Part shown: positions 1-62,110 of the stretch, piece by piece
Layout of the letters: each line of letters opens with the position of its first letter
Position numbering within the stretch: the stretch's first letter is position 1
DNA from: Candidatus Aquicultor sp.
Lineage (GTDB): Bacteria; Actinomycetota; Aquicultoria; Aquicultorales; Aquicultoraceae
Length of the DNA stretch: 62,110 nt
Direction: 5' to 3'
NCBI GenBank assembly: GCA_036504445.1
Contig: DASXVE010000014.1
Coordinates: 1-62,110, forward strand
The notes under the pieces: model-generated
Seen by the model: the letters and a program-made list of their open reading frames with translations, nothing else
The model's database searches: none
Told to the model about the DNA's origin: nothing
Position numbers and translations under genes: made by a program

Positions 1-105
1 GCCATCATTGCCACGGCAAAAAAGCTGCTTGGTATTATCTACCAGACCCTGAAGAACAAGTGGGTCTTTGAGGATTTCAGCAACTTTGTGCTGAGATCGA
101 CATAA
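1..105 (+). CDS. C-terminal end of a possible IS110-type transposase (5' part outside window)
   Basis: The first 35 codons are open from the window edge and stop at TAA 103-105. The peptide contains KKLLGIIYQTLKNKW followed by a short aromatic tail. That resembles the extreme C-terminus of IS110/IS1111-family DEDD transposases, where a helix of the type RKLL..IY..LK precedes the stop. Only the tail is visible, so neither catalytic residues nor the element's ends can be checked. If correct, an insertion sequence or its remnant borders the left edge. Unrelated helical proteins could also end this way. Confidence 0.4.
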   Translation, partial: AIIATAKKLLGIIYQTLKNKWVFEDFSNFVLRST

Positions 106-144
106 AAATGTAAGTTGGAGTAGATTTCTTTCATAGGAGGAAAT

Positions 145-342
145 ATGACTCTTGGCGAGACCGTAGTACTGTTTGTGGTATCTCTTATCGGCTTTGCGTG
201 GTTCACGTATATAAGGCTAAACCGAGGGCTTGAATTACCGGTTTGGTTGGCCCTCGGTTGGTTTATTTCGCTTGTAACGCTATTATCTTCCTGGTTTTAC
301 TTGCTTGGCCTGTTAAAGCCTTACTACACCATCCACGGTTAG
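145..342 (+). CDS. small two-helix membrane protein, unknown function
   Basis: A 65-residue protein with an excellent ribosome site (TAGGAGG about 5 nt before ATG 145). It has two predicted membrane helices: residues 5-22 (very hydrophobic, ending in WFTYIRL) and about 31-55. A short basic/polar loop (NRGLE) lies between them, and the protein ends shortly after the second helix. I recognise no family. It stands alone between the transposase tail and the convergent sod gene. The strong Shine-Dalgarno and clean hydrophobic pattern make it likely real. Confidence 0.6.
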   Translation: MTLGETVVLFVVSLIGFAWFTYIRLNRGLELPVWLALGWFISLVTLLSSWFYLLGLLKPYYTIHG

Positions 343-374
343 GCGTTAGAGGCCTCGCTCATATATAGCTCCAA

Positions 375-998
375 CTAAGCGGCTCTTCGCGTCTGCTGCC
401 GGCGCGTCTCGATATCATACAGCTGAATTACGTTGTTTACATAATCCCAGTCGGCCGCGTTCATAAACGCATCTACATATGCTTTGCGATTCGTTCCGTA
501 ATCAATGAAATAGGCATGCTCATATACATCGAGAATAAAAAGCGGTATTGCGTTGAAGATATCCCCGATATTATGCGCATCGAGCGAATAATTGTGAACC
601 GTATTCCAGTTGAGATCGTAAGCTAGAACAACCCAACCTCTGGCGCTCATGCCCGCCGACGTAAAGTCTTGTTTCCAGCTGTCAAACGAACCGTAATCCT
701 CATCAATAAAGTTAAGGATCGGGCCGCTTGCTTGCCCGTTTCCGCCAAGATTTGCGAAGTAACCTTCATGAAGCTTGACGGCGTTAACGGCGAACGTTTC
801 TTCAATCTTTAGCTCTCGCACCATACTGAACGTGGCGTTAGTATCACTCCAATCAACGCTTTTCAGCTTTTGCCGGATTTCGTTTACTTTCTTCACGTAG
901 CCTTCGTATAGCACATCGTGGTGCTGTTTGAGTTGGTTCTCTGAGAGGCCGGGAAGGCTTTTATAGGGCAGTGGTTTTGGTTCGAGATTCGGAATCAT
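375..998 (-). CDS. iron/manganese superoxide dismutase, atypical subfamily
   Basis: A 207-residue Fe/Mn superoxide dismutase, expected to convert superoxide to O2 and H2O2 in the cytoplasm. The N-terminal helical hairpin carries the first metal-ligand His in the motif LKQHHDVLYEGYV. A second His lies in KLHEGYF, and the last two ligands are in DVYEHAYFIDYG. Two usual active-site features differ. The His that normally follows four residues after the first ligand (as in HHxKHH) is Leu, and the usual DVWEHAYY Trp is Tyr. The conserved gateway Tyr is kept in EGYV. Two adjacent ATGs (1001, 998) follow AAGGAGG; the second has the better spacing. The flavin reductase gene lies just upstream on the same strand, so the two may be co-transcribed. 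Confidence 0.85.
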   Translation of the reverse strand: MIPNLEPKPLPYKSLPGLSENQLKQHHDVLYEGYVKKVNEIRQKLKSVDWSDTNATFSMVRELKIEETFAVNAVKLHEGYFANLGGNGQASGPILNFIDEDYGSFDSWKQDFTSAGMSARGWVVLAYDLNWNTVHNYSLDAHNIGDIFNAIPLFILDVYEHAYFIDYGTNRKAYVDAFMNAADWDYVNNVIQLYDIETRRQQTRRAA

Positions 999-1093
999 CA
1001 TTGTCCTCCTTAAGAAGTCGAAATGTCGATTCTGATTTTGCCCGTCGCCCATATCTACCAAACAAAAAGCCCCGGCATGATGCCTCACTACAG

Positions 1094-1612
1094 TTAAACT
1101 TTGCCGATTTCGTTACCGATCGTACAGTAATGCCCGTGATACAGATAGAGCGGCTCCTTGTCTTCGGTCTCACATTCATGGTAAGCAACCACTCTGCCGA
1201 CATAGAGGGAGTGGTTGCCTAAATCGACGGTTTTCTCTACGCGGCATTCAAGCACTGTGTGGGCATCATGAACGAGCGGCGCTTGTATTACTTCAGCCTG
1301 TTCGGTATCTATATTGAACTCCGCAAATTTATCGATTCTATTACCGGTCGACATGCCGACATTCTTCGCAAGATCAATCAAATCGGGGCCGATTATATTG
1401 ATAGCAAACTCACCGCTTTGCTCGATAAGCGAGCGCGTATGCGAGTGGTGGCTCAGCGAAACTGCCGTAAGCGGAGGGTTAAACGATATTCCGGCAACCA
1501 TGTTTATCGTCATAATTCCTGCGTGCCCTTCATGCGCAGCCGTAATTAAAACGACCGGACTGCCTATTGCCCCCATTGCCTTGCGATCCGTAAACTTTCC
1601 CAATACCGGCAC
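1094..1612 (-). CDS. flavin reductase-like FMN-binding protein
   Basis: A 172-residue protein of the flavin reductase-like domain family (split-barrel FMN-binding fold). The N-terminal strand PVVLITA, the GIMTINMVAGISFNPPLTAVSL stretch (read around residues 30-53) and SHTRSLIEQSGEFAINI are typical of this family. Members reduce FMN with NAD(P)H or act as electron-transfer flavoproteins. The start is GTG at 1612. The gene reads toward sod, with about 95 bp to the sod start, and a shared oxidative-stress role is plausible but inferred. A second member of the family is at 56514-57092. The exact substrate cannot be read from sequence. Confidence 0.8.
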   Translation of the reverse strand: MPVLGKFTDRKAMGAIGSPVVLITAAHEGHAGIMTINMVAGISFNPPLTAVSLSHHSHTRSLIEQSGEFAINIIGPDLIDLAKNVGMSTGNRIDKFAEFNIDTEQAEVIQAPLVHDAHTVLECRVEKTVDLGNHSLYVGRVVAYHECETEDKEPLYLYHGHYCTIGNEIGKV

Positions 1613-1788
1613 CTCACACGTTTACTTTTGTTTATAATGCCCCATTGCGCTTGCTGCTATCGCTATACTACCGCATTTATTGCAAGCTAAAAAACCGGTT
1701 ACTATTTTCGTAGCTCGGGCACGCTTAGGATTCAGCTGCGGCTAATCCCAAAACAGCGACCGCATTCGCAGGTATCATTATGGGTATA

Positions 1789-1817
1789 TTGCCTACAATC
1801 AGGCTTTTAGCTACTAT
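1789..1817 (+). promoter_or_regulatory. possible sigma-A promoter of the thiamine operon
   Basis: TTGCCT (1789-1794), a 17-bp spacer and TACTAT (1812-1817) lie just upstream of the TPP riboswitch. They would start the transcript about 15-20 nt before the aptamer. The match is only moderate. Confidence 0.3.
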
Positions 1818-1842
1818 AAACATAAGTTGACAATAAAATACC

Positions 1843-1950
1843 GTCGCGGGAGCTGCTGTGTGGCGGCTGAGAGGCGAGGAGCAACCTCGCGACCGTTTGA
1901 ACCTGAAAGCCGAAAGCTACTGGATAATGCCAGCGAAGGGAATTATTACG
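1843..1950 (+). promoter_or_regulatory. TPP riboswitch (THI element)
   Basis: This is a thiamine-pyrophosphate aptamer. The signature blocks occur in order: GGGAG in the 5' strand, GGCTGAGAGG at 1863-1874, GACCGTTTGAACCTGA at 1891-1906, and CTGGATAATGCCAGCG at 1920-1935, ending in AAGGGA. A GC-rich variable helix occupies about 1870-1892. It lies immediately upstream of thiM and is followed by an intrinsic terminator hairpin. This indicates that TPP binding ends transcription of the thiM-thiE-thiC-thiL operon early. Confidence 0.95.
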
Positions 1951-1955
1951 AATGC

Positions 1956-1984
1956 AAGCCGTACCTTTCTGGTATGGCTTTTTA
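1956..1984 (+). terminator. riboswitch expression-platform terminator
   Basis: The stem AAGCCGTACC / GGTATGGCTT (one G-T pair) with loop TTTCT is followed by a short T run. It sits directly after the THI element and 60 bp before the thiM start, so it is most likely the TPP-dependent attenuator. Confidence 0.85.
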
Positions 1985-2042
1985 TATTCATAAAAAGAGC
2001 GTATATGCATCAATAGAGAACAATGTGTGAAGAGGAGAGTAA

Positions 2043-2867
2043 ATGAATCCTGTAGTCAACGCTATTGCAAGCGACCTCTCTAAAATTAGAGAAAATAAGC
2101 CGCTCATACACCACATAACGAATTTTGTTGTGATGAATGAGACGGCCAACGCAACGCTGTGTATAGGAGCGCTTCCCGTTATGGCGCACGCGAAAGAAGA
2201 AGTGGAAGAGATGGTATGTTTTGCGAGCGCTCTTTTACTTAATATCGGCACGCTCACACCCGAGCTGATAGATTCGATGGTGCTGGCCGGTAAAAAGGCT
2301 AATGAGCTCGGCGTTCCGATAGTGTTTGATCCGGTCGGGGCAGGCGCGACGGCGTTGCGCACCGATGCGTGCAAACGGATATTGAATGAACTCGATATCG
2401 CAATCATCAGGGGGAACAGCGCTGAGATCGGCATCCTTGCCGGGGCCGGCGGCGAGATCAAAGGCGTCGAGGCGATAGGCACGATCAACGGCATGGCCGA
2501 GATCGCTCAAGCATTTGCAGCCGCGAACAACTTTACCGTAAGCGTAACCGGCGCCACCGATATCGTTACCGATGGCATGCGAGTCGCCTTGATTAAAAAC
2601 GGTGATCCGATTATGGCGACAGTCACAGGTACAGGTTGCATCTCGACTACCATAACGGCGGCGTTTGCTGCGGTACAAAATGATACGTTTTTGGCGGCTA
2701 CCGGCGCGCTCGTCGCCTATGGTATCGCCGGCGAGAATGCGGCTCGCGTGTCTGGTGAAAAGCCGGGCACATTTCATGCGTGCCTTTACGATGCTCTCTA
2801 CGAGCTTTCTCCGGAAGATATTATAAGGGGTGCAAAAGTTGAAGTCATCCAACCGGTCTCGGCTTAG
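2043..2867 (+). CDS. thiM: hydroxyethylthiazole kinase ThiM
   Basis: A 274-residue ribokinase-fold enzyme that phosphorylates the thiazole alcohol (THZ) to THZ-P in thiamine salvage. The N-terminus has the substrate-binding HHITNFVVMNETANA segment (around residues 23-37). FDPVGAGATALR is the metal/phosphate region, and VTGTGCISTT near residue 200 carries the catalytic Cys of the family. Length is normal. ATG 2043 follows GAGGAG. It is the first gene behind the TPP riboswitch, and its end overlaps thiE. Its position ahead of thiE means the salvaged THZ-P is passed directly to thiamine phosphate synthase. Confidence 0.95.
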   Translation: MNPVVNAIASDLSKIRENKPLIHHITNFVVMNETANATLCIGALPVMAHAKEEVEEMVCFASALLLNIGTLTPELIDSMVLAGKKANELGVPIVFDPVGAGATALRTDACKRILNELDIAIIRGNSAEIGILAGAGGEIKGVEAIGTINGMAEIAQAFAAANNFTVSVTGATDIVTDGMRVALIKNGDPIMATVTGTGCISTTITAAFAAVQNDTFLAATGALVAYGIAGENAARVSGEKPGTFHACLYDALYELSPEDIIRGAKVEVIQPVSA

Positions 2868-3489
2868 TGCGTATCTGGGCCTCTATATGGTAACTACGGA
2901 ATCGCCCGGCAGAACTCACATAGAGGTAGCCCAGGCCGCCCTAGAAGGCGGGGCGAAGGTTATCCAGTACCGGGACAAGAACGCCTCATCAAGAACGCTG
3001 TATGAGCGGGCTCGTGAGCTGCGAAAGATTACACGGGAAGCGGGGGTGCTTCTGATAATTAACGATCGCCTCGACATCGCGCTCGCCGTAGGAGCCGACG
3101 GAGTGCATCTGGGGAAAGATGATATGCCGTTCGAATCAGCCCGCGAAATAATGGGCGCTTCATATATTATCGGTATTTCGGCAACAAATTATGAGGAAGC
3201 CGCCGCCGCGCAAGGGGCTGATTACATCGGGCTCGGTCCCATCTATCCGACGCCGAGCAAAGACGACGCTGCGGAGCCCATAGGTTTACAGGGGCTTAAC
3301 CGTACGAGGTCATCGGTATCGGTGCCCATAGTTGCGATTGGTGGAATTACCGCTGATAATGTTGAAGAGATTATAACCGCAGGCGCAGATGGTGTGGCGT
3401 TGATCTCTGCTGTCGCTTCGGCACAGGATATGGTGCATGCAGCCCAAACGCTTACACATTTAATAGAGCGGGCTAAGTCTCGCAGATAG
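2839..3489 (+). CDS. thiE: thiamine-phosphate synthase ThiE
   Basis: A TIM-barrel enzyme of about 216 residues that joins HMP-PP and THZ-P to give thiamine phosphate. Recognisable blocks are VIQYRDKN, LLIINDRLDIALAVGADGVHLG, IIGISATNYEEA, YIGLGPIYPTPSK and the C-terminal phosphate-binding VPIVAIGGI and GVALISA. The start is probably TTG 2839, 8 nt after AAGGGG; GTG 2830 is an in-frame alternative that would lie inside that ribosome site. The gene overlaps the end of thiM by 29 nt, suggesting translational coupling. thiC follows after a 15-nt gap. Confidence 0.93.
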   Translation: MKSSNRSRLSAYLGLYMVTTESPGRTHIEVAQAALEGGAKVIQYRDKNASSRTLYERARELRKITREAGVLLIINDRLDIALAVGADGVHLGKDDMPFESAREIMGASYIIGISATNYEEAAAAQGADYIGLGPIYPTPSKDDAAEPIGLQGLNRTRSSVSVPIVAIGGITADNVEEIITAGADGVALISAVASAQDMVHAAQTLTHLIERAKSRR

Positions 3490-3504
3490 TGAGGATAATA
3501 CAGT

Positions 3505-4806
3505 ATGGCAACGATTATCGAGAAAATAAAAAAAGCCGAAGCAGTGAAGGCGATCGAACAGGTATGCCTGGATGAGGGTATCGAGTTCGACGCTCTGGTT
3601 AGCGGGATGCTCGACGGCACAATCGTCATACCACATAACGTGAACAGGCATAACACGCGGGCGGTTGGAGTAGGCGCGGGCCTCCGCACCAAGGTTAATG
3701 CAAATATCGGCACATCAGACGAATACCCGTATTTAGAGGAGGAACTTACCAAGCTCGATGTGGCGATAAAAGCGGGCGCCGATGCGGTTATGGACTTAAG
3801 TACGGGCGGACCTCTCGTCGAAATTCGCAACAAGATCCTTGAGCGATGCCCGCTGCCCTTGGGAACGGTACCGATTTACCAGGCCGCGGTTATGGCTAAA
3901 GAGCGTTACGGCAGCATTGTCGAAATGACGGATGATGACATGTTTGATGTAATCGAGACCCAGGCGAAAGAAGGCGTCGATTTCGTGACCATTCACGCCG
4001 GGATTACCTGGAGGACGCTTGCCGCTCTACAAACGCAAGGTCGAGTAACCGACATTGTGAGCCGTGGTGGGGCGCTTACCGTTGGTTGGATGATACATAA
4101 CGAGCGTGAGAACCCGCTTTATGCGCAGTACGAAAGGTTACTCGATATATGCCGGGATCATGACGTAACGATCAGCCTCGGCGACGGCTTGCGCCCGGGC
4201 TGCCTAGCCGACGCATCCGATAGAGCACAGATACAAGAACTTATCGTTCTCGGCGAATTGGTCGACCGGGCGCGTGCCGCCGACGTTCAGGTTATGGTTG
4301 AAGGGCCGGGCCACATGCCGTTTAACCAAATCACCGCGAATATGCGGATGGAAAAAGAGCTTTGCAGCGGTGCACCGTTTTATGTTTTAGGTCCGCTCGT
4401 TACCGATGTCGCACCGGGTTACGACCACATAACATCGGCTATCGGCGGCACTATGGCTGCGGTTTCAGGCGCCGATTTTCTCTGCTATGTAACACCGCGC
4501 GAGCATCTGGGGTTGCCGACAGCGCAAGACGTGCACGACGGCGTCATCGCGTCTCGCATAGCGGCCCATGCGGCAGATATCGTAAAGGGAATCAGGGGTG
4601 CGGCCGATTGGGACCTGTCGATGGCCAAAGCGCGAAAAGCGCTCGATTGGGATGAGCAAATCCGCCTATCCATCGATCCGGAGAAAGCGGAACGAGCACG
4701 TGCCGAGCGTAAGATAAAAGACGTTGAGGGATGCACAATGTGCGGCGATTTTTGCGCCATGAAAGTGGTTGCCGAATATCTCGGCACGAGCGTAGAGAAG
4801 TGCTAA
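3505..4806 (+). CDS. thiC: phosphomethylpyrimidine synthase ThiC
   Basis: A 433-residue radical SAM enzyme that rearranges 5-aminoimidazole ribotide into HMP-P, the pyrimidine half of thiamine. The TIM-barrel core is clear, with DLSTGG (about 93-98), [32 protein letters not shown] and [15 protein letters not shown]. The C-terminal cluster motif C-T-M-C-G-D-F-C is intact for binding the 4Fe-4S cluster. It is the short form, without the N-terminal extension of plant and enterobacterial ThiC. It lies inside the riboswitch-controlled operon, and thiL starts on the stop codon (TAATG). Confidence 0.96.
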
Positions 4807-5804
4807 TGAAAGTAAAAGACATCGGCGAGTTTGGGTTAATAGAGCGAATAGCGGCGATTGTCGAGTACGCGGACGAGCGTGTTATCGTAACAATCGGTGA
4901 TGACACCGCGGTCGTCCGACCGACCCGGTTGGATTACACGCTGCTTACGACCGATTTGTTGGTCGAAGACGTTCATTTTGTTATCGACAAGATAACTCCG
5001 TGGCAGCTTGGCTATAAGTCAATCGCCGTTAATGTGAGCGATATTGCAAGTATGGGCGGCCTGCCTAGCTACTGCGTTGTTTCACTGGCGGTTCATCCCG
5101 AAACCGATGTTGCGTTCATTGAGGATATGTACCGCGGGATGGCCGATATCTCGCGCAAATACGGCATCCGTATCGTCGGCGGCGACGTCACCAAAGCGGA
5201 TAAGCTCGTGGTTAACATCGCCCTTGTCGGGGAGGTCGAAGCCGAAAACCTATGCCTAAGAAGCGACGCGCAAGTCGGCGACCTAATTATGGTCACGGGC
5301 GAACTCGGCGCCTCGGCGGCGGGGCTGCGCCTTATCCTCAACAATGATTTGCGAACAAAAGTAAAACGGACGGCCGATCTTTTGCGCGCTCATAATGTGC
5401 CGGAACCGCGTGTTGCAGCCGGTCGCGCGCTGGCGCAAGCAGGGGTCGATGCGATGGAGGATATAAGCGACGGTCTTGCCGGTGAGGTGCGCCACATATG
5501 CGAGGCAAGTGATGTAGGCGCCCGGCTTTATTTAAACAAAATACCGATTGGCGGCGGCGTTGCACAAGTTGCCGAGTTGACAGGCGAGCGCGCCGTTGAC
5601 CTTGCTCTATTCGGCGGCGAGGATTATGAACTTATCTTTACCGTGCCGCAGGAGCTGCAAGAGAGCATCGAGCAGGTTATGCAAAGCATACAAGAGAAGG
5701 TATCGGTTGTCGGTGAGACCACGGATACCGGCAACGGCATAACGATTGTCGACTGGTCGGGTATGGAGCAACCGCTCCCAATGGGCGGTTACACGCACTT
5801 CTAG
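4806..5804 (+). CDS. thiL: thiamine-monophosphate kinase ThiL
   Basis: A 332-residue member of the AIRS/PurM fold that converts thiamine phosphate to the active cofactor TPP. Key motifs are IGDDTAVV (N-terminal, ATP/Mg), TTDLLVEDVHF, IASMGG, RIVGGDVTKAD and the C-terminal FGGEDYELIFTV. ATG 4806 overlaps the thiC stop by one base (TAATG), so translation is coupled. It completes the route inside the operon: THZ-P and HMP in, TPP out. Its last bases carry the thiD promoter. Confidence 0.94.
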   Translation: MKVKDIGEFGLIERIAAIVEYADERVIVTIGDDTAVVRPTRLDYTLLTTDLLVEDVHFVIDKITPWQLGYKSIAVNVSDIASMGGLPSYCVVSLAVHPETDVAFIEDMYRGMADISRKYGIRIVGGDVTKADKLVVNIALVGEVEAENLCLRSDAQVGDLIMVTGELGASAAGLRLILNNDLRTKVKRTADLLRAHNVPEPRVAAGRALAQAGVDAMEDISDGLAGEVRHICEASDVGARLYLNKIPIGGGVAQVAELTGERAVDLALFGGEDYELIFTVPQELQESIEQVMQSIQEKVSVVGETTDTGNGITIVDWSGMEQPLPMGGYTHF

Positions 5805-5816
5805 TCCTGATATAAT
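5789..5816 (+). promoter_or_regulatory. probable extended -10 promoter for thiD
   Basis: TGATATAAT (TATAAT at 5811-5816) with the extended TG, and a weak -35 TTACAC at 5789-5794 (16-bp spacer), overlap the thiL end. They lie 35 bp ahead of the thiD start, so thiD may escape part of the riboswitch control. Confidence 0.55.
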
Positions 5817-5851
5817 AGCTATGTAAGATAGATATTACGAAGGCGGTTTGT

Positions 5852-6658
5852 ATGAATACAAGCGCTAAGAAAATAAAAAAGGTGCTCGCAATCGGCGGCT
5901 CCGACCCGAGCGGCGGCGGCGGTATCCAGGCCGATCTAAAAACGCTTAATGAACTAGGCGTATATCCGTATACGGCCATAACCGCAGTAACCGCGCAAAA
6001 CAGCACCGGTTTGACGACGAGCGGTGTATTAAAAGCGCCTGTCCTACGCGCACAACTCGATTCTGTGAGCGCTGACGGGCCGATCCAGGGCGTAAAAACC
6101 GGCATGCTGGGAAGCCCTGAGAACGTGCTCGAAGTGCTCGGCTTCATTAAGGACAACAGCATCGGCTTCTCGATAATTGACCCGGTTATGCGTGCGACCG
6201 ACGGCAATACTCTTACGAGCGATGCGGCTATCGCGGTGCTTAAGAAATGGCTGCTGCCGCACTGCTTTATGGTGACACCGAATCTTGAGGAAGCATCCAA
6301 GCTTACCGATATCGCCGTAACTACCGAGGATGATATGCTGCCGGCAGCGCAGGTATTAAAAGAAACCGGCGTACAATGGGTCCTGATTAAAGGCGGTCAT
6401 TTCGGCGGCGATGTGGCAATCGATGTGCTCTACGACGGCGAGACCTCATACCACTTTGAAGCCGAACGGCTCGGGGGACGCAACGTGCGGGGGACGGGAT
6501 GCATGCTGGCATCGGCTATCTGTGCCTATCTCGTGCTGGATTACGAACCATACGATGCCGTCAAGCAGGCTAAAGCATACGTCCATACAAAGATAAAAAC
6601 TGCCGTCGCTTTGGGCAAAGGTAGCCTACAGGCTACGCATTTTTGTGACAACGTATAA
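5852..6658 (+). CDS. thiD: hydroxymethylpyrimidine/phosphomethylpyrimidine kinase ThiD
   Basis: A 268-residue ribokinase-family enzyme that phosphorylates HMP and HMP-P to HMP-PP, the substrate of ThiE. The N-terminus has AIGGSDPSGGGGIQADLKT, the middle has QNSTG and GVKTGMLGS, and the C-terminal anion hole and catalytic region is VRGTGCMLASAI. Length is normal. The ribosome site AAGGCGG precedes ATG 5852. It follows thiL by 47 bp with its own apparent promoter. With thiM, thiE, thiC and thiL this gives HMP synthesis plus thiazole salvage; no thiG/thiS/thiH is in the window. Confidence 0.94.
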   Translation: MNTSAKKIKKVLAIGGSDPSGGGGIQADLKTLNELGVYPYTAITAVTAQNSTGLTTSGVLKAPVLRAQLDSVSADGPIQGVKTGMLGSPENVLEVLGFIKDNSIGFSIIDPVMRATDGNTLTSDAAIAVLKKWLLPHCFMVTPNLEEASKLTDIAVTTEDDMLPAAQVLKETGVQWVLIKGGHFGGDVAIDVLYDGETSYHFEAERLGGRNVRGTGCMLASAICAYLVLDYEPYDAVKQAKAYVHTKIKTAVALGKGSLQATHFCDNV

Positions 6659-6721
6659 GTGGCCGGCACGTAAGCGGCTATTAAATATCCGGCGCATATC
6701 AAGAGAACAGAAGGTGATAGT

Positions 6722-7276
6722 GTGAAAATCGGCCTCATAAGTGATACGCACGGCGATCTTACGGCATGGAAGAAAGCGCTTTCTCTCTTTGGGAAGATAG
6801 ATATTGCACTGCATGCGGGGGATATCTTAAGCAGCGGTCCGTTTAACCCGAGGAAGCCGTCATACAAGCCGGCTGAGCTTGCCGAAGCTATAAACTCAGC
6901 GTCGTTTCCTACAATCTTCGCTAAAGGCAACTGCGACGCCGAAATCGACACGTTCGCGATAGACTATCCGATTGAATCCCCATACGCCTTTGTGTTTATA
7001 GATGGTCTAAGAATCATGGTCACGCACGGCCATCACTATGGTGAGAAGGAACTTGCCGAGCTCGGCCGCCGGTACGGGCTCAACCTTATCGTCCGCGGGC
7101 ATTCGCACCTTCGCGGCATAAGCGCCGATAGGGATATTATGATGGTCAATCCTGGGAGCGCATCGCTTCCGAAAGGCGAGGATGAAACTCCGAGCGTTGG
7201 TATTATCGAAGGGCGATCAATAACGATCATCTCTCTAAACGACGGGATGGTAATCGAGTCCGCAGAGATCCCTTAA
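6722..7276 (+). CDS. YfcE-like metallophosphoesterase
   Basis: A 184-residue calcineurin-like phosphodiesterase of the YfcE/MJ0936 type, probably hydrolysing phosphodiesters with two metal ions. Metal-binding blocks are ISDTHGD (residues 6-12), HAGDI (about 36-40), KGNCD (around 67-71), VTHGHHYG and RGHSH. They all match the family, and GSASLPKG closes the fold. Start is GTG 6722 after AAGGTGATA. It lies 63 bp after thiD and may be read through, but a thiamine role is not implied. Natural substrate unknown. Confidence 0.88.
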   Translation: MKIGLISDTHGDLTAWKKALSLFGKIDIALHAGDILSSGPFNPRKPSYKPAELAEAINSASFPTIFAKGNCDAEIDTFAIDYPIESPYAFVFIDGLRIMVTHGHHYGEKELAELGRRYGLNLIVRGHSHLRGISADRDIMMVNPGSASLPKGEDETPSVGIIEGRSITIISLNDGMVIESAEIP

Positions 7277-7354
7277 AGCACCTGAAAACATCATGCAATA
7301 AACTGCGAGTATACCAAAGCAGCGCTTGTTCACACTAATTCTATCTTAACGCAA

Positions 7355-7384
7355 AAAGCCCAGGTTGTTGAGAACCTGGGCTTA
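7355..7384 (-). terminator. rpmB terminator
   Basis: The perfect stem AAGCCCAGGTT / AACCTGGGCTT (7356-7366 / 7373-7383) gives a T run when read on the minus strand, just after the rpmB stop. It also separates rpmB from the convergent phosphodiesterase gene. Confidence 0.85.
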
Positions 7385-7404
7385 CATATTAGTTTGCGTA
7401 AAAA

Positions 7405-7596
7405 CTAGACTGCCCGCGTTACCTTGTTAGCCTTCAAGCACTTTGTGCAAACATAAACATTCTTCGGCGAACCATCGATGATCGCGCGAATTTTCTGCAC
7501 GTTTGCGTTAAACCTTCTTGGGGTTAACCTGTGTGAGTGGCTAATATGATGACCGCTCATTGGGCCTTTTCCGCATACAGCACATTTCCTGGCCAT
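7405..7596 (-). CDS. rpmB: 50S ribosomal protein L28
   Basis: A 63-residue L28 of the zinc-binding form. KCAVCGKGP at the N-terminus and VCTKCLKANKV near the C-terminus give two CxxC pairs. Between them lie GHHISHSHRLTPRRFNANVQKI and a VYV strand. It binds 23S rRNA in the large subunit. On the minus strand a purine-rich AAAGAGGAGA site precedes ATG 7596. It stands alone as a monocistron with its own terminator. The window-scale neighbour fakA (at 8532) matches the common rpmB-yloV pairing of Gram-positive genomes, but here a ferritin-like gene lies between and rpmB points away. Confidence 0.97.
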   Translation of the reverse strand: MARKCAVCGKGPMSGHHISHSHRLTPRRFNANVQKIRAIIDGSPKNVYVCTKCLKANKVTRAV

Positions 7597-7763
7597 GTCG
7601 ATCTCCTCTTTAAAATAAATCCAACACCGAAAAATACTACCACTTATTTGGCTCTATGACAAGGCATAAACACCGCTTACTTGTTCCGTTTAACCGAATG
7701 TTGCCGGGGGTAATCTAGAAATTGTCAGTTTATATCCGATTCTAGAGAAAGGAGATGGCGGTT

Positions 7764-8258
7764 TTGAATACGCAGGAAATTATTGATCGCTTGAACTATC
7801 TGCGCAGCAAGGAACTTTTTGCTATTCAGCAGTATATGAACCACCACTATACGGTTGACGGCATGGATTTCACATCGATCCAAGACTTCGAAAAGAGTAT
7901 CGCAATAGTCGAAATGAATCATGCTGAGGCACTCGGTGAGAAGATAAATATGTTGGGTGGTGAGCCGATTACAAATCCGGCACAAGTAGAGCAAATGAAG
8001 GGTGCTAGCGTGATTACCAGCGATAATCCAAAGGAGATGTTAATGGCCGATCTCAACCTGGAGAGAGGCGCGATTCAGGATTATACGAATGCCATAAACG
8101 ATATCGGCGATAGCGATCCCGGTATCCACAAGATGCTGCAGGATATCCTGGCAGATGAAGAGGAGCACGCCGATACATTCTCGTCGTGGCTTAGCGAGAA
8201 ACCGGCATATCAGATTCCGACAGTCCAGCAACAGGGTATGCAGCGAGGCGCGGCTTAA
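7764..8258 (+). CDS. ferritin-like di-iron protein (bacterioferritin type)
   Basis: A 164-residue four-helix ferritin-like protein, probably storing iron or removing peroxide. Di-iron ligands fit SKELFAIQQYMNHHY (Glu of helix A), EMNHAEALGEKI (ExxH of helix B), LERGAIQDYTN (Glu of helix C) and DEEEHADTFSSWL (ExxH of helix D). An ATG at 7755 directly abuts AAAGGAG and leaves no spacer. The in-frame TTG at 7764 has a 9-nt spacing and is the better start. The protein ends in a Gln-rich tail. A terminator follows at 8353. The haem ligand Met typical of bacterioferritin cannot be assigned surely. Confidence 0.85.
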   Translation: MNTQEIIDRLNYLRSKELFAIQQYMNHHYTVDGMDFTSIQDFEKSIAIVEMNHAEALGEKINMLGGEPITNPAQVEQMKGASVITSDNPKEMLMADLNLERGAIQDYTNAINDIGDSDPGIHKMLQDILADEEEHADTFSSWLSEKPAYQIPTVQQQGMQRGAA

Positions 8259-8352
8259 GTTACGTTGCATAAGTGTGTGTTATATAACGCACCGGCATGT
8301 GGTGCATAGCACAAAGGGTGAATACTATTTTTTCGGCAGGACAAACGGTGAT

Positions 8353-8384
8353 AAAAGCGCTGCTAAAAGCGGCGCTTTTCTATT
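8353..8384 (+). terminator. terminator after the ferritin-like gene
   Basis: The stem AAAAGCGCTGCT / AGCGGCGCTTTT (8353-8364 / 8368-8379, one T-G pair) with loop AAA is followed by CTATTT. Confidence 0.75.
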
Positions 8385-8470
8385 TAAGCACACCCTAAAC
8401 AACCCAGCTCGAAGCCCGAACAACCGTGACATCCCTTAATTATTGATAACACTGGAAATCTCCCGAGTTA

Positions 8471-8479
8471 TGCTATAAT
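8471..8479 (+). promoter_or_regulatory. extended -10 promoter of fakA
   Basis: TGCTATAAT is an exact extended -10 element, 52 bp before the fakA GTG and downstream of the previous terminator. No good -35 is visible, as is usual for this class. Confidence 0.6.
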
Positions 8480-8531
8480 TTCGATTAAATGTAAAATACT
8501 CATCACAATCACGGCGCCAAGGAGAGCTAAG

Positions 8532-10190
8532 GTGTTCGAGCGAATTATTGACACCGTTAAAAAAACCAGCAATCTTACCAGACTCAGCCGACGTGCTCTG
8601 ACGTACGGCAAACCCAGTATTTTATCGCTGCTTAACGCTTCGCTAGAGACATTGAAGCGTTATGAGGATGAAATCAACCGCCTCAATGTATATCCCGTTC
8701 CGGATGGCGATACGGGTACCAACATGGTTCATACGATGCAAAGCGTGCTCGCCGAAGCCTCAAAAGCAGGCGATACATCGCTCCCGGATGTCTGCAAAGC
8801 GGTAACTCTCGGTTCTTTAATGGGCGCACGCGGCAATTCGGGCGTCATTCTCTCGCAAATCATTCGTGGTATATGCGAAGAGGTCGGCAATAGCGAAATT
8901 ATAACGGCAAAGGTTATGGTCAAAGCAATCCGCAATGGTTCCGATACCGCGTATCGCGCCGTAAAGAAGCCTACCGAAGGTACCATGCTCACGGTCATCC
9001 GTGAAATGGCAGAGGCGGCCGAGAATACCACTCATTTTGTAACATCACCGACCGAGGTGCTGGAAAACGTTATCAAAGCGGGCCGGGCATCCGTTGACAA
9101 AACGCCAACACTTCTGCCGGTTCTAAAAGAAGCGGGCGTTGTGGATGCAGGCGGTTTCGGTTTAGTGGTGCTTGCACAAGGCATTCTCTCCGCTGTTAAA
9201 GGTGAGATCATCAGTTCAAACGGCAGCGGTGATTTGATGAATATCGGCGTTTTCGGTATGGATGAGGAAATGAATCACACGTACTGTACCGAGTTCATCC
9301 TTAAAAGCGAGGGCATCAACATGAAAGACCTCGAGATAAAACTCGATCACCTCGGCGACTGTATGCTAGTCGTGGGAACACCGGATATCACGAAGATCCA
9401 TATCCACACGGATGAACCGGGTAAGGTGCTGCAAATCGCGACCGACCTCGGTACGGTATCAAACGTGCAGATTAATAATATGGTCGAGCAAACTGAAAAG
9501 CGCAACCAGGCCATAAAAGACGATGAAGAGCGTGTAGATGTGCCGTTCGGCATTGTCGCGGTTGCAAACGGCAAGGGTACTGAGGAGATTCTTACGAGCA
9601 TGGGCGTCGACCGCATAGTCAGCGGCGGGCAGAGTATGAACCCGAGCGCGTCAGACATTCTAGCGGCGGTTGACGATATTCCGGCTAAAGATGTTATTAT
9701 TCTTCCTAATAACAAGAACATTATCTTGGCGGCACAGCAAGCGGCTGAATTAACCCATAAAAACCTGGCGGTTATCCCGACAAAATCTATCCCGGAAGCG
9801 TTTGCCGCGCTTATGGCATGTGACCAAGATGCGCCGTATGAGAAAAACGTTCAGGAGATGGCCGAAGCGATTTACGATGTGAAAACCGGTGAGGTTACTT
9901 ATGCGGTCCGCGCCGATAAAACTCGCGGTTTTGAAAAGAACGATATAATAGGTTTATATAACCGCGAGATAAAAACGCATGGTAAACACCTGCTGTCGAC
10001 GACGCTCAACTTAATCGAGCACATGCTTGATGATTCGGACGAGGTTATTACCATCTTGGTCGGCGATAAGGTTAGCGATCACGATGTAAAAGAGCTTGCC
10101 GAGGTCATAAACGATCGCCATCCCGACTTAGAGCTTGAGATTCACAAGGGCGGCCAGCCCATATATAATTTCATCATAGGAATTGAATAG
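8532..10190 (+). CDS. fakA: fatty acid kinase catalytic subunit FakA (DAK2 / YloV family)
   Basis: A 552-residue protein with an N-terminal DhaL-like (DAK2) ATP domain. Its PVPDGDTGTNM and GARGNSGVILSQI motifs at about 56-105 bind Mg-ATP. A middle domain and a C-terminal DegV-like domain follow. This matches FakA/YloV in order and length. FakA phosphorylates fatty acids held by FakB, giving acyl phosphate for PlsX/PlsY. GTG 8532 follows AAGGAGA. The next gene is a DegV-family FakB, and plsX lies 9 kb downstream, so both genes of the kinase and an acceptor enzyme are present. The older label dihydroxyacetone kinase-like protein is less likely. Confidence 0.88.
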   Translation: MFERIIDTVKKTSNLTRLSRRALTYGKPSILSLLNASLETLKRYEDEINRLNVYPVPDGDTGTNMVHTMQSVLAEASKAGDTSLPDVCKAVTLGSLMGARGNSGVILSQIIRGICEEVGNSEIITAKVMVKAIRNGSDTAYRAVKKPTEGTMLTVIREMAEAAENTTHFVTSPTEVLENVIKAGRASVDKTPTLLPVLKEAGVVDAGGFGLVVLAQGILSAVKGEIISSNGSGDLMNIGVFGMDEEMNHTYCTEFILKSEGINMKDLEIKLDHLGDCMLVVGTPDITKIHIHTDEPGKVLQIATDLGTVSNVQINNMVEQTEKRNQAIKDDEERVDVPFGIVAVANGKGTEEILTSMGVDRIVSGGQSMNPSASDILAAVDDIPAKDVIILPNNKNIILAAQQAAELTHKNLAVIPTKSIPEAFAALMACDQDAPYEKNVQEMAEAIYDVKTGEVTYAVRADKTRGFEKNDIIGLYNREIKTHGKHLLSTTLNLIEHMLDDSDEVITILVGDKVSDHDVKELAEVINDRHPDLELEIHKGGQPIYNFIIGIE

Positions 10191-10224
10191 CATAACAAAA
10201 CTACCGCGCACGGAGGAACCATCA

Positions 10225-11070
10225 ATGGCAAGAATTGCACTTGTAACTGACAGCACGGCGGATATGCCACTCTCGTTTTATGAAGAAAATGATGTAACGA
10301 TGGTACCGCTAATCGTGCGCTTTGGGGACAATGCATTTAAAGACTGGGTTGAACTCCCTCCGTCGAAGTTTTATGAAATGCTTAGGGCATCGAACGAGCT
10401 TCCAAAAACCTCCACTCCACCAGTGCAGGATTTTATTGAGGCTTACGAAAAATACTCAGGTTACGACCATATTATCAGTATCCATTTATCCTCAAAATTG
10501 AGCGGTACCTATCAATCGGCCTCTATAGCAGCTCAAAATTCGCCCGTAGCCGTTACCGTTATAGACGGTAAATCCGGGAGCATCGGTACGGCGATGTTGT
10601 TAAATGAACTCATCGATGCCCGCAATCAAGGTAAAAGCCTCGATGAGATGGTCACCGATGTGGAAGCGCTTATTGAAAGGGTTAAGGTTGCGTTCTGTGT
10701 CGATACGTTAAAATACCTGGAAATGGGCGGGCGAATCGGTAAAGCGGCTGCGCTTGTCGGCTCTCTGCTTAATATTAAGCCGATTCTGACGCTTGATGAT
10801 GGTATCGTCGCACCGCTAAAGAAGGTAAAGGGTCAAAAGCGGATGATTCGCGAAGTTATCGAGCTTGTTAAAGAAGAAAGCAGCCGGGGCAAAGTTAAGT
10901 TGGCGCTCGTTCACGCGGATGCGGAAGAAACACTCAATGAACTTGCGGAGGGAATCTGCCAGGAAGGCATAAACCATGAGGTCGTTTTCCGGTCTGAAAT
11001 CGGAAGCGTTATCGGCACATATACAGGTCCCGGCACTATGGCGGCGATGTTTTATGCAGTAGAACCATAA
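10225..11070 (+). CDS. fakB: DegV family fatty-acid-binding protein FakB
   Basis: A 281-residue DegV-fold protein that holds a fatty acid while FakA phosphorylates it. It begins with IALVTDSTADMP, and KTSTPPVQDF and IHLSSKLSGTYQSA are the conserved blocks that line the acyl carboxylate. A C-terminal lobe ends in GTYTGPGTMAAMF. ATG 10225 lies behind ACGGAGG. It follows fakA by 34 bp, so it is co-transcribed. recG starts 1 bp after its stop. Acyl-chain specificity cannot be read from sequence. Confidence 0.88.
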   Translation: MARIALVTDSTADMPLSFYEENDVTMVPLIVRFGDNAFKDWVELPPSKFYEMLRASNELPKTSTPPVQDFIEAYEKYSGYDHIISIHLSSKLSGTYQSASIAAQNSPVAVTVIDGKSGSIGTAMLLNELIDARNQGKSLDEMVTDVEALIERVKVAFCVDTLKYLEMGGRIGKAAALVGSLLNIKPILTLDDGIVAPLKKVKGQKRMIREVIELVKEESSRGKVKLALVHADAEETLNELAEGICQEGINHEVVFRSEIGSVIGTYTGPGTMAAMFYAVEP

Positions 11071-11071
11071 G

Positions 11072-13144
11072 ATGTTAGAATTGCCCGTATCAAACGTAAA
11101 ATTTGTCGGTTCTACCACGGTATCCCATCTAAGAAAATTAGGGATAGAATCTGTCGGGGACCTCTTATTTCACTTTCCTCACCGCTATCTCGACCTCTCC
11201 AAGATGCGGAAAATATCTGAGCTTCGGGCGGGGGATCATGTCACAATAGTCGGTAATGTTACGCAGGTCAAAAAGTGGCGGGCAAAAACCGGTATGCGGG
11301 TCGTCAACGTAACGATCGGTGACGGCACAGGAAATATCACCGGCACGTGGTTTAACCAGGATTATATTGCACAGCGCCTCAAAGAAGGCATGCAAGTAAC
11401 CTTTAGCGGTAAAGTCGCCTATAAATACCGGCAGCTGCAGCTTGAAAACCCCCTCTACGATATCTTAAATGAAAAAGCGGGTGAATCGATCCATTCCGGC
11501 CGGATAGTGTCGATTCACCCGGCAACGCAAAACCTTTCAACGACAATGATCAGGCGCATCATGAAAAACGCGCTTGACGCATACGGTACCATCGACGACC
11601 CACTACCAACAGTGATTATTGAAGAGAACGACCTGTTGCCGAAAGCGGTCGCTCTGCGTGAGATACATTTTCCGTCGAATCGCGAGCTACTGTTTAAGGC
11701 CCGGGCGCGTTTTATCTTTGAGGAACTTTTCGTTATGCAGGTAGCCCTTGCGGCGCGCAAGAAACACATCGAGCTCTATTCAAACGGCATTCAGCACAAG
11801 GCGGGCGGGGAGCTTGTCGATAGGTTCTACGATTCTCTGTCCTTTGAACTAACCGTCGGCCAGAAAAAGGTAATCGCCGAGATACAAGAAGATATGAGCC
11901 GTCCCACACCGATGAATCGGCTGCTTCAGGGCGAGGTTGGCTGTGGCAAAACCATGGTAGCCATAGCGACGCTTCTGACCGCCGTACAGAGCGGTTATCA
12001 AGGGGCGATGATGGCGCCAACAGAGGTTCTCGCCACACAGCACTACCTGAAAATCAAAGACACGCTTGAATCTCTCGGCGTAACCGTTGCACTGTTAAAA
12101 GGCACAACAACGCCGAAAGAGCGCGAAAAGCTTTTAAACGATATAAAAGCCGGCGATATCGATATTGTTATCGGTACCCACGCGATCATCCAGGCTACGG
12201 TTGATTTTAATCTGCTCGGGGTCGCGGTAATAGACGAACAGCACCGCTTTGGTGTAGAACAGCGGATCACCCTAAAGGAAAAAGGGTACTATCCGGATGT
12301 CTTGATCATGAGCGCCACACCGATCCCGCGAACCTTATCACTCACGCTCTACGGCGATCTCGACGTGTCGATTATAAAGGAACTTCCCTGCGGTAGAATA
12401 GTCGGCGAGCAGATAAAGACGGTCCTCTGCCAGGATGACAAGCGAGGGCGCGCGTACGAAAAGATTCGCAGTGAAGTTCAAGCGGGGAGACAGGCGTACA
12501 TAGTCTGCCCGCTTATCGAGGAATCGGATAAACTTGAGGTTAAAGCGGTTCTAGAGGAAGCTGTGCGGCTTAAAAACGAAATATTTCCGGACCTCAGGGT
12601 GGGCCTTATCCACGGCAAGCTAAAATCGGCCGAGAAAGAGGCGGCTATGGCGGCGTTTGATGCCGGTGAGCTTGATGTTCTCATCTCAACTACCGTTATC
12701 GAAGTCGGCATCGACGTGCCCAACGCAACGGTCATGCTCATCGAAGACGCCGACCGTTTCGGTTTGGCCCAGCTTCACCAGTTGAGGGGTCGTGTTGGGC
12801 GTGGAAGGCATAAATCGTGGTGCATCCTCTTCGCTTCGATGAAAACCGATGACGCTAAGCAGCGCATGAAAGCGATTTGCGAGATTAACGATGGTTTTCG
12901 CCTGGCCGAAGCCGACCTGCAGATCCGTGGAGAAGGGCAGCTCTTCGGCACACGCCAGTCGGGCATGCCCGAGCTTAGAATCGCACGGCTCACACGGGAT
13001 ATCGAGATTCTCGTGCATGCACGCAAGCAGGCGTTTACGATTATCGAGAACGATCCGCGGCTCTCATCATCCAAGCATGCACCGCTTCGACGTGAAATAA
13101 TGCAAGCGTTCGGTTCAACAGTCGATTGGCTATTTCAAGCATAG
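11072..13144 (+). CDS. recG: ATP-dependent DNA helicase RecG
   Basis: A 690-residue helicase that remodels stalled replication forks and Holliday junctions. The N-terminal wedge/OB domain (about residues 50-150) includes KWRAKTGMRVV and GTWFNQDYI. Helicase lobe 1 has Walker A GEVGCGKT (about 287) and the box II VIDEQHRFGVEQR, followed by SATPIPRTL. Lobe 2 has IVCPLIEES, STTVIEVGIDVPNAT and the QLHQLRGRVGR motif. Length is normal. It starts one base after the fakB stop. rsmD and coaD follow, an arrangement common in Gram-positive genomes. Confidence 0.97.
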   Translation: MLELPVSNVKFVGSTTVSHLRKLGIESVGDLLFHFPHRYLDLSKMRKISELRAGDHVTIVGNVTQVKKWRAKTGMRVVNVTIGDGTGNITGTWFNQDYIAQRLKEGMQVTFSGKVAYKYRQLQLENPLYDILNEKAGESIHSGRIVSIHPATQNLSTTMIRRIMKNALDAYGTIDDPLPTVIIEENDLLPKAVALREIHFPSNRELLFKARARFIFEELFVMQVALAARKKHIELYSNGIQHKAGGELVDRFYDSLSFELTVGQKKVIAEIQEDMSRPTPMNRLLQGEVGCGKTMVAIATLLTAVQSGYQGAMMAPTEVLATQHYLKIKDTLESLGVTVALLKGTTTPKEREKLLNDIKAGDIDIVIGTHAIIQATVDFNLLGVAVIDEQHRFGVEQRITLKEKGYYPDVLIMSATPIPRTLSLTLYGDLDVSIIKELPCGRIVGEQIKTVLCQDDKRGRAYEKIRSEVQAGRQAYIVCPLIEESDKLEVKAVLEEAVRLKNEIFPDLRVGLIHGKLKSAEKEAAMAAFDAGELDVLISTTVIEVGIDVPNATVMLIEDADRFGLAQLHQLRGRVGRGRHKSWCILFASMKTDDAKQRMKAICEINDGFRLAEADLQIRGEGQLFGTRQSGMPELRIARLTRDIEILVHARKQAFTIIENDPRLSSSKHAPLRREIMQAFGSTVDWLFQA

Positions 13145-13185
13145 TGTACCGGTATGCCAGCGATATCAAAAGGTAAGGTTTTCAG

Positions 13186-13740
13186 ATGAGAGTAATTGCC
13201 GGTAGCGCAAAGGGAAGAAGATTAGCAGCCCCAAAAGGCATGAGTATACGGCCTACCGCCGATCGTGTTAAAGAATCTATCTTTAATATTGTCGGGCAAG
13301 AAGTTGTAGATGCCGTCGTGCTCGACGTTTTTGCGGGCACCGGCAATCTTGGAATCGAAGCGCTCAGTAGGGGCGCCGATAAGGCATACTTTATTGATTC
13401 GAGCGACGAAGCGATAGCAACTATTAAGAAGAATCTTGATAATACCGGGTTTATAGATAAGGCCGTGATAATGAAATCACAGGCAGAGCGAGCCGTAAAA
13501 CAGCTAGCGGCAGAGGCCTTAACATTTGATTTGATTTTTCTTGACCCTCCTTATAGAATTAGCGTATCCTTTTTAGATGCCATCCTATTTAATTTGGCAT
13601 GCCAAGCTTTGCGCCCCGATGGCTTACTTGTTCTTGAGCATGACGCAAAGGGCGAGGTCAGAGGCATCGAAGGGCTTGTTTTGATTTCGACACGGCTCTA
13701 TGGAGATACGGCCGTTTCTTTGTATCGCAGGGAAGGGTAG
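13186..13740 (+). CDS. rsmD: 16S rRNA (guanine966-N2)-methyltransferase RsmD
   Basis: A 184-residue Rossmann methyltransferase. It begins MRVIAGSAKGRRL, and RPTADRVKESIFNI binds the RNA/SAM side. VLDVFAGTGNLGIEALSRGA is the SAM-binding motif I, and FLDPPYR is the catalytic DPPY motif of N2-guanine methylation. It methylates G966 in 16S rRNA during 30S assembly. coaD starts 3 nt after its stop, so the pair is coupled. Confidence 0.95.
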   Translation: MRVIAGSAKGRRLAAPKGMSIRPTADRVKESIFNIVGQEVVDAVVLDVFAGTGNLGIEALSRGADKAYFIDSSDEAIATIKKNLDNTGFIDKAVIMKSQAERAVKQLAAEALTFDLIFLDPPYRISVSFLDAILFNLACQALRPDGLLVLEHDAKGEVRGIEGLVLISTRLYGDTAVSLYRREG

Positions 13741-13742
13741 AA

Positions 13743-14219
13743 ATGGCGATTGCTGTAGTTGCGGGAAGCTTCGATCCGATAACAGCCGGTCATTTAGACA
13801 TAATTAGAAGGGCAAGCCGGCTTTATGACGAAGTAGTAGTGGGGATTGTAGTAAACCCGAATAAGAGTCCGCTGTTTACGCTGGAAGAGCGGGTCGCCAT
13901 GGTTAAAGAAGCCGTCAACTGGAACCAGAAGATTGTAGTAGATGCGTTTGACGGGTTACTGATTGAATTTGTAAAAAAGCATGGTGCTCATGTTATCATA
14001 AGAGGGCTGAGGGCAGTCTCCGATTTCGAGCATGAGTTCCAAATGGCCCAGATGAACCGAAAGCTATGCCCTGACGTAGAAACAATCTTTGTTATGGCTA
14101 GTCCAGAATATGCATATTTGAGTTCGAGCATCGTCAAAGAGATAGCACGATACGGAGGAAATATAAACGGGCTCGTACCGCCCAACGTCGAGAAGTTACT
14201 GCGCAAAGCGCTGGCGTAG
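13743..14219 (+). CDS. coaD: phosphopantetheine adenylyltransferase CoaD
   Basis: A 158-residue nucleotidyltransferase that makes dephospho-CoA from 4'-phosphopantetheine and ATP. The N-terminus AVVAGSFDPITAGHLDIIRRA holds the TxGH-type ATP motif. NPNKSPLF, IIRGLRAVSDFEHEFQMAQMN and the signature Y(A)YLSSSIVKEIARYGG are all present. Length is normal. It supplies CoA to the acetyl-CoA and fatty acid genes downstream. It follows rsmD directly. Confidence 0.97.
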   Translation: MAIAVVAGSFDPITAGHLDIIRRASRLYDEVVVGIVVNPNKSPLFTLEERVAMVKEAVNWNQKIVVDAFDGLLIEFVKKHGAHVIIRGLRAVSDFEHEFQMAQMNRKLCPDVETIFVMASPEYAYLSSSIVKEIARYGGNINGLVPPNVEKLLRKALA

Positions 14220-14241
14220 CCAGGGGAGGTTTATGGTGTAG

Positions 14242-14694
14242 ATGGATATAATGGGCCTAATTGATAGGTTAGAGGATCTTATAGCGACATCGCGTAAGGT
14301 TCCGCTAACCGGCTCGGTTATGTTACCTGAGCAAAAATTATACGACATAATAGATGAACTAAGAGCGGCATTTCCCGATGAACTAAAGCAGGCGCGTTGG
14401 ATCGTCAAAGAACGCCAAGAGATGATAGACGAGGCCGACAAGGAAGCAAATCGCATTATTGAAGACGCCAGGGCCCGCGCGGAAGGTATGCTGACTGAAA
14501 AGGAAATCGTAAAGCTCGCCGAGAAGCGCGCGCAAGAGGTTATTGAAATGGCGCAAGCACGGGAGCGCGAGATACGCCTCGGTGCCGAAGATTACGCAGA
14601 TGAGATGCTTGCAAATCTCGAAGTTAATCTCGGCAAGCTTCTAACCGCGGTACAAAGAGGCCGCGATAGGCTTCAGGGCAGGTTAGAGCGCTAA
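14242..14694 (+). CDS. DivIVA/ATP-synthase-b-like coiled-coil protein
   Basis: A 150-residue, highly charged helical protein. An N-terminal segment with LIDRLEDLI and the dipeptide-rich VPLTGSVMLPEQKLYDIIDEL is followed by a long coiled coil (about 55-148) with Glu/Ala/Arg heptads such as EADKEANRIIEDARA. Proteins of this form, often called ATP synthase B-like or DivIVA-domain, are regularly found between coaD and DUF177/rpmF in Gram-positive genomes. A cell-division or envelope scaffold role is suspected but not known. AGGGGAGG lies 12 nt ahead of ATG 14242. A terminator follows at 14802. Confidence 0.75.
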   Translation: MDIMGLIDRLEDLIATSRKVPLTGSVMLPEQKLYDIIDELRAAFPDELKQARWIVKERQEMIDEADKEANRIIEDARARAEGMLTEKEIVKLAEKRAQEVIEMAQAREREIRLGAEDYADEMLANLEVNLGKLLTAVQRGRDRLQGRLER

Positions 14695-14801
14695 TAAACC
14701 GATCAGAACGTATGAATTCTCGCCTGGTTTAATTCATATTTATTTATCATAGTTTGCACTTAGTAACGAATTATTTCGCGTTTACGAACGTTTATCCATA
14801 C

Positions 14802-14837
14802 AAGTTCTTGTGTCCTACTACACAAGAACTTTTTTTC
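14802..14837 (+). terminator. intrinsic terminator ending the fakA-coaD operon
   Basis: The perfect 12-bp stem AAGTTCTTGTGT / ACACAAGAACTT (14802-14813 / 14820-14831) with loop CCTACT is followed by six T residues. It is a textbook Rho-independent terminator, 108 bp after the DivIVA-like gene. Confidence 0.95.
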
Positions 14838-14956
14838 TGCTACTATTTATAACTAGCATGTAGCAGGTCAGCAGCAATGCGAATCTAGTAAGCATTATTT
14901 GGGTATCAATATACATTGGCGTTGCACTGGCGCACGCAAGGAATGGAGTCGATCGC

Positions 14957-15475
14957 ATGAATCAAGTGATCTTAGATGCAAAAGATATAATGGGCAATGT
15001 TGGCTCGGAAGAGCGCCGCTCCTTCGAGCATGAATTCGCCCCTATAGAAACAGAAACAGGCAAAATAGAATTCGTTGAGCCTGTTAAGTTCGACATTCGT
15101 ATTGAAAACACCGGCAGCGGCGTCCGGGTAACCGGCCACATCAAATCAGCGCTTAAGCTTATCTGCAGCCGGTGCCTCACCGAGTTCAGTTATCCGGTCG
15201 ACTGGAAGATCGATGAAATATTCTACTCAGACGAGGCGCCCGAGGAAGAAGCATACGCCATGAAAGAGACAAAATTCGATTTAGGGCCGCCCACGGAAGA
15301 GGCATTCGTGCTCGATATACCGATGAAACCGCTCTGCACAGAATCTTGCCGGGGAATTTGTCCTACATGCGGTCAACAGATAACTGAAGAGCACAAACCG
15401 CATGAGGAACAAGCAATCGATGCACGGCTGGAAATATTAAAGAAGCTGCTTGAGGAAGAGAAGCAGGATTCATAA
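14957..15475 (+). CDS. DUF177 (YceD) family protein
   Basis: A 172-residue DUF177 protein, the family that almost always precedes rpmF and is linked to 23S rRNA/L32 metabolism. The conserved core ICSRCLTEFSYPVDW holds one Cys pair, and CTESCRGICPTCGQ adds four more Cys near the C-terminus, probably a zinc site. ATG 14957 has only a weak ribosome site (GGAG about 11 nt upstream). Unusually, rpmF does not follow directly. A 0.8-kb stretch with a Cys-rich gene and a terminator lies between. Confidence 0.88.
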   Translation: MNQVILDAKDIMGNVGSEERRSFEHEFAPIETETGKIEFVEPVKFDIRIENTGSGVRVTGHIKSALKLICSRCLTEFSYPVDWKIDEIFYSDEAPEEEAYAMKETKFDLGPPTEEAFVLDIPMKPLCTESCRGICPTCGQQITEEHKPHEEQAIDARLEILKKLLEEEKQDS

Positions 15476-15741
15476 ACCGTTTACCCTGATAATTTAAACG
15501 CTAATCCCCAACTGCCTGATGCCGGCACACCTTCTAGCACATCTCACGCTTAATTTGGTGCGCTTGCGTTCCAAAACGCCCGTCTACCGGAAAAATATAT
15601 CTAAGTCCAACAGGGTGTAGCTACAATCGATATTAAGAGCAGTTTAAAAATCTGCAGATATAAACCGACCCCGTTATAAAGAGCAGGCCACTGACAAGCG
15701 TCAACCGGCACACACGTGCCATGCGCCAGGGAGGTACGGAA

Positions 15742-16125
15742 ATGTATGACGTCAGCGAAAAATCCTACACCAGGCAACATCTACTCGCCGATTTGCAAGC
15801 AGGCTTTTCACCGCTAGAAGCCGCCAAAAGAAAGTGGACAGCTATCATAAACGGTGGTGAAGACTTCGGAACTTACAGCTGCGCGTGCTGCGAAACGTAT
15901 TTTGACAAGGACAACCCCAGGGCATGCTTGTTGGTATGCCCGCTCGGCGGCACAGAGGGTTGCTGTAACGGTGACTACAGCCGGTGGGTACGACATCAGA
16001 ACAGCGAGCACATGCACGAGCACACGTTTTACGCAATCCACTGCCCTGAATGCGAGGATATTGCGCTTGGCATCCTTGCCATAATAGAAACCAGACTGCA
16101 AAATCGGTATATGGGCGCCGGTTAA
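15742..16125 (+). CDS. Cys/His-rich protein of unknown function
   Basis: A 127-residue soluble protein I do not recognise. ATG 15742 follows AGGGAGG; the upstream in-frame ATG 15721 has no site. The N-terminal 35 residues look helical (RQHLLADLQAGFSPLEAAKRKW). The rest is dense in Cys and His: CACCETYF, CLLVCPLGG, GCCNGDYSRW, HQNSEHMHEHTFYAIHCPEC. That makes nine Cys and several His, suggesting one or two zinc or Fe-S sites. It sits between DUF177 and rpmF, where no gene is usual, and is closed off by the terminator at 16182, so it may be a later insertion. Confidence 0.7.
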   Translation: MYDVSEKSYTRQHLLADLQAGFSPLEAAKRKWTAIINGGEDFGTYSCACCETYFDKDNPRACLLVCPLGGTEGCCNGDYSRWVRHQNSEHMHEHTFYAIHCPECEDIALGILAIIETRLQNRYMGAG

Positions 16126-16181
16126 GTCTGGACATATCGGCCTTGCCCATGTAAAATATTGCTGTTGTGCGCATGTTTAAC

Positions 16182-16210
16182 AAAGCCTGCATCTTGGCAG
16201 GCTTTTAGTT
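16182..16210 (+). terminator. terminator between the Cys-rich gene and rpmF
   Basis: The stem AAAGCCTGC / GCAGGCTTT (16182-16190 / 16197-16205) with loop ATCTTG is followed by TAGTTTT. It separates rpmF from DUF177, so rpmF needs its own promoter. Confidence 0.8.
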
Positions 16211-16297
16211 TTGATGTAGCATTTTACTTTGTTATTGGGTAAAATCCGCATAATTTGGATTTAAGAATTTTACTTTACTGTTTCAGGGAGGTGCAAA

Positions 16298-16477
16298 ATG
16301 GCGGTACCGAAGAGGAAAACCTCGCACGCTCGAAAGAATTCGAGGAAGTCGCAGTGGTTGAAAACCTCCGGACCAGCCCTGGTTGAATGCCCACAGTGCC
16401 ACGAGCCAAAGCTGCCGCATCGCGTATGTGCGGCATGCGGGTATTATAACCGTAAGCAGGTTCTCGAAGTCGAATAG
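16298..16477 (+). CDS. rpmF: 50S ribosomal protein L32
   Basis: A 59-residue L32. The N-terminus is MAVPKRKTSHARKNSRKS, followed by CPQCHEPKLPHRVCAACGYY with the two CxxC pairs of the zinc-binding form. GGGAGGTG precedes ATG 16298. It is the structural protein of the 50S subunit next to the peptidyl-transferase exit region. It lies 76 bp ahead of the acyl-CoA synthetase gene. Its usual partner DUF177 is 0.8 kb upstream rather than adjacent. Confidence 0.97.
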   Translation: MAVPKRKTSHARKNSRKSQWLKTSGPALVECPQCHEPKLPHRVCAACGYYNRKQVLEVE

Positions 16478-16552
16478 CGAACACGTAGAGCGACGAGAAA
16501 CATACAACATGTCATACCAGGCTGTATAGATAAACCTCGATAGGTGGTTTCG

Positions 16553-18649
16553 ATGCTCGAAAAGCTGTTTTGTCCTGCAGCAGTAGCAATAGTTGGTGTA
16601 GGTCGTGAAGAAGGCAACGTAGGTCACGATATATTCGACAACATAAGAGAAGCGGGTTTTGGGGGAAAATACTTTGCCGTGAATCCAAAAGCACAGGAGA
16701 TTCACGGTGAAAAAGTTTACCCCTCGCTCAGGGATATTCCTGAGCATATAGATTTAGCCGTCATCGTGGTCCCGGGTAAGCTCGTCCCCTCAGTTATGGA
16801 GGAGGCCGGCGAAAAAGGGGTCAAAATGGCGGTTATTATTTCTGCCGGATTTAAAGAAACAGGCATCGAGGGAGCCCACCTAGAACGAGAAGTCGTCGAT
16901 ATAGCAAAACGCTACGATATGCGAATTCTCGGCCCGAATTGCCTTGGGGTAAGCGATACTTACTGCAGGCTAAACGCCACATTTGCGAAAGAAGCTCCGT
17001 ACCTGGGCAATATCGCAATGATCTCACAATCAGGCGCCCTGCTTACCGCTATTCTTGACTGGGCAAAGGCCGAACTCGTCGGTTTTTCAAAGTTCGTAAG
17101 CCTGGGGAATAAAGCCGACATAAGTGAAATCGATCTGTTAGAAGCGCTCCGAGCCGATACGCACACCAAAGTAATCTGCGCCTATATGGAAGGCATCAGC
17201 AAAGGCCGCGAATTCACCAATATCGCCTCCATCGTTTCGAAAGAAAAGCCGATCATCGTCATTAAATCGGGCGTTACCGACGCCGGCGCCCGCGCTGTTT
17301 CATCGCATACCGGCACACTCGCCGGGTCGGAGCAGGCCTATAATAGCGCATTTAAACAGGCGGGCATCATTCGAGCCAATTCCGTTGAAGACCTCTTCGA
17401 CTACGCGATTGGTTTTGCATACCAACCGCTTCCCAAAGGAAAAAATATCGCCATACTCACAAACGCGGGCGGCCCCGGTATTATGGCAACGGACGCATGC
17501 GAGCAGCATGGGGTACCGCTGGCGGCGTTTGACAGGCGGATAATCGATAACCTACGCGAATCACTGCCGCCTGCGGCAGGGCTCTATAACCCGGTTGATG
17601 TCCTTGGCGATGCAAAGGCCGACCGGTATCGGAAAGCAATGGATCTCATCTTGAGCGACGATGGCGTTCACGCGCTTCTCGTCATCTTAACCCCGCAAGC
17701 CACGACCGAGATCGAGGAGACCGCTCGTGCCATAATCGACATCTCGAAGAAACACGTGGGGAAGATGATCTATGCCTGCTTTATGGGTAAAGCGGAGGTC
17801 GATGCAGGCATTCAAATACTCAAAGAAAACAAGATTCCTAACTATTACTATCCGGAACGGGCGGTTCAAACATTTTCCGCCGTTACCCGTTATCTCGATT
17901 ACCTGCGCGAGCCACTGCAAACATACGAAACGTTCCGCGCCAAACGCACTACGGTTCGCGATATATTTCGAGAGATGCGGGAAGAACGGCGTCACGACAT
18001 ACCAGACATCCAAGCGTCACAGGTGGCAACAGCTTATGGCATCCGTACCGCCAGGTCTATTATCGCCCACGATGTCGAAGAAGCGGTTCGCGTAGCAAAT
18101 TACCTGGGCTATCCGCTCGTCCTAAAGATTGCATCGCCGGACATCCTGCATAAAAGCGACGTTGGCGGTATCGTTGTCGGTGTTCGCAACCCGGATGAGG
18201 TACGCGCGGCATATAATACAATCCTCGATCACGTGTACCGGTTCATGCCGCAAGCTCGTATTCTCGGCGTTAGCCTCCAGGAAATGATAACCGGCGCCCG
18301 TGAGACGCTCATCGGCGTAAATAAAGACCCGCAGTTCGGGCATCTCATCGTGTTCGGGCTCGGCGGTATCTATGTCGAAGTATTAAAAGACGTTACCTTC
18401 CGAATAGCGCCGGTTTCCATACAAGAAGCGCACAAAATGGTTACTGAGCTTCGCACGTATGCGCTGCTGCGCGGTGTTCGCGGCCAGGCACCAGCTGATA
18501 TCGATGCAATTATTGATACAATACTTCGTGTTTCACAGCTTGTTACCGATTTTCCTGATATCATAGAGATGGATATAAATCCGTTTATGGTGCTTGATAA
18601 GGGGAAAGGCGGCGTAGCAGCCGACGTTAGAATTACGATTGGAGAGTGA
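16553..18649 (+). CDS. ADP-forming acetate/acyl-CoA synthetase, fused alpha-beta subunits
   Basis: A 698-residue NDP-forming acyl-CoA synthetase that makes ATP from acetyl-CoA (or another acyl-CoA) while releasing the acid. The order is CoA-binding domain (AIVGVGREEGNVGH, about 12-25), succinyl-CoA-ligase-like domain with the phosphohistidine motif SSHTGTLAGSEQA (about 250), and a C-terminal ATP-grasp domain (YPLVLKIASPDILHKSDVGG, then GLGGIYVEVLKDVTFRIAP). Start ATG 16553 has AGGTGG 5 nt before it. It overlaps no neighbour but is 6 nt ahead of the BioD/DRTGG gene. Such enzymes are typical of fermenting anaerobes and archaea. Confidence 0.92.
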   Translation: MLEKLFCPAAVAIVGVGREEGNVGHDIFDNIREAGFGGKYFAVNPKAQEIHGEKVYPSLRDIPEHIDLAVIVVPGKLVPSVMEEAGEKGVKMAVIISAGFKETGIEGAHLEREVVDIAKRYDMRILGPNCLGVSDTYCRLNATFAKEAPYLGNIAMISQSGALLTAILDWAKAELVGFSKFVSLGNKADISEIDLLEALRADTHTKVICAYMEGISKGREFTNIASIVSKEKPIIVIKSGVTDAGARAVSSHTGTLAGSEQAYNSAFKQAGIIRANSVEDLFDYAIGFAYQPLPKGKNIAILTNAGGPGIMATDACEQHGVPLAAFDRRIIDNLRESLPPAAGLYNPVDVLGDAKADRYRKAMDLILSDDGVHALLVILTPQATTEIEETARAIIDISKKHVGKMIYACFMGKAEVDAGIQILKENKIPNYYYPERAVQTFSAVTRYLDYLREPLQTYETFRAKRTTVRDIFREMREERRHDIPDIQASQVATAYGIRTARSIIAHDVEEAVRVANYLGYPLVLKIASPDILHKSDVGGIVVGVRNPDEVRAAYNTILDHVYRFMPQARILGVSLQEMITGARETLIGVNKDPQFGHLIVFGLGGIYVEVLKDVTFRIAPVSIQEAHKMVTELRTYALLRGVRGQAPADIDAIIDTILRVSQLVTDFPDIIEMDINPFMVLDKGKGGVAADVRITIGE

Positions 18650-18655
18650 GGGAAG

Positions 18656-19720
18656 ATGGCAGTCCTATATATTGTTTCAACCGAACCGTATTCAGGCAAG
18701 ACCGGCATCTGCCTCAGCTTAGGTCTTGAGCTTAAGCAAAGGGGTTATAAGGTTGGGTATATGAAACCGATCGGTACGGTTCCGGGAAGGATTGACAGCA
18801 GAACGGTCGATCTCGATGCGTATCACGTCCTGCAACGCCTGGATACCGGTGACCATATAGAGGACGTCTCACCGATTTCCCTGACCCGCCAGTTTATTCA
18901 CGCGCACCTTCGCGGTGAGCAACAAGATAGTATGCACGTCATTCAAGCCGCTTTCGATAGAATCTCCAAGGACAAAGACGTCGTTCTCCTTGAAAACGGC
19001 GCAGACGTAAACGAAGGGCGCTTCATCGGTGCGTCGGCATATCAAATAGCCCATACCCTTCACTCGAAAACGTTACTCGTCGCAAAATTTAGGTCGGAAC
19101 TGGTTATCGATGACATTCTCGAGGCGAAGGACCTTCTCGGCGAAGATTTCCTAGGTGTGGTATTCAACCAGGTACCGCGCAGCGAACGGGCGGTTATGGA
19201 AATGATGGTCCCGTATCTGACCAGGCATGGGATAAATGTGTATGGGGCGCTTCCACAAGATCGAACGCTCATGGCAGTAACGGTCGGTGAGATAGCGCAG
19301 CACCTTAACGGCACAGTACTAACCGCCACAAATATGACGGACGAACTCGTCGAGAATATCATGGTCGGCGCAATGGGGCAGGAAAAAGCCTTGCGTTTCT
19401 TCCAAAGAACGAGCAACAAAGCCGTTATTACAGGTGGCGACCGCTCTGACGTACAGCTTGCCGCCCTCGAAACTCCCACCAAGGCCTTAATCCTAACGGG
19501 CAGTCTGCAACCAAGCCCGATCGTTATGGCGCGAGCCGAGGAACTTGGCGTTCCGATGGTCCTCGTTGACCTGGATACCTTACAAGCCGTCGAAAAGACC
19601 GACGAACTTGTGGGCAGGGTGCGCATTCACCAGAAGGAGAAAGTCGACCGGTTCCATACGCTCGTCCGAAACGGCATAAACCTGGAGCGTTTGTTTGCAG
19701 ACGCGGGAATCGCGAAATAA
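18656..19720 (+). CDS. BioD-like / DRTGG-domain protein (phosphotransacetylase N-terminal family)
   Basis: A 354-residue protein matching the N-terminal half of long phosphotransacetylases but without the catalytic PTA domain. Residues 1-220 are a dethiobiotin-synthetase-like P-loop domain (STEPYSGKTGICLSLGLEL, then KPIGT and ENGAD). About 225-330 is a DRTGG domain (KAVITGGDRSDVQLAALE, then LILTGSLQPSP). In known proteins these domains are regulatory sensors. Directly coupled to the acyl-CoA synthetase (6-nt gap), it probably regulates acetyl-CoA/acetate conversion. That is inference from context. Confidence 0.85.
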   Translation: MAVLYIVSTEPYSGKTGICLSLGLELKQRGYKVGYMKPIGTVPGRIDSRTVDLDAYHVLQRLDTGDHIEDVSPISLTRQFIHAHLRGEQQDSMHVIQAAFDRISKDKDVVLLENGADVNEGRFIGASAYQIAHTLHSKTLLVAKFRSELVIDDILEAKDLLGEDFLGVVFNQVPRSERAVMEMMVPYLTRHGINVYGALPQDRTLMAVTVGEIAQHLNGTVLTATNMTDELVENIMVGAMGQEKALRFFQRTSNKAVITGGDRSDVQLAALETPTKALILTGSLQPSPIVMARAEELGVPMVLVDLDTLQAVEKTDELVGRVRIHQKEKVDRFHTLVRNGINLERLFADAGIAK

Positions 19721-19865
19721 GCGTGGCTTTTCAAGCTTTTGTATATAATAATGAACGTAATTAAATACGGCTACACGTCATCCGTTTTGCGATCTTTCAT
19801 AAACTGCCGTTTAATCCCTATTGCCTATGAAATGGTGCATCCTGTAATCTTATAGGCTAGTTATG

Positions 19866-19908
19866 GCTTGCTTATAAGATTATTATAAGCAAGCAAGCCA
19901 GATATAAT
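19866..19908 (+). promoter_or_regulatory. 12-bp inverted repeat and -10 element ahead of plsX
   Basis: GCTTGCTTATAA (19866-19877) and TTATAAGCAAGC (19883-19894) form a perfect repeat with a 5-bp centre. TATAAT lies at 19903-19908. The repeat overlaps the position of the -35 region, as expected for a repressor operator of the lipid synthesis operon. It has no T run, so a terminator is less likely. Confidence 0.5.
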
Positions 19909-19978
19909 AAGCCGGATGGCCTCAAGGCAATAAAGTAAAGCTATACGATACCAGCAAAAGATGGGATAGAATCTTTGT

Positions 19979-20992
19979 ATGAGTAACACTACAATAGTTG
20001 TCGATGTTATGGGCGGCGAGCTTGGCCCCGATGAAATTATTAAGGGGTGTATCAGCGCCGCTACAATTACACCGGACGCGAATATTATACTCTTGGGGCC
20101 TGAAGACCTCTTAACATCAAAGCTCAGCACAATACAACATCCAAATAATATAAGTATAGAGCACGCACCGGATGTCATAAGAATGGATGAAGAACCGGCA
20201 AAGGCAGTTCGGCAGAAAAGTGCCGCAACTGTTGTGGTCGGCAGTAAGCTTATAAAAGAAGGCAAAGCCCATGCCCTTGTAAGTCCCGGTAATACGGGGG
20301 CTGTAATGGCTGCCGCCCTGCTGATAATCGGCAGAATAAAGGGTGTCTCCAGGCCTGCGCTGATTGTGCGATACCCGATGCGGGCCCGTGACGTATTCGT
20401 GCTTGATGTCGGTGCCAACGCCATGTGTAAACCCGAAAACCTGCTCGATTTTGCCATAATGGCAGATTCCTATCTAACCTCATCACTGAACAAGCAAAAT
20501 CCGGCGATCGGCCTGCTGAGTATCGGCGAGGAAGAAAGCAAGGGCAACGAGCTCACAAAAGAAACGTTTCAGTTACTGAAAGATTCGAGCTTGAATTTTT
20601 ACGGGAACGTTGAAGGCAACGATGTCACCGCGGGAAAGACCGATATTGTTGTGTGCGACGGATTTACCGGTAATGTCGTGCTAAAGCTTACCGAGGGCTT
20701 GGTAAAAGCGATGTTCGGAGAGCTCAAAGCCATAATGACGGGATCGCTGCTCGGGCGGCTCGGAGCGTTGTTCCTCATGCCCGGCCTTAAGACCATGAAA
20801 AAACGGCTTGACCCCGACGAAACAGGCGGCTCATTATTATTGGGTGTTAACGGTGTATGCGTCATATCGCACGGCAAATCGTCGGGGCGAGCGATTCATA
20901 ACGCCATTATTGTTGCAGCGGATGCGGTTTCGGGTGGGGTTGTAGCAAAAATCCAAGCAGCTATGAAAGAGAAGGCTCATATTAATGTCTAA
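19979..20992 (+). CDS. plsX: phosphate acyltransferase PlsX
   Basis: A 337-residue enzyme that moves an acyl chain from acyl-ACP to phosphate, giving the acyl phosphate used by PlsY. The signature blocks are VVDVMGGELGPDEIIKG, LVSPGNTGAVMAA, VGANAMCKPENLLDFA, GLLSIGEEESKGNEL and GFTGNVVLKLTEG. The ribosome site is poor. The gene opens the fatty acid operon and overlaps fabH by 8 nt. FakA/FakB, present upstream in the window, feed the same acyl-phosphate pool. Confidence 0.96.
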   Translation: MSNTTIVVDVMGGELGPDEIIKGCISAATITPDANIILLGPEDLLTSKLSTIQHPNNISIEHAPDVIRMDEEPAKAVRQKSAATVVVGSKLIKEGKAHALVSPGNTGAVMAAALLIIGRIKGVSRPALIVRYPMRARDVFVLDVGANAMCKPENLLDFAIMADSYLTSSLNKQNPAIGLLSIGEEESKGNELTKETFQLLKDSSLNFYGNVEGNDVTAGKTDIVVCDGFTGNVVLKLTEGLVKAMFGELKAIMTGSLLGRLGALFLMPGLKTMKKRLDPDETGGSLLLGVNGVCVISHGKSSGRAIHNAIIVAADAVSGGVVAKIQAAMKEKAHINV

Positions 20993-21974
20993 TATATCTG
21001 CGGGTATTGTCGGCGTCGGGGCGTATGTGCCCGAAAGAGTCTTAACTAATGTCGACTTAGAAGCGTTTCTTGATACATCAGATGAATGGATCAGGACGCG
21101 AACGGGCATCCGTGAACGCCACATTGCTGCGGTCGGCGATGCAGCATCTGATTTAGGTGTTAAAGCAGCACGCGCGGCTTTAGAAGATGCCGGTGTTAAT
21201 CCCGAGGAAGTCGACTTGATCTTAGTCGCGACCTCATCGCCTGATATGATTTTGCCGTCGACGGCTTGTTTCGTGCAGGAGAAACTCGGCATCAGGGGAT
21301 GTGCGGCATTTGATTTGCAGGCGGCCTGCAGCGGCTTTTCGTATGCGTTGGCGGTTGGAGCGCAATTTGTCGAAACGGGCATGTACAAGACCGTGCTTCT
21401 AGTCGGCGCCGATGCGATGAGCCGGTTCTTAAACTGGGATGATAGGTCAACCTGTGTGCTATTTGGCGACGGGGCCGGCGCTTGTGTCATTCAACCCGTT
21501 GAAGCTGGATACGGCGTTCTTGCCAGCCATTTAGCGGCTGACGGCTCGCGTTCGGATTTGTTAAAAATACCGGCGGGCGGCTCTGCGAACCCGGCAACCG
21601 AAGATACTGTTCGGGATAAGCTGCATTATATTACTATGAACGGAAACGAGATATATAAGTTCGCCGTAAGATGCATTCCGGATGCAGTCAAAACGATCTT
21701 GGAAAAGGCCTGTTTAACCGTTGATGACATCGATTACTTGATACCACATCAGGCGAACATGAGGATTATTGATGCGGCGGTCGAACGACTCGGTATCGAC
21801 AAAAATAAAGTTATAGTAAACTTGGATAAATACGGAAATACTTCGGCGGCGTCAATTCCACTTGCAATTCATGAATTGCATAAAAAGCGCAACCTCAAGC
21901 GTGGGGACATTCTGGTCCTCGTAGGCTTTGGGGCTGGTCTTACGTGGGGCGCCAATATTATAAGATGGCTTTAA
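20985..21974 (+). CDS. fabH: beta-ketoacyl-ACP synthase III FabH
   Basis: A 329-residue thiolase-fold enzyme that starts fatty acid synthesis by condensing an acyl-CoA with malonyl-ACP. The catalytic triad is clear: Cys in LQAACSGFSYAL (about 112), His in PHQANMRIIDA (about 250) and Asn in YGNTSAAS. RTGIRERHIA and FGDGAGACVIQ are also typical. It overlaps the plsX end, indicating coupling. Whether it prefers acetyl-CoA or branched starters cannot be told. Confidence 0.96.
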   Translation: MSNISAGIVGVGAYVPERVLTNVDLEAFLDTSDEWIRTRTGIRERHIAAVGDAASDLGVKAARAALEDAGVNPEEVDLILVATSSPDMILPSTACFVQEKLGIRGCAAFDLQAACSGFSYALAVGAQFVETGMYKTVLLVGADAMSRFLNWDDRSTCVLFGDGAGACVIQPVEAGYGVLASHLAADGSRSDLLKIPAGGSANPATEDTVRDKLHYITMNGNEIYKFAVRCIPDAVKTILEKACLTVDDIDYLIPHQANMRIIDAAVERLGIDKNKVIVNLDKYGNTSAASIPLAIHELHKKRNLKRGDILVLVGFGAGLTWGANIIRWL

Positions 21975-21989
21975 GGGAGGGGTAGCATA

Positions 21990-22952
21990 GTGATCAAAAC
22001 TAGACTCTGTCACTTGTTAGAAATTGAATATGCGGTTATCCAAGGTGGGATGGCGTGGGCAGCTACCGCCGAACTTGCCGCGGCAGTGTCTGAAGGAGGC
22101 GGCCTCGGGATTATCGGCGCGGGGCATATGCCCACCGATATCCTGCGCGAGGAACTCCGCAAGACAAAACAACTTACAAAGAAGCCGTTTGGAGTTAACC
22201 TCATGTTGTTGACTCCGCATATTAATGAACTTATAGAGGTGTGCCTTGAAGAGCGCGTACCCGTTATTACCACAGGGGCGGGAAACCCCGGTTCGTTCAT
22301 AAACCGGTTTAAAGAGATCGGCACAAAAGTCTTACCTGTTGTTCCAAGTGTCGCGCTCGCCCAACGTATGGAGAAAGTGGGCGCTGATGCGGTCATCGTC
22401 GAGGGTACAGAGGCAGGTGGTCATATCGGGGAACTTACCACGATGGTTCTTGTCCCGCAGGTGGTCGACGCTGTAACTGTTCCGGTTATCGCTGCCGGCG
22501 GCATAGCCGACGGTCGCGGCATGGCGGCCGCACTTGCCCTAGGCGCAAGCGGCGTGCAGGTTGGCACACGGTTCTTATGCGCAACCGAGTGCACCGTCCA
22601 TATTAATTACAAGAACAAACTAGTTGCCGCAAAGGACAGGGACACGACTGTAACCGCACGATCAACGGGTCATCCGGTTCGAGTATTAAAAAATAGGCTT
22701 TCCAGAGAATTTGAGCGTCTTGAGAAAGAAGGCGTACCGCTTGAGCAATTGGAAAGCCTTGGTATAGGTAAGCTGCGCGTGGCGGTAAAAGACGGCGATG
22801 TCGAGATGGGCAGCATTATGGCAGGTCAGTCTGCCGGGCTGGTAAAAGACATTAGGCCGGCAGCAGAGATAATACAAGACATGGTATTAGAAGCGGAAAA
22901 TATTATAAACAGGCTGCAAGATACACTTATATGTAGCCCTGTTAAACTATAG
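21990..22952 (+). CDS. fabK: FabK-type enoyl-ACP reductase (flavoprotein)
   Basis: A 320-residue FMN-dependent TIM-barrel enzyme of the nitronate monooxygenase/FabK family. IQGGMAWAATAELAAAVSEGGGLGIIG is the FMN site. The middle has VEGTEAGGHIGE (catalytic His region) and VIAAGGIADGRG plus LGASGVQVGTRFL for the phosphate. Start is GTG 21990 after GGGAGGGG. Lying between fabH and fabD with no fabI nearby, it is the obvious enoyl reductase of the operon. A second family member follows acpP (25152). Confidence 0.93.
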   Translation: MIKTRLCHLLEIEYAVIQGGMAWAATAELAAAVSEGGGLGIIGAGHMPTDILREELRKTKQLTKKPFGVNLMLLTPHINELIEVCLEERVPVITTGAGNPGSFINRFKEIGTKVLPVVPSVALAQRMEKVGADAVIVEGTEAGGHIGELTTMVLVPQVVDAVTVPVIAAGGIADGRGMAAALALGASGVQVGTRFLCATECTVHINYKNKLVAAKDRDTTVTARSTGHPVRVLKNRLSREFERLEKEGVPLEQLESLGIGKLRVAVKDGDVEMGSIMAGQSAGLVKDIRPAAEIIQDMVLEAENIINRLQDTLICSPVKL

Positions 22953-22962
22953 GGGTTTCTAG

Positions 22963-23907
22963 GTGGCAAATAAAACAGGTGTAGCATTTGTCTTTCCTGG
23001 GCAGGGTTCGCAATACATCGGCATGGGCAAAGACCTTGTCGAAACATATCCGCAAGTCCGTGCGGCTTTCGATATGGCAACGGATATGCTTGACAAGGGC
23101 TTCCTCGACCTCTGTGTCAACGGACCCGAGAGCGATCTCAACGATACGCTCAACACCCAGGTTTGTATTTATATTATCAGCTACGGCATTTATGCGATGC
23201 TTGAGGAGAGCGGCATTCAACCGCAAGTTATGGCGGGTCATAGTCTTGGCGAGTACAGCGCTCTCACGGCTGCGAAAACCTTTAAATTTGATGAAGGTTT
23301 GCGTATAGTTGCTAAGAGAGCGGAATTAATGAGCGAAGCCGCCAGGGAACATCCCGGTGCTATGCTTGCAGTGCTCGGCGCCGATATGCGAGGCGTCGAT
23401 GATGCTGTGAGCCAGCTATCGCAGCAAGGAATGATCGCAGTTGCAAATTATAACAGCCCCGGTCAAATCGTTGTTTCGGTTGATAAGGACTTGGTGGATA
23501 ACGCGACCGTCGCGCTTTTGCAAACCGGCGCTAAAAAAGTCGTCCCGTTGCCGGTTAGCGGTGCGTTTCATTCGCCCGCTATGAAGCCGGCGCAGGAGCA
23601 GTTCAATGGGTTCCTTGAAAGCTTTATCTTTATGACTGCCGATGTGCCCGTAGTACCGAATACGTTGGCCAAGCCGGCTGTTGATCCGGCTCAGCTAAAA
23701 GAAGCCCTCGAACGGCAAATGGCGTCAGCGGTAAAATGGCAGCAATCGGTCGAGCAAATGATAGGGCTCGGCATAACAACATTTGTCGAGGTAGGGCCGG
23801 GCCAAGTGCTTTCAAAAATTATAAAGCGCATCGATCGGCAGATATCCGTATTGCCGACCGAAACACCCGAGTTCTTAGAAAAGGTGTTGTCAGAGTTAGT
23901 AGCTTAG
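22963..23907 (+). CDS. fabD: malonyl-CoA:ACP transacylase FabD
   Basis: A 314-residue enzyme that loads malonyl groups onto ACP. VFPGQGSQYIGMG marks the N-terminus, and GHSLGEYSALTAA holds the catalytic Ser (about 91) in the usual GHSxGE. LPVSGAFHSPAM carries the catalytic His. EVGPGQVLSKIIKRI closes the domain. Start is GTG 22963 within GGTGG, 10 nt after fabK. The gap to fabG is 150 bp, the longest inside the core of the operon. Confidence 0.95.
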   Translation: MANKTGVAFVFPGQGSQYIGMGKDLVETYPQVRAAFDMATDMLDKGFLDLCVNGPESDLNDTLNTQVCIYIISYGIYAMLEESGIQPQVMAGHSLGEYSALTAAKTFKFDEGLRIVAKRAELMSEAAREHPGAMLAVLGADMRGVDDAVSQLSQQGMIAVANYNSPGQIVVSVDKDLVDNATVALLQTGAKKVVPLPVSGAFHSPAMKPAQEQFNGFLESFIFMTADVPVVPNTLAKPAVDPAQLKEALERQMASAVKWQQSVEQMIGLGITTFVEVGPGQVLSKIIKRIDRQISVLPTETPEFLEKVLSELVA

Positions 23908-24057
23908 TAAACGGTTAGGTATCTGGGCTAGAGGCGGCAGTATAGCGTTCTGAACGCATATGCCCCGGCGCCCTATCAGCTTTTACGATATATAAGCATT
24001 TGCCGGCGGTATTAAATGCAAATGCTCAAAATATAATTTATTATACAGGGGGTTTTG

Positions 24058-24798
24058 ATGAAGCTAGATAAAAAGGTTGCTCTTGTAACCGGTGGAGCGA
24101 GGGGTATCGGCGCCGCCGTCTGCTTGAGGTTGGCGCAAGAAGGAGCTACTATTGTGTTCTCTGACCGTGACGCCTCAATCGCAAGCGATACCATCAATGC
24201 GGTCAGCGAATTAGGTGGCAAAGCGGTATTTTATGAAGCTGATGTGACCGTCAAAAGCCAAATGGATGAGGTCTTTGCGGATGTCGTGAAAACGCTCGGC
24301 TCGATTGATATCGTCGTCAATAACGCAGGCATCACCAGGGATGGCTTGTTTATTCGCATGAAAGAAGAAGATTGGGCTGCGGTGATCAACATTAACCTGA
24401 CGGGCGTATTTAACGTCTCGCAGGCGGCCGCAAAGTATATGCTCAAGCAGCGGTGCGGTACGATCATCAATATGGCATCGGTTATCGGTGTAGCCGGTAA
24501 CGCCGGTCAAGCCAATTATGCCGCTTCAAAAGCGGGTGTTATTGGTTTAACAAAATCACTCGCGAAGGAATTCGCCGGAAGAGGCGTTCGCGTGAATGCG
24601 GTAGCACCCGGTTTTATCGAGACGGAAATGACTCGCAAACTCTCTGATGAGGTACGCGAGCAAGCACGGCAAAATATTCCGCTTGGCTTTTTCGCGGAGC
24701 CGTCAGACGTTGCGGCTGCGATCGCGTTTCTCGCCTCCGACGACGCCCGGTACATCACCGGGCAAGTACTCCTCGTCGATGGTGGTATGGTAATGTAG
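24058..24798 (+). CDS. fabG: 3-oxoacyl-ACP reductase FabG
   Basis: A 246-residue short-chain dehydrogenase that reduces 3-oxoacyl-ACP with NADPH. It has the cofactor motif TGGARGIGAAV (about 12-22), NNAG (about 87), and the catalytic Ser with YAASKAG (Tyr/Lys about 153-157). PGFIETEMTRKL and GQVLLVDGGMVM are FabG hallmarks. A TTG at 24055 precedes ATG 24058; the ATG has better spacing to CAGGGGG. It lies between fabD and acpP. Confidence 0.94.
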   Translation: MKLDKKVALVTGGARGIGAAVCLRLAQEGATIVFSDRDASIASDTINAVSELGGKAVFYEADVTVKSQMDEVFADVVKTLGSIDIVVNNAGITRDGLFIRMKEEDWAAVININLTGVFNVSQAAAKYMLKQRCGTIINMASVIGVAGNAGQANYAASKAGVIGLTKSLAKEFAGRGVRVNAVAPGFIETEMTRKLSDEVREQARQNIPLGFFAEPSDVAAAIAFLASDDARYITGQVLLVDGGMVM

Positions 24799-24871
24799 TA
24801 ATGCCTGGCATAGATACTTTGCCAGCGATAGTTTAGTTAGTAAAGTAGGGTTTTGAAAGGAGATTCTAACA

Positions 24872-25108
24872 ATGAGTGAAGCAACATTTAATAAGGTAAG
24901 AAGCATCATCGCTGAGACTGCGGGTATTGAGGAAGACGAGATTAAACAAAAATCTGCGTTTGTTAATGATCTTGGTCTCGATAGTCTCGATATCGTCGAA
25001 GTTGTAATGGCAATGGAAGAAGAGTTTAATATCGAGATTCCCGACGAAGATGCTGAAGGTATAGCCACTGTTGAAGATGCAATCGAGTATATCGAAGCAC
25101 GTTCATAG
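24872..25108 (+). CDS. acpP: acyl carrier protein AcpP
   Basis: A 78-residue acidic ACP. The phosphopantetheine attachment Ser is in [19 protein letters not shown] (about residue 37). AAAGGAG precedes ATG 24872. It carries the growing acyl chain and donates it to PlsX. It sits between fabG and the second FabK-like gene. Confidence 0.97.
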
Positions 25109-25151
25109 TTATTGCTTGATGCATTCGAATTTCATTTAAAAAGGAATGAAC

Positions 25152-26126
25152 ATGAATCTACCAAGCCTTAAGATAGGCAAGTTGACGGCCAAGGTACCGG
25201 TCATCCAAGGAGGTATGGCTGTTCGCATATCGATGGCCAAACTCGCGGCTGCCGTTGCTAATGAAGGCGGTATCGGCCTTATAGCCGGATCCGGGATTAA
25301 ACCGGCCGAGCTCGTTGAGAATATCAGGGAAGCGCGGCGTTTAACCGATGGCATAATCGGAATCAACGTTATGGTTGCCGTCAAAGAATTCGCGAATCTG
25401 GTGAAAGCCGCTATCCAAGAGGGTATCGACCTTGTGGTGGCCGGCGCCGGGTTTTCTCGTGATGCGTTTAAGTGGTGCGAAGAAGCAGGCGTACCGTATG
25501 TGCCGATCGTCTCGTCGGTGCGCGTAGCAAAGCTGGCGGAGCGCTTTGGCGCGACAGCCATCGTTCTCGAAGGAGGCGCCGCCGGAGGTCACCTCGGTAC
25601 ACTTGAGCCGATGTGGGATCTTTTGCCTGACGTTGCTGATTCGGTAAGCATACCGGTTATTGCAGCAGGCGGTGTCCTTACCGGCGGAGATATAGCACGT
25701 GCGATGTCTCTCGGTGCGAGCGGCGTGCAAATGGGAACGCGATTTGCCGTGAGCGAAGAATCGAACGCCGCCTACGTGTGGAAAAAAGCATGTATCGATG
25801 CGCAGCCTGAGGACATCATGATTGTTCAGAGCCCCGTCGGCATGCCGGGTCGTGCGATTAGGAATGAGTTCATCGATCACGTGTATAGCGGCGATAATAA
25901 TCTTGAAAAAATCCGGTGCGTTGCCTGTTTAAAGCAGTGCAAGAAGAATTATTGCATTATCAGCGCCTTAGAGCAGGCACAATTAGGAAACCTTGCAAAC
26001 GGTCTCATCTTTTGCGGAGAGCGCGTAAGCGAGATTAAAGAGATTCTCTCGGTAAAGGAGATTTTCAATAACTTGAAGGAAGAATTTGAAAGCGCGACGT
26101 CAAACATGGTGAGTAGCTATGCCTAG
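25152..26126 (+). CDS. second FabK/nitronate monooxygenase-family flavoprotein
   Basis: A 324-residue FMN TIM-barrel protein of the same family as the first FabK. It has PVIQGGMAVRISMAKLAAAV, then VVAGAGFS, VLEGGAAGGHLG, VIAAGGVLTGGDIARAM and LGASGVQMGTRF. It differs in the C-terminal part, which carries a four-Cys stretch: CVACLKQCKKNYC (about 256-268). That is absent from the upstream paralogue and may bind a metal or Fe-S cluster. The ATG 25152 spacing is better than 25146. The gene overlaps fabF by 8 nt. A role as enoyl reductase for unsaturated or other chains is possible. Confidence 0.85.
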   Translation: MNLPSLKIGKLTAKVPVIQGGMAVRISMAKLAAAVANEGGIGLIAGSGIKPAELVENIREARRLTDGIIGINVMVAVKEFANLVKAAIQEGIDLVVAGAGFSRDAFKWCEEAGVPYVPIVSSVRVAKLAERFGATAIVLEGGAAGGHLGTLEPMWDLLPDVADSVSIPVIAAGGVLTGGDIARAMSLGASGVQMGTRFAVSEESNAAYVWKKACIDAQPEDIMIVQSPVGMPGRAIRNEFIDHVYSGDNNLEKIRCVACLKQCKKNYCIISALEQAQLGNLANGLIFCGERVSEIKEILSVKEIFNNLKEEFESATSNMVSSYA

Positions 26127-27360
26127 GCGCGTTGTGATTACCGGCGTCGGTGTCATCTCACCGGTCGGTTCCGACAAAAATACATTCTGGGCCAACCTGA
26201 CCGGCGGTAAATCCGGCATTGGGCCGATTACCACATTTGATACTGAAGGTTACTCTTCAAAGATAGCCGGTGAGGTGCCTGATTTTGATGCCAAAACATA
26301 TCTCGACCCGGTAGAAGCGCGGCGTATGAACCGGTTTCAGCATTTTGCCGTCGGTGCATCAGCGCTTGCGCTACAAGACTCCGGGTTTGAGATAACCGAT
26401 AGCAATGCGGAATCGGTGGGCGTCATCATCGGCTCCGGAATCGGCGGAATCGGATCGATGGAAGAAGCCCATAAAGCGTTATTGCGTGGAGGGCCGCGCA
26501 AAGTCGGCCCGTTTATTATCCCGATGATGATTACCGACCTTGCCGCCGGGCATGTATCGCTTACGTTTGGGGCCAAGGGGCCGAACTACTGCACAACATC
26601 TGCGTGTGCTTCAGGCAGTCATGCCATCGGCGAAGGATTCGAAACGATTAAACGAGGTATCGCCGACACCATGCTCGTGGGCGGCGCCGAAGCATCTATT
26701 ACACCGCTCGGGGTGGCATCGTTCTGCGGAGCGCGTGCGCTTTCCACTCACAACGATGAGCCGCAGCGGGCCAGCAGGCCGTTCGATATTGCTAGAGACG
26801 GGTTCGTCATGGGCGAAGGCTCTGGCATCGTCGTTCTCGAAGAGTTATCTGCGGCGCTGAATCGCGGCGCTCGCATCTATGCCGAAGTGGTCGGCTACGG
26901 CGCGACGGCAGACGCATATCATGTGACCCAACCCGACCCAAGCGGTCGCGGGGCTATGAAAGCTATGCAAACGGCGCTTGAGGAAGCCGGCCTCGATACA
27001 ACCGCCATCGACTATATCAACGCGCACGGAACGTCAACAGAAGTAGGGGATATCGCCGAGACAAAAGCTATCAAGAATCTTTTCGGTGATTACGCATATT
27101 CCCTGTTGGTAAGCTCAACGAAATCTATGACCGGGCACCTTCTCGGTGCTGCCGGTGCTGTCGAGTTAATCGCCTGCGCATTAGCAATCGACACAGGCAT
27201 CGTCCCGCCTACGATAAATCTGGATAATCCCGACCCGGAGTGCGATCTAAACTATGTCCCGCACACGGCGGTTAAAAAAGACGTCACAACTGCTTTGTCG
27301 AATTCGTTTGGATTCGGCGGGCATAACGCAAGCCTGGTTATAACAAAATACGAGGGCTGA
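26119..27360 (+). CDS. fabF: beta-ketoacyl-ACP synthase II FabF
   Basis: A 413-residue condensing enzyme that elongates acyl-ACP with malonyl-ACP. The catalytic Cys is in YCTTSACASGSHAIGEG (about 164). The two His lie in INAHGTSTEVGD (about 303) and KSMTGHLLGAAGA (about 340). NSFGFGGHNASLV closes the protein. The start overlaps the preceding flavoprotein gene; rnc starts 2 nt after the stop, so the fatty acid operon runs directly into rnc. Confidence 0.96.
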   Translation: MPRRVVITGVGVISPVGSDKNTFWANLTGGKSGIGPITTFDTEGYSSKIAGEVPDFDAKTYLDPVEARRMNRFQHFAVGASALALQDSGFEITDSNAESVGVIIGSGIGGIGSMEEAHKALLRGGPRKVGPFIIPMMITDLAAGHVSLTFGAKGPNYCTTSACASGSHAIGEGFETIKRGIADTMLVGGAEASITPLGVASFCGARALSTHNDEPQRASRPFDIARDGFVMGEGSGIVVLEELSAALNRGARIYAEVVGYGATADAYHVTQPDPSGRGAMKAMQTALEEAGLDTTAIDYINAHGTSTEVGDIAETKAIKNLFGDYAYSLLVSSTKSMTGHLLGAAGAVELIACALAIDTGIVPPTINLDNPDPECDLNYVPHTAVKKDVTTALSNSFGFGGHNASLVITKYEG

Positions 27361-27362
27361 TA

Positions 27363-28067
27363 ATGTCGCTACCTGATACCATTGCTCAAGCGGAAGAGTA
27401 CTTAGCGGTTCAATTTAACAACAAAGGGTTGTTGTTTCAGGCACTCACGCACCGGTCTTACAGCTTTGAAAAAGACCTGCCCGACACAAATGAAAAACTC
27501 GAGTTTCTCGGGGACTCTGTCTTAAGCCTCACAGTCACCGAGTACATTTTTGATAAGTTTCCGGCTTTAAACGAAGGGGATCTGGCAAAGCTTCGGGCAA
27601 ATGTCGTCAACGCCAATTTTCTCGCCGAAATTGCGCAGCAGCTGCGTGTCGGAGATTGCCTGCTTATGGGCAAGGGCGCCGAGCAAACGGGGGGCAGGAC
27701 ACGCGTCTCTATCCTAGGCGATGCGCTTGAGGCCATTATCGGTGCCATTTACCTGGATAAAGGAATGGACGCCGCCAAAGACTTCATCCTCACGAACTTT
27801 AAAGACCTCATCGACGAGCGTGCATCAATGGGCGAGTTCGGAGATCCGAAAACCAGACTCCAAGAACTTGTTATGGCGAAGTACGGAAACATTCCGCGCT
27901 ATCGTACGGTTGAAGAATTCGGCCCGGTCCACGACCGGAGTTTCGTCGTCAAAGTATATATTAATGACGAGGCATGGGGTCGCGGTACAGGCAAAAGCAA
28001 AAAGAAAGCGGAGCAAGAGGCCGCGAAAGAGGCCTTAAAGCGGTTTGAGCAAGAGACCGCGAAATAG
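27363..28067 (+). CDS. rnc: ribonuclease III
   Basis: A 234-residue double-strand-specific endonuclease for rRNA and mRNA processing. The catalytic signature NEKLEFLGDSVLSL (about 40-53) carries acidic metal ligands, and GDALEAIIGAIYLD is the second catalytic block. A dsRNA-binding domain follows (about 158-228), with KTRLQELVMAKYG and GRGTGKSKKKAEQEAAKEAL. The last 12 codons and stop are present twice in tandem (see the repeat at 28031). It sits in the classic fabF-rnc-smc-ftsY order. Confidence 0.97.
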   Translation: MSLPDTIAQAEEYLAVQFNNKGLLFQALTHRSYSFEKDLPDTNEKLEFLGDSVLSLTVTEYIFDKFPALNEGDLAKLRANVVNANFLAEIAQQLRVGDCLLMGKGAEQTGGRTRVSILGDALEAIIGAIYLDKGMDAAKDFILTNFKDLIDERASMGEFGDPKTRLQELVMAKYGNIPRYRTVEEFGPVHDRSFVVKVYINDEAWGRGTGKSKKKAEQEAAKEALKRFEQETAK

Positions 28068-28102
28068 GCCTTAAAGCGGTTTGAGCAAGAGACCGCGAAA
28101 TA
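28031..28102 (+). repeat. 36-bp exact tandem duplication over the rnc 3' end
   Basis: A 36-bp unit starting GGCCTTAAAG and ending GCGAAATA occurs twice back to back (28031-28066, 28067-28102). The first copy holds the last residues ALKRFEQETAK of RNase III and the beginning of its stop codon. The second copy stays in frame and ends in another TAG. Only the first stop is used, so the protein is unaffected. Confidence 0.97.
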
Positions 28103-28277
28103 GGCGCTTATCGAGCTTTGCTATGAACCGATTATGCAGCGCTTATAGGGCTTTAACGGGAAGCGCTAAACAATAGTTTACAAAATCTGAGCACACGTAA
28201 TTTATAGATATTATTGTTTAAACAGCATTACTAGAACCGATAACAGATTCACCGAACTAGATCATAAGGAGTAGCCG

Positions 28278-31200
28278 TTGCAGCTTAAATCGCTCACACT
28301 GCGAGGATTTAAATCATTTGCCGATAGAACCATTCTGCGTTTTGAGGACGGCATGACGGCTATCGTCGGCCCCAACGGCAGCGGCAAAAGCAATATCAGT
28401 GAAGCTGTAATGTGGGTACTCGGCGAACAGAGCGCGCGCTCACTGAGAAGCGGCTCGATGGAAGACGTTATCTTTGCCGGCAGCTCAGCACGCCCCGCGC
28501 TCGGTATGGCCGAAGTCTCGCTTACCCTTAGCAATACCGACGGTACACTGCCGATTGAATTTACCGAAGTAACGATCACCCGCAGGCTCTACCGCTCGGG
28601 CGAAAGCGATTACTATATCAACAATTCACCGTGTAGATTACTCGATATCCAGGAACTCCTTTCCGATTCGGGCCTCGGCAAAGGTTTGTATTCGATCATC
28701 GGCCAGGGTCGGCTCGAAGAGATTCTCAACAGTAAACCCGAAGATAAACGCCAGCTTATCGAAGAGGCGGCCGGAATAACCAAGCACAAAAAACGCAAAG
28801 ACCGCGCGCTTAGAAAAATCGCTTCGATGGACCATAACTTGCAACGCGCAAAAGACATCACGCTCGAGATAGGCAGGCAGCTCAGGCCGCTTAAGAACCA
28901 GGCCAACAAAGCCCGTGAGTACCAGGCGTTAAGCCGGCAACTGCGCGCGCTCGATATCGGCCTTGCGATTGCCGATCTGAAAGAGCTTCAAGAAGAGTGG
29001 GAATACGTCATCAACCTGGAAGGCGATCTTAAAGAAAAGCTTTCCTCACTCAAGGAAGATCTTTCACATAAGCATGAAGCAACCGAGAAACTGCAGCTTG
29101 AGTTCGAGACCAAGAATTTCTTCTCCGGCGATATTAGTGAGAAGCGAAGAAAACTGCAATCGGTTGAAGAAAAACTTCGCTCGAACATTAATCTTCTGGA
29201 CGAGAAGAATAAGAATATTATGCAGCGTATCGGTGAGGTCAGGCATAGCACCCTGCAGGCCGAGCACCGCAAAAACAGCCTTGTCGACCAGAAACGCTGG
29301 CTTGAAAAAGAGAGGGACTCGCTGCAGGACAATATTGATAAAAACAACGCTTCACTCGTCGATACCACTCGAAAAATCGACGAAGTGCACACAAAGCGTT
29401 TGGATATTGAGGCATCAATCAACGAGCTGAAAGCAAAAACGCAGTCTGAGAATCGCGCGTCCGACAATTACCAAACCGAGATGCATCGTCTCCAGCTCTC
29501 CATTCAAACCAATGAGAATCAACATTCATTTCTCGCAAAAGAGCTCGCAACCATCACGAAAAAGCGCGCTGAACTCTACCAGCGCATCGAGCAGAAGAAG
29601 CGCGACCTGGAGATTTCCGGTATCGAGCTGTCGCGTCTCGAGTTTCAGCAAAATGAGCTTACGATGCTCATCGAGCAACACGAGCAGGAGCTCAACGAAA
29701 AACGCAACGTAGAGGTCGAGCTGGGTCAGGAGTCTGCGGGCCTTAAAGCGCGCATTAAAACGCTCGAAGACATCATGGACGCCTTCCCGACGACTGAAGA
29801 CGTAACCAAATCGCTCAGTACCCTCGAGATGACCAATATCAGCGGCCTCATAAAAGAAGCGATCCAGGTTAAGCCCGAGTACGAGCGTGCAATCGAAGCC
29901 GTTCTCGGCGGAGACATATTCTGCGTAATCCTGGAAGATTCTGAGAGCTTGAGCAATCTCATCAAGTCCGAGAATGCCGACGCCCTTAACCTGTCGTCGT
30001 TCCTGCCAAGCGACCGCGCCAGGTTTAAACTGCCGACTAACAAGCTTCCTTTGGCAACCTGGGCGCTCGATGTAATTTCATACAAAGACGAATTCAAATA
30101 CGCGGTGAGCGCACTCCTCAGCCACGTGTATATCGTGCCCGATTTCGAAACGGCGCTTAAACTTCAAGAAAAGGTCGATGGCGAGATTCTGGTTACTCAC
30201 GACGGGGAAGTGCTCTTGCCGAACGGTAAGATTATTCTCGGGGCCGCAAACGAAGCCATCGGTATCTTAAGCTACCAGCGTGAACTGCATGAGCTTAACC
30301 AAACCGTTGAAAATGTCGAGAGCCGTATCGGTATGGCGGTTAGGGCTCAATCGGATATAAAACTTAAGATCAGCCGATTCGTGCAGCAAAAAGAGCGCGT
30401 TGCCGAGCATCTGCAAACAAAGAGGGTCGAAGTATCCAACCTCAAGCAGTCTCTCGGTGAAATGGAGCCCGAATCGACGCGTCTAACCAACCAGGAACGC
30501 TCGATGCAGGAGACAATCCATAAGCTGCAAACGGCGCTGACGCAAGATAACGAGAGCATCCTCAGGGTTAAGCAAGAGTCGAAAATCCAGAAAGATAAGG
30601 TTTACTCGGTCCAATACGACCTGGAAGACACGCTGAAAGCCCGCGATACGCATTTCGAGGAGGAATCGCGCCTCAAGGTCGAGTTGAGCAGGATGCAGGT
30701 TGAGATCGACGGGTTAGTCAGCAAGATCGCGCATAACACCAAGCGCATCTCGGGCATTAATAATGACCTCGTTAACTTCGACAGCCAGTCCGAGAATGAA
30801 AAGGAATTTCTAGGCTTCTTAGAAAAGCTGCAAGGTAAAATCGCGCCGCTAAAAGAGGCATTCGCCGGGCTCTTGAACTCGGTTACCTTCAGGCACGACC
30901 AGATTAGCGAGATGACTTCGTTTGAAGAGGGCACGCTCGAAGATCTTCGCCAGGATCTCAGGCATAACCAGCTGGAGATCAACAAAACCAACGATGCCAT
31001 CGAGGCGACGGTGCGAGAGATTCACGAGGCAGAAGTTAAGAAAGCTCAACTGGAACTTAAAGTCACAGCGGCGTTGCATAAAGTTGTTGACGAATACGAC
31101 GTCCCGCTTGAGAAAGCGCTGGAGCAAGACTTTGCGTTGTCGCGGGAAGAGGCAGAAGCCGAAGCAGCGGGCTTGCGCAGGCGAATCGTAGTTCTCGGCC

Positions 31201-31805
31201 CGATTAACCCGATCGCAATTGACGAATATGACCTGCTGGAAGAACGCCATAAGCTCTTTACCGAACAGATCGAGGATTTACAGCGCAGTAAACGCGCGCT
31301 CATGAAAGTTATCAGTGTCATCGACCAGAAGATGAAAGCGCGCTTTGTTGAGACCTTCGAGAAGGTCAACGAAGCGTTCCAGGCGGTATTCGAGTCGCTG
31401 TTCCCGGGCGGCCAGGCCGAACTCATACCGACCGATCCCGACAACATTAACGAAAGCGGCATCGATATCATCGCGCAACCGGGCGGTAAGCGCCTGCAGC
31501 GCCTCTCGCTTCTATCCGGCGGTGAGAAATCCTTAGTTGCGCTGGCGTTCTCATTTGCGCTCTACCAGACACGCCCGAGCCCATTCTATATCCTCGATGA
31601 AGTAGAGGCGGCGCTCGACGACATGAACCTACAGCGCTTTATATCGCTTGTAGCGCGCATAAAAGATAACAGCCAGGTTCTCATAATAACCCACCAACGC
31701 CGCACTATGGAGCAATCTGATGCGCTCTACGGCGTCTCCATGCAAGCCGACGGCGTGTCGAAGCTCATCTCCCAGAAATTCAGCGAAGTCACCGTCGGGG
31801 TATAG
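28278..31805 (+). CDS. smc: chromosome segregation ATPase SMC
   Basis: An 1175-residue SMC protein. The N-terminal ATPase half has GPNGSGKSNISEAVMWVLGEQSARSLR (Walker A about 32). Long coiled coils run about 170-500 and 660-1000, with the hinge about 510-640 (around AIEAVLGGDIFCVI). The C-terminal half has LLSGGEKSLVALAF (signature) and YILDEVEAALDD (Walker B). It condenses and segregates the chromosome with ScpAB. Start is TTG 28278 after AAGGAG. It follows rnc by 210 bp and precedes ftsY, the usual Gram-positive order. Confidence 0.97.
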   Translation: MQLKSLTLRGFKSFADRTILRFEDGMTAIVGPNGSGKSNISEAVMWVLGEQSARSLRSGSMEDVIFAGSSARPALGMAEVSLTLSNTDGTLPIEFTEVTITRRLYRSGESDYYINNSPCRLLDIQELLSDSGLGKGLYSIIGQGRLEEILNSKPEDKRQLIEEAAGITKHKKRKDRALRKIASMDHNLQRAKDITLEIGRQLRPLKNQANKAREYQALSRQLRALDIGLAIADLKELQEEWEYVINLEGDLKEKLSSLKEDLSHKHEATEKLQLEFETKNFFSGDISEKRRKLQSVEEKLRSNINLLDEKNKNIMQRIGEVRHSTLQAEHRKNSLVDQKRWLEKERDSLQDNIDKNNASLVDTTRKIDEVHTKRLDIEASINELKAKTQSENRASDNYQTEMHRLQLSIQTNENQHSFLAKELATITKKRAELYQRIEQKKRDLEISGIELSRLEFQQNELTMLIEQHEQELNEKRNVEVELGQESAGLKARIKTLEDIMDAFPTTEDVTKSLSTLEMTNISGLIKEAIQVKPEYERAIEAVLGGDIFCVILEDSESLSNLIKSENADALNLSSFLPSDRARFKLPTNKLPLATWALDVISYKDEFKYAVSALLSHVYIVPDFETALKLQEKVDGEILVTHDGEVLLPNGKIILGAANEAIGILSYQRELHELNQTVENVESRIGMAVRAQSDIKLKISRFVQQKERVAEHLQTKRVEVSNLKQSLGEMEPESTRLTNQERSMQETIHKLQTALTQDNESILRVKQESKIQKDKVYSVQYDLEDTLKARDTHFEEESRLKVELSRMQVEIDGLVSKIAHNTKRISGINNDLVNFDSQSENEKEFLGFLEKLQGKIAPLKEAFAGLLNSVTFRHDQISEMTSFEEGTLEDLRQDLRHNQLEINKTNDAIEATVREIHEAEVKKAQLELKVTAALHKVVDEYDVPLEKALEQDFALSREEAEAEAAGLRRRIVVLGPINPIAIDEYDLLEERHKLFTEQIEDLQRSKRALMKVISVIDQKMKARFVETFEKVNEAFQAVFESLFPGGQAELIPTDPDNINESGIDIIAQPGGKRLQRLSLLSGGEKSLVALAFSFALYQTRPSPFYILDEVEAALDDMNLQRFISLVARIKDNSQVLIITHQRRTMEQSDALYGVSMQADGVSKLISQKFSEVTVGV

Positions 31806-31961
31806 CCGTAGCCCTCGCATCCTACCGATCGCAACCCACCTATAACGAGTCCTTAAATCTTGACTCTCAAAGGATGATACCCACACACTCTATTGTGGTA
31901 TTATTAACAATCGAAGCCGAAATTGCTGCCACGGATGTGCGCAGCTTTACATATTTATCTA

Positions 31962-31995
31962 GATTCATACGTTAGATATAGCTAACGTATGAATC
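31962..31995 (+). repeat. 14-bp perfect inverted repeat upstream of ftsY
   Basis: GATTCATACGTTAG (31962-31975) and CTAACGTATGAATC (31982-31995) flank a 6-bp centre. No T run follows on either strand. It lies between smc and ftsY, 57 bp before the ftsY start. A regulator operator or an mRNA-processing hairpin (RNase III is encoded nearby) would fit. Confidence 0.6.
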
Positions 31996-32051
31996 ATCGG
32001 TTATACCGAACAAATCGATCAAATTACATTTATATAAAACAGGGGTGTTAC

Positions 32052-33209
32052 ATGCGCTGGTTTAGACGTCAAGAAAGAGAAGAGGAAGCACAAGAAGCGC
32101 CGCTTACTGAAGAGGAGATACAAGCCGCTGAAAAGGCGGAAGAGCAACAGCAGAAGGAAATCGAAAACATTGATGAGGCAATCGATGAAGCCCCCGCTAC
32201 CGAAGAGCTGGTAGAAGAAGTCGAAGCAGGTGTCATCGAGGAGGAACAAGAAAATATCCAGGATATTTACGAGAAGACCGAGGAGGAAGAGCCGGCATCG
32301 TGGTTTACTCGGTTAAAGCAAGGCCTCACGAAAAGCCGTGAAAACATCGTCGGTCAAATCAGTGGGTTGCTGAACCTTCGCGGCACGATAGATGATGAGC
32401 TCTGGGACGATATAGAAGCGATTCTTATACAGGCGGACGTCGGTGTTGAGTCGACCATGCGGATCATTGATAACTTGCGCGACCGCGTAGCTAAAGAGCA
32501 CATAACCGAAGCCGCAATGATTATCGACCTGCTGAAGGAAGAGCTGGAGAATATCCTGCACTCGACTTCGCCCCGTTCAGTCGAACCAAAGGAAGGGCGG
32601 GCCATATATCTTATCGTCGGTGTAAACGGCACCGGAAAAACGACGACGATTGCGAAGCTGGCGCGCAGCTTTACGAAAAGCGGCAAGTCGGTGCTTGTCG
32701 GTGCTGCCGACACATTTAGGGCCGCGGCGGTTGAACAGCTCGACATTTGGGCAAAACGCCTGCGTGTCGACATCGTAAAACACGATCGAGGCGCAGACCC
32801 GGCCGCAGTCGTCTATGACGCCATTCACGCGGCGAGCGCACGCAAATCAGATGTTCTTCTTATAGATACCGCAGGCAGGCTCCATACCTACGTAAACCTC
32901 ATGGAAGAGCTCAAGAAGATTAAACGCATCGCCGACCGCGAGCGCGGCGACGCTCATCTTGAAACGCTCCTGGTCATTGACGCGACGACCGGGCAGAACG
33001 GTATCGCCCAAGCGCGACTCTTCGATGAAGCGCTCACCGTTGACGGCATCGTGCTCACCAAGCTCGACGGCACGGCAAAGGGCGGCATCGTACTCGCCAT
33101 ACAAGACGAGCTTAATATCCCTATCTGCTACGTCGGTGTGGGTGAGGGCATGGATGATTTACAGCCGTTCAAACCGGAAGAGTTCGTCGACGCTCTCGTC
33201 GGCCAATAG
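32052..33209 (+). CDS. ftsY: signal recognition particle receptor FtsY
   Basis: A 385-residue SRP receptor GTPase. The N-terminal 95 residues are strongly acidic (the A domain, rich in EE and EA pairs), for membrane association. A helical N domain (about 100-175) and the G domain follow: GVNGTGKTTTIAKLA, DTFRAAAVEQL, DTAGRLHTY and TKLDGTAKGG. It takes SRP-ribosome complexes to SecYEG. ATG 32052 follows CAGGGGTG. Its partner Ffh is encoded 2.1 kb downstream. Confidence 0.96.
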   Translation: MRWFRRQEREEEAQEAPLTEEEIQAAEKAEEQQQKEIENIDEAIDEAPATEELVEEVEAGVIEEEQENIQDIYEKTEEEEPASWFTRLKQGLTKSRENIVGQISGLLNLRGTIDDELWDDIEAILIQADVGVESTMRIIDNLRDRVAKEHITEAAMIIDLLKEELENILHSTSPRSVEPKEGRAIYLIVGVNGTGKTTTIAKLARSFTKSGKSVLVGAADTFRAAAVEQLDIWAKRLRVDIVKHDRGADPAAVVYDAIHAASARKSDVLLIDTAGRLHTYVNLMEELKKIKRIADRERGDAHLETLLVIDATTGQNGIAQARLFDEALTVDGIVLTKLDGTAKGGIVLAIQDELNIPICYVGVGEGMDDLQPFKPEEFVDALVGQ

Positions 33210-33248
33210 ACAAACCCGCACAGCCGTTAAAGTAGAGCGATAACAATA

Positions 33249-33283
33249 CGCTTTCACACAAGCCGCACGTGAAAGCGCTTTTC
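33249..33283 (+). terminator. ftsY terminator
   Basis: The stem CGCTTTCAC / GTGAAAGCG (33249-33257 / 33269-33277) is followed by CTTTTCC, 40 bp after ftsY. Confidence 0.7.
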
Positions 33284-33402
33284 CTGCCAAAATAATCCTA
33301 AAGATTATCCGTCCGGTCCCGATACATAGTAAGAGCTGATTATGAGCTTCACCCAGCTTTTGAATCAAGTAATGCTATGTATTGCAGTAACGGAGGATAA
33401 AG

Positions 33403-34140
33403 ATGCAATTAGCAATAGTGGTTTTAACAATTTTAGTTGTTGCGGTAATTCTTGTTTCACTAAAGCAACAGCGCAAACAAGCCGATGAAGGCCACAGCTT
33501 CACCTCTTACCAACTTCGCGCACAACAATACGTCCTACACGGAAACTTCGACGATGCCAAGAGCGAGATCGAGCAAGCCATCCAGAATAACCCGGAAGAC
33601 GGCTTAAACTATTACGCGCTCGGCGTTATCTATTACAATCTTAAGCAGTATAGCAAAGCGCTTAAGAATCTTAAGCAGGCGCTCCTTATAGATAGGGGCA
33701 ACTGGGATGCATGGTTCCTCACCGGCCGCGTCTACTTTGAGCGACACGATCACGATAAGGCTTTAAAGTATTACCAGAAAGCCGCCGAGGTAAATCCGTC
33801 GTTTACTAAAGCGCTCTTCGGTATGGCTACGATACTCTTTGACCGCGGTTTTATCGAAGATGCAGCCGATATCTATAAGAGGATTATTACGATAGACCCG
33901 ATGAGTGCAAACGCTCATTACAACCTCGGTTCATGCTTTCTCGAGTTGGGTATGTTTAAAGAATCTATCAAAGAGCACGAGATCGCAGCCGGTATCGATC
34001 CGAACAACGCTTATGCGCATTACTGGGTTGGCTATTCATATATCCAACTCAACGAAAAGAACCGTGCGGCTGAAGCATTCGCCAAGTCGCTTGAGCGGGG
34101 CTACGACGGTGCAGCCAATGCATTGAAGGATTTGATTTAA
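33403..34140 (+). CDS. membrane-anchored TPR-repeat protein
   Basis: A 245-residue protein with one N-terminal membrane helix (about residues 3-21) and then TPR repeats from about 35 to 240. The repeats are recognisable by YYALGVIYYNLKQYSKALKNLKQAL, WFLTGRVYFERHDHDKALKYYQKA, AHYNLGSCFLELGMF and AHYWVGYSYIQLNEK. Such proteins are scaffolds for other proteins at the membrane. The partner is unknown. ATG 33403 is preceded by CGGAGG. It lies between ftsY and a membrane protein gene. Confidence 0.85.
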   Translation: MQLAIVVLTILVVAVILVSLKQQRKQADEGHSFTSYQLRAQQYVLHGNFDDAKSEIEQAIQNNPEDGLNYYALGVIYYNLKQYSKALKNLKQALLIDRGNWDAWFLTGRVYFERHDHDKALKYYQKAAEVNPSFTKALFGMATILFDRGFIEDAADIYKRIITIDPMSANAHYNLGSCFLELGMFKESIKEHEIAAGIDPNNAYAHYWVGYSYIQLNEKNRAAEAFAKSLERGYDGAANALKDLI

Positions 34141-34322
34141 CGAAATTAACGCTTACCAGCAAAAGCTTGCGGCGTTAAGGCGCTGGGGCCGCTCAATGAA
34201 GTGGTCGGTTGCAGCGCAAATACAAACCAATACCAAGTGAAAGTGAGATAACCGATAAGGAGGCTGTCTCACTTTCGCATTCACTATCGATTTCCGTTGT
34301 TTTTGTCCCGGTGTAATTCAGC

Positions 34323-34328
34323 TATAAT
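34323..34328 (+). promoter_or_regulatory. possible -10 element ahead of the 34361 gene
   Basis: TATAAT at 34323-34328 lies 33 bp before the start of the membrane protein gene. The -35 is unclear; TTGTCC at 34303 gives only a 14-bp spacer. Confidence 0.3.
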
Positions 34329-34360
34329 CTAATAGGTCCACTACATTTTGGAGAAAGAAT

Positions 34361-35137
34361 TTGCTGTTTAAAGTTTTACGAGGCGCATTACGGTTCTTCG
34401 ATACGCATTGGAAGCTAGTCGTTCTAGCCGCCGTCTTGTCCGTCGGCTTAGCTGAGACCATTAGCTTTGTTATTAGGCTAGCCGAAGTAATCCCAAAAGC
34501 ACACATAAAGATACCTGGCAGCGCTCCGGTCATTTTTGATTTTAATAACACCATCGAAGCATTCTTAACGTTCCTGGCGACTATCTGGTTCCAGGCGTTT
34601 ATCGCTACGGTTGCCAAATATGAGCTGTTGGCGATGCCGATTACGTTTAGAAACGTCTCTTTAAATGCGACGCTTCTTTTCCCGCATGTCTTTCTCGTGA
34701 ATCTGGCTTCACAATTTGTCATATTCATAGGAATATTTACGGGTCTGCCGGCAGCATCTATGCTCGGTAAAGCCGGTATCGTGTTTTATATACCCGCAAT
34801 ATGTTTCGCCGTTTGGTTTGCTCTTGTATCGCCGGTTGTCGTTATAGATGAGATACGATCCATCGGAAGGGCGCTGGTACGCAGCCGGTTGCTTGTAAGC
34901 GGCAATTTCTTAGTAGTACTTGCAGCGCTTGCGCTGAGCCTTATTCCCGTTGTTGGAACCGTCGGCATAAACATAGACAACATGGCGTTCTGGCCTGTCT
35001 TGATATTCATCTATGTTGCGACGGCAATTATCACAACAATGCTCACGATTTCAGCATATATTAATATTCGTTTGGTGAAAGGCGAGCTGCTTATCGTCCA
35101 GGAGGATGATATCGAGGACGAATCGCCTGAGGCATAG
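34361..35137 (+). CDS. multi-pass membrane protein, unknown function
   Basis: A 258-residue integral membrane protein with about six predicted helices. One lies near the N-terminus (LVVLAAVLSVGLAETISFVI), one in the FLTFLATIWFQAFIATV region, and two more about 120-170. The last two are about 180-235, ending IITTMLTISAYINIRLV. The C-terminus is acidic (EDDIEDESPEA). The start is TTG 34361 after TTGGAGAAAG. I do not recognise the family; it looks like the glycerophosphodiester phosphodiesterase membrane-domain / DUF975-like group, but weakly. It lies between the TPR protein and ffh. Confidence 0.65.
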   Translation: MLFKVLRGALRFFDTHWKLVVLAAVLSVGLAETISFVIRLAEVIPKAHIKIPGSAPVIFDFNNTIEAFLTFLATIWFQAFIATVAKYELLAMPITFRNVSLNATLLFPHVFLVNLASQFVIFIGIFTGLPAASMLGKAGIVFYIPAICFAVWFALVSPVVVIDEIRSIGRALVRSRLLVSGNFLVVLAALALSLIPVVGTVGINIDNMAFWPVLIFIYVATAIITTMLTISAYINIRLVKGELLIVQEDDIEDESPEA

Positions 35138-35242
35138 AATCGCACGGACGTAAGTCATACAAAACAATTTTAGCTAATTTTAGTGTTGTCTAACCGCCGG
35201 TCTGTAGCGGTAAAGATGCAAGCCCAGAGGTAACAGGCAATC

Positions 35243-35269
35243 TTGACAGTATTAATTACCTGGTATAAT
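35243..35269 (+). promoter_or_regulatory. strong sigma-A promoter of ffh
   Basis: TTGACA (35243-35248) and TGGTATAAT (TATAAT 35264-35269) with an extended TG. The spacer is short at 15 bp. It lies 64 bp before the ffh ATG. Confidence 0.75.
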
Positions 35270-35278
35270 ATTTACGAG

Positions 35279-35298
35279 GCTGGGAATATATTCCCAGC
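35279..35298 (+). promoter_or_regulatory. 20-bp perfect palindrome at the ffh transcript start
   Basis: GCTGGGAATATATTCCCAGC is fully self-complementary, with no spacer. It starts about 10 bp after the -10 element, so it lies at the first bases of the ffh transcript. It could be an operator for a dimeric regulator or a 5' stabilising hairpin. Confidence 0.6.
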
Positions 35299-35332
35299 TG
35301 AATTTTATTTTGGAATAGAAGTAGGGATTCTT

Positions 35333-36676
35333 ATGTTCGATAACCTTTCCAACAGGTTACAGGATATATTCAGTAAACTAAAATCCCGCGGCAAGCTCAC
35401 AGAAAAAGACGTCGATGTGGCGATGCGCGAGGTTCGCCTTGCGCTGCTCGAAGCAGACGTAAACTATAAAGTGGTAAAAGATTTCGTCGCGAAGGTGAAA
35501 GAGCGCGCTATCGGTGTCGAAGTGCTCGAAAGCCTTACGCCGGCGCAGCAGGTTATTAAGATCGTTAACGATGAGCTTACCCAGCTCATGGGCTCGACCG
35601 AGAGTAAACTCGTCATGGCCCCGAAGCCACCGACGATTATCATGCTCGTCGGTTTGCAAGGCTCCGGCAAGACGACGACTGCGGCAAAGCTTTCGCACCA
35701 CCTGCGCTCGAACGGGCGCCGGCCGTTTTTGATCGGCGCCGACATATACCGGCCGGCAGCCATCGATCAACTGCGAACACTTGCCGAGGAAAACAAGATA
35801 CCGTTCTACAGCGACGACCCGAAGACACCGCCTCTACAAATAGTGAAAGCGGGCATCCGGGCGGGCAACCAGAACGGTGCCGACATAATTATTGTCGATA
35901 CGGCGGGCCGTTTGCACATCGACGAACAGATGATGCGCGAGCTCGAAGAGATAAAGGCCGAAGTTCGGCCGCACCAGATACTGCTTGTTGTCGATGCCAT
36001 GACCGGCCAGGACGCGGTCAATGTCGCGCTGACGTTCCGGGAGAAGCTCGACTTCGACGGCGTAGTTATGACCAAACTCGACGGCGACGCGCGCGGTGGC
36101 GCCGCGCTTTCGGTTAAGGCCGTTACCGGCAGGCCGATTAAGCTCGTGAGCATCGGCGAGAAGATGGACAGCCTTGAGCCGTTCCATCCGGACAGAATGG
36201 CATCCCGTATCCTTGGCATGGGTGATGTTCTAACGCTTATCGAGCGGGCACAGAATACGATCGATGAGAAGAAGGCAAAGGAGATGGAGGCCAAGCTTCG
36301 CAAGGCCGAGTTTACCTTTGAAGACTTTCTCGATCAAATGGAGCAAATGCAGCAGATGGGCCCGATAGGCCAATTGGTGCAAATGATCCCGGGCTTGGGC
36401 AAATTGCCGAAGGATATACAGGTTGACGATAAAGACATGGCGCGCATTAAAGCCATGATTCAGTCGATGACGCGCGAAGAGCGCCTGAATCCGAATATTA
36501 TCAACGGCAGGCGTCGCGAGCGTATTGCAAAGGGCAGCGGGACCGACACACATGAGGTTAATCAGCTGCTTAAGCAGTTTAATCAAACCAAGAAGATGTT
36601 AAAGCAGTTTGGCAACATGCAAGGTAAAATGAAGATGCCCAAGGGCGGATTCGGCGGCGCCGGATTCCCGTTTTAG
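35333..36676 (+). CDS. ffh: signal recognition particle protein Ffh
   Basis: A 447-residue SRP GTPase. The N domain (about 1-90) is followed by the G domain with GLQGSGKTTTAAKL (about 107), DTAGRLHID and TKLDGDARGGAALS. The Met-rich M domain (about 300-447) contains QMEQMQQMGPIG and ends with NMQGKMKMPKGGFGG. It binds signal peptides and 4.5S RNA and docks on FtsY. ATG 35333 is used because the upstream in-frame start would lie in the promoter. rpsP follows. Confidence 0.97.
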   Translation: MFDNLSNRLQDIFSKLKSRGKLTEKDVDVAMREVRLALLEADVNYKVVKDFVAKVKERAIGVEVLESLTPAQQVIKIVNDELTQLMGSTESKLVMAPKPPTIIMLVGLQGSGKTTTAAKLSHHLRSNGRRPFLIGADIYRPAAIDQLRTLAEENKIPFYSDDPKTPPLQIVKAGIRAGNQNGADIIIVDTAGRLHIDEQMMRELEEIKAEVRPHQILLVVDAMTGQDAVNVALTFREKLDFDGVVMTKLDGDARGGAALSVKAVTGRPIKLVSIGEKMDSLEPFHPDRMASRILGMGDVLTLIERAQNTIDEKKAKEMEAKLRKAEFTFEDFLDQMEQMQQMGPIGQLVQMIPGLGKLPKDIQVDDKDMARIKAMIQSMTREERLNPNIINGRRRERIAKGSGTDTHEVNQLLKQFNQTKKMLKQFGNMQGKMKMPKGGFGGAGFPF

Positions 36677-36748
36677 GATAGCTTGTGTTGCTGACTTTTG
36701 TTAGGTTTAAATCATTGTGATTATGGCAATCGTAAAGGAGGTGCAAGT

Positions 36749-36994
36749 TTGGCAGTCAAGATTCGTTTATCTCGTGTAGGTGGGAAGAAGAATCCCCACT
36801 ATAGAGTTATTGTAGCTGATTCAAGATCGCCGAGAGACGGCAGGTTTATCGAGATCATTGGTCGGTATAACCCACAAACCGATCCTTCGACCATCGAGAT
36901 CAACAATGAAAAAGCTTCGGAATGGTTGAAGAAAGGTGCTCAACCGACCGACCAGGTAAAGAACATACTTAAAATCGCCGGCGTTCTCGGATAG
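36749..36994 (+). CDS. rpsP: 30S ribosomal protein S16
   Basis: An 81-residue S16. It begins [24 protein letters not shown] (TTG start) and continues [17 protein letters not shown] and [27 protein letters not shown] ends 5 nt before TTG 36749, which decides the start. A primary rRNA-binding protein of the small subunit, it is part of the usual ffh-rpsP-KH-rimM order. Confidence 0.97.
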
Positions 36995-37019
36995 ATAGTA
37001 GCATGCAGGGGGTATCCTA

Positions 37020-37250
37020 GTGAAAGAGCTGTTGGAGCTGTTGGCGAAAGCCGTTGTTGATGATCCAGACGCCGTAAATGTTACCGTTGTTGAAGGTGAA
37101 AAGTCGATAATTCTGCAATTGCATGTTGCGCAGGATGACATAGGCAAAGTCATCGGTAAGCAAGGCCGTATCGCAAAAGCTATCCGCACGATTGTGCGCG
37201 CATCGGCCGTTCGCGATGGCAAAAAGGCTATTGTTGAGATCATTGACTAA
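37020..37250 (+). CDS. khpA: KH-domain RNA-binding protein (KhpA family)
   Basis: A 76-residue single-KH protein of the YlqC/KhpA family. The core is the KH motif DIGKVIGKQGRIAKAIRTIVRA with GxxG as GKQG. Start is GTG 37020 after CAGGGGG. It binds RNA, with KhpB in other Gram-positives, and affects cell division and small RNAs. It sits at the standard place between rpsP and rimM. Confidence 0.93.
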   Translation: MKELLELLAKAVVDDPDAVNVTVVEGEKSIILQLHVAQDDIGKVIGKQGRIAKAIRTIVRASAVRDGKKAIVEIID

Positions 37251-37301
37251 TACGTTGCTAGGTAAAGTAACTAGCTGATTAAACGAAGCGGAGTGTGGTG
37301 A

Positions 37302-37814
37302 ATGCGACCACAATACCTGGTCGTCGCACATTTAGTGCGGCCCCACGGGTTACGGGGCGAGATTGACGCAATGAGCATGACCGATTATCCGGACCGCTTT
37401 ACCGAGGGTTTGCGATTGTATCCAAGCCCTCCCGTTGCAGAAATGAGCTCCCTGACAATCGAGAAGATAGATTTTAAGCCGAAGGGCTTAATATTGAAGT
37501 TCGCCGAGTCAAATACGCGCGAGGAAGCCGAAAGGCTTTCAGGTCGCGACGTTGTTATACCCGTCGACGAGGCGGTCGAGCTTGAAGAGGGCGCGTTCTG
37601 GGTCTACGATATTATAGGGATGCGCGTCTATACCGAAGCAGGGGAGTACGTCGGCGATGTAATCGACGTGCTCAGAACCGGCAGTAATGACGTGTATGTC
37701 ATACAATCCGAAGACCAAGAATATCTTATACCGGCGACAAAAGAGGTCGTCAAAGAGATATCGACCAAAGATCGAAGAATTACCATAGAGCCGATTCCAG
37801 GGTTGCTGGAGTAG
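37302..37814 (+). CDS. rimM: 16S rRNA processing protein RimM
   Basis: A 170-residue RimM. It has an N-terminal barrel with VAHLVRPHGLRGEIDAM (about 7-23) and the linker VIPVDEAVELEEGAFWVYDIIGM leading to the PRC-like C-terminal barrel with GDVIDVLRTGSNDVYVI. It assists maturation of the 30S head with S19. ATG 37302 follows GCGGAGTGTGG. Normally trmD and rplS come next; here the conserved string ends and a tRNA gene follows after 164 bp. Confidence 0.95.
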   Translation: MRPQYLVVAHLVRPHGLRGEIDAMSMTDYPDRFTEGLRLYPSPPVAEMSSLTIEKIDFKPKGLILKFAESNTREEAERLSGRDVVIPVDEAVELEEGAFWVYDIIGMRVYTEAGEYVGDVIDVLRTGSNDVYVIQSEDQEYLIPATKEVVKEISTKDRRITIEPIPGLLE

Positions 37815-37978
37815 GCTTTTTTGGTGTTTCTATAAACGCATTTGAACGGTAATTGTTATGCGAAGGAAGGCTCTTCAAGGTGGCGACTTTTGTCTAATAA
37901 TTTGCAATAAATGCGCTTGTCGTCGGTTGAGAAAATGGTTTCGTAGTAGTATCATTGTTGATGCAAATTGAATGAATT

Positions 37979-38051
37979 GGGGATATGGCTCAGCTGGGAG
38001 AGCGCTGCGTTCGCAATGCAGAGGTCGGGGGTTCGAGTCCCCCTATCTCCA
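37979..38051 (+). tRNA. tRNA-Ala (anticodon CGC)
   Basis: A 73-nt cloverleaf: acceptor GGGGATA / TATCTCC with discriminator A, D-loop with AGCTGGGAG, and an anticodon arm CTGCG-TTCGCAA-TGCAG giving anticodon CGC. The T-arm is CGGGGGTTCGAGTCCCCC. The 3' CCA is not encoded (ACA follows). It reads GCG codons. It is directly followed by a terminator and by the 3' end of an integrase remnant, so it is the likely attachment site of an integrated element. Confidence 0.95.
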
Positions 38052-38055
38052 CAGG

Positions 38056-38397
38056 TTAGACGGGGTTATCAATATCAGATAGCCCCGCTTTTTTATCCCG
38101 TGGTAGCACGGTAGTAGCAAAATCGTTGAGACGGTCGACAGCCTTGCGTTTGCTGTCATCATAGAGGTGTGTATAGATTCTTAGCGTCGTCCGCTCTTCC
38201 GAGTGACCCGCGAGTGCCTGGATTGTTTTGATGCTCTCGCCTTGGTTGGCAAGTAGTGAAATATAGGAGTGTCTAAGCCCGTGAAAGCCGATTTGCAGTA
38301 CTCCGGCTTTTTGGCATGCCGGTTTGAGCACATGGCGTACCAGGCTTCGCTTATCGAGCCCCATGGTCTTTCCCTCACCGACAAATACCGCCAGCCG
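38056..38397 (-). pseudogene. C-terminal remnant of a tyrosine recombinase/integrase
   Basis: About 113 codons are open from 38397 and end at 38056, with no plausible N-terminal part upstream. The reading begins in AVFVGEGKTMGLDKR. The C-terminal catalytic features are visible: HGLRHSYISLL (box II His-x-x-Arg), ALAGHSEERTTLRIYTHLY with the His and the nucleophile Tyr. The first catalytic Arg and the DNA-binding arm are missing, so the protein cannot be active. The 3' end abuts the tRNA-Ala gene, as phage and island integrases often do, marking an old integration. Confidence 0.85.
38061..38094 (+). terminator. tRNA-Ala terminator
   Basis: The stem CGGGGTTATC / GATAGCCCCG (38061-38070 / 38078-38087, one T-G pair) is followed by C and six T residues. 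It overlaps the end of the integrase remnant read on the other strand. Confidence 0.9.
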
Positions 38398-38480
38398 TTA
38401 GAAGGCATGAACCGTCTGGTATTCCTCTGTCTTATCTAGTAAAGAAGTTCTAAGAACGCCCCCGTACATCCACCGCCGAT

Positions 38481-38510
38481 ATGGCTGCCGAAAGGTGGCC
38501 ATTTTGTTTT
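38481..38510 (+). terminator. terminator without an upstream same-strand gene
   Basis: The stem ATGGCTGCC / GGTGGCCAT with a GAAA tetraloop (38481-38502) is followed by TTTGTTTT. No plus-strand gene precedes it, so it probably ended a gene since lost from the integrated element, or it attenuates the next gene. Confidence 0.6.
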
Positions 38511-38567
38511 ATCGGGTATAAATAAACTCAATAAACCGGAATATCATTTTACCAACAAAGGAAACCT

Positions 38568-39257
38568 ATGGGCGCAAATCAACTTTCGCTAGTGGAACTA
38601 CGAAGAAAGGCGTATGTGTACTTCTTTGTGGCTATTCTTGTGATATCCGCTATATTTTTTCTACCGGCAGGCACACTTGCCTACTGGGAAGCTTGGGTGT
38701 ATCTGGCCGTTTTATTTATTCCTGCATTCCTTGCGGTCAACTATCTGCTGAAAAACGAGCCGGAATTGGTAGAACGCAGGATGCGTTTTAGAGAAAAAGA
38801 GCCGGAACAAAAGCTAATCGCCGGGTTTTCGTATCTCTATTTTATCCTTGCTTTTATTCTTCCAGGTTTCGACAGGCGTTTTGGATGGTCGGACGTCCCA
38901 ATTGCCGTAGTACTACTAGCAGATGTTTTTGTCGTGCTCGGCTACGGCATAGTGTTTCTTACTTTTAGGGAGAATCCCTATGCGTCTAGAACCGTTGAGG
39001 TAACCCCGGGGCAGACAGTCATTAGTACCGGGCCATATGCAATTATCCGTCATCCCATGTACCTGGGGTCCACATTGCTGTATACCTTTTCGCCGCTCGC
39101 GCTGGGATCATATTGGGCGATGATCCCCGCTTTGTTGATAATCCCAATCCTGGTGGCAAGGATACTGAACGAAGAAAGTGTGCTTGCGAAAGAGCTTAAG
39201 GGTTATCGAGAATACATGCTAAAGACCAGATATCGCTTACTACCAGGTATTTGGTAG
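38568..39257 (+). CDS. isoprenylcysteine carboxyl methyltransferase-like membrane enzyme
   Basis: A 229-residue membrane protein of the ICMT/phospholipid methyltransferase superfamily. About five membrane helices are predicted. The SAM-binding signature is at the C-terminus: YAIIRHPMYLGSTLL (about 160-175), then EESVLAKELKGYREYMLKTRYRLLPGIW, of which the last block is typical of the family. Likely substrates are lipids or prenylated small molecules, but specificity is unknown. AAAGGAAACC precedes ATG 38568. It is the first intact gene after the integrase remnant. Confidence 0.85.
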   Translation: MGANQLSLVELRRKAYVYFFVAILVISAIFFLPAGTLAYWEAWVYLAVLFIPAFLAVNYLLKNEPELVERRMRFREKEPEQKLIAGFSYLYFILAFILPGFDRRFGWSDVPIAVVLLADVFVVLGYGIVFLTFRENPYASRTVEVTPGQTVISTGPYAIIRHPMYLGSTLLYTFSPLALGSYWAMIPALLIIPILVARILNEESVLAKELKGYREYMLKTRYRLLPGIW

Positions 39258-39483
39258 CCTCTATTGAGAATGGAGAGCGACTGAAGGGCTCATTACATTT
39301 TTCGCAAGCTTAGGCATCCTTTTCTGGGGTGTCGGCCAAGTGAGAAAGAAATATGGCAATACCGCGAGCTCATCGGTCGCCCGGCTACCACGCACGGCGC
39401 CATTTATACGTTGCATCTTCCGTTTATCGTAATCCCGAAAGTGAGAATAAAGGAATACGATAAAGCTAAGGGTGGTAAACACT
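39258..39483. other. short spacer with a possible gene remnant
   Basis: One plus-strand frame here reads EGLITFFASLGILFWGVGQV (about 39282-39341), a hydrophobic segment that could be a broken membrane protein, but no start or full domain is visible. I see no terminator. Confidence 0.25.
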
Positions 39484-40218
39484 ATGCGAACTCGACCGAT
39501 GATTATAGCTCATCGCGGCTTTTCAGGGCACTTTCCAGAAAATACTTTGCTTGCGTTTCATGAAGCCTTAAAGCTTCCGATAGATGCAATCGAACTCGAT
39601 GTGCGCAAAACCTTAGATGGTGTGCTTGTTGTTATCCATGACGAAACCGTTGATCGCATAACACAAGGCAGCGGGCACGTAAGCGAGCTTACTTGGGATA
39701 CGATAAAGGGGCTAGACGCGGGCATTCGGAAGGGGAAGGAATTTACCGGTGAGCATATCCCGACTCTAGATGAGGCTCTCGAGCTTATAAACGGAAAAAC
39801 AAAGCTTCTTATAGAGATCAAGGAACCGGGAACTGAAACGCAAATTGTCGAGATACTTCGTCGTCATGATGCTTTGGAATGGGTAAACCTTGTAAGCTTT
39901 CATGCTGATGCTCTAGTATCAGCAAAGACGATGGTTCCGCAAATCTCATGCACGCTTATTGGCGGGGAACCTGTGGGATTAAGTGACGAGGTTTTCTCTG
40001 ATTTTGTGCACACAGCGTTTAGCTGCAATGCAAACTCCATAACTGTTCATTACTCCGCGCTTAATGCGGAACGAATCCGTTACTGCCATGAACGCTATCT
40101 CTTTGTTGGAGCGTGGACGGTTGATAAGGAATACCTGATGAAAGAACTGTTTTCGATAGGCATAGATGCCGTTGCATCGAATTTCCCCAATATTATATTG
40201 GCCGCTCTTGCCGCTTAG
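39484..40218 (+). CDS. glycerophosphodiester phosphodiesterase
   Basis: A 244-residue TIM-barrel GDPD that splits glycerophosphodiesters into an alcohol and glycerol 3-phosphate. IAHRGFSGHFPENTLLAF has the catalytic HRG and the PENT motif, and IELDVRKTLDGVLVVIHDETVDR has the metal ligands (E/D and the HD pair). LLIEIKEPG supplies the next Glu, and VGAWTVDKE closes the site. ATG 39484 follows AAGGGTGG. There is no signal peptide, so it is cytoplasmic. It is convergent with the SDR gene. Confidence 0.92.
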   Translation: MRTRPMIIAHRGFSGHFPENTLLAFHEALKLPIDAIELDVRKTLDGVLVVIHDETVDRITQGSGHVSELTWDTIKGLDAGIRKGKEFTGEHIPTLDEALELINGKTKLLIEIKEPGTETQIVEILRRHDALEWVNLVSFHADALVSAKTMVPQISCTLIGGEPVGLSDEVFSDFVHTAFSCNANSITVHYSALNAERIRYCHERYLFVGAWTVDKEYLMKELFSIGIDAVASNFPNIILAALAA

Positions 40219-40245
40219 GCGAGTTATTCTTCTGAAGGAGGTAAG

Positions 40246-40989
40246 CTAGCTGTAAACCTCAATCGATTCGCCCGGTGGCATCGTTCCTTCAGCGATTTCA
40301 AAGATTCTTTTGGCAACGTGTTCCGGCGTCATCATCTTTGACGGATCTTCCCAGGGGTGAATATCAAGATGTAGCTTTGTGGCCACGGCCCCCGGTAGAA
40401 CCGCGTAAACTTTGATACCCACATCTTTTGTTTCGTCGGCTACGACTTGAGTTAGGCCGATTAGCCCAAATTTAGAAGCAGAATAGGCTGAATAGTTAGC
40501 TTCGCCTTCTACGCCGAGCCCGGAAGAAACGTTTATTATAATGCCACTCTGTTGATGTCTCATTATCGGCACAACTTCGCGCATGAAAAGAAAGCTTCCT
40601 TTAAGATTCGTGTCTATAATGTCATCCCATTCACCCTCGCTAGTAGCCTCAATGGGTCGCCACACTGCGACCCCAGCGTTATTTATCAGAACATCGATTC
40701 GCCCGAAATTTCTAAATGTTGCGTCGACTATTTCTCTTACGTCATCAAACATCCGAACATCTCCAACTAATCCCAGGATATTTTGGCAGGGGTTTTGTAA
40801 TCCCGCATTCTTACATAATTGCTCTAACGCCTGGTCGACATGATCTTGATGACGGCAGAAGACGGTAACGCTGTCGCCGTTTTTAAGGAACTCGACTGCT
40901 GTAGCCAGGCCAATACCGCGCGTAGACCCTGTCACTATTACAGCTCGACTATCTATTTGGTCGGGTTCGCTCTTCATGGATTCTTGCAT
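40246..40989 (-). CDS. short-chain dehydrogenase/reductase
   Basis: A 247-residue SDR. The NAD(P) motif TGSTRGIGLATAVEFL is near residue 21, NNAGVAVW follows about 104, and catalytic residues lie in NVSSGLGVEG and YSAYSASKFGLIGL. A C-terminal ending GEGTMPPGESIEVY shows that it is not a FabG. The substrate is unknown. It is on the minus strand, convergent with the GDPD gene 27 bp away. Confidence 0.88.
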   Translation of the reverse strand: MQESMKSEPDQIDSRAVIVTGSTRGIGLATAVEFLKNGDSVTVFCRHQDHVDQALEQLCKNAGLQNPCQNILGLVGDVRMFDDVREIVDATFRNFGRIDVLINNAGVAVWRPIEATSEGEWDDIIDTNLKGSFLFMREVVPIMRHQQSGIIINVSSGLGVEGEANYSAYSASKFGLIGLTQVVADETKDVGIKVYAVLPGAVATKLHLDIHPWEDPSKMMTPEHVAKRIFEIAEGTMPPGESIEVYS

Positions 40990-41170
40990 GTATATACTGT
41001 ACCCATTGATAAAGTATTTAGTGTGGGCATCAAATGGTTGGACCGCCGGGGCCTATCGAATATTTCGCGCCGATGCGGGTACACATGATGTAGTTTAACT
41101 GCCTGAAACGTACTTATTATCAATTCCGGACGGAAGGTTAAGGAGCAGACGCATAAATTCTGGAGACAAA

Positions 41171-42154
41171 ATGGGAGTAAAGGTCACGTTGGCATTTGTC
41201 GGTGATGTAATGCTCGGTCGCGGCGTCAACGAGGAAATCGAACATCATGCGCCGGAATATTTTTGGGGGACTACTTTACCGGTGCTGCACTCGGCCGACG
41301 CAGTTATCACCAACCTTGAGTGCGCTATCACTAACCATACGATGGAATGGCAAGGGTCGCCCAAGGCATTCTATTTCCGGGCTAGCCCCAAAGCCGTAGA
41401 TGTATTGAGAGTGGCTAACATCCGCTGTGTTAGCCTGGCGAATAACCATATCTTAGACTTTGAGGAACAAGGATTATTGGATACGCTGCAATGCCTCGAC
41501 GAAGCCGATATTTGCTACGCGGGCGCCGGTAAAAATTTGGATGAAGCGAGAATGCCTGCGATTATGGATGTCAACGGCACAGCGCTTGCGATTATCGGAG
41601 CAACCGATAATGAGCCCGATTTTGCCGCAAACGCCAATCCTGGTACGAATTATATTGAGATCGCAACCGATACCGCCACGCTCCCGCCGCTCGAACAGGA
41701 AATTGCAAGCGCACGTCAAATGGGTGCCAAAAATATCATATTGTCGTTACATTGGGGCCCAAACATGGTCGCTTCACCTCCGCAACGTTTCCGAGATTTC
41801 GCTCATGCGGTTACAGATTTAGGTGTCGATATACTTCACGGGCACTCCGCCCATATTTTCCAAGCGGTAGAGGCGTATAAAAGAGGGCTTATCATGTATG
41901 ATACCGGCGATTTCATAGATGATTACGCTATCGATCCGGTCTTAAGAAATGATTGGTCCTTCATCTTCCTCGTCAGCATTGATGCCGAAGGCCCTCATAG
42001 CCTAAAGATGCTTCCTGTCGTGCTCTCTTACGCACAGGTTAATCTGGCGACGGGAACAGAATTTCGTGTGATTTGCGATCGCATGAAACATTTATGCGAA
42101 AGGTTTAATACCCGAGTTATCGATGTGCCCCAGGGTTTAGAAATACCCCCATAA
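41171..42154 (+). CDS. CapA family metallophosphatase-like protein
   Basis: A 327-residue protein of the PgsA/CapA poly-gamma-glutamate synthesis family with a calcineurin-like fold. It has FVGDVMLGRGVNEEI (metal motif, about 8), NLECAITNH (about 55), SLANNHILDF (about 96), GATDNEPDF, SLHWG and HGHSAHIFQAVE. There is no signal peptide or membrane helix, unlike CapA itself, so it may be a cytoplasmic homologue. A purine-rich site (GGAG) lies about 7 nt before ATG 41171. No cap genes are nearby. Confidence 0.85.
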   Translation: MGVKVTLAFVGDVMLGRGVNEEIEHHAPEYFWGTTLPVLHSADAVITNLECAITNHTMEWQGSPKAFYFRASPKAVDVLRVANIRCVSLANNHILDFEEQGLLDTLQCLDEADICYAGAGKNLDEARMPAIMDVNGTALAIIGATDNEPDFAANANPGTNYIEIATDTATLPPLEQEIASARQMGAKNIILSLHWGPNMVASPPQRFRDFAHAVTDLGVDILHGHSAHIFQAVEAYKRGLIMYDTGDFIDDYAIDPVLRNDWSFIFLVSIDAEGPHSLKMLPVVLSYAQVNLATGTEFRVICDRMKHLCERFNTRVIDVPQGLEIPP

Positions 42155-42184
42155 TAGACATCTCGCAATAGTATCTAATGAGCT

Positions 42185-42727
42185 TTACCGGTTTTGCTGC
42201 TCAAGTTCCATTACCTTTTCTCTGTACAGCTCATGGATAAGGCGCCTGTCGAACTCCCAAAAGGCTTTGAGCATCTCGTCGCGTTCTTCTTGGCTAAAAT
42301 ACTCCATGCTTGGGATGAAGAAATGCTTGTCCTCCTTTTCTATGTGCGCAGGATAAAATGTGCTGAGAACACTCATGATCCTTTCGATGTCTTCCACGGA
42401 ACCTTCATTGCCTTGTTCGTATAGCTCTTTAGCGGCAATTAGTTCCTTAACAACCCGCCTTGCAAAGGCATGCTCTTGAATCAACAGTTCCAGCATGGCT
42501 CTATGCTCGGATACGAGCGGTTTGCTCTCCAGCTCGCTAAACAAAATATGCTCTTCCTTACCATGGTGGCAGAAGTCAGCATAGATTCTAAAGAAATCAG
42601 TCGCCGCATCAATGAATTTGGGGGTTGCTTGCTGTGTTGTCTGCATTATCGCAATTTCAGCGTTAAGCTGGTTAACCATTCTTTCTATAAGCCTATGTTC
42701 TATCATCAATGGCCCGATCGGCATCAT
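42185..42727 (-). CDS. hemerythrin-like protein
   Basis: A 180-residue hemerythrin HHE-domain protein. Likely di-iron ligands: MIEHRLIER (His about 10), DFCHHGKEEHILF (about 54-66), IQEHAFARR (about 84) and YPAHIEKEDKHFFIP. It probably binds O2, NO or senses iron/redox. Starts MM: either of the two ATGs at 42727/42724. It is convergent with the CapA gene. A second, more divergent hemerythrin is at 47663. Confidence 0.85.
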   Translation of the reverse strand: MMPIGPLMIEHRLIERMVNQLNAEIAIMQTTQQATPKFIDAATDFFRIYADFCHHGKEEHILFSELESKPLVSEHRAMLELLIQEHAFARRVVKELIAAKELYEQGNEGSVEDIERIMSVLSTFYPAHIEKEDKHFFIPSMEYFSQEERDEMLKAFWEFDRRLIHELYREKVMELEQQNR

Positions 42728-42910
42728 GGCGAATTCTCCGGTTATCGTTCTGTGTACATATTTACATTTGTTTTTGCTTGCCTGTATTTACATAAGTAAG
42801 TGATATATGCCCCATATCGGGCGCCTTTAAAAAGTTCTAGACGAAGATTCCTCCTCTGAATCTACCGTTGTGCTAGAATTTCCCATCATTGTTTTAAGGA
42901 GTAGCTGTTA

Positions 42911-43078
42911 TTGAAAGACGCCAGAGAAGCAATTCTCTCGATGATTGATCGCCAATACGAGCTAAACCGCGATAAGAATCTTCTCTATAAGGATTCTTCA
43001 ATAGTTAGCAAGAACCACTTTATCCACCATCACTTAAGACAAGACGTGGCAAGCCTTATGTGTACGCACAAAAATTGA
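42911..43078 (+). CDS. small ORF, possibly the 5' half of a frameshifted gene
   Basis: A 55-codon reading frame from TTG 42911 has a good ribosome site (AAGGAG, 9-nt spacing). Its product starts MKDAREAILSMIDRQYEL and is charged. It ends TGA 43076-43078. A second frame (43060-43329, minus one register) continues the coding look: just before its GTG it reads RRGKPYVYAQKLMAIL. Together they would make a protein of about 140 residues, suggesting one indel near 43035-43055. Family not recognised. Confidence 0.5.
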   Translation: MKDAREAILSMIDRQYELNRDKNLLYKDSSIVSKNHFIHHHLRQDVASLMCTHKN

Positions 43079-43329
43079 TGGCCATCCTGCGCTCACTGAA
43101 GTTAGACGGCACTTTCTGTTATTCACCGGACTTACCGTTTATCGAGAGTTTGCTGCCTCCCACCGAATATGACGTGCGCAAGATACCCGCTGAGCTAAGT
43201 GACGGCCAATATCAGAACATGCACTCGCTGATCCTAGATGAGCCGCTTTTATTCTACGCAGATACGCAGAATCAACTAAAGCAGCCACGCCTTCATCTTA
43301 CCGGCTTCATTTATGCCTCCGTGTTATAA
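43060..43329 (+). CDS. possible 3' half of the same gene
   Basis: An 89-residue frame overlapping the previous one by 19 nt in another register. The product has no strong motif; the middle reads LKLDGTFCYSPDLPFIESLL and the end FIYASVL. Without its own ribosome site it is more likely the second half of a frameshifted gene than an independent gene. It ends 67 bp before rsgA. Confidence 0.45.
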   Translation: MYAQKLMAILRSLKLDGTFCYSPDLPFIESLLPPTEYDVRKIPAELSDGQYQNMHSLILDEPLLFYADTQNQLKQPRLHLTGFIYASVL

Positions 43330-43396
43330 TCATATCCGTAACCTAGTGGGATTTCGCAAATGAAAACAGAAGCACAGCTACAAAAGGAACAAGAAT

Positions 43397-44401
43397 TTGG
43401 ATTTGGAATCGTTAGGGTGGAATTCTGCTTTTGAGAACGCGTTTAAACCGTACGCAGATCAGGGATATACCGCCGGCCGAATATCTTCGGAACATAAGAA
43501 TATCTATAGAGTCCACACCGAGCGTGGCGAACTGTTGGCCCGCATGACCGGGAAGATGATTCGTGAGAGCCGCGCAAAGCATGACTTTCCGGCTGTTGGC
43601 GATTGGGTTGCAATGAAAATTCGAGCATCGGAAGAAAGAGCCGCGATTCATGCAATCCTTCCACGGCACAGCAAATTTACGCGCCAAGCTGCAGGCTTCA
43701 ATGTTGCAGAACAAGTTATCGCCGCAAATATCGATACCGTTTTCCTCGTTACCGCGCTAAATAACGACTTTAATATCCGGCGCATGGAACGCTACCTAAC
43801 GCTAGCTTGGGAAAGCGGTGCAAATCCTGTCTTTATTCTCAATAAAGCGGATATCTGCGACAATATCGACCAAATGATTGCAGAAGTCGAGAGCGTTGCA
43901 TGTGACGTTCCTATACATGCCGTTAGCGCAGTTACCGGACACGGTCTCGACCATCTCACCCAATATCTGCGCAAAGGAGAAACCCTCGTATTATTGGGTT
44001 CATCCGGTGCGGGCAAATCTACGCTGGTCAACACATGGTACGGTCAAGACATCCAAACAGTAAACCAGACACGCCAGGGCGACGATAAGGGAAGGCACAC
44101 AACAACATATCGCAGGTTAATGGTCTTGCCGGAAGGTGCGATCGTAATTGACACACCCGGCCTGCGCGAAATCCAGCTCTGGGGAACCGACGATAGTCTT
44201 AATGATGTCTTCAAGGAGATAGCACAATACGAAGCAGGATGCCGCTTCAGAGACTGCAGCCATGACGGGGAACCGGATTGTATGGTTAAGCAAGCACTCG
44301 AAGAAGGAAAGATCGAGCCCTCAAGATACGAAAGCTATCTTAAGCTAAAACGAGAACTCGGCCTCTTAAGTGACAAAAGAGGGCATCAAGAGAAACGATA
44401 G
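43397..44401 (+). CDS. rsgA: ribosome biogenesis GTPase RsgA
   Basis: A 334-residue circularly permuted GTPase that helps mature the 30S subunit. The N-terminal OB domain spans about 20-90 (VGDWVAMKI). The permuted GTPase domain has G4 ILNKADIC, G1 LLGSSGAGKSTLVN and G3 VIDTPGLREIQLWG. A C-terminal zinc module follows: CRFRDCSHDGEPDC (about 288-301). The start TTG 43397 has AAAGGAAC upstream. A terminator is 3 bp after the stop. Confidence 0.93.
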   Translation: MDLESLGWNSAFENAFKPYADQGYTAGRISSEHKNIYRVHTERGELLARMTGKMIRESRAKHDFPAVGDWVAMKIRASEERAAIHAILPRHSKFTRQAAGFNVAEQVIAANIDTVFLVTALNNDFNIRRMERYLTLAWESGANPVFILNKADICDNIDQMIAEVESVACDVPIHAVSAVTGHGLDHLTQYLRKGETLVLLGSSGAGKSTLVNTWYGQDIQTVNQTRQGDDKGRHTTTYRRLMVLPEGAIVIDTPGLREIQLWGTDDSLNDVFKEIAQYEAGCRFRDCSHDGEPDCMVKQALEEGKIEPSRYESYLKLKRELGLLSDKRGHQEKR

Positions 44402-44403
44402 AA

Positions 44404-44432
44404 GCACGGGTAATATTACCGGGGCTTTTTTG
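44404..44432 (+). terminator. rsgA terminator
   Basis: An imperfect 12-bp stem AGCACGGGTAAT / ATTACCGGGGCT followed by six T residues. Confidence 0.75.
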
Positions 44433-44953
44433 TTGAGAGAATTTAAGCAACACCATATTGCGATTATGAAGCATGCAATACGACACGATTAATCCCCAAA
44501 TGATCATTTCCCATGAAGCCAAGTTGTCATCGACTACTAGCGTGAGACCGGCTATAACCGCAGAAAGGTAGTTATATCACCAGCAGCTCACCCTCGGACG
44601 GCACTATTATAGCAACGAGCGGTATAAGGCCTACTGCAAAGTTAGGCGACATCAGTAATCTTGACAGCAGTTGGATCACTTTTGCCGTCGATTTTGTCGG
44701 CGTCGCCACAACTGTGAAAATCAGCGGCAAAAGTGGCAACTTCGTAAACTCCACCTGGGGCATTTACAGGAAGTAAAAACGCCGTTGATTGCCGGAATCT
44801 CATATGGTTGATTTTCCAGCTACATAGACAGCTAAGAAAGGGGATCGTAATGATCCGGTTTCTCTATATGAGATATTTATCCAAATACTCTTTAGCTATA
44901 GAGGTATAGGAGTATACTCAGATTAGTTGCTAAGCGATAAAGGGGAGGGCGGT
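44433..44953. other. 521-bp stretch with only a gene remnant
   Basis: One plus-strand frame is open at 44558-44776 with a protein-like composition (middle part SNLDSSWITFAVDFVGV, end GNFVNSTWGIYRK) but no start codon or ribosome site. It may be the tail of a decayed beta-sandwich protein. The rest shows no gene or clear structure until the AAAGGGGAGGG site at 44938. Confidence 0.35.
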
Positions 44954-45796
44954 ATGATCCGGTTTGAAAACGATGATAGCGCTTATCTAAGTTGGTTAGA
45001 GATGAATCCTTCGGGATTTGTGGTAAACTGCGATCGAAACCCGAAGCCTAGCTATCTTATACTTCACAGCGCAACGTGTGGATTTATCAGCACATCAAAA
45101 AGGTCAAATTGGACGACCAACGATTACATCAAGATCTGCTCTAGCGATAAAGAAGAACTCCAAAAATGGGCTAAGGAGAAAGTACGAGGCCCATTAAAAC
45201 TCTGCGGGTGCGTTGCATCGCTCAGACATCCTTCAAACCTGCACCATCCGCATCAGATGAAGATCCCCGACTGGAACATCCACAATAATCATAGTCCTGA
45301 GATTATGAAAGCGTATGCCGCGTACCGGGTTGCCCGGCTCAATCTCCTTATGCAACTTGGGCTCCCTGGCTCACACCGGGACCCGCTGTCGGAATTCAGC
45401 GAGTGGTTTGTTGCTCTTCTGGTGGAAGGCACGCTCGCACGCAGCAGGGTGAAGGAAGGCTGTGACGTAATTAACGCTGATGGCCAAAGGATACAGGTCA
45501 AGTACGTAGCCAATCCTCAAGGCAAGTGGATAAACGAGCACCGTATTTATTTCTCTAAGGATATGGATTTATTCGCGCTTGTCGCGTTCGTAGATTTAGA
45601 AGTAGCTGCGGTTCTATTGTTTCCGAAAGCGAGCCTGGGGCAAGTATGCCAGTCCCTGCACAAACGGCACCCCGATCAGGATGTCTCCTTGCAGCTCACC
45701 CAGCGTAATTTTAACGAGATAATTGGTAATATAGGGTCATTTGAAGAACTCGGTGTAACCGATCTTTTACGGAAAAGCCCTCAGATCGTCCCTTAG
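44954..45796 (+). CDS. unknown protein with PD-(D/E)XK nuclease-like C-terminal half
   Basis: A 280-residue protein I do not recognise. ATG 44954 follows AAAGGGGAGGG. The N-terminal half (about 1-110) has an aromatic, Cys-containing domain: SAYLSWLEMNPSGFVVN, then KWAKEKVRGPLKLCGC. The C-terminal half has SEFSEWFVALLVEGTLARS, then CDVINADGQRIQVKYVA and DLFALVAFVDLEVAAVLLFP. That order, helix, D...GxxIQVK and two hydrophobic strands, is the pattern of the PD-(D/E)XK fold (Asp of CDV, Gln-x-Lys of IQVK). It may be a restriction-type or DNA-repair nuclease. No methyltransferase gene is adjacent. Confidence 0.55.
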   Translation: MIRFENDDSAYLSWLEMNPSGFVVNCDRNPKPSYLILHSATCGFISTSKRSNWTTNDYIKICSSDKEELQKWAKEKVRGPLKLCGCVASLRHPSNLHHPHQMKIPDWNIHNNHSPEIMKAYAAYRVARLNLLMQLGLPGSHRDPLSEFSEWFVALLVEGTLARSRVKEGCDVINADGQRIQVKYVANPQGKWINEHRIYFSKDMDLFALVAFVDLEVAAVLLFPKASLGQVCQSLHKRHPDQDVSLQLTQRNFNEIIGNIGSFEELGVTDLLRKSPQIVP

Positions 45797-45846
45797 AATC
45801 TACCTATGCTGTAAAAGCCACCACTAAATAGCTTCCAAAATATTAT

Positions 45847-45880
45847 AAAGGGCGGCACGAATGCCGCCCTTTCTTTGTGT
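45847..45880. terminator. bidirectional terminator
   Basis: The perfect 11-bp stem AAAGGGCGGCA / TGCCGCCCTTT with loop CGAA (45847-45872) is followed by CTTT on the plus strand and preceded by AAATATTAT. It separates the convergent genes at 45796 and 45900. Confidence 0.85.
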
Positions 45881-45899
45881 CTGCGCTGAACACAGCGGG

Positions 45900-46259
45900 T
45901 TAGTCTCTACATTCCTGCCTGCACTCATTGAAGCGTTCTCTGCGCTCTTGCTTGAACACTCTGGTGTGGTTGCACTCATTCTCACAGCCATTGAACTGCT
46001 CTCTGCATTCCGGCTTGAACTCTCTACATTCGTTGCGCTCGTGCTTGCATACTCTCATCTGGTTGCACTCGTTCTCACAGCCATTGAACTGCTCTCTGCA
46101 TTCCGGCTTGAACTCTCTACATTCGTTGCGCTCGTGCTTGCAGCCAAATTGGCCGAAGTTTGAGTTATGGCTGTCGCCAAACCCTGAGGCAAATGCAAAT
46201 GCCGGTATACCGAGCGCGACAACGAGGACTACCGCCAAAATCACTATGGCCTTCTTCAT
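45900..46259 (-). CDS. secreted cysteine-heptad repeat protein, unknown function
   Basis: A 119-residue protein with a clear signal peptide (MKKAIVILAVVLVVALG, cleavage likely after FAFA). The mature part has a 31-residue unit present twice almost identically and a third time in degenerate form. In each unit Cys are spaced 7, 7, 7, 4 (C-KHERNE-C-REFKPE-C-REQFNG-C-ENE-C), with dense Arg/Glu. This would put most Cys on one face of a helix. The ribosome site AAAGGAGGTG is strong. The role is unknown; metal binding or disulfide-linked helices outside the membrane is inference. Confidence 0.8.
   Translation of the reverse strand: MKKAIVILAVVLVVALGIPAFAFASGFGDSHNSNFGQFGCKHERNECREFKPECREQFNGCENECNQMRVCKHERNECREFKPECREQFNGCENECNHTRVFKQERRERFNECRQECRD
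45968..46142 (-). repeat. 93-bp tandem repeat within the Cys-rich gene
   Basis: An 82-bp block beginning GGTTGCACTC and ending GTGCTTGCA on the plus strand occurs at 45968-46049 and again at 46061-46142, with a period of 93 bp and one base difference visible. The near identity at DNA level points to a recent duplication or gene conversion. Confidence 0.95.
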
Positions 46260-46657
46260 ACGCTACACCTCCTTTCGTCAGGAATATCTAGACATCTAAC
46301 AAAATCCCGTATGCTATTTCCCGCTCAATGAAGCACGTAAACAACTTTTGCTAAAATCTGCTATTTAAGCGTGTCATTAAACGCGCAGTTCAAAGGAGGT
46401 GTTATCGAGGATAAACCTTAAGCCACCGTCCAACGGCAACGATTATGAGGAGAGTCTGGTCATCAATAAATGACATTATCTGATAATAGCATTTACCCCT
46501 GGTCGCATTCGTACCATTCACGTCATTTGCTATCCTCACTCACGGCCCAGCATGGACGCAGGCATGCAGACGTCCTAACGATTCCTAAAAGATGTCATGC
46601 GCAAGCTGTTTCTCAGTTGATTGGTGGGGCTTTTTGTTCTAGTATTATGCAGCCATT
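46260..46657. other. 398-bp stretch without a convincing gene
   Basis: It contains the ribosome site of the minus-strand Cys-rich gene and an AAAGGAGGTG at 46393-46402 that opens only a 23-codon frame (GTG, ending INLKPPSNGNDYEESLVINK). The plus-strand frame at 46470-46673 has no ribosome site and a basic, low-complexity product. Both look like debris in front of the frameshifted membrane gene. Confidence 0.3.
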
Positions 46658-46993
46658 ATGGGCGTCTCGATAATCGCCATGTGGGCTTTGTCTTTTGTAT
46701 CCGGTCAAGTGCCCGAGGTTAGAACAGCTCCAATCGCGCTGGCATTTCATCTTGCTGCGGAATTTTTGACGGCTATTGCGATACTGGTTAGCGCGATCAG
46801 GCTATTTGGTAGCCGTCGATGGGGCATACATAAGAACGTTTATGGTAGCCATGGGGATGCTCTTTTACACCCTCATAGCCAGCCCCGAATACTTCGCCCA
46901 GCAGGCAATATAGGGCTTGTGATAATGTTCGCAGCATTTCTTGCGATAGTGTTGGTTTTAACGTGCATAGTGCTGTTAAGCGAGGATATCTAG
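46643..46993 (+). pseudogene. frameshifted small membrane protein gene
   Basis: A four-helix membrane protein of about 115 residues broken by two compensating frameshifts. The first part reads YYAAIMGVSIIAMWALSF and later HLAAEFLTAIAIL in one frame. From about 46824 to 46907 the hydrophobic segment TFMVAMGMLFYTLIASPEYF is in the next frame. From about 46905 the first frame resumes with NIGLVIMFAAFLAIVLVL. Read straight through, the middle becomes polar and helix-breaking. The family is not recognised. Sequencing errors could also give this pattern. Confidence 0.6.
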
Positions 46994-47132
46994 CATGATT
47001 TGAGGTAAGATCGGCAACACGCTTAGCGGTTTATATAATGTACGCGCGCATTTAATGTATTACGGAGACAACAACATCGAGCTTTACCTGTTTGAAAAAC
47101 GCATCTAAGCTTATGGAGATAGCTGCGACCGC

Positions 47133-47501
47133 CTAAGGCTTACTTTCTCCAGGTATATGGCCGGTGAAGAGCTCAAACCTTCGCGTGCTTTCAAACTGTG
47201 CCTCAATTTCGCACATCAGCTCAGCCCCAATTCCTTGGTCGCGGAAATCCGGATGCACGGCAAGCTTTCCAATATGGCAGGTATCGACATCTTGATATGC
47301 TCTTACAAAACCGACGATTCTGTCTTCGATTACGGCTTTTAAGATAATCTGGCTCTTAAAGTCGTCCTGTATATCCTGTAAATTCTGCACTAGTGGGTCG
47401 ATGGCGAAATCGTTATAGATCTCCGCTTCGCTTACATAGGCGAGCTTTTGAAGCTGCAGGATTTCCTCCAAGTCGGTAGCCGTTGCCTGCGTTATTAACA
47501 A
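47133..47501 (-). CDS. GNAT-family acetyltransferase, C-terminally short
   Basis: A 122-residue GNAT protein. Motif A is present: GKLAVHPDFRDQGIGAELMCEIE (about 78-100, R/Q-x-x-G-x-G/A acetyl-CoA site). The N-terminal strands and IVGFVRAY are typical. The usual motif B and last strand (the NPxAxxLYxKxGF region) are missing; the protein ends FTGHIPGESKP soon after motif A. It may be truncated by a frameshift. Substrate unknown. Confidence 0.75.
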   Translation of the reverse strand: MLITQATATDLEEILQLQKLAYVSEAEIYNDFAIDPLVQNLQDIQDDFKSQIILKAVIEDRIVGFVRAYQDVDTCHIGKLAVHPDFRDQGIGAELMCEIEAQFESTRRFELFTGHIPGESKP

Positions 47502-47596
47502 TTTTAACCTCGTTTGTGTCGAACAATTGTGATTATCTTATTGGTACTTAAATGCATATCGAATTCCAGTTGAAACAAGAAGTACAGGTGAGCATA

Positions 47597-47622
47597 TAAA
47601 AAAGCCGCCGAAAGGCGGCTTT
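47597..47622 (-). terminator. terminator of the 47663 hemerythrin gene
   Basis: AAAGCCGCC / GGCGGCTTT (47601-47609 / 47614-47622) with a GAAA loop, followed by six T residues on the minus strand. Confidence 0.9.
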
Positions 47623-47662
47623 ATCAATCAAGAATATCCTTGATATTGTTTGCAGCTTCTAT

Positions 47663-48079
47663 TTAGGCAGATGCCTTAAGTTCGGCGGCAATCACTTGCT
47701 TATACAGCTCGTAAAGAATGGTCTCTTCTTTACCGATTCTGCTCTTGATGGCGTAGCTTAAGCGACCGAAATCATTAGCAAAGTCACTGCCGGAGCCGCC
47801 TTTCTTATACCTCTTAAAGAACTTTGAGACCGCCTTTGATACAACCTGCATGTCTCGCTTACACAATTGCATGGTTCGCTTGATGTCTTCATCGAGTTCA
47901 GCAGCATCACTCAAAGCGGGGTAGATGCGATCTTCTTCCTTCTTTAAGTGCACAAGAAGGTCTTCGTGCGCGCTTGCTAAAAGTTCTTGACCCTCCTTAG
48001 AAGAAACGTCAATTGTTTTCAGCTTGCTCAACATTTCGGCTATTTGCGTGTGTTCTTTTTTCAATTGGTCGATCAACAT
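47663..48079 (-). CDS. hemerythrin domain-containing protein
   Basis: A 138-residue four-helix HHE-type protein. It has QLKKEHTQIAEML (His about 10), SAHEDLLVHLKKEEDRIYP (about 37-55), and IKSRIGKEETILYELY. The third block lacks the usual His (KEET), so the di-iron site may be altered. It probably senses or binds O2/NO or iron. An AGGAGG site precedes ATG 48079; a terminator ends the gene, so it is monocistronic. Confidence 0.75.
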   Translation of the reverse strand: MLIDQLKKEHTQIAEMLSKLKTIDVSSKEGQELLASAHEDLLVHLKKEEDRIYPALSDAAELDEDIKRTMQLCKRDMQVVSKAVSKFFKRYKKGGSGSDFANDFGRLSYAIKSRIGKEETILYELYKQVIAAELKASA

Positions 48080-48212
48080 TACTTGGTCCTCCTATAGTAT
48101 GCATATTGAATCCTGTTTAAAGTACTACACCTGAGATACAGTGTGCGTACTTTATTATTTATCGGCAGATTCCGCCATAACTAAAGGAATGACCCGTAAA
48201 ATGCTTAGAATG

Positions 48213-48500
48213 CTACCGGCGTCCTCCGCCGACAGCTCGTCTTCCGCCCTCACGACGTTCCTGAGGTTTTGCTTCGTTTACGTTGATCCTCCGCCCATTA
48301 ATCTCTGTTCTATTAAGAGCAAGCATCGCTTCTTTTGCCTGTGACGCCTTTGGCATCTCTATAAACCCGAAACCTTTGCTCCTACGGGTATCTCTATCGA
48401 TGATAATGTCGACTGTTTCAACATCGCCATATTTGCTAAAAAGATTCCTGAGGTCTTCCTCATCTGTTTCATAAGCTAAATTCCCAACATATAATCTCAT
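48213..48500 (-). CDS. RRM-domain RNA-binding protein
   Basis: A 95-residue single-RRM protein. RNP2 is LYVGNL at the N-terminus, and RNP1 is KGFGFIEM (about 43-50). A short basic, glycine-rich tail (RREGGRRAVGGGRR) follows the domain at about 80-95. Such bacterial RRM proteins resemble cyanobacterial Rbp and are often cold-induced. A strong AGAAAGGAGGG precedes ATG 48500. It is a monocistron. Target RNA unknown. Confidence 0.92.
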   Translation of the reverse strand: MRLYVGNLAYETDEEDLRNLFSKYGDVETVDIIIDRDTRRSKGFGFIEMPKASQAKEAMLALNRTEINGRRINVNEAKPQERREGGRRAVGGGRR

Positions 48501-48736
48501 TTTGTGACCCTCCTTTCTTAAATTAGCTATACCCGCGATAGGGATTTCCTGACAGCAAAAATGTTCACGAGCATTAAGGGCGTGAAATCTTCGTGACGAT
48601 TATTATGAGCTTAAGACAACGCTCGTAAGCTACATCAACCAATCGGTTTGGACGAGAATCGCGAAAAAGCTTTTGTATGGGCTAAAGCTCAATTACAATA
48701 AAGGTACGACGTACGGCTATTTAGATAGTAGGTGCT

Positions 48737-49435
48737 ATGAAACGTTACCTATTGCTGCTAATCAGTCTATCCTTATGCGAGGCTTTTCTCTTTGGCCGTG
48801 CGGCAAAAGAGCAGTCATCGCAGCGGCCAAAACCCACCACAGCGTCGGGCACAAAGACAGGCGCGATGAAAAAATACGTCGTGACCGCAATTATAATTAT
48901 GTTTGTATGTCTCTGCAGCTGTTCGGAGCATACGCGTAACAAGACTGTCTCCCTCGGCCAAAACGTTACCGTTAACCATGTTGGATGGGCGGCAGAATCA
49001 GCTAACAAATACAAAGCCTTAAAAGTATACGCGGGTATCGGCAGCGGCAGAGAGATAAAGCCCGAGGGTACTTTCATAGTTGTACCGTTGAAATGTGCGC
49101 CTGATGCCTCCAAAAAAGACTATGTCGATAAAAGAATGGCCATAACTAAGCAGAAGCAGCAAGACCTAAAAGACAAAGCAAAGCATAACAACTTTAATCC
49201 AAGCACGGATGGGGCAAGCAGAGCTAGCGATTATTGGATACTAAAATCTCAATACACGTTCTCGCTCGTTGACTCACGAGGAAGGCTCTTCGAAGAATTC
49301 ATACTATTTCACGAAAGATTAACTGATTATACGCAGGCAGTTACCTTCGATGTCCCGCAGGATGCAACCCAACTCAAGCTGGTAATTAAGTCGCTTCCCA
49401 CAAAAGACCGGGGATTCATCAAACTTGGTTTTTAG
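48737..49435 (+). CDS. probable lipoprotein, DUF4352-like
   Basis: A 232-residue frame with two signal-like segments: MKRYLLLLISLSLCEAFLFG at the start and MKKYVVTAIIIMFVCLCSCSEH beginning at ATG 48866. The second ends in a lipobox (LCSC), so the true start may be 48866 (189 residues). The remainder, with VTVNHVGWAAES, GTFIVVPLK and a C-terminal VTFDVPQDATQLKLVIKS, fits the telomere-like DUF4352 immunoglobulin fold found in Gram-positive lipoproteins. Its 3' end overlaps the convergent gene at 49419 by 17 bp. Function unknown. Confidence 0.65.
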   Translation: MKRYLLLLISLSLCEAFLFGRAAKEQSSQRPKPTTASGTKTGAMKKYVVTAIIIMFVCLCSCSEHTRNKTVSLGQNVTVNHVGWAAESANKYKALKVYAGIGSGREIKPEGTFIVVPLKCAPDASKKDYVDKRMAITKQKQQDLKDKAKHNNFNPSTDGASRASDYWILKSQYTFSLVDSRGRLFEEFILFHERLTDYTQAVTFDVPQDATQLKLVIKSLPTKDRGFIKLGF

Positions 49436-49985
49436 TGGTGTCCGATGATCTTCCAGGCAGGACACCTAATATTCCCACATCGGCTTTCTTGTTTTCCCAC
49501 GGTTTCAAGAACGACACCATAAATAGCGCTAGATTGATGCTTAAGTTAATCAGACCGCACGTAGTGGCTGTGTGGTAGAAGGACTGATATGCGCTATCAT
49601 GAATGGCAACCAGCCCTTGAGCATTAGATACGGTAATCATACCGATTACGGATTTATCGAGCAGGAAGCCCCCGTTAAGCATGGCAATACCGGTCGCAAT
49701 CCATTTGAAGATAACCCACCTATGCTTGAAAAACCCCCATTCGGTAAGCAAGCCCATCAAAAAGCCCGTTGTAAAGCTTCCGAGCGCTCCGGGAATAATA
49801 AGACTATTTTCTATTAGTTTGAGTATCGCAATTGTGGTGGTCAGCTCTTCCGCAGAAGCAGGATTATTCTTCGTAAACAGAACCAGAAGTGCTGAGATCG
49901 CGCCGCCCAGCCACACAGCGCAGAACAAAGCGTGCGTACTTATGAGCAACTTTCTACCCTTGAAGTGCCGTACCTTTGAATGCAC
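49419..49985 (-). CDS. four/five-helix membrane protein, paralogue of 59279
   Basis: A 188-residue integral membrane protein with about four to five helices. Landmarks: STHALFCAVWLGGAISALLVLF (about 16-37), IIPGALGSFTTGFLMGLLTEWGFFKHRWVIFKWIATG, and the end LKPWENKK. The His-x-x-x-x-x-WLGG start and the central KHRWVxxKW are shared with the protein at 59279 and recall DUF2269/CopD-like membrane proteins. A haem or copper role is possible because of conserved His, but not proven. It lies between a lipoprotein and the multihaem cytochrome gene. Confidence 0.75.
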   Translation of the reverse strand: MHSKVRHFKGRKLLISTHALFCAVWLGGAISALLVLFTKNNPASAEELTTTIAILKLIENSLIIPGALGSFTTGFLMGLLTEWGFFKHRWVIFKWIATGIAMLNGGFLLDKSVIGMITVSNAQGLVAIHDSAYQSFYHTATTCGLINLSINLALFMVSFLKPWENKKADVGILGVLPGRSSDTTKNQV

Positions 49986-50112
49986 AGTGTTTACCTCCCA
50001 GATTACAGCGAATCTAAGACCGTGATAGCTTAGTTTGGGGGCACGTACGCATTATATCTCTATCTTGCATTTTATGCTTTTAATAATAAACGTAAAAGCA
50101 AAATAAGCAGGC

Positions 50113-50712
50113 TTACGATCCCGGTGGAGTTTTAGGGTGGCATGTCTTGCAGCCAACGGAGGCGCGTTTCTTCTGGTGGCACGCGATGCAGGATTTCATT
50201 TTTGACCGGTCGTCATACTCCTTGTTGTTTGGGTGACCCACACGGTTATGGCAGTAGACGCACGTTATATGTAGTTTCTCGCTGTGTGTCTTGTGTGCGG
50301 TCGTAATCCGTGCGGATATCAGCCGTTTACTAGAATGGCAAACCGAGCAGCTTTCAAAGCTCGAAGCCTTGCTAAGAACACTACCTTTGTTAATCGGGGC
50401 AACATAATCATTTTTAGAATGTAAAAACATATCCCTTAGAATATGTAATTCCGTTCCGGCAACGCTCGTTACGGAAAAGCTAAAATCAGCGTGGCACGAC
50501 CCACAGTCCACCGTTGCATGATTTGAGGTCATCCAGGAGTTATACGACGGTTGCATTTCATGGCAGCGGTTGCAGAATGCCGGTTTTGAGGTGGCCACAA
50601 CACCTCCGGCCAGGAGTAATATTACAACCGCTGCCGCAACCGTAAGTGACAATGCTAGCTTCTTATTGTTCTTTATGCGCTCTACGACCTTGGCAACGTT
50701 TATTGGTTTCAT
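50113..50712 (-). CDS. membrane-anchored six-haem cytochrome c (NapC/NirT-like)
   Basis: A 199-residue cytochrome with one N-terminal membrane anchor (about 19-41, LSLTVAAAVVILLLAGGVV). Six CxxCH haem-binding motifs follow: CNRCH, CGSCH, CSVCH, CVYCH, CIACH and CKTCH. The first pair with CHEMQPSYNSWM matches the NapC/NirT/NrfH quinol-dehydrogenase family, but those usually bind four haems. It probably carries electrons between the quinone pool and an extracytoplasmic partner. No reductase gene and no cytochrome maturation genes are adjacent. The ribosome site is moderate. Confidence 0.88.
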   Translation of the reverse strand: MKPINVAKVVERIKNNKKLALSLTVAAAVVILLLAGGVVATSKPAFCNRCHEMQPSYNSWMTSNHATVDCGSCHADFSFSVTSVAGTELHILRDMFLHSKNDYVAPINKGSVLSKASSFESCSVCHSSKRLISARITTAHKTHSEKLHITCVYCHNRVGHPNNKEYDDRSKMKSCIACHQKKRASVGCKTCHPKTPPGS

Positions 50713-51045
50713 TCTGGCTCCGTGTATGATAGTACTTACTTCATAACTTTACCCTAGCTCGCACGAAAATCAAACGTATGATTGCCGACATTCTAAGCGG
50801 TCCGAAACTGTTCCGGTCGACGTAATAGCGATTTCGGCAGAGAATCTCACGACGATAAAATGTATGAAGATATTTGAAAACAACGGCCATGCCCGTGCTT
50901 TTATTGCCTGAACTGGAGGGTCGCTAGGTTAGTTGCACAGGGCAAGAGGGGGCAAAATACTACACAACAAATACATACGGTCTTCACACTTTATTTATAA
51001 CTGCTGGGTAATATAGGAATTGGGAATAGAATTGTTGGTGTGCCC
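50713..51045. other. 333-bp stretch with no gene; leader of the structured RNA
   Basis: I see no coding frame. A candidate promoter TTGCAC (50933-50938), 17-bp spacer and AATACT (50956-50961) points toward the structured element at 51046. Confidence 0.3.
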
Positions 51046-51131
51046 GCTCTCACTGAAATTAATTACAAGCTGCGCTTGTGGGCTGTTCCAGGCAGTGAGG
51101 GTAGCCCGGCTCTGTAGAGCCGGGCTTTTTG
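51046..51131 (+). ncRNA. structured RNA element with abutting terminator (attenuator or small RNA)
   Basis: A 10-bp outer stem GCTCTCACTG (51046-51055) / CAGTGAGGGT (51093-51102, two G-T pairs) encloses the hairpin ACAAGC-TGC-GCTTGT (51065-51079). It is followed at once by the perfect 10-bp stem AGCCCGGCTC / GAGCCGGGCT (51103-51126, loop TGTA) and TTTTT. No gene precedes it on this strand. It lies 46 bp before the acetyltransferase gene. Confidence 0.5.
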
Positions 51132-51176
51132 CTTTTTCGGAAATGCTTCGGCACCAGCGTGGTATATTAACTCTAT

Positions 51177-51689
51177 ATGATAATCCTTGAGACAATTCGT
51201 CTGATATTGCGCGAACTAACGATGGAAGACACGGACAACCTTCTTAGTATCTTTACCGATCCTGTCGCCATGCTATACTATCCATCAACACTAAAGAGGG
51301 ATGGGGTGGAGGCGTTAATCCAGCGTCATCTCAATAACTATCAGAAATACGGAATAGGTATTTGGGCCGCAACCCTGAAAGAAAGCCAGGATTTTGCCGG
51401 GCTCGTCGGGCTCATCCCGCAAGACCTCGAAGGCCGTAGAGAAATTGAAATCGGCTATCTATTCTTGAGGAAATATTGGGGGAGAGGACTCGCTACTGAG
51501 GGCGCCGTGGCGTGCCGAGATTATGGGTTTGAAAAGCTAGAATTAGAAAGGCTTATATCGCTGATCGATCCCAATAACACTCCATCGATTCGCGTTGCTA
51601 AGAGGATAGGCATGAAGCTCGAGCGAGAAATCGTCAAGTGGAACAAGCCCATCCTTGTTTATAGTATTTACCGGGACACTGCTACTTAG
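51177..51689 (+). CDS. GNAT acetyltransferase, RimJ/RimL type
   Basis: A 170-residue GNAT of the RimJ/RimL ribosomal-protein N-acetyltransferase group. The N-terminus is IILETIRLILRELTMEDTDNLL. Motif A/B is EIGYLFLRKYWGRGLATEGAVACRDYGFEKLELERL (about 82-117), then DPNNTPSIRVAKRIGMKLE. The family acetylates N-termini or antibiotics. It has no strong ribosome site. The structured RNA with terminator just upstream suggests conditional expression. Confidence 0.85.
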   Translation: MIILETIRLILRELTMEDTDNLLSIFTDPVAMLYYPSTLKRDGVEALIQRHLNNYQKYGIGIWAATLKESQDFAGLVGLIPQDLEGRREIEIGYLFLRKYWGRGLATEGAVACRDYGFEKLELERLISLIDPNNTPSIRVAKRIGMKLEREIVKWNKPILVYSIYRDTAT

Positions 51690-51900
51690 TTTTTAGCACG
51701 ATTTCAATAGTTCTTTTTAGCTGTTCCTATTTTTGTTCGTATATTATGCAAACAAAGGCTTTGCCTTGTAGCAACGGCTGTTGCTACAAGTGCATATTTG
51801 TTATATATTTCGGCTACGACAGAGAACCAAGCATACTTATCAGATATTTGGATATTAAGAAAAGGACGGTGGATATCTACTAAGTTGTAGCCGGTGAACA

Positions 51901-52575
51901 ATGGAATCGATGGTGATACATATGAGCCCCGATGCGCAAAGCTCCAATCTTAACCAACCAGAACATTCGGATACACAGCTTCTTGATGCGTATTCCCACG
52001 CGGTAATTTCGGTGGTCGATGCCACCGGGCCGGCGGTTGTCGGTATCTCGATAAAGCGCCCGTCACCCCGAAGCATCGGGGATCAATCCGGGGCAGGTTC
52101 GGGCGTGCTTATCTCTAACGACGCCTATATTCTTACAAACGCCCATGTAGTGAGTAAGGCAAGAGAGGTCACCGCATTCCTGCAAAACGGCACGAGGCTC
52201 AGCTGTTCGCTTATCGGCACAGACCCGGCGACAGATATTGCGGTTGTCCGAGCTCAGGCAAAGAACATTCAATTTGCGCAGCTCGGCGATTCGTCGGCGA
52301 TTCGCGTCGGGCAGCTGGTTATCGCTATCGGTAATCCGCTTGGCTTAAGTTCAATTGTATCAACCGGCGTCATCAGCGCCCTTGGCCGGTCGTTGCGGAG
52401 CACCAACGGCAGGCTCATCGAAAACGTAATCCAGCACCAGAAAGCGACAAACATCGATGATATCCAGCGGGTGCTCGCTAGGTGGAACCCCGGTGAGCGA
52501 ATAACGCTGACGGTGTTACGAGACGGCAAGAGGCTCGAGATAGCCGCCAATCCGCGAGAAGCCGACGCCGCATAG
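51901..52575 (+). pseudogene. HtrA-type serine protease lacking the catalytic serine
   Basis: A 224-residue trypsin-fold protein of the HtrA/DegP family. The catalytic His is in ILTNAHVV (about 80), and the Asp is in DPATDIAVV (about 112). QLVIAIGNPLGLSSIVSTGVISALGRS is typical. After GRLIENVIQ (about 180) the usual block with GNSGGPL is absent. The sequence jumps to NIDDIQRVLARWNPGERITLTVLRDGK, the end of a PDZ domain. An in-frame internal deletion therefore removed the Ser and most of PDZ. There is no membrane anchor. It is either a dead protease or an inactive regulator. Confidence 0.75.
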
Positions 52576-52654
52576 CGGTCCATACTATAAAATTCATAAG
52601 GTTTCTAAGAAGCGCTGGCGTGCTAAAGTGTTGTTATACACGGAGGTGTTGGAA

Positions 52655-53503
52655 ATGGACCAAAATCTTGGCGCAAACGATTCATTAAATAAGAAATCGT
52701 CGAGCTCGTCATTGCTACCTCTAGTAGTGACGTTTAGTGGGCCGGCTATAGTTGCGGGCGCAAGCATAGCGGCAGCGGTGGCCGGGCTTTTTCTGCGCCC
52801 GCGCTCGCGAAAAGCTGCGCGTATTGTTCGCTCGGCTGCGGTTGCCGGTGTAGTGCTCCCGTGGATATATCAATTTGGTCTACGCCCGTGGCTGCAGTAT
52901 TGGGGAGCGAGTTCCGACGAAGCGCACGGTACATTGCCCGGCGACGAAATAATCGCACACCCGCCCTACGAAACCACCCACGCAATTGCTATTAATGTTC
53001 CGGCCGATAAAGTATGGCCTTGGCTAGTCCAAATTGGGCAGGGTAGAGGCGGTCTCTACTCGTATGATTGGTTGGAAAATATGATCGGTCTTGATCTGCA
53101 CAGCGCAGACCGAATAATCCCGGAATTTCAGAACCTTCAAGTCGGCGATACGATTCGGCTCGCCCCGGAAGACCCTGAGGTTGATATGGGGCTGGTTGTC
53201 GAGCGCATGGAGCCAGGTCGCTTGCTTGTCCTGCACGCCAACCCGTTTAATCCTTTAAACGGTCGTCCTGTTAGCCCAAATAACGGTGATAACGAGCCCT
53301 ATATTGATTGGACCTGGGCTTTTATTCTTGATAAAGCCGGGGAGAGCGCCACTAGATTAATCGTTCGAGTTAGAGGCGATTACAACACATCGCCCTATCT
53401 TGACCCCACAATTCGCGCCCTTATAGAACCGCCGCACTTCGTGATGGAGCGCAAGATGATGCTCGGTATCAAGAATCGAGCCGAGCGCAAGACCGGTGAC
53501 TAA
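52655..53503 (+). CDS. SRPBCC-family membrane-anchored protein
   Basis: A 282-residue protein. Its N-terminus has one or two membrane helices (VTFSGPAIVAGASIAAAVAGLFL and a second about 65-85). A START/SRPBCC helix-grip domain follows from about 110, with HAIAINVPADKVWPWLVQIGQGRGGLYSYDWLENMIG, the typical opening of polyketide-cyclase-like lipid-binding folds. The end has a WTWAFILDKAGESATRLIVRVRGD strand. Ligand unknown; hydrophobic molecule binding is inferred. ATG 52655 follows ACGGAGG. It is convergent with the lipoprotein gene at 53511. Confidence 0.8.
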   Translation: MDQNLGANDSLNKKSSSSSLLPLVVTFSGPAIVAGASIAAAVAGLFLRPRSRKAARIVRSAAVAGVVLPWIYQFGLRPWLQYWGASSDEAHGTLPGDEIIAHPPYETTHAIAINVPADKVWPWLVQIGQGRGGLYSYDWLENMIGLDLHSADRIIPEFQNLQVGDTIRLAPEDPEVDMGLVVERMEPGRLLVLHANPFNPLNGRPVSPNNGDNEPYIDWTWAFILDKAGESATRLIVRVRGDYNTSPYLDPTIRALIEPPHFVMERKMMLGIKNRAERKTGD

Positions 53504-53510
53504 TAGTCAT

Positions 53511-53981
53511 CTACTCGAGCCGCTCAAGCGTTGCCGGAATCTTCACTTTGGAATCGGTAATTTCTATCTCATCGTCGCTGTTAAAGGAGATCGCATAATC
53601 GAATTCTTGGCCTGCGCCTTTCACGATGAGCCGGTCATCGGCAAGGCTGTATCGAAGCGTTTCGGCCGTTCCTTTCTCGGCGCCGTCTTTGTAGGTGATT
53701 GTAAGGTCGCCGGTCTCTTTAAACTCCCATGTAGCCTTAAACAGGGGAGCATCCCACGTGCCGATCAGCCGGTCATCGGTCGTATTTGCGGCATTGTTAT
53801 TGCCCGATCCCTTACGTAGCTTATCCGATCCTTTACTCCCCGTAGTTGCGGCAGAATATTTTTGTATCGGGTCGCCGGCTTCGTTCTTAGCGCAGGATAC
53901 CAATACCGTAGAAGTCAGCGGTAACAGAGCTATTAATATTATTGACAGTAGCTTTCTTACAAACACCTCGAGCCCTCTCAT
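53511..53981 (-). CDS. lipoprotein, lipocalin-like domain
   Basis: Up to 156 residues. A signal peptide with lipobox (LLSIILIALLPLTSTVLVSC) gives a lipid-anchored mature protein. The likely start is GTG 53966, which has GAGAGGG upstream. After a Ser/Gly/Asn linker, the domain LIGTWDAPLFKATWEFKETGDLTITYKDG, then DRLIVKGAGQEFDYAISF, looks like the small lipocalin-like beta barrel (DUF5640-like). Function unknown. It is convergent with the SRPBCC gene 7 bp away. Confidence 0.75.
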   Translation of the reverse strand: MRGLEVFVRKLLSIILIALLPLTSTVLVSCAKNEAGDPIQKYSAATTGSKGSDKLRKGSGNNNAANTTDDRLIGTWDAPLFKATWEFKETGDLTITYKDGAEKGTAETLRYSLADDRLIVKGAGQEFDYAISFNSDDEIEITDSKVKIPATLERLE

Positions 53982-54203
53982 TCAGGTATACGGTTAGCAG
54001 TCGCAATGGCATAATGGCAGAACCACATTATTGCCAGTTTTAGTTCGATGACCTCGTTATCAGGGTACACCATTTATGTATCGAGCTCCAACACGCATAA
54101 CAAATGCCATTGCTAATACCATCGTATAGTTGGCTATTGCACTAGTACCGCATACATGGAACTATTGATCTATGTTCTTGTTTTGAGAGCGGAAGGATTT
54201 TGG

Positions 54204-55079
54204 TTGAAAAAACGATATGCAGCCGGACAACTCATCGTATACCTGCTCGTAATCGGATTAATGCTGGTCGGCTGTACTAACCATACGGCAACAAAGCCAA
54301 CGAACAAAGGTGTTCTCAGCAAACAGGTTGAAGCGGTCGACCCAAAGGTAATTTCCGCGGCCGATAAGAATGCAAAAGCAATGCTGGAGAAATACCGCCT
54401 ACATCCGGTACAAAGAGTGCGAATTTTTGGCCCCAAGGAAACCCAAAGGCTTTTATATGACAACAAATGGACACCTGAGCTCTTTAGCACAGCTTCCAAA
54501 CATATCGGACTCGACCTGAACAAGGGGCGGGAAAAGAACGTCGTGATTCTTTCTTATAGGCTTAAAGAACAGTGCCAATCCCACGAACGTACGGTTACCG
54601 CAAGCTTCGTGTTAGATAATAACGGTTCATTGATCGGAGCATTTATGTCATTGTCCGGATACATGCCCGGTGTAGTAGGGCTCGATGAGAGATATGCACT
54701 ACTGCCGGAAGGATTATCGCGCGATAAGCTATCGTTTGAAGGCTTGAGCAAAATCGAAATTGCGGGATGGCGAGCTGCTGAAAAGGGATGGGAGGATTCA
54801 GCTACAGTCAGCAACCCTGAGGATATCGAGCATATTACGTCGTTAATCGAACAGTCTATAGGCCACAGGGGAACATATGACGTTGCTGGCATGGGTGAAG
54901 AGGAATATCGAATGCTCCTTTACTACAAAGACGGCCCAATCATCGATATTTGGCTCGCCCCTAAGAATAATCGTGACCAGATGGGGATAGATGCGTTTGA
55001 CCGGTGGCATTACTATCCACCGAAAGAATTGAGAACCGAAATAAAGAGGCTGCTGTCCACAAATACTCCACCGCGGTAG
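54204..55079 (+). CDS. lipoprotein of unknown function
   Basis: A 291-residue protein from TTG 54204 (GGAAGG upstream). The signal peptide YAAGQLIVYLLVIGLMLVGC ends in a lipobox Cys. The mature part has no family I recognise; landmarks are KVISAADKNAKAMLEKYRL, QRLLYDNKWTPELFSTASK, DERYALLPEGLSRDKLSFE, and the C-terminal LLYYKDGPIIDIWLAPKN and PPKELRTEIKRLL. It is soluble after the lipid anchor. It stands alone on the plus strand. Confidence 0.7.
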   Translation: MKKRYAAGQLIVYLLVIGLMLVGCTNHTATKPTNKGVLSKQVEAVDPKVISAADKNAKAMLEKYRLHPVQRVRIFGPKETQRLLYDNKWTPELFSTASKHIGLDLNKGREKNVVILSYRLKEQCQSHERTVTASFVLDNNGSLIGAFMSLSGYMPGVVGLDERYALLPEGLSRDKLSFEGLSKIEIAGWRAAEKGWEDSATVSNPEDIEHITSLIEQSIGHRGTYDVAGMGEEEYRMLLYYKDGPIIDIWLAPKNNRDQMGIDAFDRWHYYPPKELRTEIKRLLSTNTPPR

Positions 55080-55321
55080 GATTTATAAACACGATGCTCA
55101 CAGACCGAGTCAACGATTATCTAAGCTAGCTTGGCTTTTAACATCCCTCTGAGCCGTCTAGTAATAATCACGCCGGAAACGTCTTTGTAGCATACATGGT
55201 CTTTCTTCACATCTGCGAATAAATAAACATGGTTGAGGCGATATAGATATCTATGACCGTATTTGCAGATGTTTCGCATTATGATATCGATAACCTTAAC
55301 GACCGTGAAAGGAGAGGCACG

Positions 55322-55768
55322 ATGGAGCAGAGATGGGAAAAGCCAAGTATAGAAGAGCTGAAACGTAAGCTAACCCCAGAACAATACGATGTCACGCAAG
55401 AGGAGGGTACCGAGCCGCCGTTTCGCAACGAATACTGGGATAATCATAGGGAGGGCATTTATGTCGACGTCGTATCCGGAGAGCCGCTGTTTAGCTCGAA
55501 AGATAAGTTCGAATCGGGAACAGGTTGGCCGAGCTTCACCAAACCCCTGGAATCAGATGATATAGTTACCAGGAGGGAAGCAGGCCCCTGGGGTAGGGTT
55601 GAAGTGCGCAGCGCCCACGCCGATTCTCACCTCGGCCATGTTTTTGACGATGGGCCGCCGCCGACCGGTTTGCGCTTTTGTATGAATTCAGCGGCTATGC
55701 GCTTTATACCAAAGGAAGACCTTGAAAAGAAAGGTTACGGCAAGTATAAAAAGCTCTTTGAAGACTAA
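55322..55768 (+). CDS. msrB: peptide methionine sulfoxide reductase MsrB
   Basis: A 148-residue MsrB that reduces methionine-R-sulfoxide in proteins. ATG 55322 follows AAAGGAGAGG. The fold blocks are [49 protein letters not shown] and [13 protein letters not shown] with the catalytic Cys. The two CxxC zinc pairs found in many MsrB are absent (SGEPLFSS replaces one). The electron donor is probably thioredoxin, a link to the FTR/glutaredoxin genes at 60.5 kb. No MsrA is seen. Confidence 0.95.
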
Positions 55769-55822
55769 GCCGTCTCCCCGCGTTACAATAGGATAGACCT
55801 TAACACAATACAGAGAGATTAT

Positions 55823-56338
55823 ATGGTGCGCGTAAGACCCGAATCAGAAAATGACTATCCTGCCGTTTATGAAGTAAATAAACTTGCTTTCGGACAGGAG
55901 GCTGAGGCACAGCTCGTCGAAAAACTCCGCGTGTCCTCAGCCTACATACCCGACTTGTCGCTCGTAGCTCTCGAAGATGACACGATAGTCGGTCATATCC
56001 TTTTTAGTAAGATCGAAATCGAAACGCAGAAAGGCCCGGTAGAATCCCTTGCGCTGGCGCCGGTCGCGGTGATACCCGAAAGGCAGAACCACGGTATCGG
56101 CTCTGAGCTTATTGTCCATGGTCTTAGAAGATGCCAAGAACTCAACTACAATGCCGTGATCGTGTTGGGACACGCAGAGTACTACCCGCGTTTTGGGTTT
56201 GTCCCGGCGACCACGCTCAGCATAAAAGCACCGTTTGACGTCCCTGATGAAGTATTTATGGCGCTTGAATTGAAGCCCGGAGCCCTTAGCGGTATCGAGG
56301 GAACCGTCCTGTACCCACCTGCGTTTATGGACGTGTAA
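55823..56338 (+). CDS. GNAT acetyltransferase, YhbS type
   Basis: A 171-residue GNAT. It begins VRPESENDYPAVYEVNKLAFG. Motif A is LALAPVAVIPERQNHGIGSELIVHGLRRC (about 73-101), followed by AVIVLGHAEYYPRFGFVPA, typical of YhbS-like enzymes. MALELKPGALSGIEGTVLYPPAF is the C-terminus of the subfamily. Substrate unknown. It follows msrB by 54 bp and may be co-transcribed. Confidence 0.88.
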   Translation: MVRVRPESENDYPAVYEVNKLAFGQEAEAQLVEKLRVSSAYIPDLSLVALEDDTIVGHILFSKIEIETQKGPVESLALAPVAVIPERQNHGIGSELIVHGLRRCQELNYNAVIVLGHAEYYPRFGFVPATTLSIKAPFDVPDEVFMALELKPGALSGIEGTVLYPPAFMDV

Positions 56339-56513
56339 GCACTCTTGCCATGCAAAACGATTACCGTGATTATATGAAAGACTCAACGGCCGCAGTTTTA
56401 CAATCGCGGTTTAAGAGGGAACAACTACATGTATGACGAATTTTGTAGTTGTTGATGATTACAAATCTTTTTGATTTAAGATCTTTTGTTGAGTGAGAGA
56501 GGATCGATCGTTC

Positions 56514-57092
56514 ATGAAAAAGTCGCTTGGGCCGGGAACCATAGCGTTTCCAACACCCACATGGGTTATCGGCACATATGATGGCAATGGAATTCCGGAT
56601 GTTTCAGTGAGCGCTTGGGCCGGTATTTGCTGCTCAAAACCACCATGCGTTACGGTTTCGTTTCGCAGCGCAACATACACACACGGCAACATCACGAATC
56701 GTAAGGCGTTTACAGTAAACATACCATCCAGGCGGTACATCAAGGAAACGGACTATTTTGGCGTTACCACCGGTAGAAGTACCGATAAGTTTGCCGATGT
56801 CGGCTTAACGCCGGTTAAGAGCGAGGCCGTTGACGCGCCATATATCGCCGAATTTCCCTTAGTGCTGGAATGCCGCGTCATTCATGTGGCAGAGCTCGGC
56901 CTGCATACGCAATTCATCGGTGAAATCATCGATGTAAAAGCTGACGAGGTAGCCTTAGGCGAGAACGGCGCCCCTGACATACAGAAAGTAAAGCCGTTTG
57001 TATATAGCCCTACAACCAGGGCTTACTACGGCATCAACGAGTTCCTCGGAAATGCATTTTCGATTGGAAACGATCTGAAAACACCGAAGTAG
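56514..57092 (+). CDS. flavin reductase-like FMN-binding protein
   Basis: A 192-residue split-barrel FMN protein. It has TWVIGTYDGNGIPDVSVSAWAGICCSKPPCVTVSFR and KAFTVNIPSRRYIKETDYFGVTTGRSTDKF, followed by VLECRVIHVAELGLHTQFIGEIIDV, all usual for the flavin reductase-like domain (NitA/DIM6). ATG 56514 follows GAGAGAGG. It is a different branch from the protein at 1094-1612. Its role is unknown; electron transfer to an oxygen-defence partner is possible. Confidence 0.85.
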   Translation: MKKSLGPGTIAFPTPTWVIGTYDGNGIPDVSVSAWAGICCSKPPCVTVSFRSATYTHGNITNRKAFTVNIPSRRYIKETDYFGVTTGRSTDKFADVGLTPVKSEAVDAPYIAEFPLVLECRVIHVAELGLHTQFIGEIIDVKADEVALGENGAPDIQKVKPFVYSPTTRAYYGINEFLGNAFSIGNDLKTPK

Positions 57093-57168
57093 CAATTATC
57101 CCAACAGTAAAAACGGGAATAATCATAGAATCTACGTCATTTAAAATCGCTGGCGACAAGGGGACACA

Positions 57169-57456
57169 ATGTGTGGATGCGGATGTACATGGTTCTTGCT
57201 GGCGTTAATCACGCCGCGTTTGGTCTTGTTATTGCTTTGGATTTTTACTAACTACATTACATCTGTTTACCACAACTTTTTGCTGCCGCTGCTGGGATTG
57301 ATCTTTCTTCCATTGACTACGCTTGCCTATGCCTGGTCGGTTCACACGTATAACGGCGTCCAGGGTATCGGCGTGGTTGTCGTGTTGATTGCATTCCTTA
57401 TCGATATCGGCGCTATCGGCGGCGGCGGCATAGCGGGCCGCCGGCGCTATCGATAG
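57169..57456 (+). CDS. small membrane protein
   Basis: A 95-residue protein with three predicted helices. It begins MCGCGCTWFLLALI (Cys-rich) and has LVLLLLWIFTNYI, LLPLLGLIFLPLTTLAYAWSV and IGVVVVLIAFLIDIGAIG, ending in basic RRRYR. There is no recognised domain. A weak AGGGGAC precedes ATG 57169. Function unknown. Confidence 0.65.
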   Translation: MCGCGCTWFLLALITPRLVLLLLWIFTNYITSVYHNFLLPLLGLIFLPLTTLAYAWSVHTYNGVQGIGVVVVLIAFLIDIGAIGGGGIAGRRRYR

Positions 57457-57584
57457 TAGCTTGCACTCGTTCAACCTGCGTGCGACCTTCAATGCTTAAC
57501 CCTCTGAGCAGTTAATATAACGAACGAATAAAAGAGAACGCCATTTTCGCGTTATTCCTCAAATAATGTGGGCATAACGGGACT

Positions 57585-58442
57585 ATGAAATACGCACAGC
57601 GCTTTAAAGCTTATTTCAGCGATTCATATAATTGGTTCCTGTTGCTGGTGTTATTCATTGGAACAATCTTGGCAACTTTGGTGTTCGGCTTTTTTAGCTA
57701 TCTTGTCTTGCTCGCAGTACTGGGAATTCTCATCTATAGACGACGCACGGCTGTCGATGACTCTCAATGGCGTAATATGGATGGCGCTATAAACGTGATG
57801 GTACTTGCTATGATCGTTGGCATAGCCGTTAATGGCGCACGCGGCCAGCTTATAAGCAAACCCGGCGATTTACTCGACCGAGAAGCGGTATCAACTATGC
57901 CGTCCGAAATATTCGCAGGCGACGTGAAAACGTCCCCTAAGCATCAGGAAGCAAACGACAACGGTGAGACATCGGTAACGTCAAACCCGCAACAATCGGG
58001 AACTTTAAGCCAATTGTCACAGGTACCGCAAACCAGCAACCCGCAAGCAACAAGCACCAATACTACCGTGCTACTGTCAGCAAACGCGAGCGTACGAGAA
58101 CAGCAGGGCACCGCTACCTCTCGGGTAATCGAACAAAGCAGCAGAATGGTATCGAATACTTCACCCCAGACTTCAGCGAGCACGGTAAGGACAACTATAG
58201 CCCGTACGGCTCCAACAACAGTAGCGAGAACCAGAACCACACAGCCGGCAATAAATGCGGGAACTTCCGTGACTACTCTTCCGCAAGACAATTATCCAAC
58301 TGCCACTACACCGGCAACCGCCGGGCCTTCTAATACGGAACCAACTTCTCCGTCTACCGAGACTACTATCAGGACCCCGTCCACAGACGGCGAGCTATAT
58401 AAAGATACTGAACCCCCACGGACAACCGAGTCCACAAGGTAG
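57585..58442 (+). CDS. membrane protein with long Thr/Ser-rich extracytoplasmic tail
   Basis: A 285-residue protein. N-terminal helices are at about 17-38 (WFLLLVLFIGTILATLVFGFF) and 64-83 (INVMVLAMIVGIAVNGA). From about 105 to 285 the sequence is disordered and dominated by Thr, Ser, Pro, Asn and Gln (runs such as TTIARTAPTTVARTRTT). That tail resembles a glycosylated stalk or spacer, with no anchoring motif at the end. Ribosome site poor. Family not recognised. Low-complexity DNA in the tail argues for fast evolution. Confidence 0.6.
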   Translation: MKYAQRFKAYFSDSYNWFLLLVLFIGTILATLVFGFFSYLVLLAVLGILIYRRRTAVDDSQWRNMDGAINVMVLAMIVGIAVNGARGQLISKPGDLLDREAVSTMPSEIFAGDVKTSPKHQEANDNGETSVTSNPQQSGTLSQLSQVPQTSNPQATSTNTTVLLSANASVREQQGTATSRVIEQSSRMVSNTSPQTSASTVRTTIARTAPTTVARTRTTQPAINAGTSVTTLPQDNYPTATTPATAGPSNTEPTSPSTETTIRTPSTDGELYKDTEPPRTTESTR

Positions 58443-58856
58443 CAGGCAAATTTAGCAACCGGCAATTATCTTCACAACCGTAGCCCAAGCGGTTAATGGC
58501 CCTGTTAACCAGGGCCATAATAGTAAAAGCTTTTAAAGATTCTATACGCCGGCGGGTGACGGTTGGATGGCTCCTTAAAGGCTAAGACGATTCTACATCC
58601 ATAGCTAAAAAAGATAGTCTCAAATCACGTCTCTCATGGTTGCTTCAAATGCTGGGTTAAGGCTTATATATCCTGGTTGTAACAATACGCTATCATAACT
58701 TCTTATGGCAAATCAGCAGAAAACGTTTCGACCATTATGCGCATGAGGGAGACCTAATTAGGTGGTACTGAAAGTGGAGGCTTCAATCGTAGTACGTGAT
58801 ATTTCAGGGGAATGAATGAGAAAACATAAGAAGGGGGCATGCGAATCAAGCCAAGC
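58443..58856. other. 414-bp stretch without a gene
   Basis: A hairpin ATGGCCCTG / CAGGGCCAT (58496-58504 / 58510-58518) follows the preceding gene but lacks a T run, so it is a weak terminator candidate. Nothing else is evident. Confidence 0.35.
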
Positions 58857-59027
58857 TTACTTTCTGGTTTTTATCCTTTGCGATCCGGCGTGATTTTGGG
58901 AAGCCGGCTCAATATGAAACCTAAACCTGCCGCATTTCTGACATGACTGCACTCTTACTTTGAGAAGTGGATGTCCATCAACGAGCCAGGTTTTACCGCA
59001 GCTTTCGCAGACGAGCTCTCTGACCAA
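58857..59027 (-). CDS. small zinc-ribbon protein
   Basis: A 56-residue protein starting at TTG 59027 with a strong AAAGGAGG site (spacing 9). Two CxxC knuckles are 21 residues apart: CESCGKTWLVDGHPLLK and CQKCGRFRF. Such one-knuckle-pair zinc ribbons bind nucleic acid or serve as protein contacts. An extended -10 (TGGTATAAT on the minus strand, 59050-59055) lies just upstream, giving a very short leader. Function unknown. Confidence 0.65.
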   Translation of the reverse strand: MVRELVCESCGKTWLVDGHPLLKVRVQSCQKCGRFRFHIEPASQNHAGSQRIKTRK

Positions 59028-59278
59028 GAGCCGATACCTCCTTTACCATATTATACCATACCGGGCTTCGCTATGCATGTGGTTTGTATGGGTGACAGAT
59101 AGTATTTCGTTCCTAGGCTCACTGTCAACCTTCAAACAAACCGGGCTTAAAAATGCTATCTTGTAGTTTATATTTATCGGCTATTCTCTATAATAAAAAT
59201 AGTCATATATAAACTTATTCTTGTCTTTATATAGTAATACACCGATCGGGGCTCATTAGGTGTTAAAGGACGGGTAGG

Positions 59279-59869
59279 ATGGATCAAAGAAAGCTTCACT
59301 CGAGAGGCAGAAAGTGTCTTGTGACTACCCATATCTTTTTTGCATCCCTATGGCTGGGCGGAGGAATAGCCATATTCACGATTCTTATTGCCAACCACAA
59401 GCCGCTAAACGGGTATGAGCTGCACTCAATCAACACGATTATCGACACCTTAGATAGCTTGCTTGTGATTCCCGGTGCTCTGGGAAGCCTCTTTACCGGT
59501 TTACTTTTGAGTATGTTTACCGATTGGGGATTCTTCAGACACCATTGGGTAACGACTAAATGGGTGGCAACCGTTCTGGCTGCAGCGGTTGGTGGGTTTT
59601 TATTGATGCCGAGCGTGAAAACGATGCTCTACATCTCGCTAACTATGGAAATCAGCGTTGTGCAGAATGCCGTGTATCTAAGCAACCGTCAGACAGCGCT
59701 TATCTTTGCGACTCTCAATCTTGTGCTTCTGCTCCTGTTGTTCTGCCTTTCTGTTTTCCGGCCATGGGAGAATAAGCGGGGGGGCCAAGGTCCTGATGGT
59801 TGTTTTGATGAGGATTTCGAATACTCGTATATTTTCCACAACGACCCGTTCATGAAGCCGCATGTTTAA
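59279..59869 (+). CDS. membrane protein, paralogue of 49419
   Basis: A 196-residue membrane protein with about five helices. It is clearly related to the one at 49419-49985: TTHIFFASLWLGGGIAIFTIL, LVIPGALGSLFTGLLLSMFTDWGFFRHHWVTTKWVAT and FRPWENKR line up in order. After the common core it has an acidic, aromatic tail (DEDFEYSYIFHNDPFMKPHV) lacking in the paralogue. Conserved His near the membrane faces could bind haem or metal. The ribosome site is weak (AGGACGGGTAGG). Function unknown. Confidence 0.75.
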   Translation: MDQRKLHSRGRKCLVTTHIFFASLWLGGGIAIFTILIANHKPLNGYELHSINTIIDTLDSLLVIPGALGSLFTGLLLSMFTDWGFFRHHWVTTKWVATVLAAAVGGFLLMPSVKTMLYISLTMEISVVQNAVYLSNRQTALIFATLNLVLLLLLFCLSVFRPWENKRGGQGPDGCFDEDFEYSYIFHNDPFMKPHV

Positions 59870-59892
59870 GTAAGACGCGTCTAGAGGTAGGC

Positions 59893-60018
59893 ATGAAAAG
59901 AACTGCGGCATTACCGATATTACTGCTCGTGAGCTTGATGTCGGCGCAAACGGTTGCGCCGACATCAAGCTTAACGGTACACCACAAAACGGAAACCCAT
60001 CCGGCGGGCTCAACCTAA
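59893..60018 (+). CDS. possible small secreted peptide over a large hairpin
   Basis: A 41-codon frame with AGAGGTAGG before ATG 59893. The product begins like a short signal (KRTAALPILLLVSLMSAQ) followed by a Thr/Ser/His-rich end. It coincides with the 18-bp perfect inverted repeat at 59932-59971, so the coding reading may be accidental. Confidence 0.3.
   Translation: MKRTAALPILLLVSLMSAQTVAPTSSLTVHHKTETHPAGST
59932..59971 (+). repeat. 18-bp perfect inverted repeat (hairpin, 4-nt loop)
   Basis: AGCTTGATGTCGGCGCAA (59932-59949) and TTGCGCCGACATCAAGCT (59954-59971) flank ACGG. It lies 62 bp after the membrane protein stop. The stem is far stronger than a standard terminator, but there is no T run. 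Confidence 0.9.
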
Positions 60019-60205
60019 ACGAGAAACTGATCAAACTGCGCACGGCATCTCATTACCACACGAGAAGGTGCGTAGGCGATTAGTCGCCCCGATGCCCATA
60101 GTATCGCACCCAAATCTTTTTGCACATTGTTGCCGATAACCAACAATTAATTTCGTCTGAACACGAGAAATGTGGGTAAAAACGTATTATAAGGGGGTGG
60201 AGATA

Positions 60206-60391
60206 ATGGCAATGAGGACAAATAGTGCTTTATGGAATATTCTCTACATAATATTGGTCATCGTGGTTGTTTTAGCCCTGTTGCAGCTGTTAGGCGTATT
60301 TGCATTCACACCGGCAATCGCCAACATACTATATGTCTTAGTAGTTGTATTCGTTATCCTAGCGGTACTCCACTTGCTAAGCTTGCTATAA
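60206..60391 (+). CDS. small two-helix membrane protein
   Basis: A 61-residue protein with strong AAGGGGGTGG upstream of ATG 60206. Two hydrophobic helices span about 10-31 (NILYIILVIVVVLALLQLLG) and 38-60. No family is recognised. Lys and Arg are scarce (one Arg near the N-terminus), and the C-terminus is very short. A perfect terminator follows 21 bp after the stop, so it is a monocistron. Confidence 0.7.
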   Translation: MAMRTNSALWNILYIILVIVVVLALLQLLGVFAFTPAIANILYVLVVVFVILAVLHLLSLL

Positions 60392-60411
60392 CTTAGTAAT
60401 AATGGCCAAGA

Positions 60412-60441
60412 AAAAAGAGAGGGCGCACGCCCTCTCTTTTT
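60412..60441. terminator. terminator after the 60206 gene (bidirectional)
   Basis: The 13-bp stem AAAAAGAGAGGGC / GCCCTCTCTTTTT (60412-60424 / 60429-60441) with loop GCAC. It also gives T runs on the minus strand, so it may end the FTR operon as well. Confidence 0.9.
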
Positions 60442-60506
60442 ATGTATGCGATGCTTGCAATCCGTACAGCTCTCGCCGCCGACACAGCAACGAGGAGCTT
60501 GAAGCC

Positions 60507-61034
60507 CTATATGAAGCGCCCGAAACGCTCTTTTTTTGCTTTACAAATCGGGCACACCTCAGGCGGCTCATTTCTCGCGCATAAATACCCGCACACCTGG
60601 CAGCGCCATACCGGATACTCCAGTGAAAAACCGTGGGCTTGCGCCGCCGGGCTCTCATGTATATCTTCTTGCATTTGCGCTTCTCTTTGTGCTTTTGGTG
60701 GACGTCGCTCGGGTATCGGAGTAGTCGCTTCTTCACCTGATGAGATACCGCTTGAGACATACAACGCGCAGTAGCAATTCCCGTAATCCGTCAGGTCGGG
60801 ATCACGATAATCGCACGGGCAAATAATATCGATATCTTCTGCTTGGACCCCCGAGGCCAGCCGGCAAGGACATCCCTGATAACTATAACGATGTTCGTTA
60901 ATGATTAAGCCTCTAACAAGTCCTTTTGTAAAATCCACATCCGGGTTAAGATGGTACCCGGCGTCCTCGGCTTCCTTTTTAAGCTGCCGGTACCTGGCAT
61001 CAATTGTTTCCTCTGATATTTCGTTATTAGCCAT
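60507..61034 (-). CDS. ferredoxin-thioredoxin reductase catalytic domain fused to rubredoxin
   Basis: A 175-residue protein. Residues about 1-95 are the FTR catalytic subunit: [20 protein letters not shown] and GNCYCALY give the CPC / CPC / CYC set for the 4Fe-4S cluster and active-site disulfide. A linker of about 45 residues (Pro/Glu-rich) follows. The C-terminus is a rubredoxin-type domain: [10 protein letters not shown] and [15 protein letters not shown], with four Cys for Fe. It would pass electrons from a ferredoxin-like donor to thioredoxin or glutaredoxin. The gene start overlaps the glutaredoxin gene by 8 nt. Cyanobacterial FTR lacks this fusion. Confidence 0.88.
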
Positions 61035-61332
61035 TCTGTTGCAACCCTCTAATCTTATCTTCCTGAAAACCTATAATGCATTCGTTGTCTTCTACGCGAA
61101 TTGTTGGAAACGAAACGCTTGGGTTGCACCGACCGATATCTGCTACTGCCTCGTCCCTCGACGCTCCGCTCAGCAAGTCGACATCCACATATTTATATTC
61201 AAGCTCTAGCTCATTAAGCAGAGCTTTTGTCCGTTGGCACCATATACACGTGCTCAACGCATAGAGAAATATTTCTCCTCTTTTCTCACCAGGGACTTCC
61301 TTCACATATGACTCATATCCCACAATGTTCAC
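61027..61332 (-). CDS. glutaredoxin-like protein
   Basis: A 101-residue thioredoxin-fold protein. The active site is [12 protein letters not shown] (CIWC, about 28-31). [11 protein letters not shown] and SFPTIRVED (cis-Pro) are typical of glutaredoxins. An N-terminal extension of about 18 residues precedes the fold. It is the first gene of the two-gene operon with FTR-rubredoxin, so FTR is the likely reductant and MsrB (at 55 kb) or similar a possible user. No glutathione enzymes are seen. Confidence 0.88.
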
Positions 61333-61530
61333 CTCGCTTCATTCTAGATTCTCAGTATATCTGGAACAAGCGGCACATACTGTAAATACCCAAAACACAC
61401 TCAGACATCTAGAAAACAATCTTACAAATGAGGGCCACAACAATATGTGATGGGGAGACGGATTTTAAGTAACGTCATTCACTGTTTAGGCCATATCCGT
61501 ATGCGAAAAAGCAGTGTATATACTTACACA

Positions 61531-61557
61531 AAAAAGGTCACCCGAAGTAGGTGGCCT
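61531..61557 (-). terminator. terminator of the SEC-C gene
   Basis: On the minus strand the stem AGGCCACC / GGTGACCT (one G-T pair) is followed by TTTTTT, about 90 bp after the SEC-C stop. Confidence 0.7.
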
Positions 61558-61649
61558 GGACGTATCTTCCGAGGTTTATTTATGTATCTTTCTTAAGTAT
61601 GAAACATGCTGCTACGACATACCGTGCCGTATCGTCTGCATTATTTGCT

Positions 61650-61814
61650 TCAGCCGGTCTGGCACTCGCGCGCACGCTCAGCCGCAAGTTTCTTTTGATC
61701 TTTTTCCCAGTGGCATAGCTTATATTTCTTGCTACTCCCGCACCAGCACGGCTCATTTCGACCCAACGTCTGTGGGGCAGGCGAGCCACCGAAAAGCTTA
61801 CTCAATATACCCAT
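61650..61814 (-). CDS. SEC-C motif protein
   Basis: A 54-residue protein with an N-terminal [14 protein letters not shown] and the SEC-C zinc motif [19 protein letters not shown], the module at the end of SecA that binds SecB and ribosomes. A basic helix follows. Alone it is a small zinc-binding accessory protein. No clear ribosome site is seen. Confidence 0.75.
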
Positions 61815-61984
61815 ACCGGTATATTATCACGATTCCTTGAAAAATGCCGTATAAGTTTTTAATTAATTGGCTTCAGCCTAAATTAATGATTCAGAATGAG
61901 GTATAAAATAGGCGGTATAATCGACTAATAGGTTTAAGCAAGCAGTTTCCGGATAAAATAGCGTTACGCAAGAAAGGAGATGCT

Positions 61985-62053
61985 ATGAAAGAGGTAGTCG
62001 CTGACCGCTCCAGGGAATATATAGTAGTACAACCTGGAGTAGATAGGCTATAG
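61985..62053 (+). CDS. 22-codon ORF with a very strong ribosome site (edge of window)
   Basis: AGAAAGGAGA lies directly before ATG 61985. The frame encodes MKEVVADRSREYIVVQPG and stops at 62051. It could be a leader peptide or the start of a broken gene; the window ends 57 bp later, so the context is missing. Confidence 0.25.
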   Translation: MKEVVADRSREYIVVQPGVDRL

Positions 62054-62110
62054 GCTGGATATTGTTCTGGGGCTTTAAGACCCTGAAAAGGAGATTGGTC
62101 TTCGCCTATA

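Follow-up and report, generated by a model that had tools for sequence, protein, structure and literature searches.

The Csp copper-storage proteins make up the DUF326 family (PF03860), of which Csp1 is exported and Csp3 is cytosolic. Csp proteins are described as Cys-lined four-helix bundles that bind large quantities of Cu(I) (PMC9484137), and a periplasmic Cys-lined helical bundle binding much Cu(I) is also on record (PMC12510493). Here we analyzed a window of 62,110 nucleotides from Candidatus Aquicultor sp., by which we mean the whole stretch of DNA, and found on its minus strand a gene for a 119-aa protein that is similar to the Csp proteins in having many Cys along predicted helices and in carrying a signal peptide, as exported Csp members also do. 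It differs from them, however, in that the Csp spacing is of the C-x2-C-x3-C type, as opposed to 7-7-7-4 in the 119-aa protein, and in that a four-helix bundle is absent from the structure models, which contain three helices (single-sequence predictions, pLDDT ~51). In addition, PF03860 gave no match in the protein (Pfam to E 1) or anywhere in the genome. By analogy, it is plausible that thiol-lined metal-binding helices are a principle common to both. The gene and its elements are arranged as follows:

45900..46259, minus strand: whole gene, 119 aa (from the list of open reading frames and the translation)
46266..46275, minus strand: ribosome-binding site AAAGGAGGTG, 6 bases 5' of the ATG (read from the sequence)
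46188..46259, minus strand: Sec-type signal peptide MKKAIVILAVVLVVALGIPAFAFA (sequence reading), with putative cleavage after AFA
46143..46187, minus strand: Gly/Ser/Asn-rich linker SGFGDSHNSNFGQFG (sequence reading)
46050..46142, minus strand: repeat unit 1 CKHERNECREFKPECREQFNGCENECNQMRV (Tandem Repeats Finder and translation)
45957..46049, minus strand: repeat unit 2 CKHERNECREFKPECREQFNGCENECNHTRV (Tandem Repeats Finder and translation)
45903..45956, minus strand: diverged tail FKQERRERFNECRQECRD, 18 residues with one C-x3-C and a resemblance to the latter half of the unit
45847..45872, minus strand: bidirectional intrinsic terminator with an 11-bp stem, common to the convergent open reading frame 44927-45796 on the plus strand

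The protein therefore has the layout MKKAIVILAVVLVVALGIPAFAFA-SGFGDSHNSNFGQFG, two units of CKHERNECREFKPECREQFNGCENECN(QM/HT)RV, and then FKQERRERFNECRQECRD. Its predicted mature part of 95 residues contains 12 Cys, 20 acidic residues and 4 His, with a net charge of -2, and hydrophobic residues are sparse, Phe excepted. The start-codon context reads ...GACGAAAGGAGGTGTAGCGT-ATG, with normal spacing from AAAGGAGGTG to the start, while the hairpin at 45847-45872 is strong and has terminator-like tails on either strand. With a strong ribosome-binding site on one side and a bidirectional terminator on the other, the open reading frame looks like a genuine single-gene unit, and we conclude that 45900-46259 really is a small gene, whose Cys-rich product is predicted to be exported. 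The first-pass annotation had called the product secreted, which our reading of the signal peptide supports, and export would probably proceed via the Sec route. A simple scan found no sigma-70-type promoter for the gene, and one distant tRNA was the only RNA family above threshold in the whole window. Two plus-strand open reading frames were rejected: that at 45861-46163 starts inside the terminator, and neither it nor that at 45928-46299 has a ribosome-binding site comparable to the one on the minus strand.

The Cys residues lie at positions 40, 47, 54, 61 and 65, then at 71, 78, 85, 92 and 96, and finally at 113 and 117, such that the spacings are 7, 7, 7 and 4 within each unit and 6 from unit to unit, and the 31-residue unit has the pattern C-x6-C-x6-C-x6-C-x3-C-x5. 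Tandem Repeats Finder placed the repeat at 45941-46142 (period 93, 2.2 copies, 93% matches), which, together with the translation, bears out the earlier description of near-identical 31-residue units with Cys at 7/7/7/4 and a 93-bp period. The 93-bp tandem duplication is certainly far beyond chance. Units 1 and 2 differ at 5 of 93 nucleotides, with two amino acids changed (QM to HT), and both changes leave the Cys intact, which is a weak point given that only 5 bases differ. Because the units are near identical, the 7-7-7-4 spacing counts in effect as a single independent observation; when 5 Cys were placed randomly in 31 positions, at least 3 pairs at +7 arose in 0.36% of trials (p ~0.004, for one unit), and three successive gaps of one and the same length (3 or more) arose in 0.74%. 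The array consists of two full units and the diverged 18-aa tail and is not a long one. The tail and the second half of unit 1 are alike at 23 of 39 bases (shuffle p ~0.03), which suggests that the tail may be an older third copy of the unit. When compared with one another, the three 21-bp heptads at the start of the unit were unconvincing as repeats (p 0.26), and heptads 1 and 4 have 15 of 21 bases in common. Elsewhere in the window, a 36-bp tandem repeat (28011-28110, 2.8 copies, 95% matches) lies across the end of an RNase III-like gene (27363-28067); since it includes the stop codon of that gene, the final codons recur downstream together with the stop.

Neither Pfam nor NCBIfam contained anything above threshold for the protein, the best PHROGs match reached only E 0.013, and there was no match among solved structures (PDB), plasmids or phages. 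The gene itself aside, nothing was found at E 0.001 in 60 relatives and 396 genomes of the phylum, and none of the other 10 family genomes carries the gene. Searches of species genomes and viral contigs with short peptide seeds, which reach close relatives only, gave no relative. The absence of matches in Pfam, NCBIfam, PHROGs, PDB and the phylum agrees with the prior view that the protein is unlike any named family and, at the sensitivity reached in the databases and genomes covered, it is an apparent orphan.

Two matches in relatives (L003 and L004; E 0.01 and 0.1) were set aside as chance, being antisense to a conserved membrane-protein frame beside an ABC ATPase, in a region that is cytochrome c maturation-like by our reading. 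Scanning the class for C-x6-C-x6-C-x6-C-x3-C gave few matches outside the gene and no convincing gene, many of the matches lying in simple repeats or stop-containing frames. With a Cys-plus-acid pattern in species genomes, the matches read, among those listed, were Cys-rich low-complexity frames or unrelated proteins, one of the latter being an exported Cys-rich protein of Epsilonproteobacteria with only a weak DUF326 match. L090 and L104, which are exported Epsilonproteobacteria proteins, have 24 Cys mostly in C-x2-C-x3-C order and a Csp-like look; L090, the only one of them scanned with Pfam, fell below the DUF326 cut-off. The closest in appearance among the matches listed was L032 from Daviesbacteria (CRTEKNNCRQEKNNCREEQFNCRQEC), which likewise has Cys every seven residues, R/E/N between them and a terminal C-x3-C. 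BLASTP gave 39% identity over 57 residues, although L032 was retrieved by a pattern requiring the same spacing and its similarity was partly selected for. Unlike our gene, L032 sits in a 2553-codon open frame, and the resemblance more likely reflects convergence than descent. Like CpxP/Spy, the 119-aa protein combines a signal peptide with a charged, partly helical sequence, and NCBIfam PRK12750.1 (CpxP/Spy-like) matched it weakly (E 0.008, 16.2 bits vs a cut-off of 148). However, this match is far under the cut-off and spans residues 2-60, much of it over the signal peptide, and there was no Pfam match.

Two single-sequence structure predictions, with and without the signal peptide, gave mean pLDDT values of 50 and 52 and pTM values of 0.31 and 0.35, so that neither model is good enough for comparing folds, and on their own they are little evidence. 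Both contain short helices spanning approximately residues 52-67, 83-97 and 104-118 (precursor numbering), with Cys 54/61/65 and 85/92/96 on these low-confidence helices. At the same low confidence, the helix in each unit starts near the Pro of FKPEC and leaves out Cys 1 and Cys 2, so that Cys 3, 4 and 5 (spacing 7, 4) are the only ones of a unit to share a helix. The proposal that the Cys lie on one helix face held in part: the spacing fits, with a within-unit Cys resultant of 0.94 at 100 degrees per residue, but each unit is interrupted by a Pro between Cys 2 and Cys 3 and by Asn-Gly between Cys 3 and Cys 4. Since the modelled helix starts at the Pro and excludes the first two Cys, the picture of one long heptad helix is weakened. 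In designed three-stranded coiled coils, Cys at heptad core positions bind metals. One designed trimer carries a Ni(Cys)3 site (PMC10299331). The helices of such designs are continuous, whereas Pro and Asn-Gly interrupt the heptads of the 119-aa protein.

The usual bacterial disulfide route is DsbA with DsbB or VKOR (PMC11208910). DsbA, DsbB, VKOR and Thioredoxin_4 were not detected in this genome, which is rated 100% complete, while control genomes were positive in the same searches. This lowers the likelihood of a disulfide bundle welded by enzymes and favours reduced thiols, while leaving room for spontaneous oxidation or for an unusual or unrecognised oxidase; consequently, the disulfide-linked bundles first suggested for this protein are not favoured.

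The neighbouring genes encode an RsgA-like GTPase, a 289-aa protein, a small membrane protein, a GNAT acetyltransferase, a hemerythrin and an RRM protein; the 289-aa protein and the small membrane-protein open reading frame beside the gene are without family assignment. No adjoining metal gene or metal regulator was found among them, and they point to no pathway. Homologues of RsgA and the hemerythrin are on different contigs in draft relatives, hence there is no empty site to compare. Two hemerythrin-domain genes (42185-42727 and 47663-48079, both on the minus strand) lie ~5 kb apart with the Cys-repeat gene between them, and a homologue of the one at 47663-48079 is present in 9 of the 10 other family genomes. 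The gene at 50113-50712 encodes a multiheme cytochrome c that is NapC/NirT-like, suggesting that respiratory electrons are transferred at the membrane.

We tentatively prefer the interpretation that the protein is a lineage-specific exported thiol/metal buffer, Csp-like in its working and not a Csp member, with a confidence that falls somewhat short of even; the metal binding first suggested for it thus stays the favoured guess. It would be translated from its own gene and exported through the Sec pathway, and its 12 thiols would be exposed on short helical segments linked by loops. With no recognisable disulfide-forming system, these thiols would stay largely reduced and could together coordinate soft or transition metal ions (such as Cu(I), Zn or Cd) outside the cytoplasm, or alternatively act there as a thiol buffer, and tandem duplication of the 93-bp unit would have added binding groups. 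We count in favour of this buffer role the signal peptide, the ribosome-binding site and the terminator; the 12 Cys in 95 mature residues, with acidic residues and His as possible further ligands; the unit differences that spare the Cys, the Cys on modelled helices and the undetected DsbA, DsbB, VKOR and Thioredoxin_4; and the existence of helical bundles that are lined with Cys and bind Cu(I) in quantity. Many thiolate metal sites contain CXXC, and the absence of this motif from the protein counts against it, as do the lack of an adjoining metal gene or regulator, the poor models and the failure to find homologues in which Cys conservation could be checked. A bolder version, in which the protein would represent a new exported metallothionein-like family whose 31-residue Cys-heptad helix units grow in tandem into a ladder of thiolate metal sites outside a cell without a known disulfide-forming system, seems to us distinctly improbable.

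The evidence does not separate the buffer interpretation well from its rivals. The protein could be a disulfide-stabilised structural component of the cell envelope, with helices of the same or of different chains tied together by Cys pairs into a cross-linked bundle or coat. This would suit an exported, repetitive protein with an even number of Cys (12) and few hydrophobics except Phe, and enzyme-free oxidation of exported Cys is possible; but the enzymes sought were undetected in the genome (other oxidases could exist), and 5 Cys per unit is an odd number, so that pairing must cross units, and we regard this role as unlikely, if credible. The gene may also be a young orphan under little or no selection for a function, encoding a short exported peptide of low complexity that grew when 93 bp were duplicated by chance. 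It is missing from the other 10 family genomes and ~395 other genomes of the phylum, the flanking genes are apart in relatives, two neighbours lack an assignment and the copies are separated by only 5 bases, whereas its good ribosome-binding site, signal peptide and terminator and its ordered Cys spacing (p ~0.004, one unit) argue otherwise, leaving this origin doubtful though by no means negligible. We give very little credence to the idea that the product is secreted to act on other cells, as a bacteriocin-like peptide or a helical-hairpin antimicrobial: the protein is small, exported and Cys-rich, with C-x3-C motifs that we take to recall alpha-hairpinins, but its net charge is -2, no adjoining immunity, processing or export gene was recognised, and there was no family match in Pfam, NCBIfam or PHROGs.

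Taken together, the gene looks genuine, contains a recent duplication within its coding sequence, encodes regularly ordered Cys and has no known relatives. Small secreted proteins that are rich in Cys and have no relatives are a common find, and the surprise is therefore moderate, while the missing disulfide machinery gives the case slightly above-average interest. Its lasting value at present lies in a clean description and a negative search. If the protein does not bind metal, its gene would be a further example of the small secreted orphans that are so common; if it does, we would have a thiol-rich metal buffer outside the cytoplasm, with no sequence relationship to Csp, in an organism apparently without Dsb/VKOR oxidation.
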